Assembly (NCBI GenBank): GCA_944324255.1
Contig: CALUVM010000007.1
Span: 1 to 64,000, forward strand
DNA from: Candidatus Gastranaerophilales bacterium
Lineage (GTDB): Bacteria > Cyanobacteriota > Vampirovibrionia > Gastranaerophilales > Gastranaerophilaceae
DNA: 64,000 bases
Direction: 5' to 3'
Below the pieces are notes generated by a model. That model worked only from the letters and a program-made list of their open reading frames with translations, had not been told where the DNA came from and did no database searches. Below are positions 1-64,000 of the stretch, piece after piece. A program made the position numbers and the translations under genes. Each line of letters opens with the position of its first letter. The stretch's first letter is position 1.

Positions 1-68
1 ACATATATATAAAGTATATAAGTGATAAAAAATTGCCTTTTTTGAGTATAAATATTAAGAAATGTAAC
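1..68 (-). promoter_or_regulatory. AT-rich promoter-like element (copy 1), reading off the left edge
   Basis: Read on the minus strand, this stretch has GTTACA, then TTCTTAATA, then AAAAAAGGCAATTTTT, then TACTTTATATATATGT running to the window edge. The same blocks occur with the same 45-base spacing in front of a small gene near 12.8 kb, and the last block recurs at 4478, 17983 and 32990. It probably drives a leftward gene outside the window. The repeated layout is seen; the function is inferred. Confidence 0.5.
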
Positions 69-155
69 ATTTAATTTAATTTTTGGGGAAAATCGCAATA
101 ATACTTAATTTTTACAAAACTTTTTTGATATAATCATTAGTAGGCTGAGGAGTAT

Positions 156-1496
156 ATGAGAGAAAGAATTCTTTTATTTATAATATTAACGTGCTTGAGT
201 GTATTTTTATATGTGTTTCAGAACTATGTAAATACTGTCCTCGGTTTTGTTATACTTTGTGTATGTATGTCTGTCTACGGACTATATCTTATTGCTGCGA
301 CAAAGTATCAGAAACGTAAGTTAAAAAAACATCCTCCTATTATAAATGAGAATTATAAACCTTTTGTAAGTATATTAATTCCAGCACATAATGAGGAGTA
401 TGTTATTGCAAATACTGTAGAAAATATTTTGCAGCTTGATTATCCTAATTTTGAAATTATTGTAATTGATGACAGAAGTTCTGATAGTACGGCTAATGTT
501 ATACATGAGCTTGAGGCAAAATATGATAAAGTGAAGGCTATAATTCGTGATAAGGATGCTTTTCCCGGGAAATCCGCAGTCTTAAATGATGCTTTTAAGA
601 TTGCTAAGGGTGAGGCTATTCTTGTTTTTGATGCAGATGCAACAGTCGAGCCGGATTTTCTGAATAAACTTATTCCTAATCTGGAACCGGCTGATGTTGG
701 TGCGGTACAGGCAAGAAAAATTATCCGTAATAAAGATTACAATTTCCTTACAAGATGTCAGAATAATGAATATTCGACGGATACCCACTTTCAGGTCGGA
801 AGAGATGCCGTTAAAGGTGCTGTAGAGCTTCGTGGAAACGGGGAGTTAATTAAAAGAGAAGCTATTGAAGATATCGGAGGATGGAATAACTATACAATTA
901 CTGATGATTTGGATATGTCTACAAGGCTGCATATAAAAGGATGGGATATCAGATTCTGTCCTGATGCCTGTGTTTATGAAGAAGGAATTGTTTATCTGCT
1001 GCCGCTTTTCAGGCAAAGAAGAAGATGGCTTGAAGGAACAATCAGAAGGTATCTGGAGTATTTTGGCGAGGCGATGAAATCCAAGCATATGTCTTTAAGG
1101 GCAAGATTTGACATGGCAGTTTATATTACCCAGTTTATAATGCCTTTGTGGTTTATTCTGGAAATTGTTTTTAGAGTAATAAAGTTGTTTACTGATAAGA
1201 TTGATCCTTATAGTTTACACAATGTATTGTGGTCATCATTAATTGTTTCCTCAGTAGTTGGTTTAGGGTTTTTCCTTGCAATCAGGTACAGCTTAAGAAG
1301 ATATGACTTTTTGCCAAGACTTAAGGCGATTAAACAGGCGGCAGAAACGACTTTTTACTTTTTCATAATTTGGTTTCCGATGGTATTATTTATTTGTGGT
1401 AAAATATTATTCTGCAAGAAGGATATGAAATGGGGCAAGACTGCCCATGGTCTGGTTGTAGAAGAACAAATCAGACAGGAACACTGTGAGGTATAA
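156..1496 (+). CDS. Membrane glycosyltransferase, family 2 (PgaC/IcaA-like)
   Basis: A 446-aa processive-type glycosyltransferase that should add sugars from a nucleotide-sugar donor to a growing surface polysaccharide. Two hydrophobic segments lie at residues 5-48. The GT-A domain follows, with VIDDRSSD at 103-110, the metal-binding DAD at 159-161, TDD at 249-251 and the QRRRW motif at 287-291 typical of processive enzymes. About three membrane helices end the protein. A TATAAT box and the ribosome site TGAGGAG precede the start. apt follows after 5 bases, so the two are probably co-transcribed. The family is clear; the polymer made (poly-N-acetylglucosamine or another beta-glycan) cannot be read from the sequence. 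Confidence 0.85.
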   Translation: MRERILLFIILTCLSVFLYVFQNYVNTVLGFVILCVCMSVYGLYLIAATKYQKRKLKKHPPIINENYKPFVSILIPAHNEEYVIANTVENILQLDYPNFEIIVIDDRSSDSTANVIHELEAKYDKVKAIIRDKDAFPGKSAVLNDAFKIAKGEAILVFDADATVEPDFLNKLIPNLEPADVGAVQARKIIRNKDYNFLTRCQNNEYSTDTHFQVGRDAVKGAVELRGNGELIKREAIEDIGGWNNYTITDDLDMSTRLHIKGWDIRFCPDACVYEEGIVYLLPLFRQRRRWLEGTIRRYLEYFGEAMKSKHMSLRARFDMAVYITQFIMPLWFILEIVFRVIKLFTDKIDPYSLHNVLWSSLIVSSVVGLGFFLAIRYSLRRYDFLPRLKAIKQAAETTFYFFIIWFPMVLFICGKILFCKKDMKWGKTAHGLVVEEQIRQEHCEV

Positions 1497-1501
1497 ATAG
1501 G

Positions 1502-2053
1502 ATGATGACAATGACAGATGAATATCAATATGTAAGAGATCATGTAAGAATGGTTCCTGATTTCCCGAAAAAAGGAATCTTATTTTTGGATATAACAACT
1601 GCGACTAAAGATGCAAAATCTATGAACTTAATGATGGATTTTCTCTATGAGCAGTTTAAGAATGAAAAAGTGGATTATGTAGCCGGTATAGAGTCCCGCG
1701 GCTTTATTTTTGGAGCTCCTCTTGCCTGCAAGCTCAATGCGGGATTTGTTCCTATAAGAAAGCCAAATAAGCTTCCTGCTGAAACTATTAAGGAAACATA
1801 TTCTCTTGAATACGGCACTGACACAATTGAAATGCACACAGATGCAATAAAACCCGGTGATAGAGTTGTTGTAATCGATGACTTGCTGGCTACTGGCGGA
1901 ACGGCTGCTGCTGCTTGCAATCTTATTAAAAAAGCCGGCGGTGAAGTTGCGGCAGCTGCGTTTATTATTGAATTAACTCCTTTAAAAGGCCGCTCTAAAA
2001 TTGAAGAAAAAGGGGTTAAAGTAGTTACTATGCTTGACTATGATTTGGATTAA
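1502..2053 (+). CDS. apt: Adenine phosphoribosyltransferase
   Basis: Salvages adenine with PRPP to AMP in the cytoplasm. The 183-aa length fits the family. The PRPP-binding loop is at residues 122-137 (VVVIDDLLATGGTAAA) and the N-terminal DFPKKGILFLDIT segment is typical of Apt. There are three candidate starts (1502, 1505 and 1511). A GAGG lies about 10 bases before 1502 and an AGGA lies 9 bases before 1511, so the true start may be 1511. It sits 5 bases after the glycosyltransferase gene and converges with the next, minus-strand gene. Confidence 0.93.
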   Translation: MMTMTDEYQYVRDHVRMVPDFPKKGILFLDITTATKDAKSMNLMMDFLYEQFKNEKVDYVAGIESRGFIFGAPLACKLNAGFVPIRKPNKLPAETIKETYSLEYGTDTIEMHTDAIKPGDRVVVIDDLLATGGTAAAACNLIKKAGGEVAAAAFIIELTPLKGRSKIEEKGVKVVTMLDYDLD

Positions 2054-2056
2054 TCA

Positions 2057-3214
2057 TTATTCCATTTCAAACGGGTCGTCTTCTTTATAGTAATTCTTTT
2101 TGGACTTCTTAATTTTGGCGTTGCGCTTTTTGATATCCTTTGATACGTTTTTGTAAGCGTTATCAAGAGATATTCTCATAAGCGGTTTATTAGTTGTTCT
2201 GTCATTTACAACCAGCCAGTAAGAATGTTTTACGTTGCTTACAGCGAAAGATATCTTTCCGGCTCTTCTGTCACCCGGTTTAAATTGAGAAAATATTAGT
2301 TTTGTATCTCCGAAGATGGAAGGATTGTAGACAGTATTATAGTCGCTTACAAGTGCAATATCCATTCCGGCAAAGCTTTTATCCGACATATTTGAGATAG
2401 AAAGTGAAAGGGTTATTGTATTGACCTCTCCAAACGGATCTTTCTCGTAGAGAATGTTAACAATTCTTATATCAAGTCCTGGATATTTTTGTTCTTTCTT
2501 TTTCAAAGCTTCTTCTTTATATACGGGAAGTTCTACATCGGAAAGGATTTTTACTTTGATTTCGTCGCCTGGAGATATAAGAACATTTTTCCCTTTTCTG
2601 TACAGTGACATTCCGAGTCCGACAGCGCTTCCTATAGCGGCACCGCCAGCGAGGGTATAACCCTGCGAGGCAATTGCGGCTTCAATACCCAGAGCTTGAG
2701 CTGCAAGAACTCCGCCTGCCAGTCCGCCTAGGGCAGTATAACCGATATCTGTTGCAACAATCTTTGTTGCAGCTTTAATCGGGTGTAATTTGGTGGACAT
2801 TTTTCCTTCTATAGGAATTTCTCTTCCGTCCGGAGTTACAAGGTAGTCAAAACTTAAATCCAGATATCCGTCCCTGCCGAATCTTTTTGCTTCGGAGGTT
2901 TGTTTAATAACACCGTGGGCAACGGTTCCTTTAGGTATAATAACGCCTTTGCTTCCTATAACGTCACTGGTGACTTCGGCAAAAAATTCATCTCCTTCAA
3001 ATGAAAAACTTCCGTCGAGGACTTGTGAAACTGTCATTTCAATAGTATCACGCTTTTCAAGAGTTTCTGTCTTGCCGGTGAATAGTTTTTCATCCGGTAT
3101 AGAATACTCATCATCAAACTCCGCATGCCCTTCAAATGTTTCAGGTGCTGCGAATGCAAGATTATTAAGCATAAGTATACTTATTAATAACAGCCCAAGT
3201 CTCTTTTTCATCAT
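2057..3214 (-). CDS. Exported glycine-zipper protein of unknown function
   Basis: A 385-aa protein with a clear signal peptide (residues 1-22, ending LAFAA). A beta-rich region follows at about 50-145, with repeated G-I-P-K-G and D-G-R-E-I-P-I patterns. A Gly/Ala-rich segment at about 155-205 resembles a glycine zipper able to insert in a membrane. After a second beta-rich domain the C-terminus is very basic and then acidic. A TATAAT box lies 6 bases upstream of the first ATG (3221-3226), so the mRNA is probably leaderless or nearly so. I do not recognise a named family; an envelope role is inferred from the signal peptide. Confidence 0.75.
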   Translation of the reverse strand: MMKKRLGLLLISILMLNNLAFAAPETFEGHAEFDDEYSIPDEKLFTGKTETLEKRDTIEMTVSQVLDGSFSFEGDEFFAEVTSDVIGSKGVIIPKGTVAHGVIKQTSEAKRFGRDGYLDLSFDYLVTPDGREIPIEGKMSTKLHPIKAATKIVATDIGYTALGGLAGGVLAAQALGIEAAIASQGYTLAGGAAIGSAVGLGMSLYRKGKNVLISPGDEIKVKILSDVELPVYKEEALKKKEQKYPGLDIRIVNILYEKDPFGEVNTITLSLSISNMSDKSFAGMDIALVSDYNTVYNPSIFGDTKLIFSQFKPGDRRAGKISFAVSNVKHSYWLVVNDRTTNKPLMRISLDNAYKNVSKDIKKRNAKIKKSKKNYYKEDDPFEME

Positions 3215-3246
3215 ACCCTAATTATACTATTTTCATAAAATTAAGT

Positions 3247-3816
3247 CTACAAAACCGATAACAATTCATTGTAAACATCAATAGTTGCAGGACAGATTCT
3301 AAGCTCTCTGTCTACAAGACTTTTTATTGTATTTTTGTAGCAGACAAAAAGAGCTTTGTTTAGCCCATTATCTTCTTTTAAAGCTTCTCTTATCGGCTGA
3401 ACATAATCTTCCGTTCTGGTTCTCGGTTCAATTTTATCTGCAATAAAAATTACTTTTTCAAAATTATTCATTCCTGTTTTGCCAAGAGTATGCCACCTTA
3501 TGGCGGAAAGAATTTCGGAGTCTGTAATATTAAATACTTTTTTGGCAACTTCAGCTCCTGCCGGTGCATGATAGGTTTTAGGATTTAAATATTCATCATT
3601 ATCAATCCCTTCCATATTATGCATAATTTCCAGAAGTTCATCTTTAGAAAGGCATTTTGCACAATCATGGATTAATCCTGTCAGATAGGCTTTTTCTTTA
3701 TCAAGACCGTATTGTTCTGCAAGCTCAGAAGCGCATTCCGCAGTGCCCAGTGAATGTTCATATCTCTCTTCATTTAAATTATCTTTCAGCCATTTCTTAA
3801 TTGATGTATAATCCAT
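3247..3816 (-). CDS. yqeK: HD-domain nucleotide hydrolase YqeK
   Basis: A 189-aa HD-superfamily protein matching YqeK, a symmetrical diadenosine-tetraphosphate hydrolase. The first metal histidine is H21 in YEHSLGTA, and the HD pair is at 50-51 within GLIHDCAK. H109 in AIRWHTLGKTG fits the distal metal ligand. Its 5' end overlaps the 3' end of nadD by 20 bases, the usual nadD-yqeK pairing, which strongly supports both calls. The two genes are probably translationally coupled. Confidence 0.9.
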   Translation of the reverse strand: MDYTSIKKWLKDNLNEERYEHSLGTAECASELAEQYGLDKEKAYLTGLIHDCAKCLSKDELLEIMHNMEGIDNDEYLNPKTYHAPAGAEVAKKVFNITDSEILSAIRWHTLGKTGMNNFEKVIFIADKIEPRTRTEDYVQPIREALKEDNGLNKALFVCYKNTIKSLVDRELRICPATIDVYNELLSVL

Positions 3817-4366
3817 ATTCTTTTATATAATCCTCCACGGCTTTAGTTGTTTCACCTTCTTCTTTTTGTTCCCTAATTTCGGTTGAAGAAATATCAATAC
3901 ATTCCATCGGTGCTACTTCAAAATCAAAACCCTCTGCTTTAAATTCGGAATAATCGGGTGTTTCACCCTTTCTCGGGAATACTATAAAATGAACCAGTTT
4001 TTTTAAATCATTAATTTTATACCAGCTGTTCAGGTTTATAAAGGCATCTGTTCCTATAATAAAATTTAATTTCTCCTGAATATTGTATTTTTCTCTTATT
4101 TTTTGAACCGTAATAAGTGAATAAGAAGGCGAATCAGATTTGTATTCTATATCAGAAACTTCAAATTTAGAATTTTTTGATGTTGCGAGTTCTACCATTC
4201 TATATCTATGTTTTGCAAGATTTGAGGAAATTTCTTTATGAGGAGGAATGAAAGCCGGAATAAATATAATTTTATCAAAGCCATAGTGTTTCAGTGCAAA
4301 TTCTGCCATCTTGAGATGGGCATTATGGATAGGATTAAATGTTCCGGGGAATATACAAATATTCAT
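3797..4366 (-). CDS. nadD: Nicotinate-nucleotide adenylyltransferase
   Basis: Adenylates nicotinic acid mononucleotide to form deamido-NAD in NAD biosynthesis. This 189-aa nucleotidylyltransferase has the GTFNPIHNAHL motif at residues 8-18, which contains the HxxH-type active site, and the ISSTEIR motif at about 159-165. AAGGAG stands a few bases before the ATG. It is the first gene of the nadD-yqeK pair. The usual rsfS partner downstream of yqeK is absent here. Confidence 0.93.
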   Translation of the reverse strand: MNICIFPGTFNPIHNAHLKMAEFALKHYGFDKIIFIPAFIPPHKEISSNLAKHRYRMVELATSKNSKFEVSDIEYKSDSPSYSLITVQKIREKYNIQEKLNFIIGTDAFINLNSWYKINDLKKLVHFIVFPRKGETPDYSEFKAEGFDFEVAPMECIDISSTEIREQKEEGETTKAVEDYIKEYGLYIN

Positions 4367-4477
4367 ATTTTCTCCTTTAGTATCATTTTATAACGAAAAT
4401 AAAGAGAATTTTTAAATCATAAATTGTAAATATTTGTAACAATATATATTTAGTATAGAAATTTTATATTAAAGAAA

Positions 4478-4496
4478 TACTTTATATATATGTAAG
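4478..4496 (+). promoter_or_regulatory. AT-rich promoter-like element (copy 2)
   Basis: TACTTTATATATATGTAAG matches the element seen at 12801, 17983 (minus) and 32990 (minus). GTAACAA lies 42 bases upstream, close to the 41-base spacing of the copy at 17983. No protein-coding gene follows on this strand; the downstream 130 bases look like a non-coding RNA ending in a terminator. Confidence 0.5.
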
Positions 4497-4625
4497 CCGG
4501 TTGGCAAACATTAAATAAACACATAACACAACCTTTCATACAACCTACACACTAACCTTCTACACACATGAGGAATTATTAAAAAAGATTCCGAACCTTT
4601 CTTAAAAAGAAAGGTTTTTTCTTTT
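4497..4625 (+). ncRNA. Candidate small RNA, G-free, with own promoter and terminator
   Basis: The stretch lies between the promoter-like element at 4478 and a perfect terminator hairpin at 4594-4616. Bases 4505-4569 contain no G at all on this strand (65 bases), which is exceptional. The G-free segment repeats AACCTTTC, AACCT and AACCTTC, complementary to purine-rich ribosome-binding sites. It has no credible ORF: the only ATG, at 4568, opens four codons. The composition and flanking signals are seen; the small-RNA call and a ribosome-site targeting role are inference. Confidence 0.45.
4594..4624 (+). terminator. Rho-independent terminator
   Basis: A perfect 10-bp stem (AACCTTTCTT / AAGAAAGGTT, 4594-4603 and 4607-4616) with an AAA loop is followed by TTTTC and more T. 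The T-run is best on the plus strand, where it would end the candidate small RNA. On the minus strand it lies just after the lpd-like gene and may serve that gene too. Confidence 0.8.
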
Positions 4626-5850
4626 ATATACGCATAAGTGCTTCGAAAATGCCTTCGGAATAGGTCGGGTGCGCAAAAGATATTTTTTTAAGTTCGTCAA
4701 CGGTTATATTGTTTTCTATAGCAATCAATATTTCATGAATAAGTGCAGAAGCTTCTTTAGAAACGATATGAGCACCTTTGATAAAATTATCTTTAGTGAT
4801 TATTTTGATAAATCCGTCAGTCGCATCGTCACACCAAGATTTCCCCAGTGCAGTAACAGGCAGGGTAACTTTTTTATAATCTTCTGTACAGTCCTGTTCT
4901 TTTATTCCAACCCATGCTATTTCGGGTTCTCCGTATATAACGGACGGAATAAGCGTTTTGTCATAAGCAATATTGTGTGCGAAATTTTTTGCCTGTGAGA
5001 TTGCGTAGTGTGCAAGTTGAATTTCTCCGCATGAATCTCCGAGGATGATACAATCCTCTGTATCCGGTTTTAGAGGGACTCTTCCTGCCGCAGATAAGAT
5101 AAAATCCGGTTCAATTACAGTGCCTGATTTAAGTGTAACAATATTGTTTTCTATTTTATCAATACTGTCATTTAAAAAGTATTTAATTTTTCTTTGTTTA
5201 AAGAGTCTTTCAATTCTTTTGGATACTTCAATATCGGCAATCGGAAGCAGATGCTCCGCTATCTCTGATAGGTATACTTCAACTTTGAAATTAGAAAATA
5301 TTCTTGCCCATTCAATTCCGATAGCTCCGGAACCGATAATTAAAACGGACTTCGGTAACTTGGTCAGTTCAAGCACATCATCAGAGCTTAAGATGAATTT
5401 ATGGTCAAATTCCAACCCTTTTAACTCTTTGGGAGCTGAGCCTGCGGCATAGACAATTTCAGATACTTTATATTCATTGGTTTGAGTAACAATGGTATTT
5501 TTATCTTTAATCTCAGCTTTTTCATACACTACTTGAGCCCCCGAGTTTTTTACGGCAAGTTCCAGTGCTTTTCGGACTTTTTCTACTGTTTGGTTTTTCT
5601 TTTCAATAACTTTTGAAAAATCAAAAGAATTAATACTTATATCTAAGCCTATATTTGAAGAACAAAGTGTTTCTCTGTAGAGTTCGGAGGCATGAAGAAT
5701 TGCTTTAGTCGGTATGCATCCTTTATTTAAGCAGGTGCCGCCGAGTTTGTCTTTTTCAAAAATAATAACTGTTTTCCCTTTTTGAGCAAGAAGCATGCCT
5801 GTAGTATATCCGGCAGGGCCTCCTCCTATAATCCCGTAATCATACTCCAT
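4624..5850 (-). CDS. Dihydrolipoamide dehydrogenase-like disulfide oxidoreductase (compact)
   Basis: A flavoprotein of the pyridine nucleotide-disulfide oxidoreductase family. It has the FAD-binding GGGPAG at residues 9-14, the redox disulfide C40-C45 in GGTCLNKGCIPTKA, an NAD-binding GSGAIG in the middle, and HPTYSE near the C-terminus carrying the catalytic His-Glu. At 408 aa it is 50-70 residues shorter than usual E3 subunits; the segment between the GRVP and GDSCG motifs is shortened. The ATG at 5850 is chosen over a TTG at 5856 because AGGAGG (5859-5864) is 8 bases before the ATG. No E1 or E2 dehydrogenase genes are nearby, so the partner complex is unknown. Confidence 0.82.
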   Translation of the reverse strand: MEYDYGIIGGGPAGYTTGMLLAQKGKTVIIFEKDKLGGTCLNKGCIPTKAILHASELYRETLCSSNIGLDISINSFDFSKVIEKKNQTVEKVRKALELAVKNSGAQVVYEKAEIKDKNTIVTQTNEYKVSEIVYAAGSAPKELKGLEFDHKFILSSDDVLELTKLPKSVLIIGSGAIGIEWARIFSNFKVEVYLSEIAEHLLPIADIEVSKRIERLFKQRKIKYFLNDSIDKIENNIVTLKSGTVIEPDFILSAAGRVPLKPDTEDCIILGDSCGEIQLAHYAISQAKNFAHNIAYDKTLIPSVIYGEPEIAWVGIKEQDCTEDYKKVTLPVTALGKSWCDDATDGFIKIITKDNFIKGAHIVSKEASALIHEILIAIENNITVDELKKISFAHPTYSEGIFEALMRI

Positions 5851-5902
5851 TACCAAGTCCTCCTATGAATAAATTCTAGCTTAATTCATAAGTTTTAGCA
5901 AA

Positions 5903-6490
5903 TTATATTTTCATGCCGACTGAAGATGTACGATAAGGATTAACCTGCTGCTGGGAGGCATTTTTATTAAGATAAGATTTCTGCATCTTTGATGCACTGT
6001 AGTTTCTTATAATAGGGGTAACTATGTTAGATGAAAGGACGCCAGCACCTACAGTTGCAAGTGATGTGTAAAAATTCTTACATGCATAGTAACTGTCTTC
6101 CGGAAAATCTTTGTGATTTTTAAGCACTTTATCAAGACTAAAATCAAGCTTGCCGATTTTATCACCAAAAAGATTTTTATTTTTTTGAAGGTAGTTTCTT
6201 ACGGATTCTGGAGCAAATTTTCCTGTTTTAAACAATTTTGCTACAAGAGATTTCACGCTTTGAGTAATCAAAAAGAAAGAGCCTACATTAACGCATGCAT
6301 CAGCTATTTCTTGCGGGATTAAGAAGCTCTTTTGCTCCTTCGGAATTTTTTTATTGAAGGCAATACCGCAAATTTGTGCCAGAGATGACAAGCCCCAGCC
6401 AGCAACCCCTGTCCAAATCAGCATTTTAGAAGCATCCTTGTGGAAGCTGTCAGCAACCCATTTAAGAAGATTTTGAGGGAATTTAGCCAT
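5903..6490 (-). CDS. Unknown membrane-associated protein
   Basis: A 195-aa protein with hydrophobic stretches around residues 22-42, 65-85 and 145-160 and a basic, Gln/Ser-rich C-terminus. It has no signal peptide and no family I can name. Its start overlaps the upstream unknown gene by 8 bases, so the two form a coupled pair. A role in the membrane is suggested only by hydrophobicity. Confidence 0.6.
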   Translation of the reverse strand: MAKFPQNLLKWVADSFHKDASKMLIWTGVAGWGLSSLAQICGIAFNKKIPKEQKSFLIPQEIADACVNVGSFFLITQSVKSLVAKLFKTGKFAPESVRNYLQKNKNLFGDKIGKLDFSLDKVLKNHKDFPEDSYYACKNFYTSLATVGAGVLSSNIVTPIIRNYSASKMQKSYLNKNASQQQVNPYRTSSVGMKI

Positions 6491-7085
6491 TATTACCCTC
6501 CTTATTCTTCAATCTTGCCGGATCGGTCTTTGCATTAAGCTTATTAGTCAAATAAACGGTAAGCGGTGCATCAATAGCAAAGTTAGTTATGCACATTGCC
6601 AGAATTGCCAGCCCCGTTGAAAGCGCACTTTTGTAATTTCTTAAAAATTTTATAGTTTTAGAAAATTTATCTATATATGATTCAGGAATGAGTGCTTTGC
6701 TATATTTACCTTTACTGTCAAGCTCTGTCATTTTATTCACAAGACTGTAACAGGAACCTCTGACGACTATTCCGACGCCTGTGCCTGCTAAAATCTTTGC
6801 AATTGTCCTATTCCTTGATACTCGGCGAGTTTCTTTATCTACTTTGTGATTGTTATAGTCTATTACAGGCTGGGTAACAAGAGCTGTTGCTCCCATAATT
6901 AAGCGGTTTTCCGCAGGTTTGGAAATCTTTTCATCAATAGATTTCCACCTTTCTATTTTCTTTGCTCCGTCTTTAATGGTAGCTTGCGGTACAGCATCAA
7001 TTATCTTTTGTTTGATACTGCTCTTAAAAAATGACCAGCCTTTACCGGTCATTGCTACATTATTGTATTCCGGCTGTATTTTCAT
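6483..7085 (-). CDS. Unknown protein with N-terminal MKIQP segment
   Basis: A 200-aa protein of unknown family with hydrophobic segments near residues 60-75, 95-115 and 155-180. I take the ATG at 7085 (protein starting MKIQPEYNN). A TTG at 7100 in the same frame is possible but lacks a better ribosome site. The opening residues resemble those of the unknown protein at 15584-16183 (MMIQPINN), in both cases followed by an F-K-S. It overlaps the next gene by 8 bases and probably shares an mRNA and a process with it. Confidence 0.6.
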   Translation of the reverse strand: MKIQPEYNNVAMTGKGWSFFKSSIKQKIIDAVPQATIKDGAKKIERWKSIDEKISKPAENRLIMGATALVTQPVIDYNNHKVDKETRRVSRNRTIAKILAGTGVGIVVRGSCYSLVNKMTELDSKGKYSKALIPESYIDKFSKTIKFLRNYKSALSTGLAILAMCITNFAIDAPLTVYLTNKLNAKTDPARLKNKEGNNG

Positions 7086-7100
7086 AACACTTCTACCCAA

Positions 7101-7462
7101 CTAGTATAAAACAGCTGGATGGTCAAAATTGACTTTTAAATAACAATTGTTACAAAAAGTTTACAAAGAACTTCGCTGAAATAATCCAATTGTGCACACT
7201 AAAGTCATTAATACTATTTATGTAATAATATTTGCTTCTCTTCTCTTCATTAAAAGAAAAAGCTATGAACGAATATCGTGCATAGCTGTTGATTAGGGAT
7301 ATGTGTATCGTCGTTTTTTAAGGAGTATAGATATATATTAGCAGTATATTTTTTAAATAAAATCATGAGAATGTATGATTTTGTTAACAAATCTTAACAA
7401 AAATAATTAATTGATATTTATGGCTAGGCTTTTATTCTTAGTGAGTCTTGGTATTTGTAATA
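7101..7462. other. Intergenic region with a palindrome and a 21-22 base hairpin
   Basis: No ORF is supported here. The stretch holds the palindrome AACAATTGTT at 7143-7152, a nearby TTGTTACA, and a hairpin at 7261-7287 made of AGCTATG / CATAGCT enclosing ACGA-ATA-TCGT with one mismatch. T6 at 7314 is not preceded by a stable stem. It separates two divergent transcription units. Confidence 0.4.
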
Positions 7463-7490
7463 TTGAAAAAATATTGTTATATATTAGAAT
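7463..7490 (+). promoter_or_regulatory. Sigma-70-type promoter of the VKOR-DsbA gene
   Basis: TTGAAA (7463-7468), a 16-base spacer and TAGAAT (7485-7490), followed by a leader with GGGAG before the ATG at 7528. This is a near-consensus housekeeping promoter. Confidence 0.6.
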
Positions 7491-7527
7491 TGGTTTATAG
7501 ATCGGATGTAATAAGGGAGTTGGGTTA

Positions 7528-8715
7528 ATGAAAATTGATAAGAATAAGTTAGCAATACAGATATTGGCACTTATAGGATTGGGTTTATCTATAAAACTTG
7601 CATTTATATATTATTCTGCTAATTATGACAAGTATGCGCTATCAAGTTTTTGTTCAATTAATGAATTTATTGATTGTGACGGGGCGGCAAAGACTACAAC
7701 TTCACAATTTTGGGGAATTCCGCTTGCATATTGGGGAATATTCTTCTATATTCTGGTGTTATTCTTAAGTGTAGTTAATAGATTCAAAAATATAAGATTC
7801 CTTAAATTTTTAGAGGTATTTAAGAATCCGAAATCATATATAGCATTTTTAGGTACGATTGCCTTTTTATGTTCTATGATTCTTGCCGGCTTGAGTTTGT
7901 TTAAGATACATAAGCTTTGTATATTGTGTTTTATTACATATTTTTTGGATTTTATAATTGCCGTAATTGCTGCAGATGGCTTATTTAAAAATATTGTGGC
8001 AGCCTTTAAAACGACTTTTGTTGATTTTATTGACGGTGCAAAAAAGTATTTCAAAACTTTTCTGGTACTGCTTGTAGTATCAACTTCTTTTCTTGCATAC
8101 AGCGGAATTACTTTAAACTTTGTTCCGCATATTAAAAAAAGCAGAGATATTCTGAAATATCGTAAAATAAAATACAATCCGTACCGTGTCAGCGGTAATA
8201 CTCTCGGCGCAAAAGACGGAACCGTAGTTATAGAGCTGTATTCAGACTATGTTTGTCCGTTATGTTATATACATAATATAATGCTGCATCAGGCTGCAAA
8301 GGAGTTTAATAATGTAAAAGTTGTTCACCATAATTACCCGTTTGACAGAGAGTGTAATCCAAATGTGAGTTATACAATGCATCCGAATGCATGTTTTATG
8401 TCCCGGGGAGCACTTGCTGCCGCAAAACAGGGAAATTATTGGGGAATGAGTTCTTTATTATACGAGAAACAACCTAAAAATTTGGAAGAAATGCTGAAGC
8501 TTTCAAAAGAATTGAATTTTGATAATGACAGGTTTATTCAGGATTTTAAATCACAGGAAATCACGGATGAATTAAATGCTGAATTAAAAAAAGGTGCGGA
8601 GTATGATATAGATGCAACTCCAACAATGTATATAAACGGTGATAAATGTGTTGGAGTAAAGCCGTATTACGAGTTGAGGAAGTTACTAATCAGCTATGGA
8701 GCAAAAACAAAATAA
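7528..8715 (+). CDS. VKOR-DsbA fusion, disulfide-bond formation
   Basis: A 395-aa inner-membrane protein that should make and relay disulfides for exported proteins. The N-terminal vitamin-K-epoxide-reductase domain has about five hydrophobic helices, the loop cysteines C42 and C50, and the quinone-side CxxC at 131-134. After a membrane anchor near 175-200 comes a thioredoxin/DsbA-type domain with the active site CPLC at 243-246 and the cis-proline motif ATPTMY near 364. Fused VKOR is common in cyanobacteria and relatives. It overlaps queH by 20 bases, so the two are coupled, although their functions are unrelated. Confidence 0.9.
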   Translation: MKIDKNKLAIQILALIGLGLSIKLAFIYYSANYDKYALSSFCSINEFIDCDGAAKTTTSQFWGIPLAYWGIFFYILVLFLSVVNRFKNIRFLKFLEVFKNPKSYIAFLGTIAFLCSMILAGLSLFKIHKLCILCFITYFLDFIIAVIAADGLFKNIVAAFKTTFVDFIDGAKKYFKTFLVLLVVSTSFLAYSGITLNFVPHIKKSRDILKYRKIKYNPYRVSGNTLGAKDGTVVIELYSDYVCPLCYIHNIMLHQAAKEFNNVKVVHHNYPFDRECNPNVSYTMHPNACFMSRGALAAAKQGNYWGMSSLLYEKQPKNLEEMLKLSKELNFDNDRFIQDFKSQEITDELNAELKKGAEYDIDATPTMYINGDKCVGVKPYYELRKLLISYGAKTK

Positions 8716-9259
8716 TAAAATACTTTTACATGCATGCTGCGGAATATGTTCAGGGTATCCCATTTCTTTTTTGAAAGAGGCGGGATATTCTCCTGTTGTA
8801 TATTTTTGTAATCCTAATCTTGATACCCGACAGGAGTTTGAAAGACGTTTAGAAGCTCAAAGAACTGTATGCGAACATTTCAAGGTTGAACTTATAGCAG
8901 ATGAATATAATCACCGGGAATATCTTGACTATGTAAAAGGTTTGGAAAATGAGCCTGAGCGTGGTCTGCGCTGCGATAAATGTTTTGAGCTCCGGTTGAG
9001 TAAAGCTTCTCAAAAAGCAAAAGAACTGGGGATTGAACTATTTACGACTTCTCTTGTGATCAGTCCTCATAAGAATTTTCAGAAAATTTCTCAAATTGCG
9101 GAATCAATAGCTAAAGAATCCGGTGTTAGATATTTTGCTCAGGATTTTAAGAAAAAAGACGGATTTTTAAAAACAAACAATATTTCAAAAGAATTGAAAA
9201 TATACAGACAAAATTATTGCGGATGCGAATTTGGAAGGAATAAACAGAATGGAATGTAA
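8696..9259 (+). CDS. queH: Epoxyqueuosine reductase QueH
   Basis: Carries out the last step of queuosine synthesis in tRNA, reducing epoxyqueuosine; it replaces QueG in many bacteria. This 187-aa protein has the signature HACCGIC with C14, C15 and C18, the YFCNPNL motif, CDKC at 93-96 and a C-terminal YCGCEFG. These cysteines are known to bind an iron-sulfur cluster and a second iron in the family. It starts inside the VKOR-DsbA gene and runs 11 bases into the next small gene. Other queuosine genes are not in the window. Confidence 0.93.
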   Translation: MEQKQNNKILLHACCGICSGYPISFLKEAGYSPVVYFCNPNLDTRQEFERRLEAQRTVCEHFKVELIADEYNHREYLDYVKGLENEPERGLRCDKCFELRLSKASQKAKELGIELFTTSLVISPHKNFQKISQIAESIAKESGVRYFAQDFKKKDGFLKTNNISKELKIYRQNYCGCEFGRNKQNGM

Positions 9260-9458
9260 AAAAGAAGAAAATTTACAAGAATGTACGTGTTCTGCTACTA
9301 CTTGTCAAAGAAGAGGCGTATGCTGTGATTGTGTGCGTTCACATAGAGAAAAAGGACAAATACCGGGATGTTTTTTCCCGAAAAGTGCAGAGCTTAAACA
9401 CGACCGTTCAATAGAATATTTTGTTGAAGTTTACTCAAAAATACTTAATAGAAATTAA
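9249..9458 (+). CDS. Cys-rich mini-protein (DUF6485-like)
   Basis: A 69-aa protein with seven cysteines arranged C-x9-C-x-C-x5-C-x6-C-C-x2-C and then a PGCFFP motif, a likely metal-binding fold. The arrangement resembles the DUF6485 family. The ATG at 9249 is preferred to an in-frame TTG at 9231 because GGAAGGAA ends 8 bases before it. It overlaps the queH stop by 11 bases, so translation is probably coupled. The function is unknown. Confidence 0.7.
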   Translation: MECKKEENLQECTCSATTCQRRGVCCDCVRSHREKGQIPGCFFPKSAELKHDRSIEYFVEVYSKILNRN

Positions 9459-9522
9459 TTAAAGGGTATGTATTTTTAAAATATTATGGTATTATATAAA
9501 AAGTAAATGAGAGGCTTTCTAA

Positions 9523-10365
9523 ATGGGCTATAAAATATTATCAAAAAAAGAGCTTTGTCCGAATCAATACGAGATGGTTATTGAGGCGCCTTTTGTTGTA
9601 AGAAATGCAAAGGCCGGACAATTTATTATTTTCAGAGCTGAGGAAAACGGAGAGAGAGTCCCTCTTACTATTGCTGATATTGATAAAGAAAAGGGCGCTC
9701 TTACTATTGTTTTTATGGCAGTAGGTTATTCTACAAAGAAACTCGCAGCCCTGAATGAGGGTGATGAGCTTGTTGATATTGTAGGACCTCTCGGACAGCC
9801 AACTCATATAAAGAATTACGGAACGGTTGTCTGTCTGGCAGGCGGTTACGGGGCAGCTCCTTGTTATCTTATAGCCAAAGCCTTTAAAGATGCCGGAAAT
9901 AAGGTGTATATGGTTATGGGTGCACGTACAAAGGAACTTATTTTCTGGGCAGATAAAATGAAAGATGCTTGTAATGAACTATTTATAACAACAGATGATG
10001 GCTCTATGGGTGAAAAAGGCTTTGTTACAGGAGTTCTGGAAAGAATTATTAAAACCGAGAAGGTCGATTATGCAATTGCTGTAGGTCCAATGCCAATGAT
10101 GAGAGCCGTTGCTGATATGACTCGTGATACTGGTATTTATACTGAAGCAAGTATGAATCCGATTATGGTTGATGGTACAGGAATGTGCGGTGCCTGCCGT
10201 GTAACGGTTGGCGGTGAAACCAAGTTCGCTTGCGTGGACGGACCGGATTTCAATGCTCATCTTATAGATTTCGATGAAGTTATCAATCGAACCAGGATAT
10301 ATAAAGACCAGGAACAAAAACGCAATGAAAATTGCAATTTATTTAAAATGGCTGATAGAATATAG
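9523..10365 (+). CDS. NfnA/PyrK-like FAD and [2Fe-2S] electron-transfer subunit
   Basis: A 280-aa ferredoxin-NADP reductase-type flavoprotein. An FAD-binding beta-barrel fills the first 95 residues and a NAD(P)-binding domain follows. The C-terminal [2Fe-2S] site has D217, C222, C225 and C237 in the DGTGMCGACR...FACVDGP pattern. This pattern is closer to the small subunit of NADH-dependent ferredoxin:NADP oxidoreductase (NfnA/SudB) than to PyrK. The usual NfnB/GltA-like large subunit is not adjacent; a 66-aa Cys-containing gene follows instead. Its partner and exact reaction are therefore open. Confidence 0.82.
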   Translation: MGYKILSKKELCPNQYEMVIEAPFVVRNAKAGQFIIFRAEENGERVPLTIADIDKEKGALTIVFMAVGYSTKKLAALNEGDELVDIVGPLGQPTHIKNYGTVVCLAGGYGAAPCYLIAKAFKDAGNKVYMVMGARTKELIFWADKMKDACNELFITTDDGSMGEKGFVTGVLERIIKTEKVDYAIAVGPMPMMRAVADMTRDTGIYTEASMNPIMVDGTGMCGACRVTVGGETKFACVDGPDFNAHLIDFDEVINRTRIYKDQEQKRNENCNLFKMADRI

Positions 10366-10378
10366 GAGATAATAAATA

Positions 10379-10579
10379 ATGGCACCACAAGAAAAAACAA
10401 TACCTTTATGCCCTCTTATGAGTGTAGGATCCCAGGTAGAAATAGTATGTATGCAGGAAAACTGTGCCTGGTATTTAAGGAATTACAAGATTTGTTCGGT
10501 GTACATGATGGCACACAATGCTATGCTTGATGTACAGGCAAAACAAGCTAAGGCAAGGCAAAGCCAGAATAACGGTTAA
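10379..10579 (+). CDS. Small Cys-containing protein of unknown function
   Basis: A 66-aa protein with cysteines in LCPLM, IVCMQENCAWYL and ICSVYM, followed by an Ala/Gln/Lys-rich helical tail. The Cys-x4-Cys-Ala-Trp spacing suggests metal binding. It follows the NfnA-like gene by 13 bases and is closed by a strong terminator, so it belongs to that operon. No family is recognised with certainty. Confidence 0.65.
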   Translation: MAPQEKTIPLCPLMSVGSQVEIVCMQENCAWYLRNYKICSVYMMAHNAMLDVQAKQAKARQSQNNG

Positions 10580-10585
10580 AAATAT

Positions 10586-10615
10586 AAAAAGCCGGATTAT
10601 ATCCGGCTTTTTGTT
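10586..10615 (+). terminator. Rho-independent terminator
   Basis: A perfect 12-bp stem (AAAAAGCCGGAT / ATCCGGCTTTTT, 10586-10612) with the loop TAT and a following T-run. It closes the operon from the NfnA-like gene. Confidence 0.9.
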
Positions 10616-10635
10616 TCACAAGTTGGGAGTTAATA

Positions 10636-11913
10636 ATGAAAAATACAGTTGTAATAGGCGCACAATGGGGTGATGAAGGAAAAGCTAAAATAACAGATTT
10701 GCTCGCAGAACAGTCTGATTTGATAATTCGTTATCAGGGCGGTTGTAATGCGGGGCATACGGTTGTAGCACAGGGTGAAACCTATAAATTCCATTTAATT
10801 CCGTCAGGGATATTGTATCAGGGAAAGATATGCTTTATAGGTGCCGGAACTGTTATTCATCCAGATTCTTTTGAAAAGGAAATTACTACTCTGAAATCAC
10901 AAGGGGTAAATCTTTCCGGTTTAAAGATTTCTCCACTTGCATCAATCACTCTTCCTTATCATATAGAAATTGACGGCTGGAGTGAAAATAATTCAGGTAA
11001 GGGTAAGATAGGAACCACAAAAAGAGGTATCGGACCGACATACTCGGATAAAGCTGCCAGATGTGTACTAAAGATACAGGATTTATATTCTTTTGAAGCT
11101 TTGAGTGAAAAACTTGATATGATTTTACCTCTTAAAAATAAAACTCTGGAAAAAGTATATGGAATAGAGCCGTATACAAAAGAATGCTTAACTTCATTAT
11201 GCGAAAAGTATGCGGAATTATTCAAGCCGTATGTATGCTTTGAGTGGCAGGATATGCTAAGACGTTATAGTGATAAAACAATACTTTTTGAGGGTGCTCA
11301 GGGAGTTATGTTGGATGTTGATTACGGAACCTACCCGTTTGTAACCAGTTCAAATCCTATAGGCGGCGGGGCTGCAACCGGAAGCGGGTATGGTCCTTGT
11401 ATGATACAAGAAGTTGTCGGTGTTTCAAAAGCATATGTTACAAGAGTCGGCGAAGGTCCTTTTGTAACAGAATTAACTGATGAAACAGGAAAGAAAATTC
11501 AAAATATCGGGCATGAATTTGGTGTTACAACGGGACGACCGAGAAGGTGCGGCTGGTTTGATGCCGTAATTATGAAATACGCTGTTCTTGTAGGCGGAAT
11601 TACAAAAGTTGCTCTTACAAAAATTGATGTATTTGACACTTTTGATGAAATAAAGATTTGTGTTGCGTATAAAGATTGCAGGAATGATAAAGTTTATACT
11701 ACTTATCCGACTGATGTCTTTATTCATAAATATTTAGAACCTGTTTATGAAACATTACCGGGATGGAAAACAACTCTCAGTGATATTAGAAAGTACGAGG
11801 ATTTACCGGAAAACACTAAGAAATACATCTCAAAAGTGGAGGATTTAATAGGAGCACCGGTCGGTATAATAAGCGTCGGACCTGACAGGGAACAAACCAT
11901 AATGATTGAATGA
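10636..11913 (+). CDS. purA: Adenylosuccinate synthetase
   Basis: Converts IMP and aspartate to adenylosuccinate with GTP in purine synthesis. The 425-aa length is standard. The P-loop-like segment WGDEGKAKITD at residues 11-21 has Ala where most family members have Gly (GKGK). NAGHTV, TTKRGIGPTYSDK and TTGRPRRCGWFD are conserved family motifs. It lies 24 bases after the upstream terminator hairpin and so should have its own promoter. The call is secure. Confidence 0.97.
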   Translation: MKNTVVIGAQWGDEGKAKITDLLAEQSDLIIRYQGGCNAGHTVVAQGETYKFHLIPSGILYQGKICFIGAGTVIHPDSFEKEITTLKSQGVNLSGLKISPLASITLPYHIEIDGWSENNSGKGKIGTTKRGIGPTYSDKAARCVLKIQDLYSFEALSEKLDMILPLKNKTLEKVYGIEPYTKECLTSLCEKYAELFKPYVCFEWQDMLRRYSDKTILFEGAQGVMLDVDYGTYPFVTSSNPIGGGAATGSGYGPCMIQEVVGVSKAYVTRVGEGPFVTELTDETGKKIQNIGHEFGVTTGRPRRCGWFDAVIMKYAVLVGGITKVALTKIDVFDTFDEIKICVAYKDCRNDKVYTTYPTDVFIHKYLEPVYETLPGWKTTLSDIRKYEDLPENTKKYISKVEDLIGAPVGIISVGPDREQTIMIE

Positions 11914-11930
11914 TAATTATTATGTCTGGC

Positions 11931-11958
11931 TTGATTTTTGGAATAAATCAATTAAAAT
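11931..11958 (+). promoter_or_regulatory. Promoter placing the transcript start at the start codon
   Basis: TTGATT (11931-11936), a 16-base spacer and TAAAAT (11953-11958), then only 6 bases to the ATG at 11965. The predicted mRNA would begin at or next to the start codon. The -35 box is also one arm of a small inverted repeat (TTGATTT / AAATCAA). Confidence 0.6.
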
Positions 11959-11964
11959 AGTTGT

Positions 11965-12663
11965 ATGTTAAAGAAAAGTTTATTATGTTTGGCTTTGATT
12001 GCGGTTTTGCCTGTGTTTGCGGACTACCAGCCTCTTTCTGACGAACCTATTAACAGTCCGGAAGAGTTTGAGCAAATGCAAAATACTGAAGAGCAAAACT
12101 TGGATTCTCCGGAATTTGAATATCCGGTTTCGACGCCGGCAGAACCTGTTGAGGTGAAGCCGACTAAAAATTATGCTCAAATATATAACGATTTGCAGCC
12201 GGCGGATTTTTCTTATCTGCACGATATGGATCCGGATCAATATTATGATATAAAAGATGCAAGCTGGTCCCCGTATCCGCTGTTAAGGCTAAATTCCTAT
12301 ATTTATTTTAAAAATATTGCGATTGAACCCGGATATTACCTGCTTACTCCAAGAGAACATGAAGGAAAATGGTATCTTTTATTCAAGCAGAACGGGAAAG
12401 TGAACTATATTATTCCTGTATATGAACGGGACATAACTCCGGAATTTTTCTATGACGAACATATTCCGCAGCCAAGACTAACCTGGGCACAAAAGGTTCA
12501 TACGGGAATCCTTGATTTTCTCGGTAATTTCAAAAGTACTAAGAGAAAAACTCCGATACAGTCATATATGGAAATAAATGATTTAGAGAATTTTTTTGTT
12601 TCAATTATTGTCTATTACGGTTCACATAAATATTACACAATCTTTAGAACAATAAGGTTGTAA
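11965..12663 (+). CDS. Exported protein of unknown function
   Basis: A 232-aa protein with a signal peptide (residues 1-19, cleavage after VFA). An acidic low-complexity stretch rich in Glu and Pro follows, then a beta-rich domain from about residue 95 that contains LTPREHEGKWYLLFKQNGK. There is no ribosome site; the -10 box is 6 bases before the ATG, which suggests leaderless translation. I do not recognise a family. It is the last gene before a 185-base intergenic stretch. Confidence 0.7.
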   Translation: MLKKSLLCLALIAVLPVFADYQPLSDEPINSPEEFEQMQNTEEQNLDSPEFEYPVSTPAEPVEVKPTKNYAQIYNDLQPADFSYLHDMDPDQYYDIKDASWSPYPLLRLNSYIYFKNIAIEPGYYLLTPREHEGKWYLLFKQNGKVNYIIPVYERDITPEFFYDEHIPQPRLTWAQKVHTGILDFLGNFKSTKRKTPIQSYMEINDLENFFVSIIVYYGSHKYYTIFRTIRL

Positions 12664-12748
12664 TAGCCTGTTTTTCTAAGTTTTGAATTCTTTGTTCAAC
12701 AAGGTTTGTTTAGAATTATTAACAAACTTGAGTTTTTTTCTTCAATTT

Positions 12749-12819
12749 GTTACAATTCTTAATAAATCATGGCAAAAAAAGCAATTTTTCGGAGATTAAA
12801 TACTTTATATATACATAAG
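12749..12819 (+). promoter_or_regulatory. AT-rich promoter-like element (copy 3)
   Basis: Blocks GTTACAA (12749), TTCTTAATA, AAAAAAAGCAATTTTT and TACTTTATATATACATAAG (12801-12819). Spacing from the first to the last block is 45 bases, the same as at the left edge of the window. A GAGAGGCTTAA ribosome-site leader starts exactly 20 bases after the TATATATA block, identical to the minus-strand copy near 17.98 kb. Confidence 0.6.
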
Positions 12820-12848
12820 AGATATTTAATCAAGAGAGGCTTAATTTT

Positions 12849-13019
12849 ATGACAAATGAACAAAGAGCTAGATTTACGGTTATTACTAATACGGAGCTGT
12901 CACGAGCGCCCGAAAAAGAACGAACCAGAGGTTATCATACCAATCCTTTCTATGAGAAACTTGTAAAATTTGCCAACGAAGAACGTAGACGATTTACGGT
13001 CGAGGACTTGTTGCGATAA
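12849..13019 (+). CDS. Small basic protein of 56 aa
   Basis: This ORF was found by reading the sequence. It starts MTNEQRARFTVITNTELS and ends RRRFTVEDLLR, with a high charge density (many Arg and Glu), and looks soluble. GAGAGG lies 9 bases before the ATG. Its TAA is followed at once by the ATG of the next gene (TAAATG), so the two are coupled. It has no recognisable domain. A dedicated promoter element shared with other small genes supports it being real. Confidence 0.6.
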   Translation: MTNEQRARFTVITNTELSRAPEKERTRGYHTNPFYEKLVKFANEERRRFTVEDLLR

Positions 13020-13526
13020 ATGTATCAAATAAAAAACAGGATATATCCGGATTTTGATAAGACTCAAAAAAGCGGGGTCTGTAACTATCTGAGAGCTCTT
13101 GTTAAACAGAATTTAAACCTTAGTTATTCGGAAATTTTGAATAAGTTTGTAGATGATGAAAAATATTATCTGGAACTTAACACTTCAAGATTTCCGTTTT
13201 TGGCTGATTTTATTGATAGTAAAGAATTTTTAAAAGACACTGAAGATTATATAAAAGAGTGTATAAAATATTATGAATATAAAGAAAGACAGCGACCTAT
13301 TATTGAGGCTAACAAAGCTTTTGAAAAAAAGAAACGTAAATTCTTGCAAGAAGTAAAGATGTCAAAAGAAAAACCGACTAAAAAGCAGCTTTATTATTAT
13401 GACAGGTTGTGTAAAAAATATTCTATAGAGAAAAAGAAGGTGGAAGAATTATCCAGGCTGGATTTAAGAGATGAAATAGAGAGAATACTTAATGAACATT
13501 CAGACGATTACAAAAATATTGATTGA
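13020..13526 (+). CDS. Unknown charged helical protein
   Basis: A 168-aa cytoplasmic protein, very rich in Lys, Glu and Tyr, with predicted long helices. A Lys-rich segment (KKKRKFLQEVKMSKEKPTKK) lies at about 103-122. No known domain is recognised. It starts directly after the 56-aa ORF and overlaps prmC by 35 bases, so it is probably translated from the same mRNA. Nucleic-acid binding is a guess from its charge only. Confidence 0.6.
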   Translation: MYQIKNRIYPDFDKTQKSGVCNYLRALVKQNLNLSYSEILNKFVDDEKYYLELNTSRFPFLADFIDSKEFLKDTEDYIKECIKYYEYKERQRPIIEANKAFEKKKRKFLQEVKMSKEKPTKKQLYYYDRLCKKYSIEKKKVEELSRLDLRDEIERILNEHSDDYKNID

Positions 13527-14316
13527 TGCCGGTATAGAAGAGAACGAAGCAAAAAAAGAGATAAAAATGCTGCTTGAACATTTTTCTAATTATACTGAAT
13601 TGGATAGGGCAAAGGGAATTGTTCTGCCTGAGGACGAGCTGCTCAAACTTGAACAAAAGGCAAAACTCCGTGCTGAAACAAGGCTGCCGGTTCAGTATAT
13701 TATAGGGGAAGCCTATTTTATGGGTGAATTTTTTAAAGTATCACCTGCTGTTTTAATTCCGAGAGATGAAACCGAAATTCTTGTAAGAGAAGCACTTAGA
13801 ATTATTAAAGAAAATGATTTTAAGGCTGTACTTGATATAGGAACAGGTTCGGGGTGCATAGCGTGTACGATTGCGAAACAAACTAATGCAGTTGTTCTGG
13901 GAGTTGATATTTCGTCGGATGCTTTAAGGATTGCACTGGATAATGTAACAAAATTGGGAATAAATAATAGAGCTGTATTTAGAAAATCGGATTTATATGA
14001 AAAGGTAAGGAATGACGAAAAATTTGATGTTATAATATCAAATCCTCCGTACATTCCTTTCGGAACATTTGTAGAGCCTGAAATTATGCATGAACCAAAG
14101 GAAGCTTTGTTTTGCGGAGAAAACGGGTTAAAATTCTATCGTGAAATTATAGAGCAGTCACCTGAGTATTTGAATAATGGCGGATATTTGATGTTTGAGC
14201 TAGGATTAGGTGAGTCTGATACAGTTTGCGCAATGATGGAAAAAGATTTTAGTGAAATATCTATAATTAAAGATTTAGCAGGCATTGAGAGAGTTATAAG
14301 CGGTAGAATCAGATAA
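13492..14316 (+). CDS. prmC: Release factor glutamine methyltransferase
   Basis: Methylates the Gln of the GGQ motif in peptide release factors RF1 and RF2. The 274-aa length is typical. The SAM-binding motif DIGTGSGC is at residues 115-122 and the catalytic NPPY at 184-187. The N-terminal helical domain, including the LPVQYIIGEAYF segment, is present. The start at 13492 lies within the preceding ORF; prfA, its usual neighbour, is not here. Confidence 0.92.
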   Translation: MNIQTITKILIDAGIEENEAKKEIKMLLEHFSNYTELDRAKGIVLPEDELLKLEQKAKLRAETRLPVQYIIGEAYFMGEFFKVSPAVLIPRDETEILVREALRIIKENDFKAVLDIGTGSGCIACTIAKQTNAVVLGVDISSDALRIALDNVTKLGINNRAVFRKSDLYEKVRNDEKFDVIISNPPYIPFGTFVEPEIMHEPKEALFCGENGLKFYREIIEQSPEYLNNGGYLMFELGLGESDTVCAMMEKDFSEISIIKDLAGIERVISGRIR

Positions 14317-14385
14317 AAGGCAGTTACTATTATATTGTATCGATATAACAGATAGAAATCTCAATAATAAGAATAATTTTTCTAC

Positions 14386-14414
14386 TTGCAAAAATAAAGA
14401 AATTCTATTAAGAT
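14386..14414 (+). promoter_or_regulatory. Sigma-70-type promoter of rpaB
   Basis: TTGCAA (14386-14391), a 17-base spacer and TAAGAT (14409-14414) in an AT-rich intergenic stretch, followed by a leader of about 60 bases ending in AAAGGTGG before the ATG at 14480. Confidence 0.6.
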
Positions 14415-14479
14415 ATATGTATTAATATTAAGAAATAAAAAATTTTGTAAAAGAATATAAACTAACTAAAGGTGGTAGC

Positions 14480-15265
14480 ATGGCTGAAAATGAAGAATTA
14501 CAGGAGATGGGCGAAGGTGAAACCCGCCAGAAGATTTTGGTTGCTGATGATGAAGCAAGTATAAGAAGAATCTTAGAAACTCGTCTTAAAATGGTTGGAT
14601 ACGATGTAGTTGTAGCAGAAGACGGCGAAGAAGCTGTTGAAGTTTTCAACAAAACAAATCCTGACTTAGTTGTTCTGGATGTTATGATGCCAAAAATGGA
14701 CGGTTATGGTGTAACAAGAGAAATAAGAAGAACTTCAGATGTCCCGATTATTATATTAACAGCTCTGGGAGATGTTTCAGAAAGAATTACAGGATTGGAG
14801 TTAGGTGCTGATGATTATGTAATTAAACCTTTCAGCCCTAAAGAATTAGAAGCAAGAGTTAAGGCTGTATTAAGAAGAACGATAAGTAAGGATGTAATTA
14901 TCCCGACTTCATCTTCAAGCGGAGCTCCTGCCGCTAATGGAAAAAATTCTAAGAATATTATAACAACAGGCTGTATAAAAATTGATACGGCAAGACGTCA
15001 GGTATTCAGAAAGAATGAAAGAATCAGATTAACAGGAATGGAATTCAGCTTGTTAGAATTATTAGTAAACAATTCAGGACAGGCATATTCGAGAAATGAA
15101 ATTTTGCAGCATGTATGGTCATATCCTGCAGATCATAGAATTGATACAAGGGTAGTAGATGTACATATTTCAAGATTACGTTCAAAATTGGAAACAGACC
15201 CGACGAATCCGGAATTAATATTAACAGCTCGTGGAATCGGATATATGTTCCAGAGAATAAATTAA
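14480..15265 (+). CDS. rpaB: OmpR-family response regulator of the RpaB (ycf27) type
   Basis: A DNA-binding response regulator. The receiver domain (residues 18-135) has the acidic pair in VADDEAS, the phosphoacceptor D67 in VVLDVMM and K116 in VIKPFSP. The C-terminal winged-helix domain ends RVVDVHISRLRSKLE...ELILTARGIGYMFQRI, which closely matches cyanobacterial RpaB, the essential regulator of stress and light responses paired with the kinase NblS. The linker carries a Ser-rich stretch. AAAGGTGG precedes the ATG. No kinase gene is adjacent, as is usual for rpaB. Its presence in a lineage without photosynthesis genes is the main taxonomic clue. Confidence 0.88.
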   Translation: MAENEELQEMGEGETRQKILVADDEASIRRILETRLKMVGYDVVVAEDGEEAVEVFNKTNPDLVVLDVMMPKMDGYGVTREIRRTSDVPIIILTALGDVSERITGLELGADDYVIKPFSPKELEARVKAVLRRTISKDVIIPTSSSSGAPAANGKNSKNIITTGCIKIDTARRQVFRKNERIRLTGMEFSLLELLVNNSGQAYSRNEILQHVWSYPADHRIDTRVVDVHISRLRSKLETDPTNPELILTARGIGYMFQRIN

Positions 15266-15279
15266 TAAAAATATTTGCA

Positions 15280-15315
15280 AAGAGGCGGGATGCAACTTGT
15301 ATCCCGCCTCTTGCT
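15280..15315 (+). terminator. Terminator-like hairpin after rpaB
   Basis: An 11-bp stem, AGAGGCGGGAT / ATCCCGCCTCT (15281-15291 and 15301-15311), with a 9-base loop lies 15 bases after the rpaB stop. The T-run is weak (TGCTTTATA). Confidence 0.7.
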
Positions 15316-15357
15316 TTATAATATTTATTTGATATACTAAATCTTGTCGGAATATAT

Positions 15358-15434
15358 GGCGCCTGTCGTCAAGCGGTTAAGACCTCGGATTGTGGTTCCG
15401 ATATGCATGGGTTCGAATCCCATCAGGCGCCCCA
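15358..15434 (+). tRNA. tRNA-His (anticodon GTG)
   Basis: A full cloverleaf. The acceptor stem is GCGCCTG / CAGGCGC with the extra 5' G at 15358 facing C73 at 15431, the hallmark of tRNA-His. The D arm is GTC...GAC, the anticodon arm is TCGGA-TTGTGGT-TCCGA, and the T arm has GGGTTCGAATCCC. The 3' CCA is encoded (15432-15434). Confidence 0.97.
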
Positions 15435-15444
15435 TTTTTAAGAG

Positions 15445-15464
15445 CTCCCGAAAGGGAGTTTTTT
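15445..15464 (+). terminator. Rho-independent terminator of tRNA-His
   Basis: CTCCC-GAAA-GGGAG followed by six T, 10 bases after the tRNA. Confidence 0.88.
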
Positions 15465-15484
15465 AATGCGCATGATGAGGATGA

Positions 15485-15517
15485 GAACCCATCAAGGCGC
15501 AGCCTTTAAAAGGGTTC
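15485..15517 (+). repeat. tRNA-tail-like fragment in a hairpin
   Basis: A 13-base sequence CCCATCAAGGCGC (15488-15500) nearly repeats the tRNA-His 3' end CCCATCAGGCGC, 70 bases downstream of it. It sits in an inverted repeat GAACCC / GGGTTC with an inner AAGGC / GCCTT stem. It could be a remnant of tRNA-targeted integration or an unrelated structured RNA. Confidence 0.35.
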
Positions 15518-15583
15518 GTAAGGAATCTTTTTTGATTTTATAATACGGTAGCATAAAGTTTTAGAAGAGTTTCTTCTAGAATT

Positions 15584-16183
15584 TTATCTGGAAAAAATTT
15601 GGCTTTTAATCTCTTCCAAATCGTTAATAACTTTTTCTTTTAGATTAGCGGTTATTCTTCGATAGATGTTTTCTAATGCAGCTAAGAAGTTTGAATCAGT
15701 TTTAGGGTCTATTTTGTGGAGTTCATCTATTTCATTTTGTATCCAGGGAATTTCGTCAGAATCTATCTGTTGAAATCTAACATCGTTAAGTTCGACTAAA
15801 GGTTTCTTGATTCCAGCTTGTTTTGCAAGAGCTGCGATTTGAAGTTTAGTACCGTTTCCGTGAAAAATCTGTTCAATTTTATTAGGTTCAAGGTTGTAAT
15901 CCCAGTTAGAATTACCAATTTCACTTAGGCTGGAATTGATTGTTAATATTGCATTCCCGTCCCGGTATTCATTAAATTCCAGGAACCTTATTTTCCCGTC
16001 ATTTAAAATAGCATTCAGATTTTTGGCAAAAAGTTTTCCTTCAAGCCGGCTTGCTTTTTCGTTATATTTAAGATTGCTTATAGTTGTTTCCAGCGTTTTT
16101 CTCAAAACAGGGGTCGGTTGGATAATAGATTTAAAGGTCAGTCTGCTATGGACAGAACTATTATTAATTGGTTGAATCATCAT
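15584..16183 (-). CDS. Unknown protein with N-terminal MMIQP segment
   Basis: A 199-aa soluble-looking protein starting MMIQPINNSSVHSRLTFKS. It has no signal peptide or membrane segment, a mixed alpha/beta middle and a helical C-terminus. The opening M-x-I-Q-P...N-N followed by F-K-S resembles the start of the protein at 6483-7085. AGGAG precedes the ATG pair. It lies 11 bases after the TPR gene on the same strand and is probably co-transcribed with it. Function unknown. Confidence 0.6.
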   Translation of the reverse strand: MMIQPINNSSVHSRLTFKSIIQPTPVLRKTLETTISNLKYNEKASRLEGKLFAKNLNAILNDGKIRFLEFNEYRDGNAILTINSSLSEIGNSNWDYNLEPNKIEQIFHGNGTKLQIAALAKQAGIKKPLVELNDVRFQQIDSDEIPWIQNEIDELHKIDPKTDSNFLAALENIYRRITANLKEKVINDLEEIKSQIFSR

Positions 16184-16194
16184 AGACTTACTCC

Positions 16195-17559
16195 TTAAAT
16201 TTTAAGTATAGTCAAAATATCATTATCATTAACAGCCTTAAGTGCTGGATTAAGCGATATCGCTTTTTTATAATCATCTACAAAACCGTCATCATTTAAA
16301 TCTCTTTTAATGGCAGCTCTATAATAGTACGCTTCTGCATAATTCGGATTATGTTGAATTGCCATATTGAAATCAGCTAACGCACTTTCTCTGTTTTGCA
16401 GGATATACTTTTGCAAAGCTCTAATATAATAACATTCTGCAAGTTGAGGGTTCGCAACCGGTTTGACATTAATTTCAGGAGTTTTAGCAGCAGATGCCGG
16501 AGTCGTTTTATGAACAGTATTAACCATATTTGAACTATTTGCAGCGGATGCAATTTTTACATTGGTTTGAGTTGTTGGTTTAGGTTCAACTTTCATAACG
16601 GTTGCTTTAACAGGAGCAGCGGAATTGTTGACGTTATATTGAGCGAGTTTAACTCTGGCCTGCTGTTCTTTTCTCGGGATTCTAAGTTCCTTATTTAATT
16701 CAGGCGTAGTAGTTTTGTAAGCAATAGGTGTTGCAGGCTGTATCATAGGTTTCTGGTTTGATGCAATCTCGTTTTCTATTTGTATTTCTTGTACAAGGAA
16801 CGGGTTATTGTCAGCTATTGCAATTGCGGAGGTAAAATCCTCTTCGGCTCCTTCACTATCAAAATAACGTTTTTTTAGACGCCCTCTGTTTGCGTAGGCG
16901 GTTATGTCTTCCGGATCAAGTTTAATAGCGATAGAAAAGTCGCTTAAAGCTCCGACATTAAAGTTAAGCTTTCTTTTAACAACTCCTCTGTTATTAAAAG
17001 ACGCAGAATCTTTCGGGTTCAGCTGGATTGCTGAATTGTAATCCTCAAGAGCCTCTTCGTCCTTGTTGGTTTTTGTCATTAAGTTTCCTCTGTTATAATA
17101 AGCATCAGCATAATCCGGGTTAATTTCAATAGCTCTGTTATAAGCAGAAAGGGATTCATCATTTCTTCCCAACTCAGATAAAGCTACGCCTCTGTTATTG
17201 TATGCAAATGCGTAATTAGGGTCAATTTTAAGCGCTTCATCATAGTTTTTTAAGGCTTCTTCTCGCTTATTAATTATATGATATAAATACCCTCTGTTAA
17301 GGAAGTATTCTTTATTATTTGGCTGAATAGAAATTAATTTGTCATAATCCTTTATTGCAGAATCAACATCTCCGATTAAAAATTCTAAATAGGCTCTGTT
17401 ATAAAGAGCATTCGTATTTTTACTGTCTGTTTCTAATACTGCATTATATTTTGAAATAGCTTTCAAAACAGAGTCTTTATCAATTTCTGCTGCAAAAACA
17501 GCGGTTGATAAAACGATTAAAAAGATTGCAATAATCAGGTTTTTAACCCGTTTTTTCAT
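16195..17559 (-). CDS. Exported TPR-repeat protein
   Basis: A 454-aa protein with a signal peptide (1-23, ending AVFAA). It has about seven tetratricopeptide repeats of 34 residues (roughly 30-265), each with the N-R-G/A-Y pattern. A low-complexity, basic, Pro/Thr-rich linker (about 270-370) follows, with two more TPR units at the C-terminus. TPR proteins are scaffolds for protein-protein contacts, here presumably in the periplasm or envelope. The start has an AAGGGA site. The partner is unknown; this repeat type is common in cyanobacteria and relatives. Confidence 0.85.
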   Translation of the reverse strand: MKKRVKNLIIAIFLIVLSTAVFAAEIDKDSVLKAISKYNAVLETDSKNTNALYNRAYLEFLIGDVDSAIKDYDKLISIQPNNKEYFLNRGYLYHIINKREEALKNYDEALKIDPNYAFAYNNRGVALSELGRNDESLSAYNRAIEINPDYADAYYNRGNLMTKTNKDEEALEDYNSAIQLNPKDSASFNNRGVVKRKLNFNVGALSDFSIAIKLDPEDITAYANRGRLKKRYFDSEGAEEDFTSAIAIADNNPFLVQEIQIENEIASNQKPMIQPATPIAYKTTTPELNKELRIPRKEQQARVKLAQYNVNNSAAPVKATVMKVEPKPTTQTNVKIASAANSSNMVNTVHKTTPASAAKTPEINVKPVANPQLAECYYIRALQKYILQNRESALADFNMAIQHNPNYAEAYYYRAAIKRDLNDDGFVDDYKKAISLNPALKAVNDNDILTILKI

Positions 17560-17655
17560 ACTGTATCCCTTGTTAAATGTGATATGTGTAAGTATATTAG
17601 CATAAACAAGAATAATAAAAAGCTAATTATAAAGATTTATTAATTTATATGCAAA

Positions 17656-17682
17656 AGAAAAAACCTGATTCGTTGAACCAGG
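17656..17682 (-). terminator. Rho-independent terminator (minus strand)
   Basis: Read on the minus strand: CCTGGTTC-AAC-GAATCAGG, an 8-bp stem with one G-T pair, followed by TTTTTTC. It closes the short unit of the 57-aa gene. Confidence 0.8.
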
Positions 17683-17782
17683 CGCTAAGATAAGTAAGTT
17701 TGGGGAATTAAATAGTTAAGTAAGTTAAGTAAGATTGGATTTGTAATATTTGTTTGGGGTAAGTTTATTTTACCCCGAGGAA

Positions 17783-17956
17783 TTACCTCTTTGCTCTCGA
17801 AATAAATGTAACTCTTGATTTTAAATCCATGGCGAAAAGCTGCATTTCATCCATCAATATGTAGGATTTATCTTCTGCCGGATTTTCATCTATATAAAAC
17901 TCTTTAGAGATTCTTGTTGCCATAGCGTTAATATCATAGCTTTGTAGTAATGCCAT
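17783..17956 (-). CDS. Small protein of 57 aa
   Basis: Found by reading the minus strand. It starts MALLQSYDINAMATRISK and ends RVTFISRAKR, and is Met-rich (five Met), acidic in the middle and basic at the end. GAGAGG lies 6 bases before the ATG in the leader AAGAGAGGCTTAA, which also precedes the 56-aa ORF at 12849. It stands alone between a copy of the AT-rich element (17983-18001) and a perfect terminator, a complete one-gene transcription unit. There is no recognisable domain. Confidence 0.65.
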   Translation of the reverse strand: MALLQSYDINAMATRISKEFYIDENPAEDKSYILMDEMQLFAMDLKSRVTFISRAKR

Positions 17957-17982
17957 CTTAAGCCTCTCTTAAATTGTTACGT

Positions 17983-18001
17983 CTTACATATATATAAAGT
18001 A
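17983..18001 (-). promoter_or_regulatory. AT-rich promoter-like element (copy 4)
   Basis: Minus strand TACTTTATATATATGTAAG with GTAACAA 41 bases upstream. The distance to GAGAGG is exactly 20 bases, as in copy 3. It lies directly upstream of the 57-aa gene. Confidence 0.6.
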
Positions 18002-18152
18002 TATAAAATTTTTCAAATTTCACAAAGGGGAATCTTTGTTACATATCTTTACATAACCAAAATGTATAAAATTTACCTGCTTCGTAAAACCCTCTATTCA
18101 TACACTTTTTGCGTAATTATGTAAATATTTGTAAATAATTATTCAAATTTAT

Positions 18153-18179
18153 TAAAGTTTTTAGAAAAAATGCCGATAT
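18153..18179 (+). promoter_or_regulatory. Sigma-28 (FliA) promoter
   Basis: TAAAGTTT (18153-18160), exactly 11 bases, then GCCGATAT (18172-18179). The family consensus is TAAAGTTT, an 11-base spacer and GCCGATAA: all of the -35 and seven of eight -10 positions match. It lies about 30 bases before the ATG at 18208. A FliA-type sigma gene is in this window. Confidence 0.82.
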
Positions 18180-18207
18180 ACATTATATATCATATAAGAG
18201 GTGTGTC

Positions 18208-18672
18208 ATGTCTAATTTCACAGTCAACGGAGTATATTCTTATACGAGTTCAAATATTTACTCATACCTTGGAAGAATTCCTGCAAGTTCTATCAAGTTA
18301 GAGAGGGCATTTGACGAATTTAACATTACTCCGACCGGTTCAATCGATGATTTGAAAAAATTAGAAAAGGCAATGTACACGGAGTATTCTGAGCAGGTTC
18401 AGGAGCAGATAGAAAACCAGAACAATGAAAAGGTTGTACCTTGGGCTAGCCTTTGTGCTCAGATTGGCGTCCGCGCTACCGGTGATTATGAAAAGGATTA
18501 CGCTGCTTTTAACAATGCAATTAATCTGTTAAGCCAGAGTGCAATTGACGGTCAGGCTATGGCATATTTTGCAGGTGTAAAAAGCGAAGCATCCAGAGTA
18601 TTTCAGGAAGCCTCCGGTGATCCTCCGCCTACAATGACATTCAAACATTATCAAGCTCAAATCTTGGGTTGA
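18208..18672 (+). CDS. Unknown protein, probable flagellar regulon member
   Basis: A 154-aa protein with no signal peptide. The N-terminus is Ser/Tyr-rich (TVNGVYSYTSSNIYSYLG). A helical, Gln/Glu-rich middle follows and then a Pro-rich DPPPTM near the C-terminus. AAGAGGTG precedes the ATG. The near-perfect sigma-28 promoter directly upstream suggests late flagellar or motility expression. It ends just before a hairpin with a T-run, so it is likely monocistronic. I recognise no known flagellar protein in it; a chaperone, cap/filament accessory or regulator are all possible. Confidence 0.65.
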   Translation: MSNFTVNGVYSYTSSNIYSYLGRIPASSIKLERAFDEFNITPTGSIDDLKKLEKAMYTEYSEQVQEQIENQNNEKVVPWASLCAQIGVRATGDYEKDYAAFNNAINLLSQSAIDGQAMAYFAGVKSEASRVFQEASGDPPPTMTFKHYQAQILG

Positions 18673-18691
18673 TAGTGTTAAAAACTTTCAG

Positions 18692-18732
18692 AACTTCTCT
18701 TGTGCTATAATTAGCGTAGGAGAAGTTTTTTT
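18692..18732 (+). terminator. Terminator-like hairpin overlapping a promoter and ribosome site
   Basis: AACTTCTC (18692-18699) pairs with GAGAAGTT (18720-18727), with an inner GCTA-TAAT-TAGC stem-loop, followed by T7 that runs into the ATG at 18733. The loop holds TATAAT (18706-18711) and the 3' arm holds GGAGAAG, the ribosome site of the next gene. Confidence 0.6.
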
Positions 18733-19428
18733 ATGAACATACTGGTAACGGGTGCAACACGAGGAATCGGTAAAGCTATCTGCAGAGCACTGGACGGAAA
18801 TATATATGCGGCTGGAAGAAATGAGAACCTTTTAAAAGCGTTCCAAAATTATTGTATAGCAGATTTATCGACTCCGGAGGGGATAGAAAAGCTCGGAGCT
18901 TACATAGAAGATAACAAAATTGATGTGCTGGTTAATAATGCAGGTGAGTACAACTATTCTGCTGCTGAAAATCTGGTATTACCGGATATTGAGCGATTAA
19001 TACGGGTTAATCTGGAAGCTCCTTTATATTTAATATCAAAAGCTGTTCCATATATGAAAACGCAAGGATTCGGACGGATTGTTAATATCGGTTCAATAAG
19101 CGGCGTGATGGGGGAAGCGGGGGCAAGTATTTATTCTGCTTCAAAATCCGGGCTAATCGGGATGACTAAAGCTCTTGCTCTTGAGCTTGCAGAATTTGGT
19201 ATAACAGTAAATACTGTCAATCCGGGCTGGGTTGATACGGAGATGGGAAATTCTTCAATAGAGGATGAAGGGTTTACAAAAGAAGAAGTGCTGGATTGTA
19301 TTCCGCAAAAAAGGTTTGTTTCTCCGTCTGAGGTTGCCGGCATGGTGAAATATTTAGTTTCAGAGGACGCAAAAGGGGTCACGGGGCAGTCAATAAACCT
19401 TTGTGCAGGATTAAGTGTAGGATGTTGA
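18733..19428 (+). CDS. Short-chain dehydrogenase/reductase (FabG-like)
   Basis: A 231-aa classical SDR. It has the cofactor motif TGATRGIG at residues 6-13, NNAG at 68-71, catalytic S121/S123, Y134 and K138 (YSASK), and NPGWVDTEM after the active site. It should reduce or oxidise a carbonyl/alcohol with NAD(P)H. It resembles 3-oxoacyl-ACP reductase FabG but is a little shorter. bioB follows 8 bases later, so a role in making the acyl chain for biotin is possible but not shown. Confidence 0.85.
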   Translation: MNILVTGATRGIGKAICRALDGNIYAAGRNENLLKAFQNYCIADLSTPEGIEKLGAYIEDNKIDVLVNNAGEYNYSAAENLVLPDIERLIRVNLEAPLYLISKAVPYMKTQGFGRIVNIGSISGVMGEAGASIYSASKSGLIGMTKALALELAEFGITVNTVNPGWVDTEMGNSSIEDEGFTKEEVLDCIPQKRFVSPSEVAGMVKYLVSEDAKGVTGQSINLCAGLSVGC

Positions 19429-19436
19429 GGATAAAT

Positions 19437-20351
19437 ATGTATACAAAAGATGAGCTTTTAAACTTATATAATCAAAATTTAGATGATTTGCTGAACTTAT
19501 CAAAAAAATATCTTAAGCCGGAAGTGGAATTCTGTTCGATAATTAATGCAAGATCCGGAAAGTGCTCCCAAAACTGCAAATATTGCGCTCAGAGTTCTCA
19601 TTATAATACTGATATTGAAACCTATCCGCTTATGGATGTGGAAACTGTAGTTCATGCGGCAAAAGACAGTGTTAAAAACGGAGCGGACAGGGTTGCGATA
19701 GTGACTTCCGGCAAAACTCCGGATGAGAGCGACTTTGATAAAATGCTTGAGATGATAAAAGCTTTAAACAGTGAAGGGATAAAAAGCTGTGCAAGTATAG
19801 GTATTTTAAATGATGAACAGACAAAAAGACTCGCAGAAGCAGGACTTGTAAGATTCCATCACAATATAAACACCTGCAAGTCTTATCACCCTGAAATTTG
19901 TACAACCCATACTTATCAGGACAGAATAAATACCGTTAATCTGGTAAAAAAATACGGTATGGAGCTGTGCTGCGGAGTAATTATCGGTATGGGAGAATCT
20001 GTTGAACAGAGAGTTGAAATGGCTCTTGAACTCAGTCAAATCAATCCGGACAGTATCCCTGTGAATATATTAACCCCTATAAAAAACACTCCGTTTGAAA
20101 GCTATTGGGATAAAATTGATGAAGAGAATATTTTAAGAACTCTTGCTATATTTAAAATAGCTTGCCCTGAGGCTTCAATCAGGATAGCCGGAGGGAAAAA
20201 GGCGAGGTTATCGGAAGAAACTTTAGAAAAGGCTTTCAAATACTGTGCAGATTCGACAATTGTCGGAAATTATCTGACAACAACAGGATTTAGCCCTGAA
20301 GAAGATGAAAAATTAATCGAAAAAATCGGAAGGAAGCTAATCAAGGTTTAA
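19437..20351 (+). CDS. bioB: Biotin synthase
   Basis: A radical-SAM enzyme that inserts sulfur into dethiobiotin. The CxxxCxxC cluster motif is at C43, C47 and C50 (CSQNCKYC). The family segments ASIGIL, YHPEICTTHTYQDR and GVIIGMGES are conserved, with N-I-N-T-C for the second cluster. The ATG at 19437 is chosen because GAGG stands 7-10 bases before it; a longer in-frame reading from 19401 would overlap the SDR gene. At 304 aa it is near the normal length. No other bio genes are in the window. Confidence 0.93.
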   Translation: MYTKDELLNLYNQNLDDLLNLSKKYLKPEVEFCSIINARSGKCSQNCKYCAQSSHYNTDIETYPLMDVETVVHAAKDSVKNGADRVAIVTSGKTPDESDFDKMLEMIKALNSEGIKSCASIGILNDEQTKRLAEAGLVRFHHNINTCKSYHPEICTTHTYQDRINTVNLVKKYGMELCCGVIIGMGESVEQRVEMALELSQINPDSIPVNILTPIKNTPFESYWDKIDEENILRTLAIFKIACPEASIRIAGGKKARLSEETLEKAFKYCADSTIVGNYLTTTGFSPEEDEKLIEKIGRKLIKV

Positions 20352-20353
20352 GA

Positions 20354-20908
20354 ATGTCTAAGAAAGTTTCATTAATAAAACTGTTTCTTATATTTACTAA
20401 AATAGGCGCAATACTTTTAGGCGGTGGCTATGTAATCCTTCCTATAATGACAAGTGAGTTTGTTGATAAAAGAAAGCTTGTAGAACATGATGATGTTATA
20501 GACTATTTTGCGCTTGCGCAGTCTTTACCGGGGATTATAGCCGCTAATATGTCAATGTTTATAGGATATAAGCTCCGTGGCAAATGGGGCGCCGTTATTG
20601 CAATGGTTGGAGTAACTTTCGTGCCGTTCTGGTGTATTGTCCTTTTAGCATCAATAATTTCATCTCTTGTCAATAATTCATACGTACTGGGCGCATTATG
20701 GGGCGTCGGGATTTCCGTAATTGCACTTATTATGCTCACTGTAAGAGAGATGTAAAAAAAATCTGTCAGAAACGGTTTCTTTTATACGATTTTTATACTG
20801 ACTTTAGCAACTCTTCTTGTATTCAAACTTTCTCCGATACAGACAATTCTTTTATTCACATTTTTAGGGGTTGCTTATAAAAGAATTCGGGAGGGCAAAA
20901 AGATATGA
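20354..20908 (+). pseudogene. Chromate transporter, N-terminal-type half, with in-frame stop
   Basis: A short-chain ChrA-family membrane protein. FTKIGAILLGGGYVILP and QSLPGIIAANMSMFIGYKLRG are family signatures. The reading frame stops at TAA 20753-20755 (codon 134), yet continues open in the same frame for another 50 codons of hydrophobic, ChrA-like sequence to TGA 20906-20908. That TGA overlaps the next gene's ATG (ATGA), as in an intact pair. The stop is followed by a run of A. It may be a nonsense mutation, a sequencing error or readthrough. If the stop is real, the product has 133 aa and lacks the last helices. Confidence 0.75.
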
Positions 20909-21441
20909 TACTTGTTCATCTTTTTGTTGAATTCTTTAAAATCGGTATGTTCTCCTTCGGGGGCGGGTATGCGACAATACCGTTTCTTTACCACATATCG
21001 CAGGTTTATAACTGGTATTCAATAGACGAACTTACCCAGATGGTTGCTGTAGCATCAATTACACCGGGACCTGTCGGGATAAATGTTGCAACATATGCAG
21101 GCTTAAAGAGTGCGGGGCTTTTGGGTTCAGCCCTTGCAACTGTTGCGGAAATGCTTCCGTCATTGTTTCTGGTAATAATTGTTTCAAAGCTGCTGAAAAA
21201 ATTCAGTGATAATTTTTATGTAAAGTCAATAATAGAAACCTTAAAACCAGTTAGCTGCGCTCTTTTGACTTCAGTAGCAATCGGACTTTTAAAACCTGAA
21301 ATAAAAGATATTAAAGGGATGATTCTTCTGGCTTTCTTACTTCTGCTAAGTTGGAAATCAAAGAAAGATCCGTTATTTTATATCCTTATAGCAGCAGTTA
21401 TCGGGGTTGGACTTGTATATTTCAAATTCCTTCCAGTTTAG
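20905..21441 (+). CDS. Chromate transporter, second half
   Basis: A 178-aa ChrA-family protein with about six hydrophobic helices. The signature FKIGMFSFGGGYATIPFL is near the N-terminus and ASITPGPVGINVATYAG near residue 50. Short ChrA proteins normally work as an adjacent pair, so loss of the first half could inactivate the system. The substrate (chromate or another oxyanion) is inferred from the family only. It overlaps the helicase gene tail-to-tail by 4 bases. Confidence 0.87.
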   Translation: MILVHLFVEFFKIGMFSFGGGYATIPFLYHISQVYNWYSIDELTQMVAVASITPGPVGINVATYAGLKSAGLLGSALATVAEMLPSLFLVIIVSKLLKKFSDNFYVKSIIETLKPVSCALLTSVAIGLLKPEIKDIKGMILLAFLLLLSWKSKKDPLFYILIAAVIGVGLVYFKFLPV

Positions 21442-24400
21442 TCAACCGAGAAGATGTCTTTCAAATCTTCCATAGTGAGAGATTTGGTAATATTTCTGTC
21501 GATAGAAACTACGCTGTCAACAAGGTCACGTTTTCTGCCTTTGATTTTCTGGATTTTTTCTTCAACCGTATTTTTAGTAATAAGTCTATAAACAAATACC
21601 TTTTTGGTTTGTCCGATACGGTAAGCTCTGTCAGTAGCTTGATCTTCAACAGCAGGGTTCCACCAAGGGTCGTAATGGATAACGTAATCCGCTCCTGTGA
21701 GGTTCAGACCTGTACCTCCGGCTTTTAAACTTACTAAGAATATCGGGATATTCGGGTTGTTATTAAAGTTTTCAACCGCTTTTTGTCTGTCTTTTGTCTT
21801 ACCTGTCAGGTATTCATAAGGTATATCTTCTCTTTCAAGCCAACCTTTAATAATATCAAGCATATCTACAAACTGGCTGAACAGAAGTACTCTATGTCCT
21901 TCCTGTATAATTTGTTCCAGCATACCTTTCAGGTATTCAAACTTACCGGATTTTATGATACCTTTAACATTTTCTTTGTCATAAAGCTTAGGATGACAGC
22001 AGATTTGACGCAGTCTAAGAAGTGCCGAGAAGATAGACATCCTGCTCTTTTCAAGCCCGTTAAGCTCAATACTTTTAAAGAGTTCTTCTTTTGTGCTGTC
22101 AAGAACTTCAAGGTAGAAATCTCTTTGCTCATCCGTAAGTTCACAGTATGCCATATTTTCAACTTTATCAGGCAGGTCTTTTGCAACATCTCGTTTCATA
22201 CGTCTTAAGATGAACGGGAAGATTTGGAGTTTCAAACGTTTTTCAACGGTCTTATCCTGTCTTTCCATAATCGGTGTAACGTATCTGTAATTAAATTCCG
22301 CAATATTAAACAAGAATCCCGGCATTAAAAAGTCAAACACTGACCAGAGTTCTTCCAGCTTGTTTTCAATCGGTGTGCCGGAAAGAGCAAGTTTATGGTC
22401 GGATTCAAGAGTCTTAACCGCCTGAGCTGTTTGAGAGATGGCGTTTTTAATATTCTGAGATTCATCTAAGATTACATATCTGAACTTATATTTTTTTAGC
22501 TTTGCAATATCTCTTCTAACCAGAGCATAACTTGTAATAACAATATCGTATTCAGGAATCTTTTTGAATAAATCTTTTCTGTCGGCACCGGATATTTTTA
22601 AGCAGCTCAAATCCGGAGTAAACTTCTGAATTTCAGCTTCCCAGTTAAACACAACCGTAGTCGGTGCAATAACAAGAGTAGGCTGAGGGCCGTCAACTTC
22701 CTTAGCTTTTTGTAAAAGGCTGAGAGCCTGCAGAGTTTTTCCTAACCCCATATCATCAGCAAGGATTCCGTTTAAACCATATTGATACAAGAACCATAAC
22801 CAGTGGAAACCTTTGACTTGATATTCACGGAACTCTGCGTTAACCCCTTTTGGAAGTTCGACACCTTCTGATGTTGTTGAGAATGTAGAGATTTGTTCCC
22901 AGAATTTTTGGAACTTGTCGCTCATTACAAGTTCAAATCCCTGATTCTGGAGTTCTGAAATTAAGCCTACACGGTAAGTTTTAACCAAAAACTTATTTTC
23001 GTTATTTCTGTATGCATCAAAAGAGTTAAACGAACGCATTATTTGATAAATATTCTGCGCCGGATATTCAACAAAGCCCAAACTCCGTACACGTGCGTAT
23101 TTTTCGCCATTTTGAATGGTTTCATAAATATCATCAAAGTTAATAACTTCTTCTCCTACCTGACCGTAAATCTGAATTTCCATACTGTCGATTGACTCTT
23201 CGGAGAAGTCAATTTTAGCACACATCTTAAACGGCTCGGGAATAAGTTTAAAGAATGACATATCATCACGTTCTTCAAACTTCCAGCCTTCGCCTGCCTG
23301 CTGGATATAGTAGTTATAAAAATCTATTGCATTCTCTTTTTCAAGAGCCAGATTGTTTGTCTGCATCGGAACAAATTTGCAGGCAAGAAGCATGTTATAT
23401 GCCAGCTGTTCATGCTGATAATCTCTTTTTATCCAGTATACTAAATCTTCTTCCTGACTTTTGACCGAAATATACGGTGATTTGTCATTGCTCTTGGAAT
23501 ACGGTACTCTTACTCCCGAGTAATCAAACTCAAGAGAAGCTTTGAGCGACTGGTCATAATCAATTCCCAGTGTAACTATATTAACAGGCGGTTTATGCTC
23601 CATTAAAAGCTTTGAGATGTTTTCAGCAATTGTAACATTCATAATCTCACGCAGGTGCGGAAGTTCTTCATACACAAATTTACCCCCGTCAGCATCCTTA
23701 AGGTCGGTAAACGTGGATTTGATAATATTTTGCGGAAGTTCATTCATTGCAATATTAATCGGGAAAATAATATTTTTATACCTTCCCCACTTAATCTGCC
23801 TTGAAAAATACTTAACCTCTTCAAACGGATAAGTTTCATCTTTATCAGGTCTTGTCCAGAATAACTCAAGTACAATATTAGTTCCTCCGTTAACAGAGGT
23901 TGTCGAAACATCAAGGTTTAAGCTCCATTCCTGATTGGTAAAACGAATTCTTTCTTTTGTTTTTTCATCCAGAACTTCATCCAATTCTGCCATCAGAGGA
24001 AATACCGGCGCAAATTTTGTTATCGGAATATCATACCAGCCGGCTTTTTTATCCTGCTTGGAAATTTTTAATAAAGTCTGGAATAGAGCTAATTCAGCTT
24101 TTTGAGAAGAATTAAGCTCGAAATCCGGATTATCTCTTTGTATATCAATTAAAGCTCTTAAAATTGTTTCCAGTGAACGTACAATCTTGTTTGTGGAACG
24201 ATCTCTGACCAGTATTGAGAAAAAGTTCTGGCGGCGTTTCGGGTTAAAATGAAAAATATAATTACCCTTAGGAGTTTCGGTCAATTCGTTGCTTATATCT
24301 GATAAATCCGGCTCAACTCCGTATTTTTCATAGAGCCATTTTTCGTAAGCTCCGTCTTCAATAGCCTTGAGTGCAATAGCGACAGAATGCTTGCACCATT

Positions 24401-24626
24401 CTTCTTTTAAAGGGCAATTGCAGCGGGCTTCCACCTTATTTTTTTTGAAAATCAGGTCTGTAACATAAAAATCCTGATAGTTACCCTTGACCTTACCTTT
24501 ATAGAAGTTTTTTTCAGGGTATGATTCAAGTATCATATCCTTTTGGTAATACTCATATCCCCTGCGCCAGCTGCCGGGGGTTGCATTGTGTTTTAAAAAG
24601 TCGTAATTAAATTTAAATTCACTCAT
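21438..24626 (-). CDS. SWIM-domain SNF2/HepA-family helicase
   Basis: A 1062-aa ATP-dependent DNA or RNA-polymerase remodeller. The N-terminal SWIM zinc finger (CNCPLKEEWCKH, about residues 69-80) suits nucleic-acid binding. A long family-specific region follows, then the SNF2 ATPase with DDMGLGKT (Walker A), DESQNIKN (DEAH-like box) and SGTPIENK, and the second RecA lobe with SLKAGGTGLNLTGAD and DRAYRIGQ. The architecture matches bacterial SNF2 proteins that may recycle stalled polymerase or act in repair. It is monocistronic, and the leader shows no clear ribosome site. Confidence 0.9.
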   Translation of the reverse strand: MSEFKFNYDFLKHNATPGSWRRGYEYYQKDMILESYPEKNFYKGKVKGNYQDFYVTDLIFKKNKVEARCNCPLKEEWCKHSVAIALKAIEDGAYEKWLYEKYGVEPDLSDISNELTETPKGNYIFHFNPKRRQNFFSILVRDRSTNKIVRSLETILRALIDIQRDNPDFELNSSQKAELALFQTLLKISKQDKKAGWYDIPITKFAPVFPLMAELDEVLDEKTKERIRFTNQEWSLNLDVSTTSVNGGTNIVLELFWTRPDKDETYPFEEVKYFSRQIKWGRYKNIIFPINIAMNELPQNIIKSTFTDLKDADGGKFVYEELPHLREIMNVTIAENISKLLMEHKPPVNIVTLGIDYDQSLKASLEFDYSGVRVPYSKSNDKSPYISVKSQEEDLVYWIKRDYQHEQLAYNMLLACKFVPMQTNNLALEKENAIDFYNYYIQQAGEGWKFEERDDMSFFKLIPEPFKMCAKIDFSEESIDSMEIQIYGQVGEEVINFDDIYETIQNGEKYARVRSLGFVEYPAQNIYQIMRSFNSFDAYRNNENKFLVKTYRVGLISELQNQGFELVMSDKFQKFWEQISTFSTTSEGVELPKGVNAEFREYQVKGFHWLWFLYQYGLNGILADDMGLGKTLQALSLLQKAKEVDGPQPTLVIAPTTVVFNWEAEIQKFTPDLSCLKISGADRKDLFKKIPEYDIVITSYALVRRDIAKLKKYKFRYVILDESQNIKNAISQTAQAVKTLESDHKLALSGTPIENKLEELWSVFDFLMPGFLFNIAEFNYRYVTPIMERQDKTVEKRLKLQIFPFILRRMKRDVAKDLPDKVENMAYCELTDEQRDFYLEVLDSTKEELFKSIELNGLEKSRMSIFSALLRLRQICCHPKLYDKENVKGIIKSGKFEYLKGMLEQIIQEGHRVLLFSQFVDMLDIIKGWLEREDIPYEYLTGKTKDRQKAVENFNNNPNIPIFLVSLKAGGTGLNLTGADYVIHYDPWWNPAVEDQATDRAYRIGQTKKVFVYRLITKNTVEEKIQKIKGRKRDLVDSVVSIDRNITKSLTMEDLKDIFSVD

Positions 24627-25218
24627 TTACGTGAAAAGACATCCTCGGGTTAGTCAATAATACCAAAAAGGCAGGAATAAAAGTATTCAAAACTCCAACT
24701 TCTAGTAAGATTCCATACCTTGTCTATATTATTGCATAGTTTCTTAATAATTGCAAGGGGAGAGAGTAAATCTGGTATAAGTGATTGGTGACTAGTGACT
24801 GGGTGACTAAGAAATTGTCCCCTCCCCTGATTGGGGAGGGTTAGGGTGGGGGGCGGTTAATGGGTAGTGACTAGTGACTGAGTGACTAAGAAATTGTCCC
24901 CTCCCCTGATTGGGGAGGGTTAGGGTGGGGGGCGGTTAATGGATAGTGACTAGGTGATTGAGTGATTGAGTGATTAAGTGAATAAGAGGAAATAAACTAA
25001 CCTGTCATCCTGAAAGGGGTAAATATAGTGTGGAGTTTAGACGTCATACTATTCCGCTTATTGTAAAATAAATTCAGCATGCCAAAATCATTTATCATGG
25101 ACAGTTGTGCAATCAACCGGGTAATGTATTAAAAAAATACCTTCCTTAACAAAAGTTAACAATTTCATCTAAACATACGATAACTATTTGTTATAAAAAA
25201 GTTAAAATAAATTGTGTC
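24627..25218. other. Intergenic region of repeats
   Basis: No supported gene. It contains a 79-base tandem repeat (annotated separately), then short repeats of the type GTGATTGA at 24952-24982, then unique AT-rich sequence before fliA. TAAAAT at 25203-25208 may be the fliA -10 box. Confidence 0.6.
24791..24948. repeat. Two tandem 79-base units with a GC-rich palindrome
   Basis: Units 24791-24869 and 24870-24948 differ by only a few bases. Each contains the hairpin CCCTCCCC-TGATT-GGGGAGGG (24820-24840 and 24899-24919) followed by GTTAGGGTGGGGGGCGG. On the minus strand this matches the CACCC..CCTAACC..TCCC pattern of the repeats around the DUF559 gene, so it is one dispersed REP-like family. 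Confidence 0.85.
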
Positions 25219-26061
25219 ATGTTTTGGGACAGTGGGATGGAACACGATTTAGATTTTTCTTCTTACAACAAAATAAAAAGAGCTACTAACGAAGAGTTAG
25301 CTGAAATGTGGTCTCAATATTTTGCCGATAAGAGCAATAAAGCATTGAGAGATGAGCTGATTCTTCAATATATTTATCTTACAAGATATGTTGTAGGAAG
25401 AGTTAAGGTCGCTCTTCCGCCTACATTTTCGTATGAAGATATTTCAAGCTACGGTGTTGAAGGTCTAATTGACGCCGTTGAAAAATATACTCCAAAGATG
25501 GGGGCAAGGTTTGAAACGTATGCCCTTGTCAGAATCAGAGGTAATATTATTGATAAAGTCCGCTCTCAGGATTTCCTCCCGAGAAGCGTTAGACGTAAAA
25601 TCAGAGATGTGAAACAAGCTCAAGATGAATTGAAAAAACAATTCGGACGTTCTGCTACAAATACCGAAATAGCAAATTATCTTGGTATTGAAAAAGAAAA
25701 AGTAGAACAGCTTCTGGCAGACGATACGAGTATAACCTCTATTTATGATAAAAAAGGCTCGCAAGACGGCGATATAGAAATTATTGACACAATCGAAGAT
25801 TCCCACACCCTTGCCCCGCATGAACAACTGGAAGAAAAGGATGTTAAAAAAGAGTTAGAAATGGCACTAAAAAGATTACCGGAACGTGAAAGAACCATAA
25901 TGGTTCTCTATTACCACGAAAATATGACGCTTAAAGAAATCGGGGATGCTATAAATATTTCAGAATCCCGTGTATCGCAGCTCCACGCTCAGGCTATTAT
26001 GAAGCTTAAGAACCTGTTGAGTGAAAACCGTTCGGAAAGATTGAAAAGAAGTATAGTATAG
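25219..26061 (+). CDS. fliA: RNA polymerase sigma factor, FliA/WhiG type
   Basis: A 280-aa sigma-70 family protein without region 1.1. Region 2 has YLTRYVVGRV and SYGVEGLIDAVEKYTP, followed by VRIRGNIIDKVRSQDFLPRSVRRK, which is typical of FliA/WhiG. Region 4 ends TLKEIGDAINISESRVSQLHAQAI. It should direct late flagellar or related genes, and two matching promoters are found here (18153 and 47744). The ATG at 25219 lacks a ribosome site, so a start at 25237 (MEHDLDF) is possible. It is separate from any flagellar gene cluster in this window. Confidence 0.87.
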   Translation: MFWDSGMEHDLDFSSYNKIKRATNEELAEMWSQYFADKSNKALRDELILQYIYLTRYVVGRVKVALPPTFSYEDISSYGVEGLIDAVEKYTPKMGARFETYALVRIRGNIIDKVRSQDFLPRSVRRKIRDVKQAQDELKKQFGRSATNTEIANYLGIEKEKVEQLLADDTSITSIYDKKGSQDGDIEIIDTIEDSHTLAPHEQLEEKDVKKELEMALKRLPERERTIMVLYYHENMTLKEIGDAINISESRVSQLHAQAIMKLKNLLSENRSERLKRSIV

Positions 26062-26093
26062 AGAGATGTTTTTTATCATCGAATTACTTTTCT

Positions 26094-26187
26094 CCAGTCA
26101 TACTAAGACTTTAGCCGAAGAAGCGTACTGTATGAGAAGTTTCCAATCTTAGTTTTTGCGATACTTCGCTTCGCTCACTATGACTGG
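26094..26187. repeat. Imperfect 94-base palindromic element
   Basis: Outer arms CCAGTCATA (26094-26102) and TATGACTGG (26179-26187) enclose shorter inverted pairs and the segment CTTCGCTTCGCTCAC. It follows fliA and may act as a terminator, but it looks like a dispersed palindromic repeat. Confidence 0.5.
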
Positions 26188-26212
26188 GGGCTCAGCCAAT
26201 GAATTTTAATCG

Positions 26213-26248
26213 GCACCCATCCTAACCTTCCCTCGTCAGGGAAGGAAC
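26213..26248 (+). repeat. REP-like unit, left copy of an exact 36-base direct repeat
   Basis: Identical over 36 bases to 26660-26695 on the other side of the DUF559 gene. It contains the hairpin CCTTCCCT-CGTC-AGGGAAGG. Confidence 0.9.
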
Positions 26249-26250
26249 CT

Positions 26251-26287
26251 GGTGCCCTCCCTTGATGAGGGAGGGCAGGGGTGGGTG
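26251..26287 (-). repeat. REP-like unit in inverted orientation
   Basis: Hairpin CCCTCCCTTGATGAGGGAGGG followed by CAGGGGTGGGTG. Read outwards from the DUF559 gene it begins CACCCACCCC, comparable to CACCCATCC at the right side, giving the gene inverted REP-like flanks. Confidence 0.8.
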
Positions 26288-26291
26288 ATAA

Positions 26292-26636
26292 CTAGACAAT
26301 ATTAAACTCTTTTTGTAGAGCTTGATAAACACCATCAATACTGGTATCAATTTCATGATTCCAAAATCTAATAACTTTATATCCTTTAGAATTTAAAAAT
26401 ATACTTCTTGTTTTATCATACTCTATTTCTTCCGGTTGATTATGCTGTCCCCCATCTATTTCAATTATTATTTTCTTTTCCCTGCAAATAAAGTCAACAA
26501 TATAAGGTGCAATGGGATATTGTCTTAAGAATTTGTAGCCATAAAATTGTCTATTCCTAAGAATATTCCATAATTTACGTTCCTGTACTGTTGGATTTTT
26601 TCGTAGTTTTCTGGCTAGAGATTTAAAATTATCCAT
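26292..26636 (-). CDS. DUF559 endonuclease-like protein
   Basis: A 114-aa protein of the DUF559 family, a very-short-patch-repair-endonuclease-like fold. The nuclease core reads IVDFICREKKIIIEIDGGQH, with D48, E59 and D61 as likely metal ligands. VIRFWNHEI follows near residue 93, and the N-terminal NPTVQERKLWNILRN is also typical. The gene has no ribosome site; TAGAAT lies 6 bases before the ATG. It is bracketed by REP-like hairpins, including an exact 36-base direct repeat, which suggests a mobile or recently acquired cassette. Its biological role is not known. Confidence 0.85.
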   Translation of the reverse strand: MDNFKSLARKLRKNPTVQERKLWNILRNRQFYGYKFLRQYPIAPYIVDFICREKKIIIEIDGGQHNQPEEIEYDKTRSIFLNSKGYKVIRFWNHEIDTSIDGVYQALQKEFNIV

Positions 26637-26659
26637 AAATCTATTCTATCATAAAACTA

Positions 26660-26695
26660 GCACCCATCCTAACCTTCCCTCGTCAGGGAAGGAAC
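26660..26695 (+). repeat. REP-like unit, right copy of the 36-base direct repeat
   Basis: An exact copy of 26213-26248, starting 11 bases upstream of the DUF559 -10 box. Confidence 0.9.
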
Positions 26696-26705
26696 TGACT
26701 CACTA

Positions 26706-26751
26706 CTCTGTATAACAGAGGTGCAGCGGGTTCGGCATCTGCCGAACCCGC
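26706..26751 (-). terminator. Two consecutive hairpins after the LysM gene
   Basis: GCGGGTTCGGCA / TGCCGAACCCGC (26726-26751) and CTCTGT-ATA-ACAGAG (26706-26720) lie 11 bases beyond the stop of the large LysM gene. The first is a 12-bp GC-rich stem. No T-run follows, so termination is likely but unproven. Confidence 0.6.
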
Positions 26752-26761
26752 CCATAAATCC

Positions 26762-29700
26762 TTATCTGCCTTCAATCTTCCGGATTAATTCATTCATCAA
26801 ATCATCAATCCGTTCTGCCGTTTTATCACCGTAGTCCCAATAGGTATCTGTTTGAGAATCAATAAGGTTTTTTAATTCAATATACGTTTCATCATTTTCA
26901 AGTCCCTTATCAGCAGCAAGAGCAAGGAGTGTATTCGGGATAACATTCATTTCCGCTTGAGTCGGCCCCCATTCATTATCTATATAGCTGATAATATTTT
27001 CGGCGTAAGGTTTGTTATTGAAGGTTGTAATAATACCTATGATATTATCTATTGTGAAGTAGCCTTCCTCTTTCAGTTTATCTCTTACTGAACCGTGACC
27101 GAGTCCGGCAACATCTTCATAGATTTCATGCCCCTTATTATATCCGTCTCGAGATATAGCCCTGAACATCTTACTGTGTTCATTTCCTTGAGTATCTTTT
27201 ATGCTGATTGACCTATAGAGAGTTTCAGATTCAGGATCTATTTCAACAATATTATTTCCAAGATCTTTCATCCAGCCATGCTCAAAAGCTTTGTTTATTA
27301 TATCTAAACCTCGTTCTTGGTGCTTAAAGAAATCCTCAAACATCCTATTTCTGGCACCCTGACTGATTCCGCTTGCATCAATTTCCAATAGTGCTTCAAA
27401 TGGTATTGTACCGGAATCACTCATCTCGGTGAGTATTTCTTCTATAAACTCAGTATCACCGGCATTTTCTTTCACTAATTCATCTAATTTAGCACGGACA
27501 ACGCTTTTATCTTCTATATGCTTAGCTATTTGATTAAGCCTATAGATATCTCCTGCACCCAGAGATTTCAGTATTGTATCAAAGACTTTCCTTGCCTCCC
27601 CTTCGTCGCATTTTTCAGGAAGAAGAGCTATCAGTTTGTAAGTTGTTATACCGTCCGGCAGATTATCTTTTAACTCCCAGGTATCATCATTAACTTTAAT
27701 ATAGTCTTTGATTAGAGAGAGTCCCTTTTCGTCGCTTATTATACTGTCATCGTGAAATTTTCTAACAAGAAGTTCTCTTATTTCATAATTCTCAGGGAAT
27801 TTTTCAAGTATTTTGTCATTAGGTATGTCTGATGGGTGCGCAACTTTATTTTTAATAAAGTCAACTACTTCTTCTTCACTCATACCATCAATAAATTGCG
27901 CAAAGTGTGGTACTAGCGTAGCACATGCTGCCCTCCATTCAATAGCCTCAGAATATTCATTTTTACCCATATCTTCGAGCTTGATTGATTTAACAAGAGC
28001 TTCGCTCATTTCTTCTGTTGCGTATGTAGCTAACTCATCCATCTCTTCATAGGTTGGGCGTCTGGATGGTTCAAATTTGTATGTTTTTGTACCGTCTTCC
28101 GCTGTTGTGACAGTGAAGAATGAATCAAGTATCTCGGTTTTTATTGCATTTTTTTCTTCATCAGGCAAGCCGGATCCATCTATTCTGACGAATATCTCGT
28201 TAAGATATATTGCATTATCAAGGTTACCTTTGTCTGCGAGGAAGAGTTCTTTTGCCTTTTCAGCAGCCTTCTTATAAAGCTCGGCTTCATACTCATCTAT
28301 GACATCAAGTTGGCTCAATGTATAAAGATCAGAGTTATTAATAAGAGTTTCTATATCTTCCTTAGAAGCGTTGTAGAAGTCTGTATTAAGGGCAAGGAGT
28401 CTTTGCAACATTTTATCCGTTGTATTTACATACTCTTTAAACAGTGCAGCTTTCTTTTCATCTGTATCAGCAGCTTTCTCTTTCTCTGCAAATTCATCTA
28501 ACAGCTCTTTAGAAGTTGCCTCTACCATAGGATCAGATGCCCAATAATAAACATCTCCGTTTGTATCAAAATTCATATATTTTTCAACAATGCCTTTTTC
28601 AGGGTCTGCTTCGATATGGAATCCGTTTGCATCTTCTGATTTTTGGAAAGTATCTTTCAATGAGTGTTCCGTATCAGATAATCTTTCCCCGCGGAGTTCT
28701 TTATCTCTGATAGCTTTGTACATATCAGCCGCAGTTTTGAATGAGGTTTCATCTTTTTCAAATAATGTGCTGTCATACTCTCCGTCTTTCAGCATAAGTT
28801 TTTCAACCACTTCCGGATCTCCCGTTTTTAGGAGATCGAGAACAAACGCCTTGAACTTGTCGGAAGTTTGGTCAACCAGATCAGGGTTCTTAAGCTGGTC
28901 TATAACATTTAGAATAACTTCTTCTGTCGGCTGCATAGTCACTTGATTTTTTAGCTTATCAAGATTTAAATCTTTTCTTTTGCTTTGAACATCCGGAGCT
29001 TCTTCGCCTTCAGGTTTTCCAGCAGCCAGATTAGCTTCAAATTCTTTCTTTAAGGATTTTATACCCTCCAGATTGTCAGCATAAATCGTTGCACCGCCGA
29101 CTTCTGCGGAGTACATTTCTTTTGTAACGGCAGAATCGCCTTCGCCTTCTGTTTTTGTATATTTGGTAATACCGTCTGCGCCGTCAACAGATGAGGTTGT
29201 CCAGCCATCTGAATCAAAGCTCTCTGCAATATTAACAGAGCTTTCGCCGACAGCATCTTTTGCAGCGTTGCTTTCAGGATTAAATTCTGCAGGCGGTTCG
29301 GTTCCGGCGGGCGGCTCAGTTCCTGCAGGCGGCTCTGTTCCTGCAGGCGGTTCGGTTCCGGCAGGCGGTTCGGTTCCTGCAGGCGGCTCAGTTCCAGCAG
29401 GCGGTTCTGTTCCAGCAGGCGGTTCGGTTCCAGCAGGCGGTTCGGTTCCAGCAGGCGGCTCAGTTCCTGCAGGCGGTTCGGTTCCGGCAGGGGGCTCAGT
29501 TCCTGCAGGCGGCTCTGTTCCTGCAGGCGGTTCGGTTCCGGCTGCCTTAGGCAGTTTGATTTCCTGACCTATAAGGATATGGTTAACATCTTTTATATTA
29601 TTAATAAGTGCTATTTCTGCAATTCTATCATTAATCTGTTTAAAGTTAGGCTTTTCAATTCCTTCCTGCTTTAAGGTTTTGACCGCAATTTTATATAAAT

Positions 29701-30301
29701 TATCCCCTTTCACAGCTTTATATGTTTCTGTATATTTAGCGGTCAATTCATCTTTCTTTGTTCCCAGTTTTTTTACGGTTGTCTGAATTGCCTGATTGAA
29801 GGCTCGTTGAGAAGTTTTACCGTCATCAGAAAGAGGTTCTTCTGTAGCAGGAGTCTCTTCACCTGCAGGCTCTTCTCTTAACTCACCGTCTTTAACCGTG
29901 CTTTCAGGTTCTGCTACTTCTTTCGGAACAACAGCGTCCGGAGTTTCTTCTTCTATTTTTACTTCAGGAGGCTCTGTATTGCTGAGTAGTTTCATAACCG
30001 CAGCAACAGGGTTTCTGCCGGATTCTCTCTTTAATTCTTTAAATTCTTTTACAAGTTCTTTTATTTTTCCTTCATCAATATCTTCTCCGAGTTTTTGGGA
30101 GAGTTTATCTAAATATTCCAGCTCGGTTCCGCTTGTAACTTTATTGTCATTTTTGCCCAGCTTATCGATTGCTTCAAAAATCGGAGCCAGCCCCAATCCG
30201 TGAAGTCTTTTGTCCTTCAGAATCTCTCTGTACATATCCCCTTCTTTGATTACCAGATCTTTTTTGAATGAAAATTTTACATCTTTAAATTCATCAGCCA
30301 T
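26762..30301 (-). CDS. Large LysM protein with a hexapeptide-repeat linker
   Basis: A 1179-aa protein. The N-terminus is charged and helical (1-190), with a Glu/Pro-rich stretch. A LysM-like module at about 193-251 (YKAVKGDNLYKIA to LIGQEIKLP) would bind peptidoglycan or chitin-like glycans. Next come 14 exact GTEPPA units (255-338), a flexible Pro-rich linker, and then 840 residues of mostly helical, acidic sequence without a recognised domain. It has no signal peptide. The ATG at 30301 is chosen because AAGGAG stands just upstream; an upstream in-frame ATG at 30331 lacks a site. The function is unknown; a wall-associated or structural role is inferred. Confidence 0.75.
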   Translation of the reverse strand: MADEFKDVKFSFKKDLVIKEGDMYREILKDKRLHGLGLAPIFEAIDKLGKNDNKVTSGTELEYLDKLSQKLGEDIDEGKIKELVKEFKELKRESGRNPVAAVMKLLSNTEPPEVKIEEETPDAVVPKEVAEPESTVKDGELREEPAGEETPATEEPLSDDGKTSQRAFNQAIQTTVKKLGTKKDELTAKYTETYKAVKGDNLYKIAVKTLKQEGIEKPNFKQINDRIAEIALINNIKDVNHILIGQEIKLPKAAGTEPPAGTEPPAGTEPPAGTEPPAGTEPPAGTEPPAGTEPPAGTEPPAGTEPPAGTEPPAGTEPPAGTEPPAGTEPPAGTEPPAEFNPESNAAKDAVGESSVNIAESFDSDGWTTSSVDGADGITKYTKTEGEGDSAVTKEMYSAEVGGATIYADNLEGIKSLKKEFEANLAAGKPEGEEAPDVQSKRKDLNLDKLKNQVTMQPTEEVILNVIDQLKNPDLVDQTSDKFKAFVLDLLKTGDPEVVEKLMLKDGEYDSTLFEKDETSFKTAADMYKAIRDKELRGERLSDTEHSLKDTFQKSEDANGFHIEADPEKGIVEKYMNFDTNGDVYYWASDPMVEATSKELLDEFAEKEKAADTDEKKAALFKEYVNTTDKMLQRLLALNTDFYNASKEDIETLINNSDLYTLSQLDVIDEYEAELYKKAAEKAKELFLADKGNLDNAIYLNEIFVRIDGSGLPDEEKNAIKTEILDSFFTVTTAEDGTKTYKFEPSRRPTYEEMDELATYATEEMSEALVKSIKLEDMGKNEYSEAIEWRAACATLVPHFAQFIDGMSEEEVVDFIKNKVAHPSDIPNDKILEKFPENYEIRELLVRKFHDDSIISDEKGLSLIKDYIKVNDDTWELKDNLPDGITTYKLIALLPEKCDEGEARKVFDTILKSLGAGDIYRLNQIAKHIEDKSVVRAKLDELVKENAGDTEFIEEILTEMSDSGTIPFEALLEIDASGISQGARNRMFEDFFKHQERGLDIINKAFEHGWMKDLGNNIVEIDPESETLYRSISIKDTQGNEHSKMFRAISRDGYNKGHEIYEDVAGLGHGSVRDKLKEEGYFTIDNIIGIITTFNNKPYAENIISYIDNEWGPTQAEMNVIPNTLLALAADKGLENDETYIELKNLIDSQTDTYWDYGDKTAERIDDLMNELIRKIEGR
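29292..29543. repeat. Fourteen tandem 18-base units coding GTEPPA
   Basis: Units vary only at silent positions, so selection acts on the protein repeat. Units 2-4 and 12-14 carry the same variant order, a sign of duplication or conversion within the array. Because the unit is a multiple of three, number changes would alter linker length without frameshift. Confidence 0.95.
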
Positions 30302-30473
30302 TGTTTCACTCCTTCTATTATAAATTTGCATACAATTATTCTATAGTTTTCTATGGTTAACGGCATTATTTAGGAAATCTTTAATAAATTCACAATAATT
30401 GTTACAAAAATTAATAATAGCGGTATGTAATTAGCAGGAACCAGCTGCCTGCCCCACCTTTTTACCCGTTTTT

Positions 30474-30504
30474 CCCCCTTCTACCCCCACCCCCATTTAC
30501 CCCC
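30474..30504 (-). promoter_or_regulatory. G-quadruplex motif
   Basis: The minus strand has four G5 runs (complement of C5 at 30500-30504, 30490-30494, 30484-30488 and 30474-30478) separated by 5, 1 and 5 bases. It lies between the stop of the RluA-family gene and the start of the LysM gene, on their coding strand, so it would be present in an RNA from either side. The rest of the intergenic stretch holds no gene. Confidence 0.75.
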
Positions 30505-30542
30505 GTTTACGCCCGGGGATGGTTGATTCAGCATAATAAAGC

Positions 30543-31445
30543 CTATTCTGCTCTAAGTGCTTTTAAAACCTTTTCAAACTTCTCATCCGGAGGAATTTCC
30601 AGATTGATAACTTCGTCGCTGAATGGTTTTGTAAATGTCAGTTTGTAAGATTCAAGCACCTGTTCTTCTGTTTTTATCTTCATTTTCCCGAATCCATACA
30701 AAGTATCATTATAAACAGGATGCCCTATTGATGCCATATGAACCCTGATTTGATGTGTCCTTCCCGTTATCAAATCAAGTTCTATAAGTGTAGCGGTTTT
30801 AAATCTTTCAAGTACTTTAACTCCGGTATAACTTTCTTTGCCGTCTTTATTTACTTCCATCTTATGCGGCTGCTTAGGATTCCTGCCTATCGGAGAGTCG
30901 ATAATAAATTCCTCCTGTTCAACTACACCTTTTACTATTGCCAGATATTTTTTTGAAAAATTCCGTTCTTTAATTTGAGAGGCTAAGTACTCATGAGCCG
31001 GATTATTCTTAGCTATCATAATTAATCCCGAAGTGTTTCTGTCCAGCCTGTGAACAATCCCCCTTCTGAATTCGCCGTTAAGGTCGGAAAGACTTTCTTT
31101 GTATTTGAATAAAAGCGCATTTACAAGAGTTCCGGATGTTTCCTGTGCTGTAGGATGGGTAAGCATTCCCGACGGTTTATTGATAACTGCCATGTTCTCA
31201 TCTTCCCATATAATATCAAGCCCAATGTTTTCCGGCTCTATTTTAATAACGGCAGATTCTGTATCTCCGGTTATTATATCTCCCGCTCTAAGCTCATAAG
31301 ACGGCTTTTTAGATATATTATTTACACGTATTTTCCCCGTTTTTATAAAGGTCTGTATTTTGGACCGTGAAATATCAGGCATAATCTCTGCCAGATATAA
31401 ATCTATTCTTGTGCCTTCTGAAAATTCATCTGCTATAAGTTTCAT
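30543..31445 (-). CDS. RluA-family pseudouridine synthase (RluD-like)
   Basis: Converts uridines in ribosomal RNA to pseudouridine. The 300-aa protein has an N-terminal S4 RNA-binding domain (about 12-60) and the catalytic motif HRLDRNTSG at 132-140, with D135 as the active aspartate. TGRTHQIRVHMASIGHPV is the family's C-terminal signature. It starts inside the end of lspA (4-base overlap), the common lspA-rluD order. Exact target positions (RluD type) are inferred from the context. Confidence 0.92.
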   Translation of the reverse strand: MKLIADEFSEGTRIDLYLAEIMPDISRSKIQTFIKTGKIRVNNISKKPSYELRAGDIITGDTESAVIKIEPENIGLDIIWEDENMAVINKPSGMLTHPTAQETSGTLVNALLFKYKESLSDLNGEFRRGIVHRLDRNTSGLIMIAKNNPAHEYLASQIKERNFSKKYLAIVKGVVEQEEFIIDSPIGRNPKQPHKMEVNKDGKESYTGVKVLERFKTATLIELDLITGRTHQIRVHMASIGHPVYNDTLYGFGKMKIKTEEQVLESYKLTFTKPFSDEVINLEIPPDEKFEKVLKALRAE

Positions 31446-31912
31446 TGCTTTTTGGTTATATAATTGTTTTTTATAATAATAACAACTATAGCAAAAACAC
31501 CGATATTTATAAAAATATCCGAAATATTGAATACAGGAAAGTTTACAAAATTAAGCTTGAAAAAATCTCTGACAAACCCGAAAATGATTCTTTCATACAG
31601 GTTGCAAAAAATTCCCGCAATAAGCATTGATATCCAGTAAATAGTAAATACGGAATAACGGTGTATATTTTTTATGCCGTAATATAAAATCCCGGCTATT
31701 GCAAAAACGGAAAACCCTATTAAAAAGATTTTGGAATTCTCCAGTATATTGAAAGCAGCCCCTGTATTTTGGACGTATATTAAATCCAATAAAGGATTCT
31801 CCGGTATCTTAAATCTGGCAGAATTGATTATTATTCCGGAAAAAAATATATCAAATATTATGAAAAATACTGTCGAAATTAGTAAATATGTAATTTTACT
31901 TGTTTTCGTCAT
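31442..31912 (-). CDS. lspA: Lipoprotein signal peptidase II
   Basis: Cleaves the signal peptide from diacylated prolipoproteins in the inner membrane. The 156-aa protein has four hydrophobic helices, YVQNTGAAFNI at 46-56 and the aspartic catalytic pair D116 (VRDF) and D132 (ISDIFINIG). The usual GN-x-xDR motif is altered to CNLYER, but the two Asp remain. It overlaps the upstream exported-protein gene by 17 bases and the downstream rlu gene by 4 bases, a tight operon. Confidence 0.88.
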   Translation of the reverse strand: MTKTSKITYLLISTVFFIIFDIFFSGIIINSARFKIPENPLLDLIYVQNTGAAFNILENSKIFLIGFSVFAIAGILYYGIKNIHRYSVFTIYWISMLIAGIFCNLYERIIFGFVRDFFKLNFVNFPVFNISDIFINIGVFAIVVIIIKNNYITKKQ

Positions 31913-32777
31913 TCTTTAGCTCTTCTTTTAATGTGATAAACTTGTTTTGAGGTATTACATTCACTCTTTTTATTGTATACCCGAACCCTGTAAGGCTTAG
32001 TTTTATACTCAAATCAGAAACATCAGCTTTGGTTAAGCCGATTGATGCTACAATATATTCGTTAACATTATCGGTATTTGCTCTAAATATCCTTTCCAGA
32101 ATATTATCTTCCGGCATTTTTCTGAAAACTTCCTGTAGCTGCTTTTGCGGATATTCAACTTTTTCATTCGAAATAGATGCAATTGCAATAGTTTCAGCAG
32201 GCGGAGTGAACTCTAATGATGCCGTGTATTCTGTATCTGCAAGTATTTGTTTAGGAACGGTAAGTTTGATGTCTAAATCTTTCGCTTCTCCGTAAAGCAT
32301 TGATGTCGTTTCATCTAAAACGGAATCGGATACGACTTTCCATCCGTCATCTGTTTTTTGAAGATAGTAAACACTGTTAGCAAAACTTTTTAACTCTCCG
32401 GACAGGGTTTCATTAACAGGAATCTGCGCATAAGAAGTTTCCGTTAATTCCGCAATGGCTTTATTATCACAGACAACGACATTTTTTATGTCTATAGAGT
32501 ATTTTATTTCATTGAAAGTATTCCAGGTTTCTTTAACAAGCTTGGAATAAGAATCCAGATTGAAGCCGTCTGCATTAATATATTTTTTGTCATAAGTAGA
32601 AATAAAGTTCTCAAAGTCTGTTTTGTTAGCATATTTAACCTGTGATTCAAGAACTTTTTTAACTTCTCTTGCTTCGTTGTTTGTTATCCTTAAGTTAAAA
32701 AATGAAGGCATTTCCCATGCATTTGCCGGTATAATGCTCATAAGGATTAATGATAGTATAAGTATAATTCTCTTCAT
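31896..32777 (-). CDS. Exported protein of unknown function
   Basis: A 293-aa protein with a signal peptide (about 1-21, ending PANA). A domain of the type seen in NTF2-like or nuclear-transport-factor folds is possible in about 35-165 (ENFISTYDKKY...LSGELKSFANSVYYLQKTDDGWKVVSD). A second beta-rich domain follows. The ATG at 32777 is preferred over an upstream start because TATAAT (32784-32789) is 6 bases before it and the signal peptide then begins at residue 1. It heads an operon with lspA and an RluA-family gene. Confidence 0.7.
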   Translation of the reverse strand: MKRIILILSLILMSIIPANAWEMPSFFNLRITNNEAREVKKVLESQVKYANKTDFENFISTYDKKYINADGFNLDSYSKLVKETWNTFNEIKYSIDIKNVVVCDNKAIAELTETSYAQIPVNETLSGELKSFANSVYYLQKTDDGWKVVSDSVLDETTSMLYGEAKDLDIKLTVPKQILADTEYTASLEFTPPAETIAIASISNEKVEYPQKQLQEVFRKMPEDNILERIFRANTDNVNEYIVASIGLTKADVSDLSIKLSLTGFGYTIKRVNVIPQNKFITLKEELKNDENK

Positions 32778-32828
32778 AAAAAGATTATACCTTAAAATCT
32801 TCAAAACAAAAATAAACCAAACAACGTA

Positions 32829-32972
32829 TTATGCTCTTTTGGGTGATGTATTGTATTTTAAAATAATATACAAAAGCGGTTTTGTTGCGGAAGAGCTTTC
32901 CCGAATTTCAGAAGTTTTCTTCTCCGCTGAATCTTTTCCGTTTAAATATTTCATAAATTCTTTACTAAACAT
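32829..32972 (-). CDS. Small protein of 47 aa
   Basis: Read from the minus strand. It starts MFSKEFMKYLNGKDSAEKKT and ends NTSPKRA, with a hydrophilic first half and a short hydrophobic stretch KPLLYIILKY. AAAGGGG stands 5-7 bases before the ATG. A copy of the AT-rich element (32990-33008) is just upstream, as for the 56- and 57-aa genes. A longer plus-strand ORF covers the same bases but has no signals. Function unknown. Confidence 0.55.
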   Translation of the reverse strand: MFSKEFMKYLNGKDSAEKKTSEIRESSSATKPLLYIILKYNTSPKRA

Positions 32973-32989
32973 AGTTTCCCCTTTAAAAA

Positions 32990-33008
32990 CTTACATATAT
33001 ATAAAGTT
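32990..33008 (-). promoter_or_regulatory. AT-rich promoter-like element (copy 5)
   Basis: Minus strand AACTTTATATATATGTAAG directly before the 47-aa gene. The upstream block is GTTAACAATTGTA rather than GTTACAA, so this copy is less complete. Confidence 0.5.
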
Positions 33009-33075
33009 TTTCTCTTACTTTTTTTTGATTAATATGATATAATTTTTTTACAATTGTTAATAATCAGGAGATAAT

Positions 33076-33684
33076 ATGCCTTTAATTGATTTAGATGACG
33101 AATTTTTGGAATTGTTTTACAACATTACTAACGAAAAAGTTCCTAAAAATGTTGAACTAATCGATTTAAAGAAACAGTTAATAAATATAGTTGATACCCT
33201 GAAAGAATTGAACAGAAACGCTAAGAAGCCTATATCAAATAAGATTCTCGGGTTTACTGATGAGTCGGACGAAGATTCTAAGAATCCTGCTATTCTTGTT
33301 GTTGATGACCTCGGAGTTATTACTTATCAGCTCAAAGTATTATTATCACAGTTTGAGTATGATATAGATTGTTCTCAAGAAATTTATGATGCGGTAAGTA
33401 AGTTTAAAAAACGTAAGTATCGTTATGTTGTAATGGATTTGTTTATTCCGACCGAACGAGAAGGGTTTATTCTTTTAACAGAATTAAAAAAAATGGCAGC
33501 CGCTTCAGGTGTCAAGACTGTTATCGGTGTAATTACGGCTTCTCCTAGAAAAGAAATAGAACAACAATGTAAAAACCGCGGGGCAGATTTCTTCCTTGAA
33601 AAAAATAATGATTGGCAGAATTCTTTATACAAAATTATGGATGCTTATATCCATGAAGACAGCGATTCTGAGGAAGATTTTTAA
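33076..33684 (+). CDS. Receiver-domain protein with a unique N-terminus
   Basis: A 202-aa protein. About 65 helical residues precede a CheY-like receiver domain with the acidic pair D77-D78 (VVDD), phosphoacceptor D121 in VVMDLFIP, a Thr in GVITASP and the conserved Lys in FFLEKNN. It has no output domain, so it probably signals by protein contact. A TATAAT box and CAGGAG precede it. The sdaAB gene starts 2 bases after its stop, so it may sit in one transcript with serine dehydratase, an unusual pairing. No kinase is near. Confidence 0.8.
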   Translation: MPLIDLDDEFLELFYNITNEKVPKNVELIDLKKQLINIVDTLKELNRNAKKPISNKILGFTDESDEDSKNPAILVVDDLGVITYQLKVLLSQFEYDIDCSQEIYDAVSKFKKRKYRYVVMDLFIPTEREGFILLTELKKMAAASGVKTVIGVITASPRKEIEQQCKNRGADFFLEKNNDWQNSLYKIMDAYIHEDSDSEEDF

Positions 33685-33686
33685 AA

Positions 33687-34340
33687 ATGGAGCAAAAATC
33701 AATATTTTCAGTCATTTCCCCTATAATGGTCGGACCTTCAAGCTCTCACACCGCAGGTGCTGTAAGGCTGGGGCTGATGGCGAGAAATATTTACAAGGAA
33801 AGCTTTTCAAAAGTAAAATTTGTTCTGTATAATTCTTTTGCGACAACCGGTTTCGGACACGGAACTGATAAAGGACTTCTGGCAGGTCTGCTGGGCTATA
33901 CAGTAGATGATTCGCTTATAAAAGATATTTTTAATATAGTAAAAGATGTTGAATATTCTTATGAATATGTGCAGGATATCTCACGACATCCGAATTCCGT
34001 CGATATAATAATTGACGACAGAATGAAAATTTCCGGCGATTCTGTAGGAGCAGGAGAAATCCGTATTAATAATATTGACGGGTTCGAGGTTAATATAAAG
34101 GGGAATTATGATACCTTGCTTTTGATGTATAAAGATAAACCCGGTATGATATCTGAAGTAGCTGAAATAATTCAAAAACAAAGAATAAATATCGCAACAC
34201 TCCACTGTGACAGAAGTTCAAAAGGCGGGGTTGCTTCAATGTGTATTGAACTGGATATTCCTGCAGGCGATGATATAGTTAATGAAATCAAAAAGCTTAG
34301 TGACGTGTTTTTTGTTACAAATGTTAGGAAGTTAAAATAA
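33687..34340 (+). CDS. sdaAB: L-serine dehydratase, beta subunit
   Basis: One half of the iron-sulfur L-serine dehydratase that deaminates serine to pyruvate and ammonia. The 217-aa protein has SPIMVGPSSSHTAGAVRLG at the N-terminus and an ACT domain in about 145-215 (LLMYKDKPGMISEVAEII), which senses serine in relatives. It overlaps the alpha-subunit gene by one base. The two-gene form is common in Gram-positive bacteria and anaerobes. Confidence 0.94.
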   Translation: MEQKSIFSVISPIMVGPSSSHTAGAVRLGLMARNIYKESFSKVKFVLYNSFATTGFGHGTDKGLLAGLLGYTVDDSLIKDIFNIVKDVEYSYEYVQDISRHPNSVDIIIDDRMKISGDSVGAGEIRINNIDGFEVNIKGNYDTLLLMYKDKPGMISEVAEIIQKQRINIATLHCDRSSKGGVASMCIELDIPAGDDIVNEIKKLSDVFFVTNVRKLK

Positions 34341-35212
34341 TGGCAATTTTGTCTTTTGAAGAATTGAAAAATAGATGCGGGAGTAAATCCGTTTATGAAG
34401 TGGCACAAGAAGAAGAGTCCAGTCTGTCTGAAATCGAAGTCGATGTGGTAAGACTAAAGGTCTTAGAAGATTTAACCGCAATGAAAGCCGCAATAAAAAA
34501 TGGTTTGAAGTCTACAGAAAAAGGAATTTCAGGCTGGTGCGGCGATGATTGTGCAAAACTTAGAAAACGTTACCGTGATACTGAAACTCTCTTCGGAAAA
34601 GTTTTTGAAAAAATAACTGCTTACGCTCTTGCAACAGCGGAAGAAAATTTAAGAATGGGAAGAATTGTAGCCTGCCCGACTGCAGGTTCCTGCGGGATAG
34701 TCCCTTCTGTGATAATTGCTGTAGCAGAGGAAAGAAAGATTCCGGAATCTAAACAAATCGACGCTCTTCTGACAGCGGGCATGATAGGCTTAATTGTATC
34801 AAATAAAGTCCAGCTTGCCGGTGCTGTAGCAGGATGTCAGGCAGAATGCGGAGTCGCTTCTGCTATGGCGGCAGGTGCTCTGGTTGAAATGCTCGGCGGA
34901 AATACTGAGGAAATACTTCAGGCTGCTGCACTTGCAATGAAAAATATTTTAGGACTTACGTGTGATCCGGTTTGCGGTCTGGTAGAGGTCCCCTGTATAA
35001 AAAGAAATGCTTTCCTTGGCGTTCATGCGGTGACTGCTGCAGAACTTGCACTATGCGGTGTTGAAAGCAAAATTCCGATAGATGAAGTTACAGATGTTTT
35101 AAAAAGAACAGGTGAACTTATGTCACCTGTCCTTAAAGAAACTTCAACAGGAGGGTTAGCTAAAACTAAAACAGCCCTCGAGTTAGAAAAAGTTTTATTT
35201 AACAAGAATTAA
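34340..35212 (+). CDS. sdaAA: L-serine dehydratase, alpha subunit
   Basis: The catalytic half with the oxygen-sensitive [4Fe-4S] cluster. The 290-aa protein has CPTAGSCGIVPS at about 112-123, GCQAECGVASAMAAGALVEM and DPVCGLVEVPCIKRN, which carry the cluster and serine-binding residues. Use of serine as carbon and energy source in an anaerobic gut organism fits. It ends 4 bases into the convergent pheS. Confidence 0.95.
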   Translation: MAILSFEELKNRCGSKSVYEVAQEEESSLSEIEVDVVRLKVLEDLTAMKAAIKNGLKSTEKGISGWCGDDCAKLRKRYRDTETLFGKVFEKITAYALATAEENLRMGRIVACPTAGSCGIVPSVIIAVAEERKIPESKQIDALLTAGMIGLIVSNKVQLAGAVAGCQAECGVASAMAAGALVEMLGGNTEEILQAAALAMKNILGLTCDPVCGLVEVPCIKRNAFLGVHAVTAAELALCGVESKIPIDEVTDVLKRTGELMSPVLKETSTGGLAKTKTALELEKVLFNKN

Positions 35213-36243
35213 AACTGTTCCAGAAAACGTTTATCGTTGTTGAAGAAGAGTCTAATGTCATCAATTGCATATTTAAGCATTGACATTCTCTCTACCCCGA
35301 GCCCGAAAGCAAAACCCGAGTATACTTCCGGATCTATTCCGACTCCTTTAAGTACGTTGACGTCAACCATGCCGGCACCAAGGACTTCCAGCCAGCCTGT
35401 TCCGCTGCATGTGCGGCAGCCTTTGCCCTGACACATTATGCATTGAACATCAACTTCTGCAGAAGGTTCGGTAAACGGAAAGAAACTGCTTCTAAATCTT
35501 GTAGGTCTTGCAGAACCGAAATATAATCTGATAAATTCATTCAGAACGCCTTTTAAATCACCGAATGTAATGCCTTTATCAACATAAAGTCCTTCTATTT
35601 GGTGGAAGAAGTTGTTTTTTCTTGAATTTATATTTTCATTTCTGTAAACACGTCCCGGAGCAATAACCTTAATCGGAGGCTTCTGGTTTTCCATAACATG
35701 AATTTGTGCTCCGGAGGTTTGGCTTCTTAATACGGCATTGGGAATGCCTTTTAAATAAAAAGTGTCCTGAACATCTCTAGCCGGATGGTCTTTAGGAACA
35801 TTAAGCATATCAAAATTATAATATTCTGTTTCAACTTCCGGTGATAACTCAGGTGCTATAACTGAGAATCCGAGGTTTTGGAAGATAGAAACAATCTCAT
35901 TTGTTGTAGATGTTATCGGGTGAACCTTCCCTTCAGGAATATATTTACCGCTTAAAGTTATGTCAATTCTGTCATGTTGAAGTTTTTCGTTCAATTCTCT
36001 TTCATAAAAAATATCATGCTTTTCTTTAAGCAGAGCTTCTAAATCCTGAGTAATCTGGTTAGCCAGCGAGCCTATAGTCCTTTTTTCTTCATCAGGCAGA
36101 TCTTTTAAGCCTTTTTTTATAGAGTTAAATTCGCCTTTTCTGCTTAAGTATTTAAGACGGATTTCATCAATATCATTAATGGTTTGAGCTTTTTCAATAT
36201 CAGCTTTTGCAGATGAGTAAATATTTTCCAGTTGTGTTTTCAT
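35209..36243 (-). CDS. pheS: Phenylalanine-tRNA ligase, alpha subunit
   Basis: Charges tRNA-Phe as part of an alpha2-beta2 enzyme. The 344-aa length is normal. An N-terminal coiled-coil for tRNA binding is followed by the class II core with motif 2 (PGRVYRNENINSRKNNFFHQIEGL) and motif 3 (GFAFGLGVERMSML). A CxxC...CxxC zinc-like cluster (MCQGKGCRTCSG) near residue 270 is frequent in PheS. AGGGAG precedes the ATG. The usual pheT partner is not adjacent, so the two subunits are encoded apart. Confidence 0.96.
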   Translation of the reverse strand: MKTQLENIYSSAKADIEKAQTINDIDEIRLKYLSRKGEFNSIKKGLKDLPDEEKRTIGSLANQITQDLEALLKEKHDIFYERELNEKLQHDRIDITLSGKYIPEGKVHPITSTTNEIVSIFQNLGFSVIAPELSPEVETEYYNFDMLNVPKDHPARDVQDTFYLKGIPNAVLRSQTSGAQIHVMENQKPPIKVIAPGRVYRNENINSRKNNFFHQIEGLYVDKGITFGDLKGVLNEFIRLYFGSARPTRFRSSFFPFTEPSAEVDVQCIMCQGKGCRTCSGTGWLEVLGAGMVDVNVLKGVGIDPEVYSGFAFGLGVERMSMLKYAIDDIRLFFNNDKRFLEQF

Positions 36244-36307
36244 AATTTATATCGTTCTCCCTTTAAAAATAATACTCCGACTATACTGAAAAGTAAATAT
36301 ATTGAAT

Positions 36308-36802
36308 CTAATTACCGCTTATAACGCTTTGTCCTGCGATTTTTTCACCTTCTATCAAATATCGGGCATATTCTGTTTTCATCAAGTGATTATCGATAAG
36401 CGAATAAGATTCTAAAGTTAGACTGTTAATCCCGCTGAAAGTATTGTCATTCAACCGTATTGTAACGGTGTCTGTTAATACTTTGTTATTGTCATAAGGC
36501 AGTTTTTTTGAGAAAACTATTAGATTTCCTTCAACGGTACTGACTGATATATCAGCTTTAGCTCCGCTGAACGGGTTATCAAGAGTTATTTTATCTCCTA
36601 CTCTTGAAAGGTTCCAAAAATCAATACTCTGTGGTTTAAAAGTGGTTCTGCTGTTAGTATCGTCAAGCTTTGCGTTAACTCTCCAGCTTCCGTAAAGAGC
36701 CTTCGGTACATCTTCTACAGAAACACCGGCTTTTAAAACTATATCCTGTGCAAAAACTGGAAGGATTAATAACAAAAATAGGATTAGTAATATTCTTTTC
36801 AT
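36308..36802 (-). CDS. Exported protein of unknown function
   Basis: A 164-aa protein with a signal peptide (1-18, cleavage after VFA) and a beta-rich mature part containing LYGSWRVNAKLDDTNSRTTF and ADISVSTVEGNLIVFSKKL. The pattern suggests a lipocalin-like or beta-barrel fold, but no family is certain. No ribosome site is present; TATAAT lies 7 bases before the ATG, suggesting a leaderless mRNA. It stands alone. Confidence 0.65.
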   Translation of the reverse strand: MKRILLILFLLLILPVFAQDIVLKAGVSVEDVPKALYGSWRVNAKLDDTNSRTTFKPQSIDFWNLSRVGDKITLDNPFSGAKADISVSTVEGNLIVFSKKLPYDNNKVLTDTVTIRLNDNTFSGINSLTLESYSLIDNHLMKTEYARYLIEGEKIAGQSVISGN

Positions 36803-36913
36803 AATTTTAATTATACAGATTTTTGAATAAATGTCATCAGCTTAAAGATTTGGCGGATGAATGTGAACTCTATCCCTCTTTACCCTGTGCTAAGGACGTG
36901 ATAATATCAACTT

Positions 36914-37747
36914 ATGCTTTCTATAATTATTCCTGTTTATAACTCCGAAAAATATCTGGAAGAATGTCTAAGCAGTGTTCTTAACCAGACACTTAAAGAT
37001 ATAGAAATAATTTGTGTAAATGACGGCTCAATGGATAATTCCCTTAAAATTCTGGAAGATATTGCAGCACAAGATTTACGGGTCAGAATAATTAATCAGG
37101 AAAATAAAGGACAGGGTAATGCAAGAAACGCCGGTTTGGAGGCTGCAAGCGGCGATTATGTCGGATTTGTTGATTCTGATGATTTTATCAGTCCTGATTT
37201 TTATGAAAAGCTTTATTTATACAATGACGATATTATTTTATCCACCCGAAGGCAGTATTATGAGAATGGAAAGTTTAGAAGCAAAAACTTTAAGGTAAGA
37301 GATAAAAAGAGTATTATTTTAAAGAATGCAAATATTTATAACAAAATTTACCGCAAAGAATTTTTAATAAATAATGATATAAAATTTTACGGTAAAACAA
37401 ATATTGCAGAAGATAACTATTTTTCGGTTAAAGCTCTTCTAAAAGCCGAAAGTATCAAAATTATTAAAGGCGGGACTTACTATTACAGAGTGGTGAGCAA
37501 TTCTACTATTCATAAAACTTTAACCCGGGAAGATTTTATTATTCTGGATATTATGCAAAGAATTAAATCTTTTGACCCGCTATCTAAAATAATTGATACT
37601 AAAATAAATCAGGAGCTAAATATTTTTTATAAGCGTCTTAATCCGGATTTGCAGAAATTTTTCCGTGAAGAAGCTAAGAAAATGTTTCCGAATGTAAAAC
37701 TCAAAGAAAAATTTTCCCTTAAATTATTCAGCAGACTTTGTTTGTAG
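36914..37747 (+). CDS. Glycosyltransferase family 2
   Basis: A 277-aa soluble GT-A glycosyltransferase. It starts MLSIIIPVYNSEKYLEE, has CVNDGSMDNS near 36-45 and the metal-binding DSDD in GFVDSDDF near 88. EDNYF near 158 is the likely catalytic region. It probably transfers a sugar onto a surface glycan or lipid. The leader has no ribosome site and GATAAT is 8 bases before the ATG. It is followed by valS after 31 bases. Its substrate is unknown. Confidence 0.85.
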   Translation: MLSIIIPVYNSEKYLEECLSSVLNQTLKDIEIICVNDGSMDNSLKILEDIAAQDLRVRIINQENKGQGNARNAGLEAASGDYVGFVDSDDFISPDFYEKLYLYNDDIILSTRRQYYENGKFRSKNFKVRDKKSIILKNANIYNKIYRKEFLINNDIKFYGKTNIAEDNYFSVKALLKAESIKIIKGGTYYYRVVSNSTIHKTLTREDFIILDIMQRIKSFDPLSKIIDTKINQELNIFYKRLNPDLQKFFREEAKKMFPNVKLKEKFSLKLFSRLCL

Positions 37748-37778
37748 TAAAATTTAATTACTAAAGAGAGGATAATTT

Positions 37779-40448
37779 ATGGAAACTAAGATAAAAACAG
37801 AAGATTTACCTACGGTTTACGACCCCAAGTCTACCGAAGAGAAGATGTATAAATTTTGGGAAGACGGAGAATATTTTAAAGCGGATGCGCATTCTAACAA
37901 GCCTCCGTTTACAATTGTAATTCCGCCTCCGAATGTTACCGGTGTTCTTCACATGGGACACGCCCTTGACGGAACATTACAGGATATCCTTACCCGTTAT
38001 CACAGAATGAGCGGTTATGAAGCGCTCTGGATTCCGGGAACTGATCACGCTGGTATCGCAACTCAAGCTGTTGTAGAAAAAGAGCTCAGAAAAGAAGGGC
38101 TTAGCCGCCACGATATAGGACGGGAAGAATTCCTAAAACGCACATGGAAATGGGCAAATGAACATAAATCAGCTATCTTAAACCAGTTTAAAAGACTCGG
38201 TGCATCTTTTGATCTTTCAAGAGAAAGATTCACTTTTGATAAAGGCTGCTCTGATGCTGTTAAAGAAGTTTTTGTAACTCTTTATAATAAAGGCTTAATC
38301 TATAAAGGAGCTTATATTGTAAACTGGTGCCCTCGATGCCAGAGCGCTATTTCTGATATCGAGACGGAATACGAAACTGAACAGGGACATTTGTGGGAAA
38401 TATCTTATCCTCTTGTAGGTGAACCGGGCGCAATTATTGTTGCAACAACCAGACCTGAAACTATGTTCGGTGATGTTGCTATTGCTGTTCATCCTTCCGA
38501 TAAGAAATACTCTGAACTTATCGGAAAAACCGTTATGATTCCGCTTTCAGGAAGAAGAATCCCTATTATTGCGGATGAATATGTTGATAAATCTTTCGGA
38601 ACAGGTGCCGTTAAAATCACTCCGGCTCACGATCCAAACGATTATGAAGTAGGCAAACGCCACAACTTCCAGCCGATATGGGTTATTGATGAAGAAGGCA
38701 AGATGAAATCCTGTGCAGAAGTTCCGCCTGATTATCAAGGGTTAGACCGTTATGAAGCACGTAAGAAAATTGTTGATATGCTAAGCTACAACAACTTCTT
38801 GCTTAGAATAAAAGACCACGAACACAATGTCGGAAAGTGCCAGAGATGCAACACTACTATTGAACCTCTTCTTTCCGAACAGTGGTTTGTAAAAATGGGG
38901 CCTCTGGCTAAAGAAGCAATTGCAGCGGTTAAAGACGGTAGAATTAAATTCATTCCTGAACGCTGGGAAAAGAACTATCTGGGCTGGATGGAAAACATCC
39001 GTGACTGGTGTATTTCCCGTCAATTATGGTGGGGACATCAGATTCCGGCTTATTATCATAAAAAGACTGGTGAGATGGTTGTAGCCAAAGAAAATCCGGA
39101 TCCGGAAAACTATGTACAGGATTCAGACTGTCTTGATACCTGGTTCTCATCAGGTTTGTGGCCGTTCTCAACAATGGGATTCCCTAATGCTGAAACCGAT
39201 GACTTTAAAAAATTCTACCCGACTTCAGTTCTTGTAACAGGGTTTGATATTATCTTCTTCTGGGTTGCAAGAATGATTACTATGGGTCTTGAATTTACAG
39301 GAAAAGCACCTTTTTCAACGGTTTATATTCACGGTTTAATTCGTGACGAAAAGGGGCAGAAGATGTCTAAATCAAAAGGCAACACAATAGATCCGGTTAA
39401 AATTATTGATAAATACGGCTGTGATGCTTTAAGATTTACAATGACTTCGCTCTGTACATACGGCGGGCAGGATATCAAGGTTTCTGACGAGAGATTTGAA
39501 TACGGAAGGAACTTCGCTAACAAGCTCTGGAATGCTTCCCGCTTCGTTTTGATGAACCTAGAAGGTGTTGACAACAAACCGATTGATAAAGATAAACTTA
39601 CTCTTGTTGACAAATGGATACTTAACCAGCTTAATGAAACAGCTAAAATTGTTAACAAGTATATGAAAGAGTACAGAATAGGGGAGATTGCACATACTTT
39701 GTATGATTTCTTCAGAAGCGAATACTGTGATTGGTATGTTGAAATTGCAAAAATTCAGCTTGCGGATGAAGATTTGAAACTCAACACTCAAAGAGTTTTG
39801 AGATATGTTCTCGATATGTCTTTAAGGCTCCTTCACCCGATTATGCCGCATATAACAGAACAGGTTTGGCAGGGCTTAGTTGGAACTTACGGATTAGGCA
39901 GTGATATTGATACTCCATCTGCGCTTGTTATAGCTAAATATCCTGCATACAGCGATTCTTTGAGCTACCCGAAAGAAGCTGAGGAAATGAAACTTGTGTT
40001 TGAAACAATATCTTCTCTAAGAAATGTCAGACAAAGCTTTAATATACCGGCTTCCGCTACGGTTGATGTTGAAATAAGAGCAGAAGGTAAAGAAAAAGAT
40101 ATTTTTGGAGAAATAGAAGCCTATATTCACAGACTTGCAAGAGTTAATAAAATTACTTATGCTGATATGAATGCTTCTGTACCTCCGAAATCTGCAACTG
40201 CTGTAGTTTCAGCTTCTAAGCTAATTGTTCCTCTCGCGGATTTAATTGATTTGGATTCAGAAATCAAGCGTCAGGAAAAGAAACTTGAAAAACTGCTGAA
40301 TGAAAAGAATTCCCTTCTGGGCAGAATGAAAAACGAAAAATTTGTCGCTAATGCGCCAAAAGAACTCGTTGAGCAAACTAATGCCAGAATTGAAGAAATT
40401 TCTGTTCAGGAAAAAACTATCAAGGATTTGATTGAATCTTTGAAATAA
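37779..40448 (+). CDS. valS: Valine-tRNA ligase
   Basis: Charges tRNA-Val and edits misacylated threonine. The 889-aa class I synthetase has PPPNVTGVLHMGHAL (HIGH box) at residues 50-64, the CP1 editing domain (TTRPETMFGDVAIAVHP), the KMSKS loop GQKMSKSKGN near 527, and the C-terminal coiled-coil arm typical of ValRS. GAGAGG precedes the ATG. A terminator follows. The call is secure. Confidence 0.97.
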   Translation: METKIKTEDLPTVYDPKSTEEKMYKFWEDGEYFKADAHSNKPPFTIVIPPPNVTGVLHMGHALDGTLQDILTRYHRMSGYEALWIPGTDHAGIATQAVVEKELRKEGLSRHDIGREEFLKRTWKWANEHKSAILNQFKRLGASFDLSRERFTFDKGCSDAVKEVFVTLYNKGLIYKGAYIVNWCPRCQSAISDIETEYETEQGHLWEISYPLVGEPGAIIVATTRPETMFGDVAIAVHPSDKKYSELIGKTVMIPLSGRRIPIIADEYVDKSFGTGAVKITPAHDPNDYEVGKRHNFQPIWVIDEEGKMKSCAEVPPDYQGLDRYEARKKIVDMLSYNNFLLRIKDHEHNVGKCQRCNTTIEPLLSEQWFVKMGPLAKEAIAAVKDGRIKFIPERWEKNYLGWMENIRDWCISRQLWWGHQIPAYYHKKTGEMVVAKENPDPENYVQDSDCLDTWFSSGLWPFSTMGFPNAETDDFKKFYPTSVLVTGFDIIFFWVARMITMGLEFTGKAPFSTVYIHGLIRDEKGQKMSKSKGNTIDPVKIIDKYGCDALRFTMTSLCTYGGQDIKVSDERFEYGRNFANKLWNASRFVLMNLEGVDNKPIDKDKLTLVDKWILNQLNETAKIVNKYMKEYRIGEIAHTLYDFFRSEYCDWYVEIAKIQLADEDLKLNTQRVLRYVLDMSLRLLHPIMPHITEQVWQGLVGTYGLGSDIDTPSALVIAKYPAYSDSLSYPKEAEEMKLVFETISSLRNVRQSFNIPASATVDVEIRAEGKEKDIFGEIEAYIHRLARVNKITYADMNASVPPKSATAVVSASKLIVPLADLIDLDSEIKRQEKKLEKLLNEKNSLLGRMKNEKFVANAPKELVEQTNARIEEISVQEKTIKDLIESLK

Positions 40449-40464
40449 TTTTGTTATTATTTAG

Positions 40465-40500
40465 GGGCAAGATTTTTATATTTAATCTTGCCCGTTTATA
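40465..40500 (+). terminator. Terminator-like hairpin after valS
   Basis: GGGCAAGATT / AATCTTGCCC (40465-40474 and 40484-40493) with a 9-base loop, followed by GTTTATATTTT. Confidence 0.75.
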
Positions 40501-40522
40501 TTTTAAAAATAAGGAGAATTAG

Positions 40523-41248
40523 ATGAGAGAAGCTTTTAGTTACATGTTTAAAGACAATATGTTCAAACAGAAGTGGGCTACTTATTTTTGTTTCGCATTT
40601 TTAGGTGCGTTTTTTACCAATCTTGGTAACTCACCCGCACTCGGGTCTTTAAAAATTTATGCTCCGTTATTTTTAATACTGGGAGTTGTTATAATGTTTA
40701 TCCCATCCGGCTATATTATAGCTTGTATAAGAGCATTGGCAGGTCAAAAAGAAAATTATGTACTTCCGGCATTTAATTATAAACATAATACGTTTACCGG
40801 ATTTAAATTCTGGGTTGCTGTACTTATTTTGAGCTTGATTTTTGGTATTGGCTGCGCTGTTTTTTCTGCTGTCATTGCGGTAATTGCAGGTATATTAAAA
40901 GCCAGAATTCTTGCAATAGTCGGAATTACTTTTATAATGGTGCTGCCGCTTCTTATAATAGCGTATTATACGTTAGCTCTAAATAGAATCTTTGCTGATA
41001 CTGACAGCTGGATTTCTTTTATTAAATTTAAAGAAGCTACAGCTATGATTAAAAATGCTGCTCATTATAATAAGTGGTTCTTTATATTTATACCGTTAAA
41101 TATTTTGTCCGGTATAATTAGCGGTGTCTTGTTTGCACTAAGTGCCAAATCAATAGACGGGCTTGCCATAGCAACACTTGTTTCGGCTATGATTGCATCT
41201 TATGTTGCTTTTGTTAACGCATATATAACAGCAAAGTCCGTTGAATAA
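40523..41248 (+). CDS. Polytopic membrane protein (DUF4013-like), paralog 1
   Basis: A 241-aa protein with about six membrane helices. The start MREAFSYMFKDNMFKQKW and the IIACIRALAGQKENYVLPAFN segment resemble the DUF4013 family of unknown function. The protein at 41603 is a clear paralog (FTYMFKDNKF, ALNEQKDNYVLPFFNFKNN). AAGGAG precedes the ATG. The two paralogs flank a small exported protein, and the three may work together in the envelope. No transport or enzyme motif is visible. Confidence 0.72.
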   Translation: MREAFSYMFKDNMFKQKWATYFCFAFLGAFFTNLGNSPALGSLKIYAPLFLILGVVIMFIPSGYIIACIRALAGQKENYVLPAFNYKHNTFTGFKFWVAVLILSLIFGIGCAVFSAVIAVIAGILKARILAIVGITFIMVLPLLIIAYYTLALNRIFADTDSWISFIKFKEATAMIKNAAHYNKWFFIFIPLNILSGIISGVLFALSAKSIDGLAIATLVSAMIASYVAFVNAYITAKSVE

Positions 41249-41258
41249 AATTATTGCT

Positions 41259-41295
41259 AAGAAGGCGGGCGGCGCATTGCGCCGCCCGCCTTCTT
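41259..41295 (+). terminator. Strong GC-rich hairpin
   Basis: A perfect 17-bp stem (41259-41275 with 41279-41295) and the loop ATT. It is nearly pure G+C in the centre, unlike its surroundings. It probably terminates the first paralog's mRNA; the following T-run is poor. Confidence 0.8.
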
Positions 41296-41333
41296 ATTAT
41301 ACAAATATCTAAAGAATAGTGTATAATATTCTT

Positions 41334-41588
41334 ATGAAAAAGTTTCTTTTATTAATTTTTCTATGTTTAATTTGTTCTCCGGTTTATGCGGACAGTATTA
41401 ATCCTTATGTCTATAAAACCATGACAAACCGGTCATACAGGAATAATTACGCAAGACAGATTGACAACCGTCCGATACCATACTGGCAGCAGCAATCAAA
41501 CTTTGCAACAAGAAACAGAGGATACACAAACTATTCAAATTATAATAACTATTCATCACAGCAGTATTACAGAGGCAGAAGATATTAA
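41334..41588 (+). CDS. Small exported Tyr/Asn-rich protein
   Basis: An 84-aa protein with a signal peptide (about 1-19, cleavage after VYA). The mature part of about 65 residues is low-complexity, rich in Tyr, Asn, Arg and Gln (SNYNNYSSQQYYRGRRY at the end). The ATG at 41334 is chosen because TATAAT (41322-41327) lies 6 bases before it and the signal peptide then begins properly. It may be a surface or matrix peptide; no family is known. Confidence 0.65.
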   Translation: MKKFLLLIFLCLICSPVYADSINPYVYKTMTNRSYRNNYARQIDNRPIPYWQQQSNFATRNRGYTNYSNYNNYSSQQYYRGRRY

Positions 41589-41602
41589 GAGAGGTGTATT
41601 AA

Positions 41603-42322
41603 ATGCTCAAATCTTTTACTTATATGTTTAAAGATAACAAGTTCTTTCATAAGGTTTCCATTTATTTTTTCTTTTTATTAATTGGCAATTTAGGATTGAA
41701 CTATATCTATATAACAAAAGATTACAGTGCCATTGCTTTGACAGGACTTTTGGTAAGCGGCTTTTTTATGTTACTTGCAAACGGATACATGCTTTCTTGC
41801 ATAAAAGCATTAAACGAGCAAAAAGATAATTATGTACTTCCATTCTTTAATTTTAAAAATAATTTTATTTATGGATTTAAGTATTTTATCTCGACACTTT
41901 TGCTGGTACTCTTTGGCGGAATTTTATATATCGTGTGCTTCTGTGCTGCAAAAATAATTCATCCTTTGTTAGGAATAGTTATACAGCTTTTATTACCTAT
42001 TACAATACTGATATTCTCTTTATCATTTAATTATATGCTGGCAATAAAAGGATGGTGGACTTCCTTTATCAAGTGGGGAAATGCTATTGACCTTATAAAA
42101 AACAGTGGTAAAACGTATTGGATTGCTGTTGGTTTGGCTGCTTTGGTTATATTAATTCCGCATCTTATTACAGAACTTGGAATTCCGTCTGTATGCAGTT
42201 ATTTAAGATATCCTACAGCAGCAGTAATAGTTGGAGAATCTTTGTTTGCAAGTATATTTGCTGCATACACCGTTTACATTTGGGCATATCTGTGCGCAAA
42301 AGCAATTAATACAGAAATATGA
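41603..42322 (+). CDS. Polytopic membrane protein (DUF4013-like), paralog 2
   Basis: A 239-aa protein with about six membrane helices, similar along its length to the protein at 40523-41248 in helix spacing and in the QKDNYVLPFFNFKNNFIYGFKYF segment. GAGAGGTG precedes the ATG. Its TGA overlaps the ATG of rqcH (ATGA), so translation of the two is coupled, although a functional link is not known. Confidence 0.72.
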   Translation: MLKSFTYMFKDNKFFHKVSIYFFFLLIGNLGLNYIYITKDYSAIALTGLLVSGFFMLLANGYMLSCIKALNEQKDNYVLPFFNFKNNFIYGFKYFISTLLLVLFGGILYIVCFCAAKIIHPLLGIVIQLLLPITILIFSLSFNYMLAIKGWWTSFIKWGNAIDLIKNSGKTYWIAVGLAALVILIPHLITELGIPSVCSYLRYPTAAVIVGESLFASIFAAYTVYIWAYLCAKAINTEI

Positions 42323-43752
42323 TTAATATAGACTACCTGACTTTAAGCAAATTTTTTGATGAAAATATAGACTTCTTTATCGGCTCAAGACTCCAAAAAA
42401 TTCAGCAGCCGACAAGAAGGGATTTTGTCCTCACTTTACGCAATAACGGCGAGAGCAGAAAACTATACATCAATATTTCTCCGCAAACATATCATATCTG
42501 TTTTATGACAAAAGAGGGCGAAGAAAGACGAAATATAAAGATTCCGCAGCACCCCCCTATGTTTTGTATGCTTTTAAGGAAATACCTAGAAGGTGCAAAA
42601 GTTTCAGATGCTCTAACGGTTGAAAATGAGAGGATTTTTGAACTCCATTTTGAAACTTATGATGAGTTATCTCAAATGCGTTCGCTTTGCCTGTGCGTTG
42701 AGCTTATGGGAAAACATTCCAATGTTATACTCTATGATAGAGTAACTTCTATAATTCTGGGCTGTGCGCATAATATCGGGGCTGAAAAAAGCCGTTATAG
42801 AGAATTACAGGGAGGATTAAAATACATTTATCCCCCTGGGGTAAATAATACAGGTAAAATAGCAAGTTCTCTGTTTGAATTATTAGAAAAAGAGTACCCG
42901 AAACTTTCGTTAAATGATGCTCTTGATAATTATTATTCAAAAATTCAAGAGGGGGTAAATGTAAAAAGCGAAAAATCTAAACTCCTTAATATTGCTGAAA
43001 GTAAGCTAAAAAAGGTTAAAAATTCCGTATCAAAAATAGAAACCTTGCTGAAAAAACGGGATAATACCGAAAAATATAAACACCTTGGAGATTTATTAAC
43101 CGCAAATCTCTATCTGAAAGCTGATTTTAAAACCGTGGTTGAAGTTTTAGACTATACGACAGGCGAAAATATAGAAATTGAACTTGATTCGACTAAAACA
43201 ATGAATGAAAACGCCCAGAGGTATTATAAACTCTATAATAAATCCAAAACTACCAAAGAAAAATCAAGCCAGCTTCTGGAAAGTTTAAATATCGAACGTG
43301 AATATCTGGAAAATATTATCTATAGTATTAATCGAGCAGAATCTATTAAGGATTTAGAGGAGATAAAGCTGGAACTTGGAATATGTGAGCCTAAAAAACA
43401 TGAGAAAAAACAGCCTCTTGTAGTTACAAAACTTGAAATAGAAGGGTTTGAAGTATATATCGGTAAAAACAATAAACAAAACGATTATATAGTATCAAAG
43501 CTGGCAAAAGATAATGATTACTGGTTTCATACCAGACTTTGCGCAGGTTCTCACGTGCTTTTAAAAGTTAAAGACAAAGAACCAGATGAGAAAGTTCTTT
43601 TTGAATGCTGCAAACTTGCTCGAGAGTATTCTTCCGCGACTCAGCCATCCAAAGTCGGCGTAATCTATACAAGAGCAAAATACCTGCGAAAACCGCCTGC
43701 CGCACCTTTGGGCTACGTAACGTATAAAAATGAGAAAGAAGTTCTCGTATAG
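42319..43752 (+). CDS. rqcH: Rqc2/RqcH ribosome quality-control protein (NFACT family)
   Basis: Binds stalled 50S-peptidyl-tRNA complexes and adds alanine tails that mark the peptide for decay. The 477-aa protein has the NFACT-N domain (RLQKIQQPTRRDFVLTLRNNG), a central coiled-coil (about 215-350) and the C-terminal NFACT-R domain with DNDYWFHTRLCAGSHVLLK and PSKVGVIYTRAKYLRKPP. It is somewhat shorter than the roughly 550-570 aa Gram-positive proteins. Older names include FbpA, a fibronectin-binding-like protein. It converges with the next gene with one base between stops. Confidence 0.88.
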   Translation: MINIDYLTLSKFFDENIDFFIGSRLQKIQQPTRRDFVLTLRNNGESRKLYINISPQTYHICFMTKEGEERRNIKIPQHPPMFCMLLRKYLEGAKVSDALTVENERIFELHFETYDELSQMRSLCLCVELMGKHSNVILYDRVTSIILGCAHNIGAEKSRYRELQGGLKYIYPPGVNNTGKIASSLFELLEKEYPKLSLNDALDNYYSKIQEGVNVKSEKSKLLNIAESKLKKVKNSVSKIETLLKKRDNTEKYKHLGDLLTANLYLKADFKTVVEVLDYTTGENIEIELDSTKTMNENAQRYYKLYNKSKTTKEKSSQLLESLNIEREYLENIIYSINRAESIKDLEEIKLELGICEPKKHEKKQPLVVTKLEIEGFEVYIGKNNKQNDYIVSKLAKDNDYWFHTRLCAGSHVLLKVKDKEPDEKVLFECCKLAREYSSATQPSKVGVIYTRAKYLRKPPAAPLGYVTYKNEKEVLV

Positions 43753-43753
43753 A

Positions 43754-45247
43754 TTACGAGTAAACAAACGGCGGTCCGTTTTTAATCTCAAACAGAATAT
43801 TATCAGCCATTATTTTTAGTTCCTCCGGAGATTTACCGTTTTCTTTCTGCTTCATAAATTCGTCACACAACGGCTCAACATAAGACTCTTTTTTAGCCTT
43901 AAAATTTCTCAATTCTGTTGATACAAGCCTTTTTTGAAGATTAAGTTCAATATCTGCCGAGTATTTTTTTACCTGTACTTCTTTAACTGCTTCTGCCAGA
44001 GCTTTCCCTCCGTAGGCTAATGCTGAAACTCCCGCAATTCCGAAAAACAGATTTTTAAACTGAGGATTCTTAGGATTCATAAGCCAGTCATAGAAGAAAG
44101 ATAAATAATCATTAACATGAGAAAAATAAGTTATCTTATTCCTGCCTGAGCCGCCAATTGCACTGTTAACTTTTTCTGTTGCCTGATTCATATAGGATTT
44201 AAGATATTTTGTAAATTCTTCTTTTTCTTTGGCTGACAGGTTCATTTTGTTTACGTATCCTTCAATCTCAGAAGGCTTTGCGTAAATAGATTCAAGCATA
44301 TTCTCAATAACATGTTTATAGGCTTCTTTACCGGTCAGAGTTTTTCCTTCATGGTTCTGTACCGGTGCGATATCTTTACCTTCATTAAAAGCTTTGATGA
44401 TATTCTCAAGTCCTGCTTTTGTATTTTCTATCCCCTTTTTTAAGAACTCTTCACTCTTTCTTATGTTTTTCATAGAAAAATACCCGAGTCCGAGTATCAT
44501 TCCAAGAGTTAGAACTCCAAGCCCGACGAGCGGAAGCAGCATTCCTGAGGCAGATTTGTTCTCTTTTTCTTTACCTTTAAAGCTCATGTTATCAAGCTCT
44601 GTAGCAAAGAGTTTTGCTTTAGAGGAGAGCATACTCCTTATTATCTGGTTTTTACCTGAAAAAGACTGGGTTTCTACTGCAATTAGATTTTCTTGCAAAT
44701 TCTTTTGGATATCTGCTTCCCGTCTTTTAACCCAAACCTCTTTGAACCCGTCAATGAAAATCTTGCCCATAAATGCCATAGCACCAAGTGTTATAACCCC
44801 TAAAGATGCCAGAATGGTTTTCCTGTTCGGAGATTGAATCATGCTGAATATGCTCTGATGAACTTCGTCGTTTATGCAGTGGTTCCTTGTAATTCCCGGA
44901 AGCAAGTACTCTTTTGTAGATTCCAGCCTGTTTTTTGAAAAACTTTTTACCATATATGTAAATCCGCCCAATAACGCCATAACTCCAGTTGTAGCTGCGC
45001 ATATTGGAAGAAGTGCCGTATTTTTCTTTTCTTCTTTTTCAAAGACTTTTTTAGGTAAATCAATTTGTGTATCTGAAATTACCAGAGTATCTAACGTTTC
45101 ATCCAGTGAAAGCAGAGGATCTTTGACAAAAGCATTGACTATTTTGCCTTCCTTGTTGTTATTTGTATTTCGCCGTTGTGTATCAGTCATATTGCGCTTC
45201 ATACGCCTTGATTCAGCATCATTATCTATCTTCGGTACTGCGTTCAT
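43754..45247 (-). CDS. Unknown membrane protein with an internal duplication, riboswitch operon gene 2
   Basis: A 497-aa protein with four main hydrophobic segments (about residues 77-97, 135-153, 232-255 and 402-420). A unit of about 55 residues is repeated: FKEVWVKRREADIQKNLQ in the first half and VKEVQVKKYSADIELNLQ in the second, each following a membrane helix. No family is recognised. Its start lies 26 bases inside the preceding gene, so translation is coupled. Both genes should be controlled by the cobalamin riboswitch at 45971-46079, which hints at a role tied to B12. Confidence 0.68.
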   Translation of the reverse strand: MNAVPKIDNDAESRRMKRNMTDTQRRNTNNNKEGKIVNAFVKDPLLSLDETLDTLVISDTQIDLPKKVFEKEEKKNTALLPICAATTGVMALLGGFTYMVKSFSKNRLESTKEYLLPGITRNHCINDEVHQSIFSMIQSPNRKTILASLGVITLGAMAFMGKIFIDGFKEVWVKRREADIQKNLQENLIAVETQSFSGKNQIIRSMLSSKAKLFATELDNMSFKGKEKENKSASGMLLPLVGLGVLTLGMILGLGYFSMKNIRKSEEFLKKGIENTKAGLENIIKAFNEGKDIAPVQNHEGKTLTGKEAYKHVIENMLESIYAKPSEIEGYVNKMNLSAKEKEEFTKYLKSYMNQATEKVNSAIGGSGRNKITYFSHVNDYLSFFYDWLMNPKNPQFKNLFFGIAGVSALAYGGKALAEAVKEVQVKKYSADIELNLQKRLVSTELRNFKAKKESYVEPLCDEFMKQKENGKSPEELKIMADNILFEIKNGPPFVYS

Positions 45248-45914
45248 CTTTTTTCTTCTTTCGTCTTAATTTGTGTAGAATGGTTTTTAGGTTGAAAATC
45301 TTTTTATCATCATCAATTTTTGTGTCTTCATCATCTGTATTATTGCGTTTAAATACTTTAAATAACCCTTCAAATTTCGATTTTACCGTACTTATCAGTT
45401 CTGAAACCTTCTTTTCTATAAAGTTTTTTACTTCTCCGAATACGGCGGTTAATTTGTCAGTTATATCCGCCAAACGCTCTTTTATAACCGTAAATCTTTC
45501 GGCTGTATTTGCAATTACGAGAGGAAGATTTCTTATAAAATTGATAACCGGAATTCCGATATTTTTTATTACAAATGCTATTGGTTTTAAAAGTATATTG
45601 TTAGAAATCCTCTGTGTAAATTGAAGCATACTCTCAGAAAGTTTTGCCATTGTACTTTCAAAATTCTTTATAGCTTCCAGATGTTTTTCAAGATTCTGTT
45701 CGTGAGCTTCAATTCTATGTTCTCTTGCCCTCATCATTGCACCTATCATTGCACACTGATGATAACTCATTTCTCCCGGCTTTTGAGGTCTTTCTCCAAC
45801 TCTGCCCCCTCCGCCTCCGCCCATTTTTGAGCATACAGGACAAGCCCCCGGTGCTAATCCGTGAGGACAAGTTCCTGCGTTAACTTTGTTTACGTTTTGA
45901 ACAGAATTCGACAA
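45222..45914 (-). CDS. Unknown Cys-motif protein, riboswitch operon gene 1
   Basis: A 230-aa protein. The N-terminal CPHGLAPGACPVC motif (about 15-27) looks like a small metal site and is followed by a Gly run. A long helical region comes next, with a hydrophobic part at about 100-130, and then a very basic tail (RRKKKKDER). The start is a TTG at 45914 with AAAGGGA about 9 bases upstream; no ATG with a site is available. It is the first gene after the cobalamin riboswitch. I cannot assign a function; it does not resemble B12 transport or synthesis proteins I know. Confidence 0.68.
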   Translation of the reverse strand: MSNSVQNVNKVNAGTCPHGLAPGACPVCSKMGGGGGGRVGERPQKPGEMSYHQCAMIGAMMRAREHRIEAHEQNLEKHLEAIKNFESTMAKLSESMLQFTQRISNNILLKPIAFVIKNIGIPVINFIRNLPLVIANTAERFTVIKERLADITDKLTAVFGEVKNFIEKKVSELISTVKSKFEGLFKVFKRNNTDDEDTKIDDDKKIFNLKTILHKLRRKKKKDERSTEDR

Positions 45915-45970
45915 TACTAAATTCCCTTTGTTATTGCCGCTTCACCCTATTATTCCAACCCCGAATGACT

Positions 45971-46079
45971 AACAATACCTTGTCCCGAGGTATTGTTTAA
46001 AAGAAAGGTATTCCGGCTATAACGGCTGCGGCACAGTCACGGATTCTCACCGTAGTTTCCCTGTATTAAGTTTCTTTTA
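45971..46079 (-). promoter_or_regulatory. Cobalamin riboswitch
   Basis: The minus strand carries the conserved core: ACAGGGAAAC, then CGGTGAGAATCCG, then ACTGTGCCGCAGCC and AGCCGGAATACC. Arms TAAAAGAAA (46071-46079) and TTTCTTTTA (45998-46006) close it as P1. A hairpin AACAATACC / GGTATTGTT (45971-45997) follows directly; its loop TCGGGACAA can pair with TGTGCCG of the core at six of seven positions, as in the kissing loop of this class. The gene start is 57 bases downstream. No terminator is seen there, so translational control is more likely. Confidence 0.85.
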
Positions 46080-46107
46080 TCGTAAAATAACGTGAAAAAA
46101 TAGTCAA
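46079..46107 (-). promoter_or_regulatory. Candidate promoter of the riboswitch RNA
   Basis: TTGACT (46102-46107), a 17-base spacer and TACGAT (46079-46084), minus strand. Its -10 box touches the 5' arm of the riboswitch P1, so either P1 is shorter in the RNA or the start lies further upstream. Confidence 0.5.
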
Positions 46108-46137
46108 TAAAATCTTTATAATTTCTAACTTACAAAC

Positions 46138-46170
46138 ATCGAGAGCCCCTCTTCGGGGCTCTCGATCATT
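46138..46170 (-). terminator. GC-rich terminator hairpin
   Basis: ATCGAGAGCCCC / GGGGCTCTCGAT (46138-46149 and 46155-46166) with a 5-base loop. It lies between the gene at 46257 and the riboswitch and should insulate the two units. Confidence 0.75.
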
Positions 46171-46256
46171 TTCGACTATATGTGTCCCTTAACAGGGGAT
46201 TCTTAATAAGGAGTGTCCATAAAATCAGATTCTACTTGCACTACGAACATTTACTC

Positions 46257-47702
46257 CTAGCCGGAGAATGTTTTGTATGAAGATTCAATGTTATCATCAA
46301 TTACTTTAGAAACTGCTTCAATTTCTGTTGTAATCTGTGTTCTTTCGTTATCCAATCTTTGAAGTTTTAATTCAAGGTTTCTGTCTTCCTGTTGGATAAT
46401 TTCAGTCTTAGCATTGATTTCTTGTTGAGCTTTATCATATTCATACTGGGCGTATTCATATTCAGCGTATGCATCTTGATAAGCTAACTCATCTGTAACC
46501 GTTGCTGCTTCAAGGGCAATTTCGGTATATCCGATAATATTTCCTTCTGAATCAGTGTTTGGTACTGACATAGAAGTTATTCTTCCTGAAGTATCGAATG
46601 TTAGTTCACATCCTTCAATACTTTCTGTATAAGTGTATGAACCATTCGGGATATATTCATAGACCAAAGCTCTGTCATCTGAACCTTGAACATCTTCTGT
46701 CAATGCAAAGTACGGGATTGTTTTCCCTGATTCAGAAGTTGTAAAGTATACCATAACTCCGCTAAGGTCAAAATCTTCACCGAATGTATTGCGGATGGCT
46801 GATTCATAACCGCTCCAACCGATATCTGCAAACTGATCCATTTTGCGAGCTTCTTCAAATGTATATGCAACTTCACCGCTGATAAGATAAGAGTTCGGGT
46901 TTGGATTCGGAATGTTTTCTGAACCGTTATCACTTCTTACAAAGTAATTAGTGTTTGGTTTTAACTGGAATCCTCCGTCAACTTTTGTAAAATCACTTTC
47001 AGTTGCTGCTCTCCATTTGCCGCCATCTTCAACATAGTAATTAGCGATAGAAGAAATTGTATTGTATACTCTTTCATCCGGAGCTTTTTCTACAGCAGTG
47101 TTTATATCTTCCTGATATTCATCAGTGTCATTATTCAATCTGTAATATGTCTTGCCTTCTTCATATGATTCAGCTCTTACAAAACGACCTGTAGCGTCAT
47201 CTTTAGTATAGTATTCGGCTTCATCAAAATTTTCAGCAGTAACAGCAGGGTTTTGAACCATAAATCTGTCGCCTTGTTCATAAGTTTTTTGTACATATGC
47301 ATCTACAGGCTGAAGAGTTGAAACTTCATCTGGTTCGTTCAATATTGTACCTGTTAATTCTGCTCCCGGTTTAGAAACGATAGCTGAACCATATCTTTGT
47401 GAAAGAGCTTCACCGGCTCTGGTAATTTGTTTTTCAATAATATAGCTTTGACCGTCAGCAGAAGGTTTAACTGAACCAAGTGTAAAGTTATTTGCACCAT
47501 CTGAGCCGGAGTACTGTACTGTAGTAAAGTCATTAGTTGATGGAGGTGTCGGAACTTCCATTGCTAACAAACTGTTATATAAGGATGTACTCTGTTGAGA
47601 AAGAACAGTTCTTTCCTGGTTAATTTGTTGTCCCTGATACTCTACATTTGATTGTCTTGCAATCAATCCTAAATACCTTGCTTGTGATGCTGACATACCC
47701 AT
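46257..47702 (-). CDS. Possible flagellar-type axial protein with coiled-coil ends
   Basis: A 481-aa protein without a signal peptide. The N-terminus MGMSASQARYLGLIARQSNVE runs into a heptad-like helix (to about 50). A variable beta-rich middle contains repeated Y-x-x-G-x-x-Y/F patterns (YVQKTYEQGDRFMV, RAESYEEGKTYYRL). The C-terminus from about 405 is again a long helix (EINAKTEIIQQEDRNLELKL). Helical ends around a variable core are the layout of flagellin and hook-associated proteins. A sigma-28 promoter drives it. The axial role is inference; homologs with similar starts are, to my knowledge, common in this lineage. Confidence 0.65.
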   Translation of the reverse strand: MGMSASQARYLGLIARQSNVEYQGQQINQERTVLSQQSTSLYNSLLAMEVPTPPSTNDFTTVQYSGSDGANNFTLGSVKPSADGQSYIIEKQITRAGEALSQRYGSAIVSKPGAELTGTILNEPDEVSTLQPVDAYVQKTYEQGDRFMVQNPAVTAENFDEAEYYTKDDATGRFVRAESYEEGKTYYRLNNDTDEYQEDINTAVEKAPDERVYNTISSIANYYVEDGGKWRAATESDFTKVDGGFQLKPNTNYFVRSDNGSENIPNPNPNSYLISGEVAYTFEEARKMDQFADIGWSGYESAIRNTFGEDFDLSGVMVYFTTSESGKTIPYFALTEDVQGSDDRALVYEYIPNGSYTYTESIEGCELTFDTSGRITSMSVPNTDSEGNIIGYTEIALEAATVTDELAYQDAYAEYEYAQYEYDKAQQEINAKTEIIQQEDRNLELKLQRLDNERTQITTEIEAVSKVIDDNIESSYKTFSG

Positions 47703-47743
47703 AGTTGGTGTCTCCTTTTCCTTTTTTCGTTTCTTTACTATCT

Positions 47744-47770
47744 ATTACGGCATTTTTTTCTAAAACTTTA
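47744..47770 (-). promoter_or_regulatory. Sigma-28 (FliA) promoter
   Basis: Minus strand TAAAGTTT (47763-47770), exactly 11 bases, then GCCGTAAT (47744-47751). The -35 is perfect and the -10 keeps GCCG. The spacer is nearly identical to that of the promoter at 18153. The ATG at 47702 is about 40 bases downstream. Confidence 0.72.
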
Positions 47771-47848
47771 GCTTTTTGTTACAATTATTTACAAAACTTT
47801 ATATTATGTTACAAAGCCATATTTTATTTACGTTACAATATAGTTATT

Positions 47849-49168
47849 ATGTTTAAGAAAAATTGGTTTTATATTAAAGATATAGCCCGTATTGCAGCCC
47901 CTATAATACTTGGAAATCTGGGGTTTATATTAATTGGTGTAGGAGATGTAATTGTAGCAGGCAGACATTCAACAAATACACTTGCAGCAATAAGTATTGC
48001 CACTGCTATTATCAATTGTATTATGACTTTTGGAATGGGAATTTTAACAAGTATATCCCCGATTCTTTCCAATTACAGGGGAGCTGATAAAGAGCCTGAA
48101 AAATATTTTTATCCTTCGTTGAAATTTACCGCATTACTTTCGCTCCTGGCATCGGTATTAATTCTTATTTCAATTCCGTTTATTGACAAACTCGGATTTT
48201 CAGAAGAATTAACCCCTATAATAAAAGAATACTTTTTTGTAACGGCTTTTTCTACATTCGGCGCTTACCTGCATACGATGTCAAAAGAGTTTCTGCAAGC
48301 GTTTGAAATTGTTGTGTTCCCAAATATTCTAACAGTTATCTGTATCTTTGTTAACTTGTTTTTGAATATCGGGCTTGTTTTCGGATTTGGACCGCTTCCG
48401 CCGATGGGAGCTATCGGGCTGGCTGTTGCAACTCTTATTACAAGATATATTATGGGGGTTGTACTTTTCATATACTGTTATATGAAAGTTAAAATCAAAC
48501 ACCATAAAGACAAGAATTATTACAAAGATTTAATTAGAGTAGGTCTTCCTTCTTCTTTAGCTATATTAATAGAATTTGTAGCATTTAACAGCATTACGGT
48601 AATAATGGGAAGAGTTAACGGAATTTATGCTGCAGCTCAAAATGTAGTCTGTACTATAACAACGGTTTCTTTTATGGTTCCGCTTGCTATAGCTAATGCA
48701 GCTGCTGTAAAAGTTGGTTTTGCAAATGGAGCCAAGGACTTTTTCTCTTTAAGACATTATGCATATACAGCAATGGGAATGTCAGTGATTTTTATGGCAG
48801 CAAGTGCAGTTTTTGTCGGCATATTCCCGGGAATCTTAATAAGTTTATTTACAAAAGATTCTGCGCTTGTAGAAGTGGGAATTCCTGTTATGTATATTCT
48901 TTGTTTCTTTCAGGTATTTGACGGACTGCAGGTTACTCTTGCGGGGATATTTAGAGGCTTAAAACAAACCGGAATTGTTATGCTTGCTAATTTTATAGCA
49001 TACTGGCTTATTGCACTTCCGCTGGGCTGTACACTTGCACTGCATTATAAATTTAATCTTGTCGGATTCTGGTACGGTCTAATTATTTCCGCTATAATAT
49101 TATGTACAATAATGTTTACGCATCTTATGCAAAAATTTAAATATCTGAGACAACTTCAGCGAGGATAG
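47849..49168 (+). CDS. MATE-family efflux transporter
   Basis: A 439-aa inner-membrane exporter with 12 hydrophobic helices, of the NorM/DinF superfamily, which expels cationic drugs or toxic compounds in exchange for H+ or Na+. IAAPIILGNLGFILIGVGDV at the start and FLQAFEIVVFPNI in the first half fit. The ATG at 47849 (MFKKNW) is chosen; a longer in-frame reading from 47705 would cross the divergent promoter region and adds a non-homologous tail. TACAAT lies 9 bases before the ATG and there is no ribosome site. rsmE follows after 4 bases. Confidence 0.9.
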   Translation: MFKKNWFYIKDIARIAAPIILGNLGFILIGVGDVIVAGRHSTNTLAAISIATAIINCIMTFGMGILTSISPILSNYRGADKEPEKYFYPSLKFTALLSLLASVLILISIPFIDKLGFSEELTPIIKEYFFVTAFSTFGAYLHTMSKEFLQAFEIVVFPNILTVICIFVNLFLNIGLVFGFGPLPPMGAIGLAVATLITRYIMGVVLFIYCYMKVKIKHHKDKNYYKDLIRVGLPSSLAILIEFVAFNSITVIMGRVNGIYAAAQNVVCTITTVSFMVPLAIANAAAVKVGFANGAKDFFSLRHYAYTAMGMSVIFMAASAVFVGIFPGILISLFTKDSALVEVGIPVMYILCFFQVFDGLQVTLAGIFRGLKQTGIVMLANFIAYWLIALPLGCTLALHYKFNLVGFWYGLIISAIILCTIMFTHLMQKFKYLRQLQRG

Positions 49169-49172
49169 CTTA

Positions 49173-49904
49173 ATGCCGCATTTTTTTATAAGTTCAGAAA
49201 ATATAAATAATAATTTTATAACCGTATCGGATAATGAAAATTATCGCCATCTTGCAAAATCCCTCAGAATTCGGCGGGGTGAGAAGCTGCTTTTTATTGA
49301 TGAAAATCAGATTCAATATGAAACATCTGTATCTGATATAGATTCTTCAAAAATTATTTGTGAAATTAAAACATCCTACCCGTCAAAAAGAGATTTAGAT
49401 TTTGATTTATATTTAGCACAGTCGCCGTTAAGAAGTGATTCCCAGCTTACAATTATGGAAAAAGCGACGGAGCTCGGTGTAAGAGGAGTATATCCTGTTG
49501 TCACAGATAATTGTGCGCTTAGTTCAGCAATGCTGAGTAAGAAACAGGAAAAGTGGCAAAAGGTTATGTATGAAGCTTCAAAACAATGTGAAAGAGCTAA
49601 AGTTCCGACTTGCTTTGAGATAACTACTCTTGAAGAAGTTCTAAAAAATAGTTTTGATAAGATAATTGTTTTTGCGGAACGCTCTGAGGAAATTTCCTTA
49701 AAACAGTATCTTAATAAAAATAAAATTAAAAAAGGAGAAAAAATTCTTGTTATAATTGGTCCAGAGGGGGGATTTTCCCAAAGAGAATTTGACTTTTTTA
49801 AAGAAAAACAATTACCTCTTGTCACAATGGGGGATTTAATATTAAAGGCAGATACTGCTGTTATCGTCGGACTTGGAGATATTATATATGAATATCAGGG
49901 ATGA
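49173..49904 (+). CDS. rsmE: 16S rRNA m3U1498 methyltransferase
   Basis: A SPOUT-fold methyltransferase that modifies U1498 of 16S rRNA. The 243-aa protein has an N-terminal PUA-like RNA-binding part (HLAKSLRIRRGEKLLFID), MEKATELGVRGVYPV, and the C-terminal knot with VIIGPEGGFSQREFDF and LILKADTAVIVGL. It sits between the MATE exporter and the cca-like gene and overlaps the latter by 17 bases. Confidence 0.94.
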   Translation: MPHFFISSENINNNFITVSDNENYRHLAKSLRIRRGEKLLFIDENQIQYETSVSDIDSSKIICEIKTSYPSKRDLDFDLYLAQSPLRSDSQLTIMEKATELGVRGVYPVVTDNCALSSAMLSKKQEKWQKVMYEASKQCERAKVPTCFEITTLEEVLKNSFDKIIVFAERSEEISLKQYLNKNKIKKGEKILVIIGPEGGFSQREFDFFKEKQLPLVTMGDLILKADTAVIVGLGDIIYEYQG

Positions 49905-51318
49905 TTTTATTATTTCAAAGCTTCATAAGGGATATCTTGTAGGCGGCGCAGTCAGAGATTTTCTGTTAGGGAATAGCGAAGGAAATTTTACGGTTGACCG
50001 TGATATTGCAATACAAAATGCAGAAGAGTTCGCACATGAGCTTGCTAAAAAATTTGATGGAACATTTATTGTTCTTGATAACGAAAATAAAATATTCAGA
50101 GTTGTTCTAAGTGATAAAATCAACTACCTTGATATATCGGAAATTGTAGGTAAAAATATTCAAGAAGATATCTTAAGGCGGGATTTTACGATAAATGCAA
50201 TAGCCTATGACCTTGGAAAAGATGAATTTATTGATATAACCGGCGGAATTGAGGATTTAAGAAATAAAAAACTCAGACCGGTTCGAGAAGAAAATTTTAA
50301 AGATGATCCGCTGAGGATTTTAAGGGCTTTTCGCTTTCTTTCAACTACCGGTTTTGAAATGACAGAGGAGCTAAAAGAGGGTATAATAAAATATTTGCCT
50401 CTTGCGATGAAGCCTGCAAAAGAACGGGTTCATTATGAACTAATGAAACTTTTCGGGGGCAAATATTGTGCCGAAACGCTTTTATTAATGGATAAGTTCG
50501 GTATTTTAGAACAGCTTTTCCCGTGTGTTAGAGAATTGAAACTGGTTCCGCCTAATACCCATCATCATTTGGATTTATTCCATCATGTTATTGAAACTGT
50601 AAGAAATATTGAGCTGTTGTATGAGAATCTTTCTCCGGATGGGAAAAAGCATATGGATTCCGTTGATTTTGGAGGCTTTCCGAGGATAAATCATCTTAAA
50701 CTAGCAGGTTTTTTGCATGATATCGGAAAGTATTCCACCTGGACTATTGAAAACGGGAAATGTGATAAATTAGACTGTCTTTATAATAAACCTGAATGTA
50801 CAGAGTGTGATGCCCGCCACCGCTTTATTAAACATGATGAAGTCGGTTCAAAAATGTGTGTATCAATTCTTAGAGAACTTAAATTTTCTAAAAGACAGAT
50901 AGATTATATTTCAAATATGATAAAACATCATATTTATCCGTCTAATGTTCTTGCTGCTCCGGATTTGAGCGAAAAAGTAATGATGCGGTATCTGAGAAAA
51001 ATGGAAAATAGTGTTATAGATAATATATTACTTGCCAAAGCCGACCGCTTATCCGCAAGAGGTCCGGCAATTACTGAAGAGATTGTTAAATCGAATCTGG
51101 AAGGTTTAGACAAACTTCTAAACTTCTATTTTGAAAAAAAAGATACATTGAAGCCTCTTCCCAAACTGATTGATGGTAATGAAATAATGCAGATGAGAGG
51201 AATTCCGCAATCTCCTCTTCTAGGTGAAATAATTGCTCTTCTTCGGGAAGCTCAATATAACGGTGATATTACAACAAGAGAAGAGGCTGAATTTTTTATA
51301 AAGAATTATCCGCTATAA
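49888..51318 (+). CDS. CCA tRNA nucleotidyltransferase / poly(A) polymerase family with HD domain
   Basis: A class II nucleotidyltransferase that adds or repairs the CCA end of tRNAs. The 476-aa protein has GGAVRDFLLG at about 19-28, the metal-binding DRD in VDRDIAIQ, and RRDFTINAIAYDL. An HD domain follows at about 240-350 (GFLHDIGKYSTW, DEVGSKM). A Cys pair cluster (CDKLDCLYNKPECTECD) is inserted near the HD motif and may bind metal. The ATG at 49888 has GGAG 9 bases upstream. Some cyanobacteria-like bacteria split A- and CC-adding enzymes, so exact specificity is open; tRNA-His here already encodes CCA. Confidence 0.87.
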   Translation: MNIRDDFIISKLHKGYLVGGAVRDFLLGNSEGNFTVDRDIAIQNAEEFAHELAKKFDGTFIVLDNENKIFRVVLSDKINYLDISEIVGKNIQEDILRRDFTINAIAYDLGKDEFIDITGGIEDLRNKKLRPVREENFKDDPLRILRAFRFLSTTGFEMTEELKEGIIKYLPLAMKPAKERVHYELMKLFGGKYCAETLLLMDKFGILEQLFPCVRELKLVPPNTHHHLDLFHHVIETVRNIELLYENLSPDGKKHMDSVDFGGFPRINHLKLAGFLHDIGKYSTWTIENGKCDKLDCLYNKPECTECDARHRFIKHDEVGSKMCVSILRELKFSKRQIDYISNMIKHHIYPSNVLAAPDLSEKVMMRYLRKMENSVIDNILLAKADRLSARGPAITEEIVKSNLEGLDKLLNFYFEKKDTLKPLPKLIDGNEIMQMRGIPQSPLLGEIIALLREAQYNGDITTREEAEFFIKNYPL

Positions 51319-51350
51319 AAATAACCTCCGTTATAAACGGAGGTTATTTT
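51317..51350. terminator. Bidirectional terminator
   Basis: A 16-bp stem (51317-51332 with 51336-51350 and following T) with an ATA loop, flanked by A-run and T-run. It lies between convergent genes and should serve both strands. Confidence 0.88.
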
Positions 51351-51369
51351 TAATCTTTTTGTGTCTAAA

Positions 51370-51777
51370 CTAAGCTTCTGGAGCTGCTTCTTCGGCAGGA
51401 GCCTCAGTTTCTGCTTCTGCTGCAGCTTTAGCAGCTTCCTCTGCAGCTTTTGCTTCTTCAGCTGCTTTAGCTTCTGCTTCTGCTTTCTTAGCCAGAGCTT
51501 TTTTAGATAATTTAACTTTTTCAGATTTTTTATAGTTCAAAGAACCGTCATCATTGCAGTTTGCAATAAGATATTTAACTGTATCTGTAGGTTGAGCACC
51601 TTTTTTAATCCAGTCAAGAGCGTGTTCTTTATTTAATTTCATTTCTTTAGTTTTAGGATTATAGTAACCTAATTCTTCAACAGGTTTACCTTCTCTTTTG
51701 GTAGTTGAGTTAATAACAATAACTCTGTATGTAGGAGCTTTTTTAGCACCAAGTCTTTTTAATCTGATTTTTAACAT
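51370..51777 (-). CDS. rpsP: 30S ribosomal protein S16 with Ala/Glu tail
   Basis: A small-subunit protein needed for 30S assembly. The N-terminal 80 residues match S16 ([32 protein letters not shown]). The 135-aa total includes a 45-residue C-terminal extension rich in Ala, Glu and Lys, longer than the usual 80-90 aa protein. AGAAGGAA precedes the ATG. The usual S16 neighbours (ffh, rimM, trmD) are absent. Confidence 0.95.
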
Positions 51778-51809
51778 TTCTAAATTCCTTCTTTATTAAT
51801 TTAACGTTC

Positions 51810-51836
51810 ATAGAGATTTAGCCGCTTAATCCCTAT
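51810..51836 (-). promoter_or_regulatory. Hairpin in the rpsP leader
   Basis: Minus strand ATAGGGATT / AATCTCTAT, a 9-bp stem with one G-U pair and a 9-base loop, about 35 bases before the rpsP start. It could be an autoregulatory site; no known S16 leader motif was recognised. Confidence 0.35.
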
Positions 51837-51919
51837 ATCAGACAGACCCAAGAGGATATGATCCGCCTGATTATAAATAACCACAAAAAAAAAACAGAAT
51901 CAATAGGTTTGTAACAATT

Positions 51920-52600
51920 TTAGCAAATACAATGCGGATTTTTAGAAAATTTAATCGTTTTAAAGGAATAATCTTTAAAATTAATAAATAATACTTTATT
52001 TAAAAGGGCATTTTCTTTGTCGGAAATTAACTTAAATACTTCAAGACTTTCTATAGCTGCAATTGTATTAACTATAGGTGAAATATTTTTTAAGATGCCG
52101 GTTTCTTCCGGCTTTTCTTCCAGTACACATCTTAAGCAGGCAGTTTGATGCGGGATAATTGACATAATTTGCCCCATTTCACCCTGTACTCCGGCATGTA
52201 CGAGAGCTTTCCCCGTATTCAGTGCAAAATCATTAAGCTGAAATTTCGTTTTAAAATTATCAGTACAATCGGCAATTATATCAAAATCCTTAAACATATC
52301 TTCTTTTACCGGTTCCGTGAAGAGTTTAATTTTAATATCCGGATTATATGATTTTATCCATTCTTGAGCAGATTCGGTTTTGAATTTGCCTATGTTTTCG
52401 TATTTGTGGATAAACTGTCTGTTGAGATTTGTTATTTCCACCTTATCAAAATCGCAGAGTCCCAGCGTTCCGATTCCAAGCCCCGCAAGATTTGAGATAA
52501 CTCCGGAACCCAGCCCGCCGCAGCCGCAGATAAGAACCTTTGCGGATTGAAGCCTTTCCTGTACTTCTTTTGATAAATTGTTTTTTAGGTATCTGTTCAA
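51920..52600 (-). CDS. thiF: ThiF/MoeB-family adenylyltransferase
   Basis: An E1-like enzyme that adenylates the C-terminal Gly-Gly of a sulfur-carrier protein. The 226-aa protein has the nucleotide-binding GCGGLGSGV at about 27-35, DFDKVEITNLNRQ with catalytic residues, and DCTDNFKTKFQLND. The start is a TTG with AGGGA upstream. thiS lies 69 bases upstream on the same strand, so the pair probably serves thiamine thiazole synthesis. The length suits ThiF; MoeB-like use is possible. Confidence 0.88.
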   Translation of the reverse strand: MNRYLKNNLSKEVQERLQSAKVLICGCGGLGSGVISNLAGLGIGTLGLCDFDKVEITNLNRQFIHKYENIGKFKTESAQEWIKSYNPDIKIKLFTEPVKEDMFKDFDIIADCTDNFKTKFQLNDFALNTGKALVHAGVQGEMGQIMSIIPHQTACLRCVLEEKPEETGILKNISPIVNTIAAIESLEVFKLISDKENALLNKVLFINFKDYSFKTIKFSKNPHCIC

Positions 52601-52669
52601 TTGAATTTCCCTTATGATTTAGAATAGTGAATAGTGCTTCTTCTATTTGCTTACCATTCTTATTTACCG

Positions 52670-52867
52670 CTAGCCCCCGCCGACAAAGCCGACAATTTCA
52701 ATTGAGTCCCCGTCTTGAAGGAGTTCTGTTGAATAATCTTCTTTGTTAATAATTTTGAGGTTCTTTTCTATAGCAAACATCCCCTTTAATGCCCTATCCT
52801 GGACGAATTCCCCCAGTGTCATTTCGTATTCCAGCTCAACAGGCTTACCGTTAACCTTTATATGCAT
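52670..52867 (-). CDS. thiS: Sulfur carrier protein ThiS
   Basis: A 65-aa ubiquitin-fold protein that carries the sulfur for the thiamine thiazole ring. It starts MHIKVNGKPVELEY and ends FVGGG, with the C-terminal Gly-Gly that ThiF adenylates. GGAG precedes the ATG. thiF follows on the same strand. The rest of the thiazole pathway (thiG, thiH or thiO) is not in this window. Confidence 0.92.
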   Translation of the reverse strand: MHIKVNGKPVELEYEMTLGEFVQDRALKGMFAIEKNLKIINKEDYSTELLQDGDSIEIVGFVGGG

Positions 52868-52931
52868 TTTTAAACTCCATAATATAATAAAAAACCACTA
52901 TTAAACTTTTCAGTCTTGTGAACTGCTGCTT

Positions 52932-53576
52932 TTATATATTAAAACTTTTTCTTGTGCCTTCTTCGTGGTACAAACCGCCGCCGCAGATAGTTTCAACAAC
53001 TTTTAGAACAAACTCCCGTGATGCATCGGATGAGTTTAAGAAAAATTCTCTATTTGAGAGGTGCCTAATTTTAAAAATGGAATTCTGTGATTTATCGGCT
53101 GGAACAAATAGAGATGCAACTTCTTTGTCAAGAAGTCTTTCCATCATTTCTTTTCTGGAAGTTATACCTTCCATAAGCTCATTATAATCTCCGTTTATAG
53201 CCATAATACGACCTGAAAACATAGGCGGATTATTTTCTCTAAACAGTGCCTGCGGTTCATAATTACATCTTGTTGTTAGGCTGATTGTATGCCACAGGAT
53301 ATTTATTATAACGACACTTTTTTCTTTATCATGCTCAACGTATATATTTTCAGTGGTAATACCTCTGGATGAAAATGATTGTTTTAGGGATTCCGCTATA
53401 GCTTTAAGGTCCTCAATCATTTCCGCAAAAATCTCTGTAGTATTTAATGTTGCATGCTGGTAGTCTAAAAACTGCTTGTACATGTGAGTTGATACAAGTC
53501 CGATTCTCTCCTGGATAAGTGTGGATTTTCTGATAGATGTTTCAGAGTTGTTAAAACTTTCGTAGCTTTTAGACAA
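52932..53576 (-). CDS. Unknown soluble protein (TTG start behind AGGAGG)
   Basis: A 214-aa protein with no recognised domain: a helical N-terminal half (SIRKSTLIQERIGLVSTHMY), a beta-rich middle (VVIINILWHTISL) and SRKEMMERLLDKEVASLFVP later. I choose the TTG at 53576 because AGGAGG (53584-53589) is 7 bases before it; the upstream in-frame ATG at 53594 lies before the ribosome site. A promoter TTTACA, 18 bases, TACAAT (53596-53601) would start the mRNA at about the AGGAGG itself. Function unknown. Confidence 0.6.
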   Translation of the reverse strand: MSKSYESFNNSETSIRKSTLIQERIGLVSTHMYKQFLDYQHATLNTTEIFAEMIEDLKAIAESLKQSFSSRGITTENIYVEHDKEKSVVIINILWHTISLTTRCNYEPQALFRENNPPMFSGRIMAINGDYNELMEGITSRKEMMERLLDKEVASLFVPADKSQNSIFKIRHLSNREFFLNSSDASREFVLKVVETICGGGLYHEEGTRKSFNI

Positions 53577-53730
53577 GATAAAGCCTCCTGACATGATTGT
53601 ACACTCAAAAATAAGGAGATGTAAACAAGAAAATGTAAAGATTTGTAACAATTTTAAAAAAAAGCGTTATCAAATTGCCAAAATGTGGAATTAAGAAATT
53701 AGAGACATGTTTTAGGAAAGGAGTCTTGTT

Positions 53731-53817
53731 ATGGAAATTATTAATGTAGTGTTACTTGGTTGTGTTTTTTACTTAGCATTTATTGGAATTCCAAGCCTTT
53801 GCGAAAAGAAACATTAA
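53731..53817 (+). CDS. 28-aa single-span membrane peptide
   Basis: A very short ORF with a strong ribosome site, AAAGGAG, 7 bases before the ATG. It starts MEIINVVLLGCVFYLAFIG and ends EKKH, one hydrophobic helix with a charged tail, typical of small membrane proteins. It overlaps the stop of the convergent large gene by 4 bases. The function is unknown. The ribosome site and the hydrophobic content support it, but no homolog is known to me. Confidence 0.5.
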   Translation: MEIINVVLLGCVFYLAFIGIPSLCEKKH

Positions 53818-56800
53818 TCTAAAATTCTGGAAAGCGCATTATCGATATTAACAGAGAGAAGTTTCTGCTCTTCTGATTCTATATCAACGGCAGAAAGTTC
53901 ATTGAGTTCTGCTGTTTGAATATATAGTTTTTCAAACAGTGCATAGAGGATTTTTGCCTGATTATTGTATTTTTGCAGTGAAGCAAGCGAGTCGTTAATC
54001 AGGAGCATTGCCTCTTCATTTTTTCCGTCTGAAATATTAAGAAGGGCTTTGAAGTATTTAGCAAGAACCAGAATATTAAACATTGCGGCATTTTCTGCTG
54101 TATTAAGTACGTCATTATAAATTGACAGGGCTTTTTGTGTAATTCCGATTTTAGCATAGGCATATGCAATTAAAAGGTCGCAGAAAAGTCCGACTTCGTA
54201 CTGGTGAAGATCGCTTGCAAGAAGTTTTGCCTGATAGATGTTCTGGGCAAAACGTTTATAATCATCTTTAAGAATAGAAAATTCTTGTAAGATAAGATAA
54301 ATAACTTTAGAAAACGGAGTTGCTTCTTCAATATTAGACGGAGAGTAATCTTTTCCGGCAAGGAAATCTTTTATAGCCAAAATACAATCTTTTTCCGGCA
54401 ATTCCGCATTTAATGATTTATAAATTCTGTCGAAAAATTCTTCCATATCACTATCAAGAAGATACAGCTTTGCAAACCCGGCAAGTCTAAAGGTTTCAAG
54501 GATGTGAGAAACGAAAAGATTTTCGGAAAAACTTGCGGGTTTAACTTTATCAAGGATTTCCGGAGCCAGGACTTCCAGTATTTCAGAAGCTGTGTCTGCG
54601 CACTGTCTAAAGTCGCCGATATTATAAAGAATTTCAATATTAACAAGCGACAGAAGCAAGAATTTAGTGTTTATAGAGCCTTCTACAACCATTACAGGGT
54701 TTTCCATTCTTGATAGAATGTTATGCAGCAGAGCGAGTGCATCAGTATAATTAGAAGATAGTAATGCACCTTGCAGCATAAGGTTAGAAAGTTTAACAAT
54801 TCTCTCATCGTCCCCTTCTTTTATGGCATCTGCCAGAAGCAGGTTCTCTATATAGTAAATTTTTGCCGGAGAATAGCTGTACAGGCACATTAAAATATTG
54901 TCATATACTTCTTTTTTATTGTTTTCAATTTCTTCCTGCGAAATATTTTCGTTAATATGTTCGACAAGAGATAAGAATCCTAAACAGTTTTTCAGGTATG
55001 CATCATAATCTCCTGTATTCATTGCAAACTGGGAATTCCTCCACAAAAGCAGGTATTCTTCTTTAAAGCAGGAAAGTTTACCCATTATAAGGGCTGAGTT
55101 TGTATCGTTAAGCCCTTTCCCCAGTTTAGTAAGAATGTTTTTGCATAAGAAATCCATAGCTTCTTTTTTTAGCGAAGCAAGGATTACTTCTGATACGGTA
55201 TTATAGTTATTCAGGTGAATTGTTCCGTCAGTTATTCTTACAAGACCAGCCTGTTCCAGAATCGGAGCTTTTTTCTCAATATCTTTAATTTCCAGTGCCG
55301 TAAGTGTTTGAAAGTCAAGTCTTTCGTTAAGCAGAGCAAGATAAGCAAGAATTAAAGATAAATCCATATCCTTGCTTAAATGTTTTATTCTTGCTTTATA
55401 AAGGGCTTTAATGCCAAAAGGAATAATTACGGATTTTTTACCTTTTATTATTAGTTTGTTGTCAAAATCAAGCAAAACTCCGGTTTCTTCAAGGTATTTT
55501 ATTGCATTTGTAAAGTAAAGCGGGGAGCCTTCAAAATTTTCTTTGATTTTTTCATAATAAAAAGAATGTATAAAATCAGTAGCATCAGACTTCAATGTTC
55601 CTAATAAAGCGTCGGATGATGATTTCTTTATAGAAAATTCCGTATAACAAGGTGTTCTTAAGAGTCCCTTAATTTTAGAATGTACAGCAACCGCATCTGA
55701 TGTTAAAAATACAAAATTAGTCTTGATATTTTTAAATTTATCGAAATAAATTTCCAGTGTTTGTATAGAACTGTCATCAAGATATTCAAAGCCATCAATA
55801 ATTATAACGGTCTTTTTAAGTGATTTTATAAAATCCCCGAACAGTTCCATATATGCAAATCTTGCATCTTCCGGGGTCATTGCTTTAACGGGTTTTCCCA
55901 TAATAAAATTAAAAAGCTCTCTATAATTATTAGGTGCAAAGTTTTGATTAAACTTATTATGAAAAGAAAGTTTCCAGTATTCCCGCAGAATTGTGTCAAA
56001 TACACCCCAGGGTTTGAAGTTTAAAGATTCTGAACAGGTTACGGTTAAAACATTATAACCTTTTGCTTCAAATAATTTTGTAAGTTCAGTGATGTCAGGT
56101 TTTAAACTTTCTTCTCCTCGCAATGCGATAATTCGCCCGTTATTTTCTAAATCGAGTGTTTGTAGTTTATCATAAACGGAATGGGCGTGTATTCTTTCAA
56201 ATTTGCATTTAGCATTAATGTCAAATACCTTAAACGAATATAAGTCTTTATTATCTTCTTCTTGTTTCTGTTTCTTTTTGATTTCTTGCGGCAGAACCGA
56301 GGCAGGAGCCGGGTCATCGTCTTTTGTCGGCGGAAGTACATAATCATCCAGTATAACTTCATAAAACATTATGCTTTTTCCGTTATCTTCAATAGAATAC
56401 AGTGAATCTGTTTTATATGTTTTGCTTACACTGTCGCAAACATCCTGATCCAGTACGATTTGGAGTCCTTTTAGATAAATTTTGTTATTCTTTTTTACAT
56501 TTAAAAGTTTTACATTATTTTCACTTACAGTATATTCCTGTAATTTTTCAGAAGATTTTTTTACAATGGTTAACGTTAAATTAAGAGGGCATCCCAGCTG
56601 TTCAATTATATTATTATTCAGCTCTGCAAATGTATTAATAAGTTTAATAGCAAGTCTTACCGCTTTTTCTGATGATGTTGCAAAAGATAACTCTTTATTC
56701 ATATTTATAACAAAGATATCTCCATATGTAATCAACTTGCAATCAATACTTTTTAGCTGGGCAAAAAGAAGGTTTTTTATTTTGAAATAAAATTTTGAAA

Positions 56801-57125
56801 ACAGCTCCTGTGATTTTAAAAGTCTGCGGATATTTTTTAAAGAGCCAAATTTGACAGCAATTGAAGCAAAATCATCGGTTTCGCATTCTTGATATGCAAG
56901 ACTTGTGTTTACCGGAAAACCGCATTTAGAACACTTTTCTTTAGTGACAGGATTTATTTTCCCGCATTTAGAACATTTGACAACGATTGTATACCCGCAT
57001 TTTTCGCACACCGGTGTTTCGCTCAAACTATGACAGTTCGGACACTCAAGAAACAAAACTTTATGACATTTCGGGCACACTGCTTGATTATCATTAAGTT
57101 TGGTGTGGCATTTAGGACATTCCAT
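53814..57125 (-). CDS. Zinc-ribbon / degenerate cyclase / ATPase-like / TPR protein
   Basis: A 1103-aa multidomain protein. Residues 1-71 hold three double zinc ribbons (six CxxC pairs such as CPKC and CEKC). About 85-265 looks like a class III nucleotide-cyclase domain lacking obvious catalytic residues. About 320-560 resembles an AAA/STAND ATPase: a Walker-B-like VIIIDGFEYLDD is present, but the expected P-loop is replaced by RGEESLKPD. The rest is helical TPR-like repeats. The layout resembles cyclase-ATPase-TPR signalling proteins, here apparently as a binding or sensor form. It is divergent from a MotA/MotB-like pair 119 bases away; a functional link is possible but unproven. Confidence 0.7.
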   Translation of the reverse strand: MECPKCHTKLNDNQAVCPKCHKVLFLECPNCHSLSETPVCEKCGYTIVVKCSKCGKINPVTKEKCSKCGFPVNTSLAYQECETDDFASIAVKFGSLKNIRRLLKSQELFSKFYFKIKNLLFAQLKSIDCKLITYGDIFVINMNKELSFATSSEKAVRLAIKLINTFAELNNNIIEQLGCPLNLTLTIVKKSSEKLQEYTVSENNVKLLNVKKNNKIYLKGLQIVLDQDVCDSVSKTYKTDSLYSIEDNGKSIMFYEVILDDYVLPPTKDDDPAPASVLPQEIKKKQKQEEDNKDLYSFKVFDINAKCKFERIHAHSVYDKLQTLDLENNGRIIALRGEESLKPDITELTKLFEAKGYNVLTVTCSESLNFKPWGVFDTILREYWKLSFHNKFNQNFAPNNYRELFNFIMGKPVKAMTPEDARFAYMELFGDFIKSLKKTVIIIDGFEYLDDSSIQTLEIYFDKFKNIKTNFVFLTSDAVAVHSKIKGLLRTPCYTEFSIKKSSSDALLGTLKSDATDFIHSFYYEKIKENFEGSPLYFTNAIKYLEETGVLLDFDNKLIIKGKKSVIIPFGIKALYKARIKHLSKDMDLSLILAYLALLNERLDFQTLTALEIKDIEKKAPILEQAGLVRITDGTIHLNNYNTVSEVILASLKKEAMDFLCKNILTKLGKGLNDTNSALIMGKLSCFKEEYLLLWRNSQFAMNTGDYDAYLKNCLGFLSLVEHINENISQEEIENNKKEVYDNILMCLYSYSPAKIYYIENLLLADAIKEGDDERIVKLSNLMLQGALLSSNYTDALALLHNILSRMENPVMVVEGSINTKFLLLSLVNIEILYNIGDFRQCADTASEILEVLAPEILDKVKPASFSENLFVSHILETFRLAGFAKLYLLDSDMEEFFDRIYKSLNAELPEKDCILAIKDFLAGKDYSPSNIEEATPFSKVIYLILQEFSILKDDYKRFAQNIYQAKLLASDLHQYEVGLFCDLLIAYAYAKIGITQKALSIYNDVLNTAENAAMFNILVLAKYFKALLNISDGKNEEAMLLINDSLASLQKYNNQAKILYALFEKLYIQTAELNELSAVDIESEEQKLLSVNIDNALSRILD

Positions 57126-57244
57126 ACTCGGTTACTAATCTTTCTCTTAACTTATTTTATATTATAGTTCAAAATTCTTAATAGTTAAATAATCCAAACG
57201 GTTTATGATATAATTTTCTTGAAGAGTTGTACGGAGTTTAACAT

Positions 57245-58123
57245 ATGAGTCTATTAGGAATACTTACAGAACCTGCAATATTAATTATAACGGTATTTTT
57301 CCTGTTTTTTATAATGACTGTTTTAAGAAATTATACAAGGATAGAGAAAAATTTGAAATCTGTATATGAGTTTTTGAAATCTTTGAATAAGAAAGAGCTG
57401 TCATATCGTTTTCAGCAGCTGGATGAATTTATGACTACTAATCCTTATACAACTACCAGCTGGGAGGATTTCAAAAAAGCTCTTGTTTTCCCTGAAAAAA
57501 TTTTTGTTGCGCAAAAAACTAATTCCGCAGGCGGGTATGCTCCTGAAATCTATTTAACTATAGATTCTTCTTATTTCTTTAATGAAGAAACTCTTATTAA
57601 TTCAAATATTAACCATAAGTTTATACAGGTTATGCCGACGCTTTTAACCGGTTTAGGTCCGTTTTTTACATTCTTAAAGATGGCAATAGCATTTACGGGG
57701 CTTGATTTTTCATCAAGTGATGTTGAAACTTCTTTAACCAATTTAATGGCTAATATTCAGCTGGCAGCTTTATGTTCTGTATTTGCAGTAGGCTATTCTC
57801 TGTTGTTTATATTTATAGAGAAAATCCTTTATAACAGAAAGTGCAAAAAATATTATCTTTTAATCCAAAAAGAGTTTATACGTTTGTTTGATGTATGCAC
57901 AAGCGAGCAATTCCTGCTGGATCTTGTTAAAGAATCAAAAGTTCAAAATGTTAATAATGAAAAGATACTTAGAGCATTACCGGAAGATTTTGCAAAGGCT
58001 GTCTCAAAATCAATTGGAGAAATTACAACTCCGTATCTTGAGAATATACTTTATAGCTTAAATAAGTTGAATGAATCGATGGATAAAGGTTCCGGCGGGG
58101 ATATGGTAGATAAATTGTTTTAG
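57245..58123 (+). CDS. MotA/TolQ/ExbB-type proton channel protein (ZorA-like)
   Basis: A 292-aa membrane protein with hydrophobic helices at about 8-27, 128-152 and 170-193. VMPTLLTGLGPFFTFLKMA in the second helix matches the conserved channel segment of ZorA/MotA/ExbB proteins. With the next gene it should form a proton-driven motor. Compared with Zorya ZorA, the long cytoplasmic coiled tail is missing (only about 100 residues follow the last helix). CGGAG precedes the ATG and TATAAT lies about 35 bases upstream. The function may be defence, envelope energy transfer or motility. Confidence 0.75.
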   Translation: MSLLGILTEPAILIITVFFLFFIMTVLRNYTRIEKNLKSVYEFLKSLNKKELSYRFQQLDEFMTTNPYTTTSWEDFKKALVFPEKIFVAQKTNSAGGYAPEIYLTIDSSYFFNEETLINSNINHKFIQVMPTLLTGLGPFFTFLKMAIAFTGLDFSSSDVETSLTNLMANIQLAALCSVFAVGYSLLFIFIEKILYNRKCKKYYLLIQKEFIRLFDVCTSEQFLLDLVKESKVQNVNNEKILRALPEDFAKAVSKSIGEITTPYLENILYSLNKLNESMDKGSGGDMVDKLF

Positions 58124-58130
58124 GTAAGAA

Positions 58131-58799
58131 ATGAGAATACGTCCAAAAGCAGAAGAAGGTTTTGATAATAATATTTTCTGGGTTACGATGACAGACTTGA
58201 TGACCGGTCTGGTGCTGGTTTTTATTGTACTTTTTTTCTATACTTATCTGTCAAGTCATTATCAGAAATTTCAACAGGAAATAGCTAAAGAGAATGCTGC
58301 AAAAGCGATGCAGGAAACCTTGAAAGAACAAAATATTGAAGCTAATATTGATCCTGCATCCGGTGTTGTTAAAATATCAGATTTGGAGCTTTTTGAAGTT
58401 AATAGTTATAAACTATCCGATAAAGGAAAAGCTTATCTTGATAAGTTTGCTCCGATATACCTGAACTCGATTTTTTCGGACGAGTTTCTAAAAGATCACG
58501 TTGCAAAAATTATTATACAAGGGCATACTGATTCTCAGACATTTAAAGGTACATATTCTGAAGATGAGCAGTATATGAAGAATATGGAACTATCACTCAA
58601 TCGTGCTTACGAAGTTGCTAATTATATGACTAATACACCGTATAACAAGGCTAACGGGAATAAACTAAGGAAGATGATTGTAGTTGAAGGTGCAAGTTTT
58701 TCTGATCCGGTTCTGGTAAACGGAAAAGAAGATTACAATAAAAGCCGCAGGGTTGAATTAAAGCTCATTATGAAAGGTCAGGACGAAAAGTCTAAGTAA
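58131..58799 (+). CDS. MotB/OmpA-type stator protein (ZorB-like)
   Basis: A 222-aa partner of the preceding protein. A single helix at 16-38 has the proton-carrying Asp D22 in MTDLMTGLVLVFIV. The C-terminal OmpA-like domain (about 75-218) has IIQGHTDS, LSLNRAYEVANYM and NKSRRVELKL, which bind peptidoglycan in the family. The gene begins 7 bases after the channel gene. No ZorC, ZorD or ZorE gene follows; dnaE converges 4 bases later. It is therefore a two-gene motor unit. Confidence 0.8.
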   Translation: MRIRPKAEEGFDNNIFWVTMTDLMTGLVLVFIVLFFYTYLSSHYQKFQQEIAKENAAKAMQETLKEQNIEANIDPASGVVKISDLELFEVNSYKLSDKGKAYLDKFAPIYLNSIFSDEFLKDHVAKIIIQGHTDSQTFKGTYSEDEQYMKNMELSLNRAYEVANYMTNTPYNKANGNKLRKMIVVEGASFSDPVLVNGKEDYNKSRRVELKLIMKGQDEKSK

Positions 58800-58803
58800 A
58801 TCT

Positions 58804-61800
58804 TTAAACCTGTGCGAGTTCAAACGGAGTATCAAGGGAATCTATTTTTATATCTACTTTGTCAGGGAAAACCTGTTTCATCTGGTTTACCAGATCATTT
58901 GTTGAATTAACCCAGAACATAGAAGAGGTCATAATTCTTGTGCTGTATCCGTCAACTTCCGGAAGTTTAATCATTACAGGGTCATCACCGTGATGTTTTG
59001 CAAGAATATTTTTTATCCCGCATAATTCTTCATACTTAACATCTTTTAGCAGGCTAACTGTTACGATATTAGAGTTATCTACGGATTTAACATTTTCTAC
59101 GACGATACTTAACTGGTCTTCTCCTCTGTGCTGGAGTCTGCCAGTTATAACTACTTTATTTTCCTGCTGTAAAATATCTCCAAATTCAAGAAGTTTTTTG
59201 TGGAAACAAACAGCATCAACTTTCCCGCTTAAGTCTTCAATAGTTACAAATCTCAAGAACTTTGAAGGGTCTTTTTTGGTCGGAATTTGTCTTGTTGCGG
59301 TAATTAATCCGCATATTGTTACCATCTCATCTTCCGGAGCTTCATTTAATTCGCTTATCCTGTGCGTAATCAGGAATTGGAGCTTATCTCTTATTGAAAA
59401 AAGCGGATGCGAGGTTACGTAGAAGCCTAAGAACTCTTTTTCAAATTGCTGGAGTTCTTTATCTGTATATTCTTCATCACTGCCTAATAACTGGTATTGT
59501 GCACCCGTAAATTCATCGCTGTTTTCAACCGTGGAGAACAGGCTTACCTGTCCCATGGCACGGTCTTTTGCTTCTTTTGAGGTCACATCAAGAATGTGCT
59601 CAATATTTTCAAATAACTGTTTTCTGCTTTTTTCAATATTTGCAAAAGCTCCGGCTTTAATAAGACCTTCCAGAGATTTTTTGTTGACAAATTTTGTATC
59701 AAGCCGTTTACAGAAATCAAAGATACTTTTGAACTCTCCGTTTTCTTCTCTTTCTTTAATAATTGCTTCGCAGACAGGTTCACCAACCTGCTTAATCGCA
59801 GCAAGCCCGAATCTTATATTCTTTCCGTCAGGAGTGTACTCTAAATAAGACTTGTTAATATCAGGCGGAAGAACTTTTATTCCGTACCTGTGAGCTTCCT
59901 CAATATAAAGCTGGGTCTGGTCTTTGTTATCGGATACGCTTGAAAGAAGGGCTGATAAGTATTCAACAGGATAATGACATTTTAAATAAGCAGTCTGATA
60001 TGCTACAAATGCGTAAGCTGCAGAATGTGACCGGTTAAAGCAGTATGATGCAAACTTTTCAATTTGTTCAAAGAGTGTTGTTGCATCTTCCTTTTTCATT
60101 CCATGGTGAGAAGAAGCAAGCTCAATAAACTTGGCTTTCTGCTTCTGCATTTCTTCAATTTTCTTTTTACCCATCATTCTCCGGACAATATCTGCTTGTC
60201 CTAAAGAATAGTCAGCAAGGGTCTGGAACACCTGCATAATTTGTTCCTGATAAACAATTGTTCCGTACGTATCTTTTAAGATAGGCTCAAGAAGCGGGTG
60301 CGGATATGAAATAGCTTTTATGCCGTGTTTTCTGTCTACAAACTCATCTACCATGCCTGAACCCAGAGGTCCCGGTCTGAATAGAGCAACAAGAGCACCT
60401 AAATCTTCAAATACGTCAGGTTTTAATCTTTTTACAAGGTTAATCATACCCTGAGATTCAAGCTGAAACACTCCGACAGTTTCCCCACGCACTAACATTT
60501 TATATGTTTCAGGGTCATCCAGCGGAATATTGTTTATGTCAATATCAATCCCTTCATAATGCTTAACCATATCAACGGTTTTATAAATCATGGTCAAGTT
60601 TCTGAGTCCCAGAAAGTCCATTTTGAGAAGAGAAAGAACTTCCGTAACCTCATGAGGCGGATAGCCTGTCTGTACAATACCGTCTTTTGAAGGCTGAACA
60701 GGAATAATTGTATCTAAAGGCGCATGCGAAATTATAACGCCTGCAGCGTGTGTGCCTGTTCCGCATTTTAAGCCTTCTATAGCGCAGGACATATCAATAA
60801 TTTTTCTGTAACTTACACTCTCTCCGGTTTCCGGAATCGGAATCTGGTAATCCTCATCATAAAGTTTTCTAAGCTCGGATCCTTCAACCTGAAGCGCATC
60901 TTTTATCCATTTAGCTTTAGGATTTGTAGCTGCGGCAAGTTCAATAGCCGGTTCAATTAAACCTGTCAGTCTGTTGGACTCAGTAAACGGAACCTTTAAA
61001 ATTCTTGCTATTCCTTTAAAGGCAGCTTTAGGTGCGTAGGTTGAAAATGTAATAATCTGACAGACTTTATCCTCGCCATATTTTTGGGTAACGTAATCTA
61101 TTACCTGACGACGTTTTTCAATACAGAAGTCTATATCAATATCAGGCATAGTATAGCGTTCTTCATTCAAAAATCTTTCAAACAACAGATGATGTTTAAT
61201 CGGGTCAAGGTCTGTGATTTCAAGAGCATAAGCTACAACGCTGCCGGCAGCGGAGCCTCTTCCCGGGCCGACCGGAATATCATGAGTTTTTGCGTAATGT
61301 ATAAAATCCCAGGTAATAAGGAAATATGCAGCAAATCCCATTTTGTTAATTGTTCTAAGCTCGTAGTCCACACGTTCTTTAAGTTCCGGCGTAATTTCTC
61401 CGTATCGTTTTTTTAACCCTTCATAAACAATATGTTCAAGATAGGTTTCATTTGAGAAGCCTTCAGGTACCTCATAATGCGGAAGCGGAGCATTGCCAAG
61501 CTCTATTTCAATATGACATTTGTCGGCAGCTTCCTGCGTATTTTGGACACATTCATTAAACATTTCATCATCCATCCAGGAGAAGGCTTTTCGCATTTCT
61601 TCCTGAGATTTGACATAGAATTCGTTATTCGGGAAGTGAAACCTGTTAGGGTCAGATTTATCGGCATTTGTCTGCAAGCATAATAAGCTGTCCTGAGCGT
61701 CAGCATCTTCTTTTCTTAAATAGTGAGAGTCGTTTGTTATGACCATTTTTATCCCGAGTTCTTTTGCTATTTTTATTAACTCAGGATTGGTTCTTTTTTG

Positions 61801-62340
61801 TTCTTCGAGTCCGTGGTCTTGAAGCTCTATATAATAATCATCTCCGAACAGTTCTTTGTATTTTTTAGCGGTTTCGATAGCCTTTTCTTTTTCTCCATGC
61901 TGCAGATGCTGCAGGACTTCGCCTCCAAGACAGGCAGATGTACATATTAATCCCTCGTGGTACTCTTTAATGAGTTCGAAATTTATTCTGGGTTTATAAT
62001 AAAATCCTTCGCACCAAGCGGTTGAAACCAGCTTAATAAGGTTTTTATAGCCGGTCTGGTCTTTTGCAATAAGAATCAGGTGATACAGAGGATTGTGAAG
62101 GTTATCTTTCTGGTGAATATCACCGTCATGCACATAAAATTCACACCCGATAAGCGGGTTTATTCCGGCAGCTTTTGCCTGTTCATAAAATTCAATAGCA
62201 GAATACATTACTCCGTGATCAGTGATTGCAATAGCATTAAGCCCGTTTTCTTTTGCATAATTTACGAGCTCTGAAACCCTAATCATACCATCAAGCAATG
62301 AATACTCGGTGTGAATGTGAAGCGGAATTAAGTTTGCCAT
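58804..62340 (-). CDS. dnaE: DNA polymerase III, alpha subunit
   Basis: The replicative polymerase. The 1178-aa protein has an N-terminal PHP domain (HIHTEYSLLDGM, ITDHG), the polymerase core with GPGRGSAAGS and the catalytic DIDIDF, the tau-binding and helix-hairpin-helix regions, and an OB domain near residue 1000. No ribosome site is seen; TAAATT lies 6 bases before the ATG, possibly another leaderless start. fliD lies upstream on the same strand, 90 bases away. Confidence 0.97.
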   Translation of the reverse strand: MANLIPLHIHTEYSLLDGMIRVSELVNYAKENGLNAIAITDHGVMYSAIEFYEQAKAAGINPLIGCEFYVHDGDIHQKDNLHNPLYHLILIAKDQTGYKNLIKLVSTAWCEGFYYKPRINFELIKEYHEGLICTSACLGGEVLQHLQHGEKEKAIETAKKYKELFGDDYYIELQDHGLEEQKRTNPELIKIAKELGIKMVITNDSHYLRKEDADAQDSLLCLQTNADKSDPNRFHFPNNEFYVKSQEEMRKAFSWMDDEMFNECVQNTQEAADKCHIEIELGNAPLPHYEVPEGFSNETYLEHIVYEGLKKRYGEITPELKERVDYELRTINKMGFAAYFLITWDFIHYAKTHDIPVGPGRGSAAGSVVAYALEITDLDPIKHHLLFERFLNEERYTMPDIDIDFCIEKRRQVIDYVTQKYGEDKVCQIITFSTYAPKAAFKGIARILKVPFTESNRLTGLIEPAIELAAATNPKAKWIKDALQVEGSELRKLYDEDYQIPIPETGESVSYRKIIDMSCAIEGLKCGTGTHAAGVIISHAPLDTIIPVQPSKDGIVQTGYPPHEVTEVLSLLKMDFLGLRNLTMIYKTVDMVKHYEGIDIDINNIPLDDPETYKMLVRGETVGVFQLESQGMINLVKRLKPDVFEDLGALVALFRPGPLGSGMVDEFVDRKHGIKAISYPHPLLEPILKDTYGTIVYQEQIMQVFQTLADYSLGQADIVRRMMGKKKIEEMQKQKAKFIELASSHHGMKKEDATTLFEQIEKFASYCFNRSHSAAYAFVAYQTAYLKCHYPVEYLSALLSSVSDNKDQTQLYIEEAHRYGIKVLPPDINKSYLEYTPDGKNIRFGLAAIKQVGEPVCEAIIKEREENGEFKSIFDFCKRLDTKFVNKKSLEGLIKAGAFANIEKSRKQLFENIEHILDVTSKEAKDRAMGQVSLFSTVENSDEFTGAQYQLLGSDEEYTDKELQQFEKEFLGFYVTSHPLFSIRDKLQFLITHRISELNEAPEDEMVTICGLITATRQIPTKKDPSKFLRFVTIEDLSGKVDAVCFHKKLLEFGDILQQENKVVITGRLQHRGEDQLSIVVENVKSVDNSNIVTVSLLKDVKYEELCGIKNILAKHHGDDPVMIKLPEVDGYSTRIMTSSMFWVNSTNDLVNQMKQVFPDKVDIKIDSLDTPFELAQV

Positions 62341-62430
62341 ATCTATAATTTAGCACAGAAGAGTATTAAGGATTGTAAAAGTTTAAATCCTTAATTCTAT
62401 AATTATCCGTAATTAAAATTGTGAAAATCT

Positions 62431-64000
62431 CTATAAAGACAAGAATGAGCTATACTGATTCTGCATATTGGAAATAAGCATATCCATAGTTTGGAACTTG
62501 GATTCCAGACGTTCTTTGTATCTTTCAACTGCTGCATTTGCTTTTTTGATTTTATCGTCATATCTCTGTATTTCTCTTTCATAAGAGTTGTCAGCTGTAT
62601 CAAAATAACCTGTAACAGCCGTAAGAGATGTTTCTACAATATTTTCTACTCTGGATAAAATTCCCGGATGTGATTCTGTTCCTGCCAACAGGTCTTTTAC
62701 CGCATCTGAATCTTTGCTGTAAGCTTCAAGGAACTTATCCTGATCAAAGAACAGTTTGTTAACGTTTTCTGTTGAAATATTGTTAGCACTGGCAGTATCA
62801 AAACCTATACCGATAGCATCAAGATTTTTGAAAACAGAGTTCCCGTAACTTGAGCTTGTCATAAGGTTCCTTAGCTGGTTACGTATCAGTTTTAATGTCG
62901 TCTGATCGTGCAAATCCCCATCTGCTGCAATTTCTGCATCAACATTTTCAATAAGTTCATTATAAGCATCTACGATATCGGAAATAGCGTTGGAGACTTT
63001 TTCTGCATCTTTTTCTATAGTGAGAGTTACGGAACCTCCTTCGGAGATATCTTTAAGATTAAGGGTAACTCCCTGAATTCTTGATATATCACTTGTAACA
63101 GTGTTTGTAGAAGAAGTATAATTTGTTCCGTTAATGGAGAATTTCGCATTTGTACCGATTTCCTGAGCAGAGGTATTAAGTCTTACAACTCCATTGCTGT
63201 CTGTAGATGTGAATCCCATTATATCGGTAAAGTTGCTGGTGCCTTTTTCTATGTTAATTAAGGCACTTCCGGTGGTTCTGGATTCAATAACAAGTTTACC
63301 GTCGATAGAATCCCAGTAGGCTGTTGCATTGGCGTCTTCAGATGCATTAATCTGAGAGATAATATCCTTTAATGTTGTAGTATCCGTAATCTCAAATACG
63401 GCATCTCCAATAGTAAATGTTCCTTCCGTAACATCTCCGAGTTTAAATATTCCGGATTCAGTAAGCTTAGAACTTTCATTAACACTGTATAATTCTCTAG
63501 AGCTTGTGACTTTGTTTTCATTCTGCTGCAGCCCGAGAACGGAGGCTATATTAGAAGTATCAACGCTGGAGCCGGCATTAATCTGTACTCCGTCTGTTTT
63601 TGAGAAAATTGTTAAATGACCGTCTTTTAGTTCAATATCAACATCTGAAAATGCTGAAGATATTCTGCTTCTTAAATCAGAGAAAGTGTCTTCTTCATTG
63701 ATTTGTATGGTAGCCTTTTCTCCATTTCTGTAAATAGTGAACGAACCGGAGGAAATATTCAAAAGTCCAAGCTGCGTTGAATAATCTGCATTAGCGGCAA
63801 CTGATGCTGTTTTTTCTACGACTGTTGAGATAGTTTGTTCAACGGTATCGTTGCTGGCAGCAAATCCTCCGAGGTTGTCGCTGTAGGTCAATCCGAGGTT
63901 TGCTATTAAGCTTGAAGCAGAAGCGCTGCTGTCAATGGAAAAATCTTTGTTTCCGGCGGCAAGAGTTAATTTGCCGTCTTTAATTGATGCATTAATGCCT
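62431..64000 (-). CDS. fliD: Flagellar hook-associated protein 2 (filament cap), 5' end outside the window
   Basis: The frame is open to the window edge, so only the C-terminal part (about 520 residues) is seen. FliD caps the filament and assembles flagellin. Three copies of the flagellin hook IN motif are visible (DGKLTLAAGN, DGHLTIFSKTDG and DGKLVIESRTTG, each followed by a run to an LGL/MGF end). IQGVTLNLKDISEGGSVTLTI and the C-terminal coiled-coil (IQRYDDKIKKANAAVERYKERLESKFQTM) are typical of FliD_C. It supports flagellation of this organism together with fliA. The start codon lies beyond 64000. Confidence 0.9.
   Translation of the reverse strand, partial: GINASIKDGKLTLAAGNKDFSIDSSASASSLIANLGLTYSDNLGGFAASNDTVEQTISTVVEKTASVAANADYSTQLGLLNISSGSFTIYRNGEKATIQINEEDTFSDLRSRISSAFSDVDIELKDGHLTIFSKTDGVQINAGSSVDTSNIASVLGLQQNENKVTSSRELYSVNESSKLTESGIFKLGDVTEGTFTIGDAVFEITDTTTLKDIISQINASEDANATAYWDSIDGKLVIESRTTGSALINIEKGTSNFTDIMGFTSTDSNGVVRLNTSAQEIGTNAKFSINGTNYTSSTNTVTSDISRIQGVTLNLKDISEGGSVTLTIEKDAEKVSNAISDIVDAYNELIENVDAEIAADGDLHDQTTLKLIRNQLRNLMTSSSYGNSVFKNLDAIGIGFDTASANNISTENVNKLFFDQDKFLEAYSKDSDAVKDLLAGTESHPGILSRVENIVETSLTAVTGYFDTADNSYEREIQRYDDKIKKANAAVERYKERLESKFQTMDMLISNMQNQYSSFLSL

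Follow-up and report, generated by a model that had tools for sequence, protein, structure and literature searches.

A class-II cobalamin riboswitch precedes an order-specific membrane module in the Gastranaerophilales

Cobalamin riboswitches normally control genes for B12 synthesis, for B12 or cobalt transport, or for isozymes of B12-dependent enzymes (PMC3766115). In the btuB and env8 riboswitches, a kissing loop is known to drive closure of the ribosome-binding site, and the kissing loop of env8 has been reported to contain a mismatch and a bulge (PMC10653944). A class-II switch also precedes ppe2, a gene of uncertain function, and the signature cited for class IIb combines GGAA in J3/4 with UCU in J6/3 (PMC11260477). 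Here, a riboswitch of this kind is described in a window of 64,000 nucleotides (the whole stretch of DNA that was analyzed) from a genome of the order Gastranaerophilales. Members of this order are gut-dwelling relatives of cyanobacteria. The genome of the window is referred to as G000 and its genus as g1; f1 is a family label.

The aptamer lies on the minus strand at 45998..46079. It was matched over the full Rfam model of the AdoCbl-II class (RF01689, model positions 1-81) and scored 52.3 bits, above the cut-off of 36.5 (E 7.7e-10 in the 64-kb window). A tRNA was the sole further Rfam match in the window, and G000 (1.89 Mb, 99% complete) carries the AdoCbl-II element as a single copy. The first-pass annotation had proposed a cobalamin riboswitch from three B12 core strings, a closing stem and a following hairpin. 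The three strings were found on the minus strand, the closing stem (TAAAAG / CTTTTA) is present with 6 bp and can be extended to 7, and the assignment to the cobalamin class was borne out by the Rfam score, above threshold, and by conservation in relatives. Within the genus, P4 and P6 covary among 42 aptamers, with changes on both sides of a pair in 44 cells vs 12.3 after shuffling. The covariation value of these aptamers was 0.258 vs 0.061 in shuffles; none of the 500 shuffles was as high, and slid controls were far lower. The P5 stem is invariant in the same 42 sequences, and pairwise identity in g1 is 72% for the aptamer vs 27% for the leader spacer. The g1 aptamers retain the conserved core and are among the top scores of the order (52.3 bits in G000, 51.4 bits in G084). 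A chance match is excluded by score, conservation and covariation. The switch has a GGAA-like J3/4, and its J6/3 reads AAUACU, AAUGCU, AACACU or AAUACC in most copies; with UCU absent from J6/3, the GGAA-like J3/4 does not place it in the AdoCbl-selective class IIb. The AdoCbl-II name leaves the form of the ligand unfixed, be it adenosyl-, hydroxo- or methylcobalamin.

A consensus scan placed a sigma-70-like promoter of the leader (TTGACT-17-TACGAT) at 46079..46107 on the minus strand. Its -35/-10 pair scores 9/12, and 1.2 such pairs are expected by chance. Several relatives have similar boxes of the form TTGACA...TAnnAT at the corresponding position, as judged by eye; an automatic tally of positions was scattered. 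Because the candidate promoter (46107-46079) overlaps the 5' arm of the closing stem, this arm may be untranscribed: if the promoter is used, the arm may lie upstream of the transcript start. The aptamer is followed by the P13 hairpin (45971..45997, minus strand), a perfect 10-bp stem with the loop CGGGACA and a predicted fold energy of -9.8 kcal/mol. The first reading had described a loop able to pair with the core, and pairing of L13 (CGGGAC) with the L5 loop GUGCCG (46029..46034, minus strand) is indeed possible at 5 of 6 positions, the sixth being a G.G mismatch. Across relatives, the mean L5-L13 pairing score of 3.85 was higher than in all 200 loop shuffles (mean 3.51), a comparison that is biased by the preselection of hairpins for CG in the loop.

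The Shine-Dalgarno-like sequence AAAGGGAA of the first gene, P1, lies at 45922..45929 (minus strand), 7 nt before the TTG start at 45914. In the nrdD and btuB leaders of the order, L13 is close to the Shine-Dalgarno; in P1 leaders the spacer from P13 to the start codon is longer than in these, and variable. The Shine-Dalgarno was paired upstream in the platform fold of 76 of 92 P1 leaders vs 65.5 (sd 4.0) when shuffled, which is a modest excess. The predicted fold of the window leader showed no Shine-Dalgarno sequestration, and setting the aptamer aside made the site more accessible than it was when the whole leader was folded. Another arrangement, in which AGAGGA of the aptamer would mimic the Shine-Dalgarno and an anti-Shine-Dalgarno UCCUCU would switch partners, is visible in some genera but was rejected, as it reached p <= 0.05 in only 7 of 76 leaders and is absent in the window.

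Only two genes follow the switch in the window, as first described, since the gene after the second, P2, is convergent. P1 (45222..45914, minus strand) encodes 230 aa from a TTG codon, the most frequent start choice in related P1 loci, and carries a CPHG-x5-CPxC motif and Cys54 followed by long amphipathic helices. The Cys/His motif CPHGLAPGACPVC by which P1 had been singled out is present. Across 44 homologues the residues C16, P17, H18, G19, C25, P26, C28 and C54 are invariant, and this conservation suggests a metal site. P2 (43754..45247, minus strand) encodes a membrane protein of 497 aa with four hydrophobic segments and a duplicated half. The internal duplication claimed for it is real (blastp E 3.9e-10 between the halves, profile-profile probability 97%). 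The end of P1 and the start of P2 share 26 bp, a feature that the first-pass annotation had missed. A short [IVL][ST]FKG-like motif occurs in the middle region of P2 and recurs in several hypothetical proteins specific to the order (neighbours in L255 and L256), close to their N-terminus or linker; it may be a sorting signal. When the starts of the window ORFs were briefly scanned with a strict pattern, none was found.

The two proteins had been judged unlike known B12 families, and no relatives were returned by Pfam, NCBIfam or the PDB. In Pfam and NCBIfam, nothing matched P1 or P2 above cut-off, and TonB receptor and FecCD domains, as in known B12 uptake genes, are absent from their Pfam matches at this level. 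The low-E PDB profile matches of both were mostly to designed or coiled-coil helices, and both AlphaFold models are weak (mean pLDDT about 62). A known fold for P2 was rejected, given no Foldseek match at E <= 0.001 and a low-confidence model. Against PHROG, P1 gave weak helix-like matches only. An origin from phage or other mobile DNA was discarded, as phage DNA gave no match. Sampling across the phylum yielded P2 in the order and, beyond it, one marginal partial match only. Its named relatives in the genome collection are labelled as Candidatus Gastranaerophilales, Melainabacteria, cyanobacterium and uncultured or unspecific bacterial MAGs, besides a few entries that evidently carry a wrong label.

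The riboswitch and this gene pair were shown to occur together throughout the order. Among 192 genomes, P1 was found in 175 and the riboswitch in 177. A lineage-specific covariance model detected the riboswitch in 99 of 99 sources, including all 79 loci that had been fetched by P2 alone, so the expectation that the same switch would stand before homologues in relatives has been confirmed. The Cys codon of the CPHG motif follows the riboswitch at a median of 138 nt in 98 of the 99 sources. P2 follows P1 in every locus examined, and the switch stands just before P1 in 104 of 105 loci inspected. Six extra P1 loci, some from genomes seemingly without the switch, were checked and five proved to have it. 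The sole switch-less P1-P2 locus is that of G126 (L257); there, P1 is preceded at 30 bp by another gene. G126 is also the only tested genome with the MetH cap domain. The copy in G112 was called as RF00174 instead of RF01689. The tie between riboswitch and P1-P2 is ancient and order-wide.

In most of the order, the pair is part of a larger unit. Of 20 diverse loci, 15 have a third gene, P3, after P2, and the genes around the unit differ; the two-gene unit of the first-pass annotation holds for the window, and a three-gene module P1-P2-P3 replaces it in most of the order. P3 had no match above curated cut-offs and none in the PDB below E 0.4, and a MetE, NrdD or other enzyme domain was found above curated cut-offs in none of P1, P2 and P3. 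In g1, P3 has moved away from P1-P2 and adjoins a prepilin peptidase gene and a gene for a sigma-70-type factor, an arrangement that G188, G186 and further members of the genus share. In G000 it lies on contig 1 (16588-16995 by search; ORF at L245 6589-6999), in a cluster of sigma-70-type factor, prepilin peptidase and P3 (L245 6589-8764) that is kept in further g1 genomes. The relocated g1 locus carries no riboswitch of its own before P3. Most P1-less genomes tested also lack P3; the exceptions are G134, in which a fragment carries P2 and P3, and G011, with a partial P3 and no P1 match. In genus g17, P1-P2 is present and P3 absent. A protein family starting MGM(A/S)ASQAR (window 46257-47702, minus strand; L248, L258, L260) recurs in these genomes, often near P1-P2-P3.

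Further copies of the switch in the order precede nrdD-nrdG, btuB-btuC-btuD, metE and a gene for a B12-binding radical-SAM protein; metE, nrdG and btuD were identified from sequence without a family search. These targets fit the described classes of the cobalamin regulon, transport and isozymes. Since sister copies of the riboswitch control these genes, P1-P2-P3 can be placed in the B12 regulon, and regulation of the module by the riboswitch is well supported. In L176 and L177, nrdDG and P1-P2 are divergently oriented, with one switch-like element for each. The element on the nrdD side (L176 2771-2901, L177 2623-2751, minus strand) has an insert in P6; it was detected by the lineage model and lies below the Rfam gathering score. 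In G004 (L087 2318-3988), an AdoCbl-II riboswitch precedes a gene for a porin of the OprB type, which is likewise an unusual target.

The B12 inventory covered 53 chosen genomes, and its counts are descriptive because this set is enriched for P1-less genomes and phylogenetically clustered. Absences rest on family searches that covered NrdJ, BtuR/CobA, FecCD, the MetH cap domain, QueG, PduO and the B12-binding domain. Above cut-off, NrdJ was found in 31 of 53 genomes and BtuR/CobA in 32, nearly the same ones; FecCD was found in 8, the MetH cap domain in 1, and QueG and PduO-type adenosyltransferase in none. In most of the genomes with NrdJ, there are two genes of the BtuR/CobA type. The module as a supplier of B12 to QueG was rejected, as none of the genomes tested has QueG above cut-off. 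In f1, 21 tested genomes have NrdJ and no FecCD above cut-off, and the module is present in 20 of them. Because most NrdJ-carrying genomes tested are without a FecCD permease, the module is a concrete candidate for B12 acquisition. G102, G004 and G019 are NrdJ-positive and have neither module nor FecCD, and the module stands alongside btuBCD-type genes in G033, G173, G007 and G013. It is kept in genera without NrdJ and BtuR/CobA (g1, g3, g15, g17 and g20), and its losses were seen mostly in NrdJ-less genomes. G000 and four other g1 genomes have no NrdJ, MetH cap, QueG, BtuR/CobA, PduO or FecCD above cut-off. It is puzzling that a B12 sensor is kept under selection in a genus that lacks the B12 enzymes, adenosyltransferases and importer tested. 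Four B12-binding-domain matches were found in G000, two of them above cut-off and at least two in radical-SAM proteins, so corrinoid may still be used there.

The reading preferred here, with a probability of about 0.38, is that an OFF-type class-II switch acts on the P1-P2 operon and that P1, P2 and P3 form an envelope module acquiring or handling corrinoid. Corrinoid binding would lock the L5-L13 kissing loop and P13, which would favour a closed ribosome-binding site and lower translation of P1-P2. As the corrinoid-bound switch would lower translation, the P1-P2 proteins would be made under corrinoid scarcity. We infer the OFF direction of the window copy from the behaviour of its class, given the open Shine-Dalgarno in the window's own predicted fold; published work on class-II and btuB switches favours OFF control of translation by way of the kissing loop. 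P2 would sit in the inner membrane and P1 would be a soluble partner that binds metal or corrin, with P3 supplied from a separate locus in g1. The first-pass annotation had offered uptake, storage or replacement of a B12 enzyme as possible roles; acquisition or handling of corrinoid is a tentative first choice, favoured because the regulon otherwise consists of uptake and backup genes, because P2 is a membrane protein and because the module accompanies NrdJ in all but one of the FecCD-less f1 genomes tested. Against this role, no transporter or corrinoid-binding fold was found in the module proteins, G102, G004 and G019 have NrdJ with neither module nor FecCD, four genomes combine the module with btuBCD-type genes, and the need for corrinoid is unclear in the genera that retain the module without NrdJ and BtuR/CobA. 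A more specific form appears rather doubtful: a novel system unrelated to BtuBCD that supplies the Gastranaerophilales with B12, is shut by its own switch and serves only B12-binding radical-SAM proteins in g1-like genera.

Could the module instead be a B12-independent backup for the job of a B12-dependent protein? This is unlikely. The same riboswitch controls the backups nrdDG and metE, and nrdDG is the divergent neighbour of P1-P2 in two loci. However, none of P1, P2 and P3 looks like an enzyme, their distribution is not matched by that of any B12-dependent counterpart, and g1 keeps the module with NrdJ, the MetH cap domain and QueG undetected. It is likewise improbable that corrinoid is a mere habitat or nutrient cue by which the switch tunes an envelope process that does not use B12, such as pilus formation, secretion or surface assembly. 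The prepilin peptidase and sigma-factor genes beside P3 in the g1 genomes viewed would suit such a role, as would strong conservation of the switch in genera where B12 metabolism is scant or absent. Yet the order's other switch targets are classical B12 genes, the module is lost mostly where NrdJ is missing, and pilus genes do not adjoin P1-P2 itself. Last, the blank B12 inventory of G000 could mean that the g1 aptamer senses another ligand or is a fading relic of lost B12 metabolism, which is very improbable, since g1 aptamers covary strongly with compensatory changes, exceed the spacer in identity and keep core and top-range scores, and proteins that combine a B12-binding with a radical-SAM domain persist in G000.

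The switch and its module can be compared with three known systems. Riboswitch-controlled nrdDG and metE, which encode B12-independent isozymes, share the switch class, and nrdDG in some loci directly adjoins P1-P2, whereas P1-P2-P3 has no enzyme domain. The btuB-btuC-btuD operons share switch class, order and membrane-protein targets, presumably for B12 uptake; in contrast, similarity to TonB receptors or to FecCD permeases is not detectable in P1, P2 or P3, and G000 has no FecCD match. With the AdoCbl-II class at large (RF01689; env8, M. tuberculosis ppe2), the window switch shares a compact aptamer without P8-P12, a GGAA-type J3/4, and L5 with a following P13. It differs in its AAUAC-like J6/3, in the long and variable leader from P13 to the start codon and in its target, an order-specific membrane module. 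Like that of env8, its putative kissing loop holds a mismatch, and like the switch of ppe2, it precedes a gene without assigned function. Across an order of gut bacteria, the commonest target of the cobalamin switch is an undescribed membrane module.
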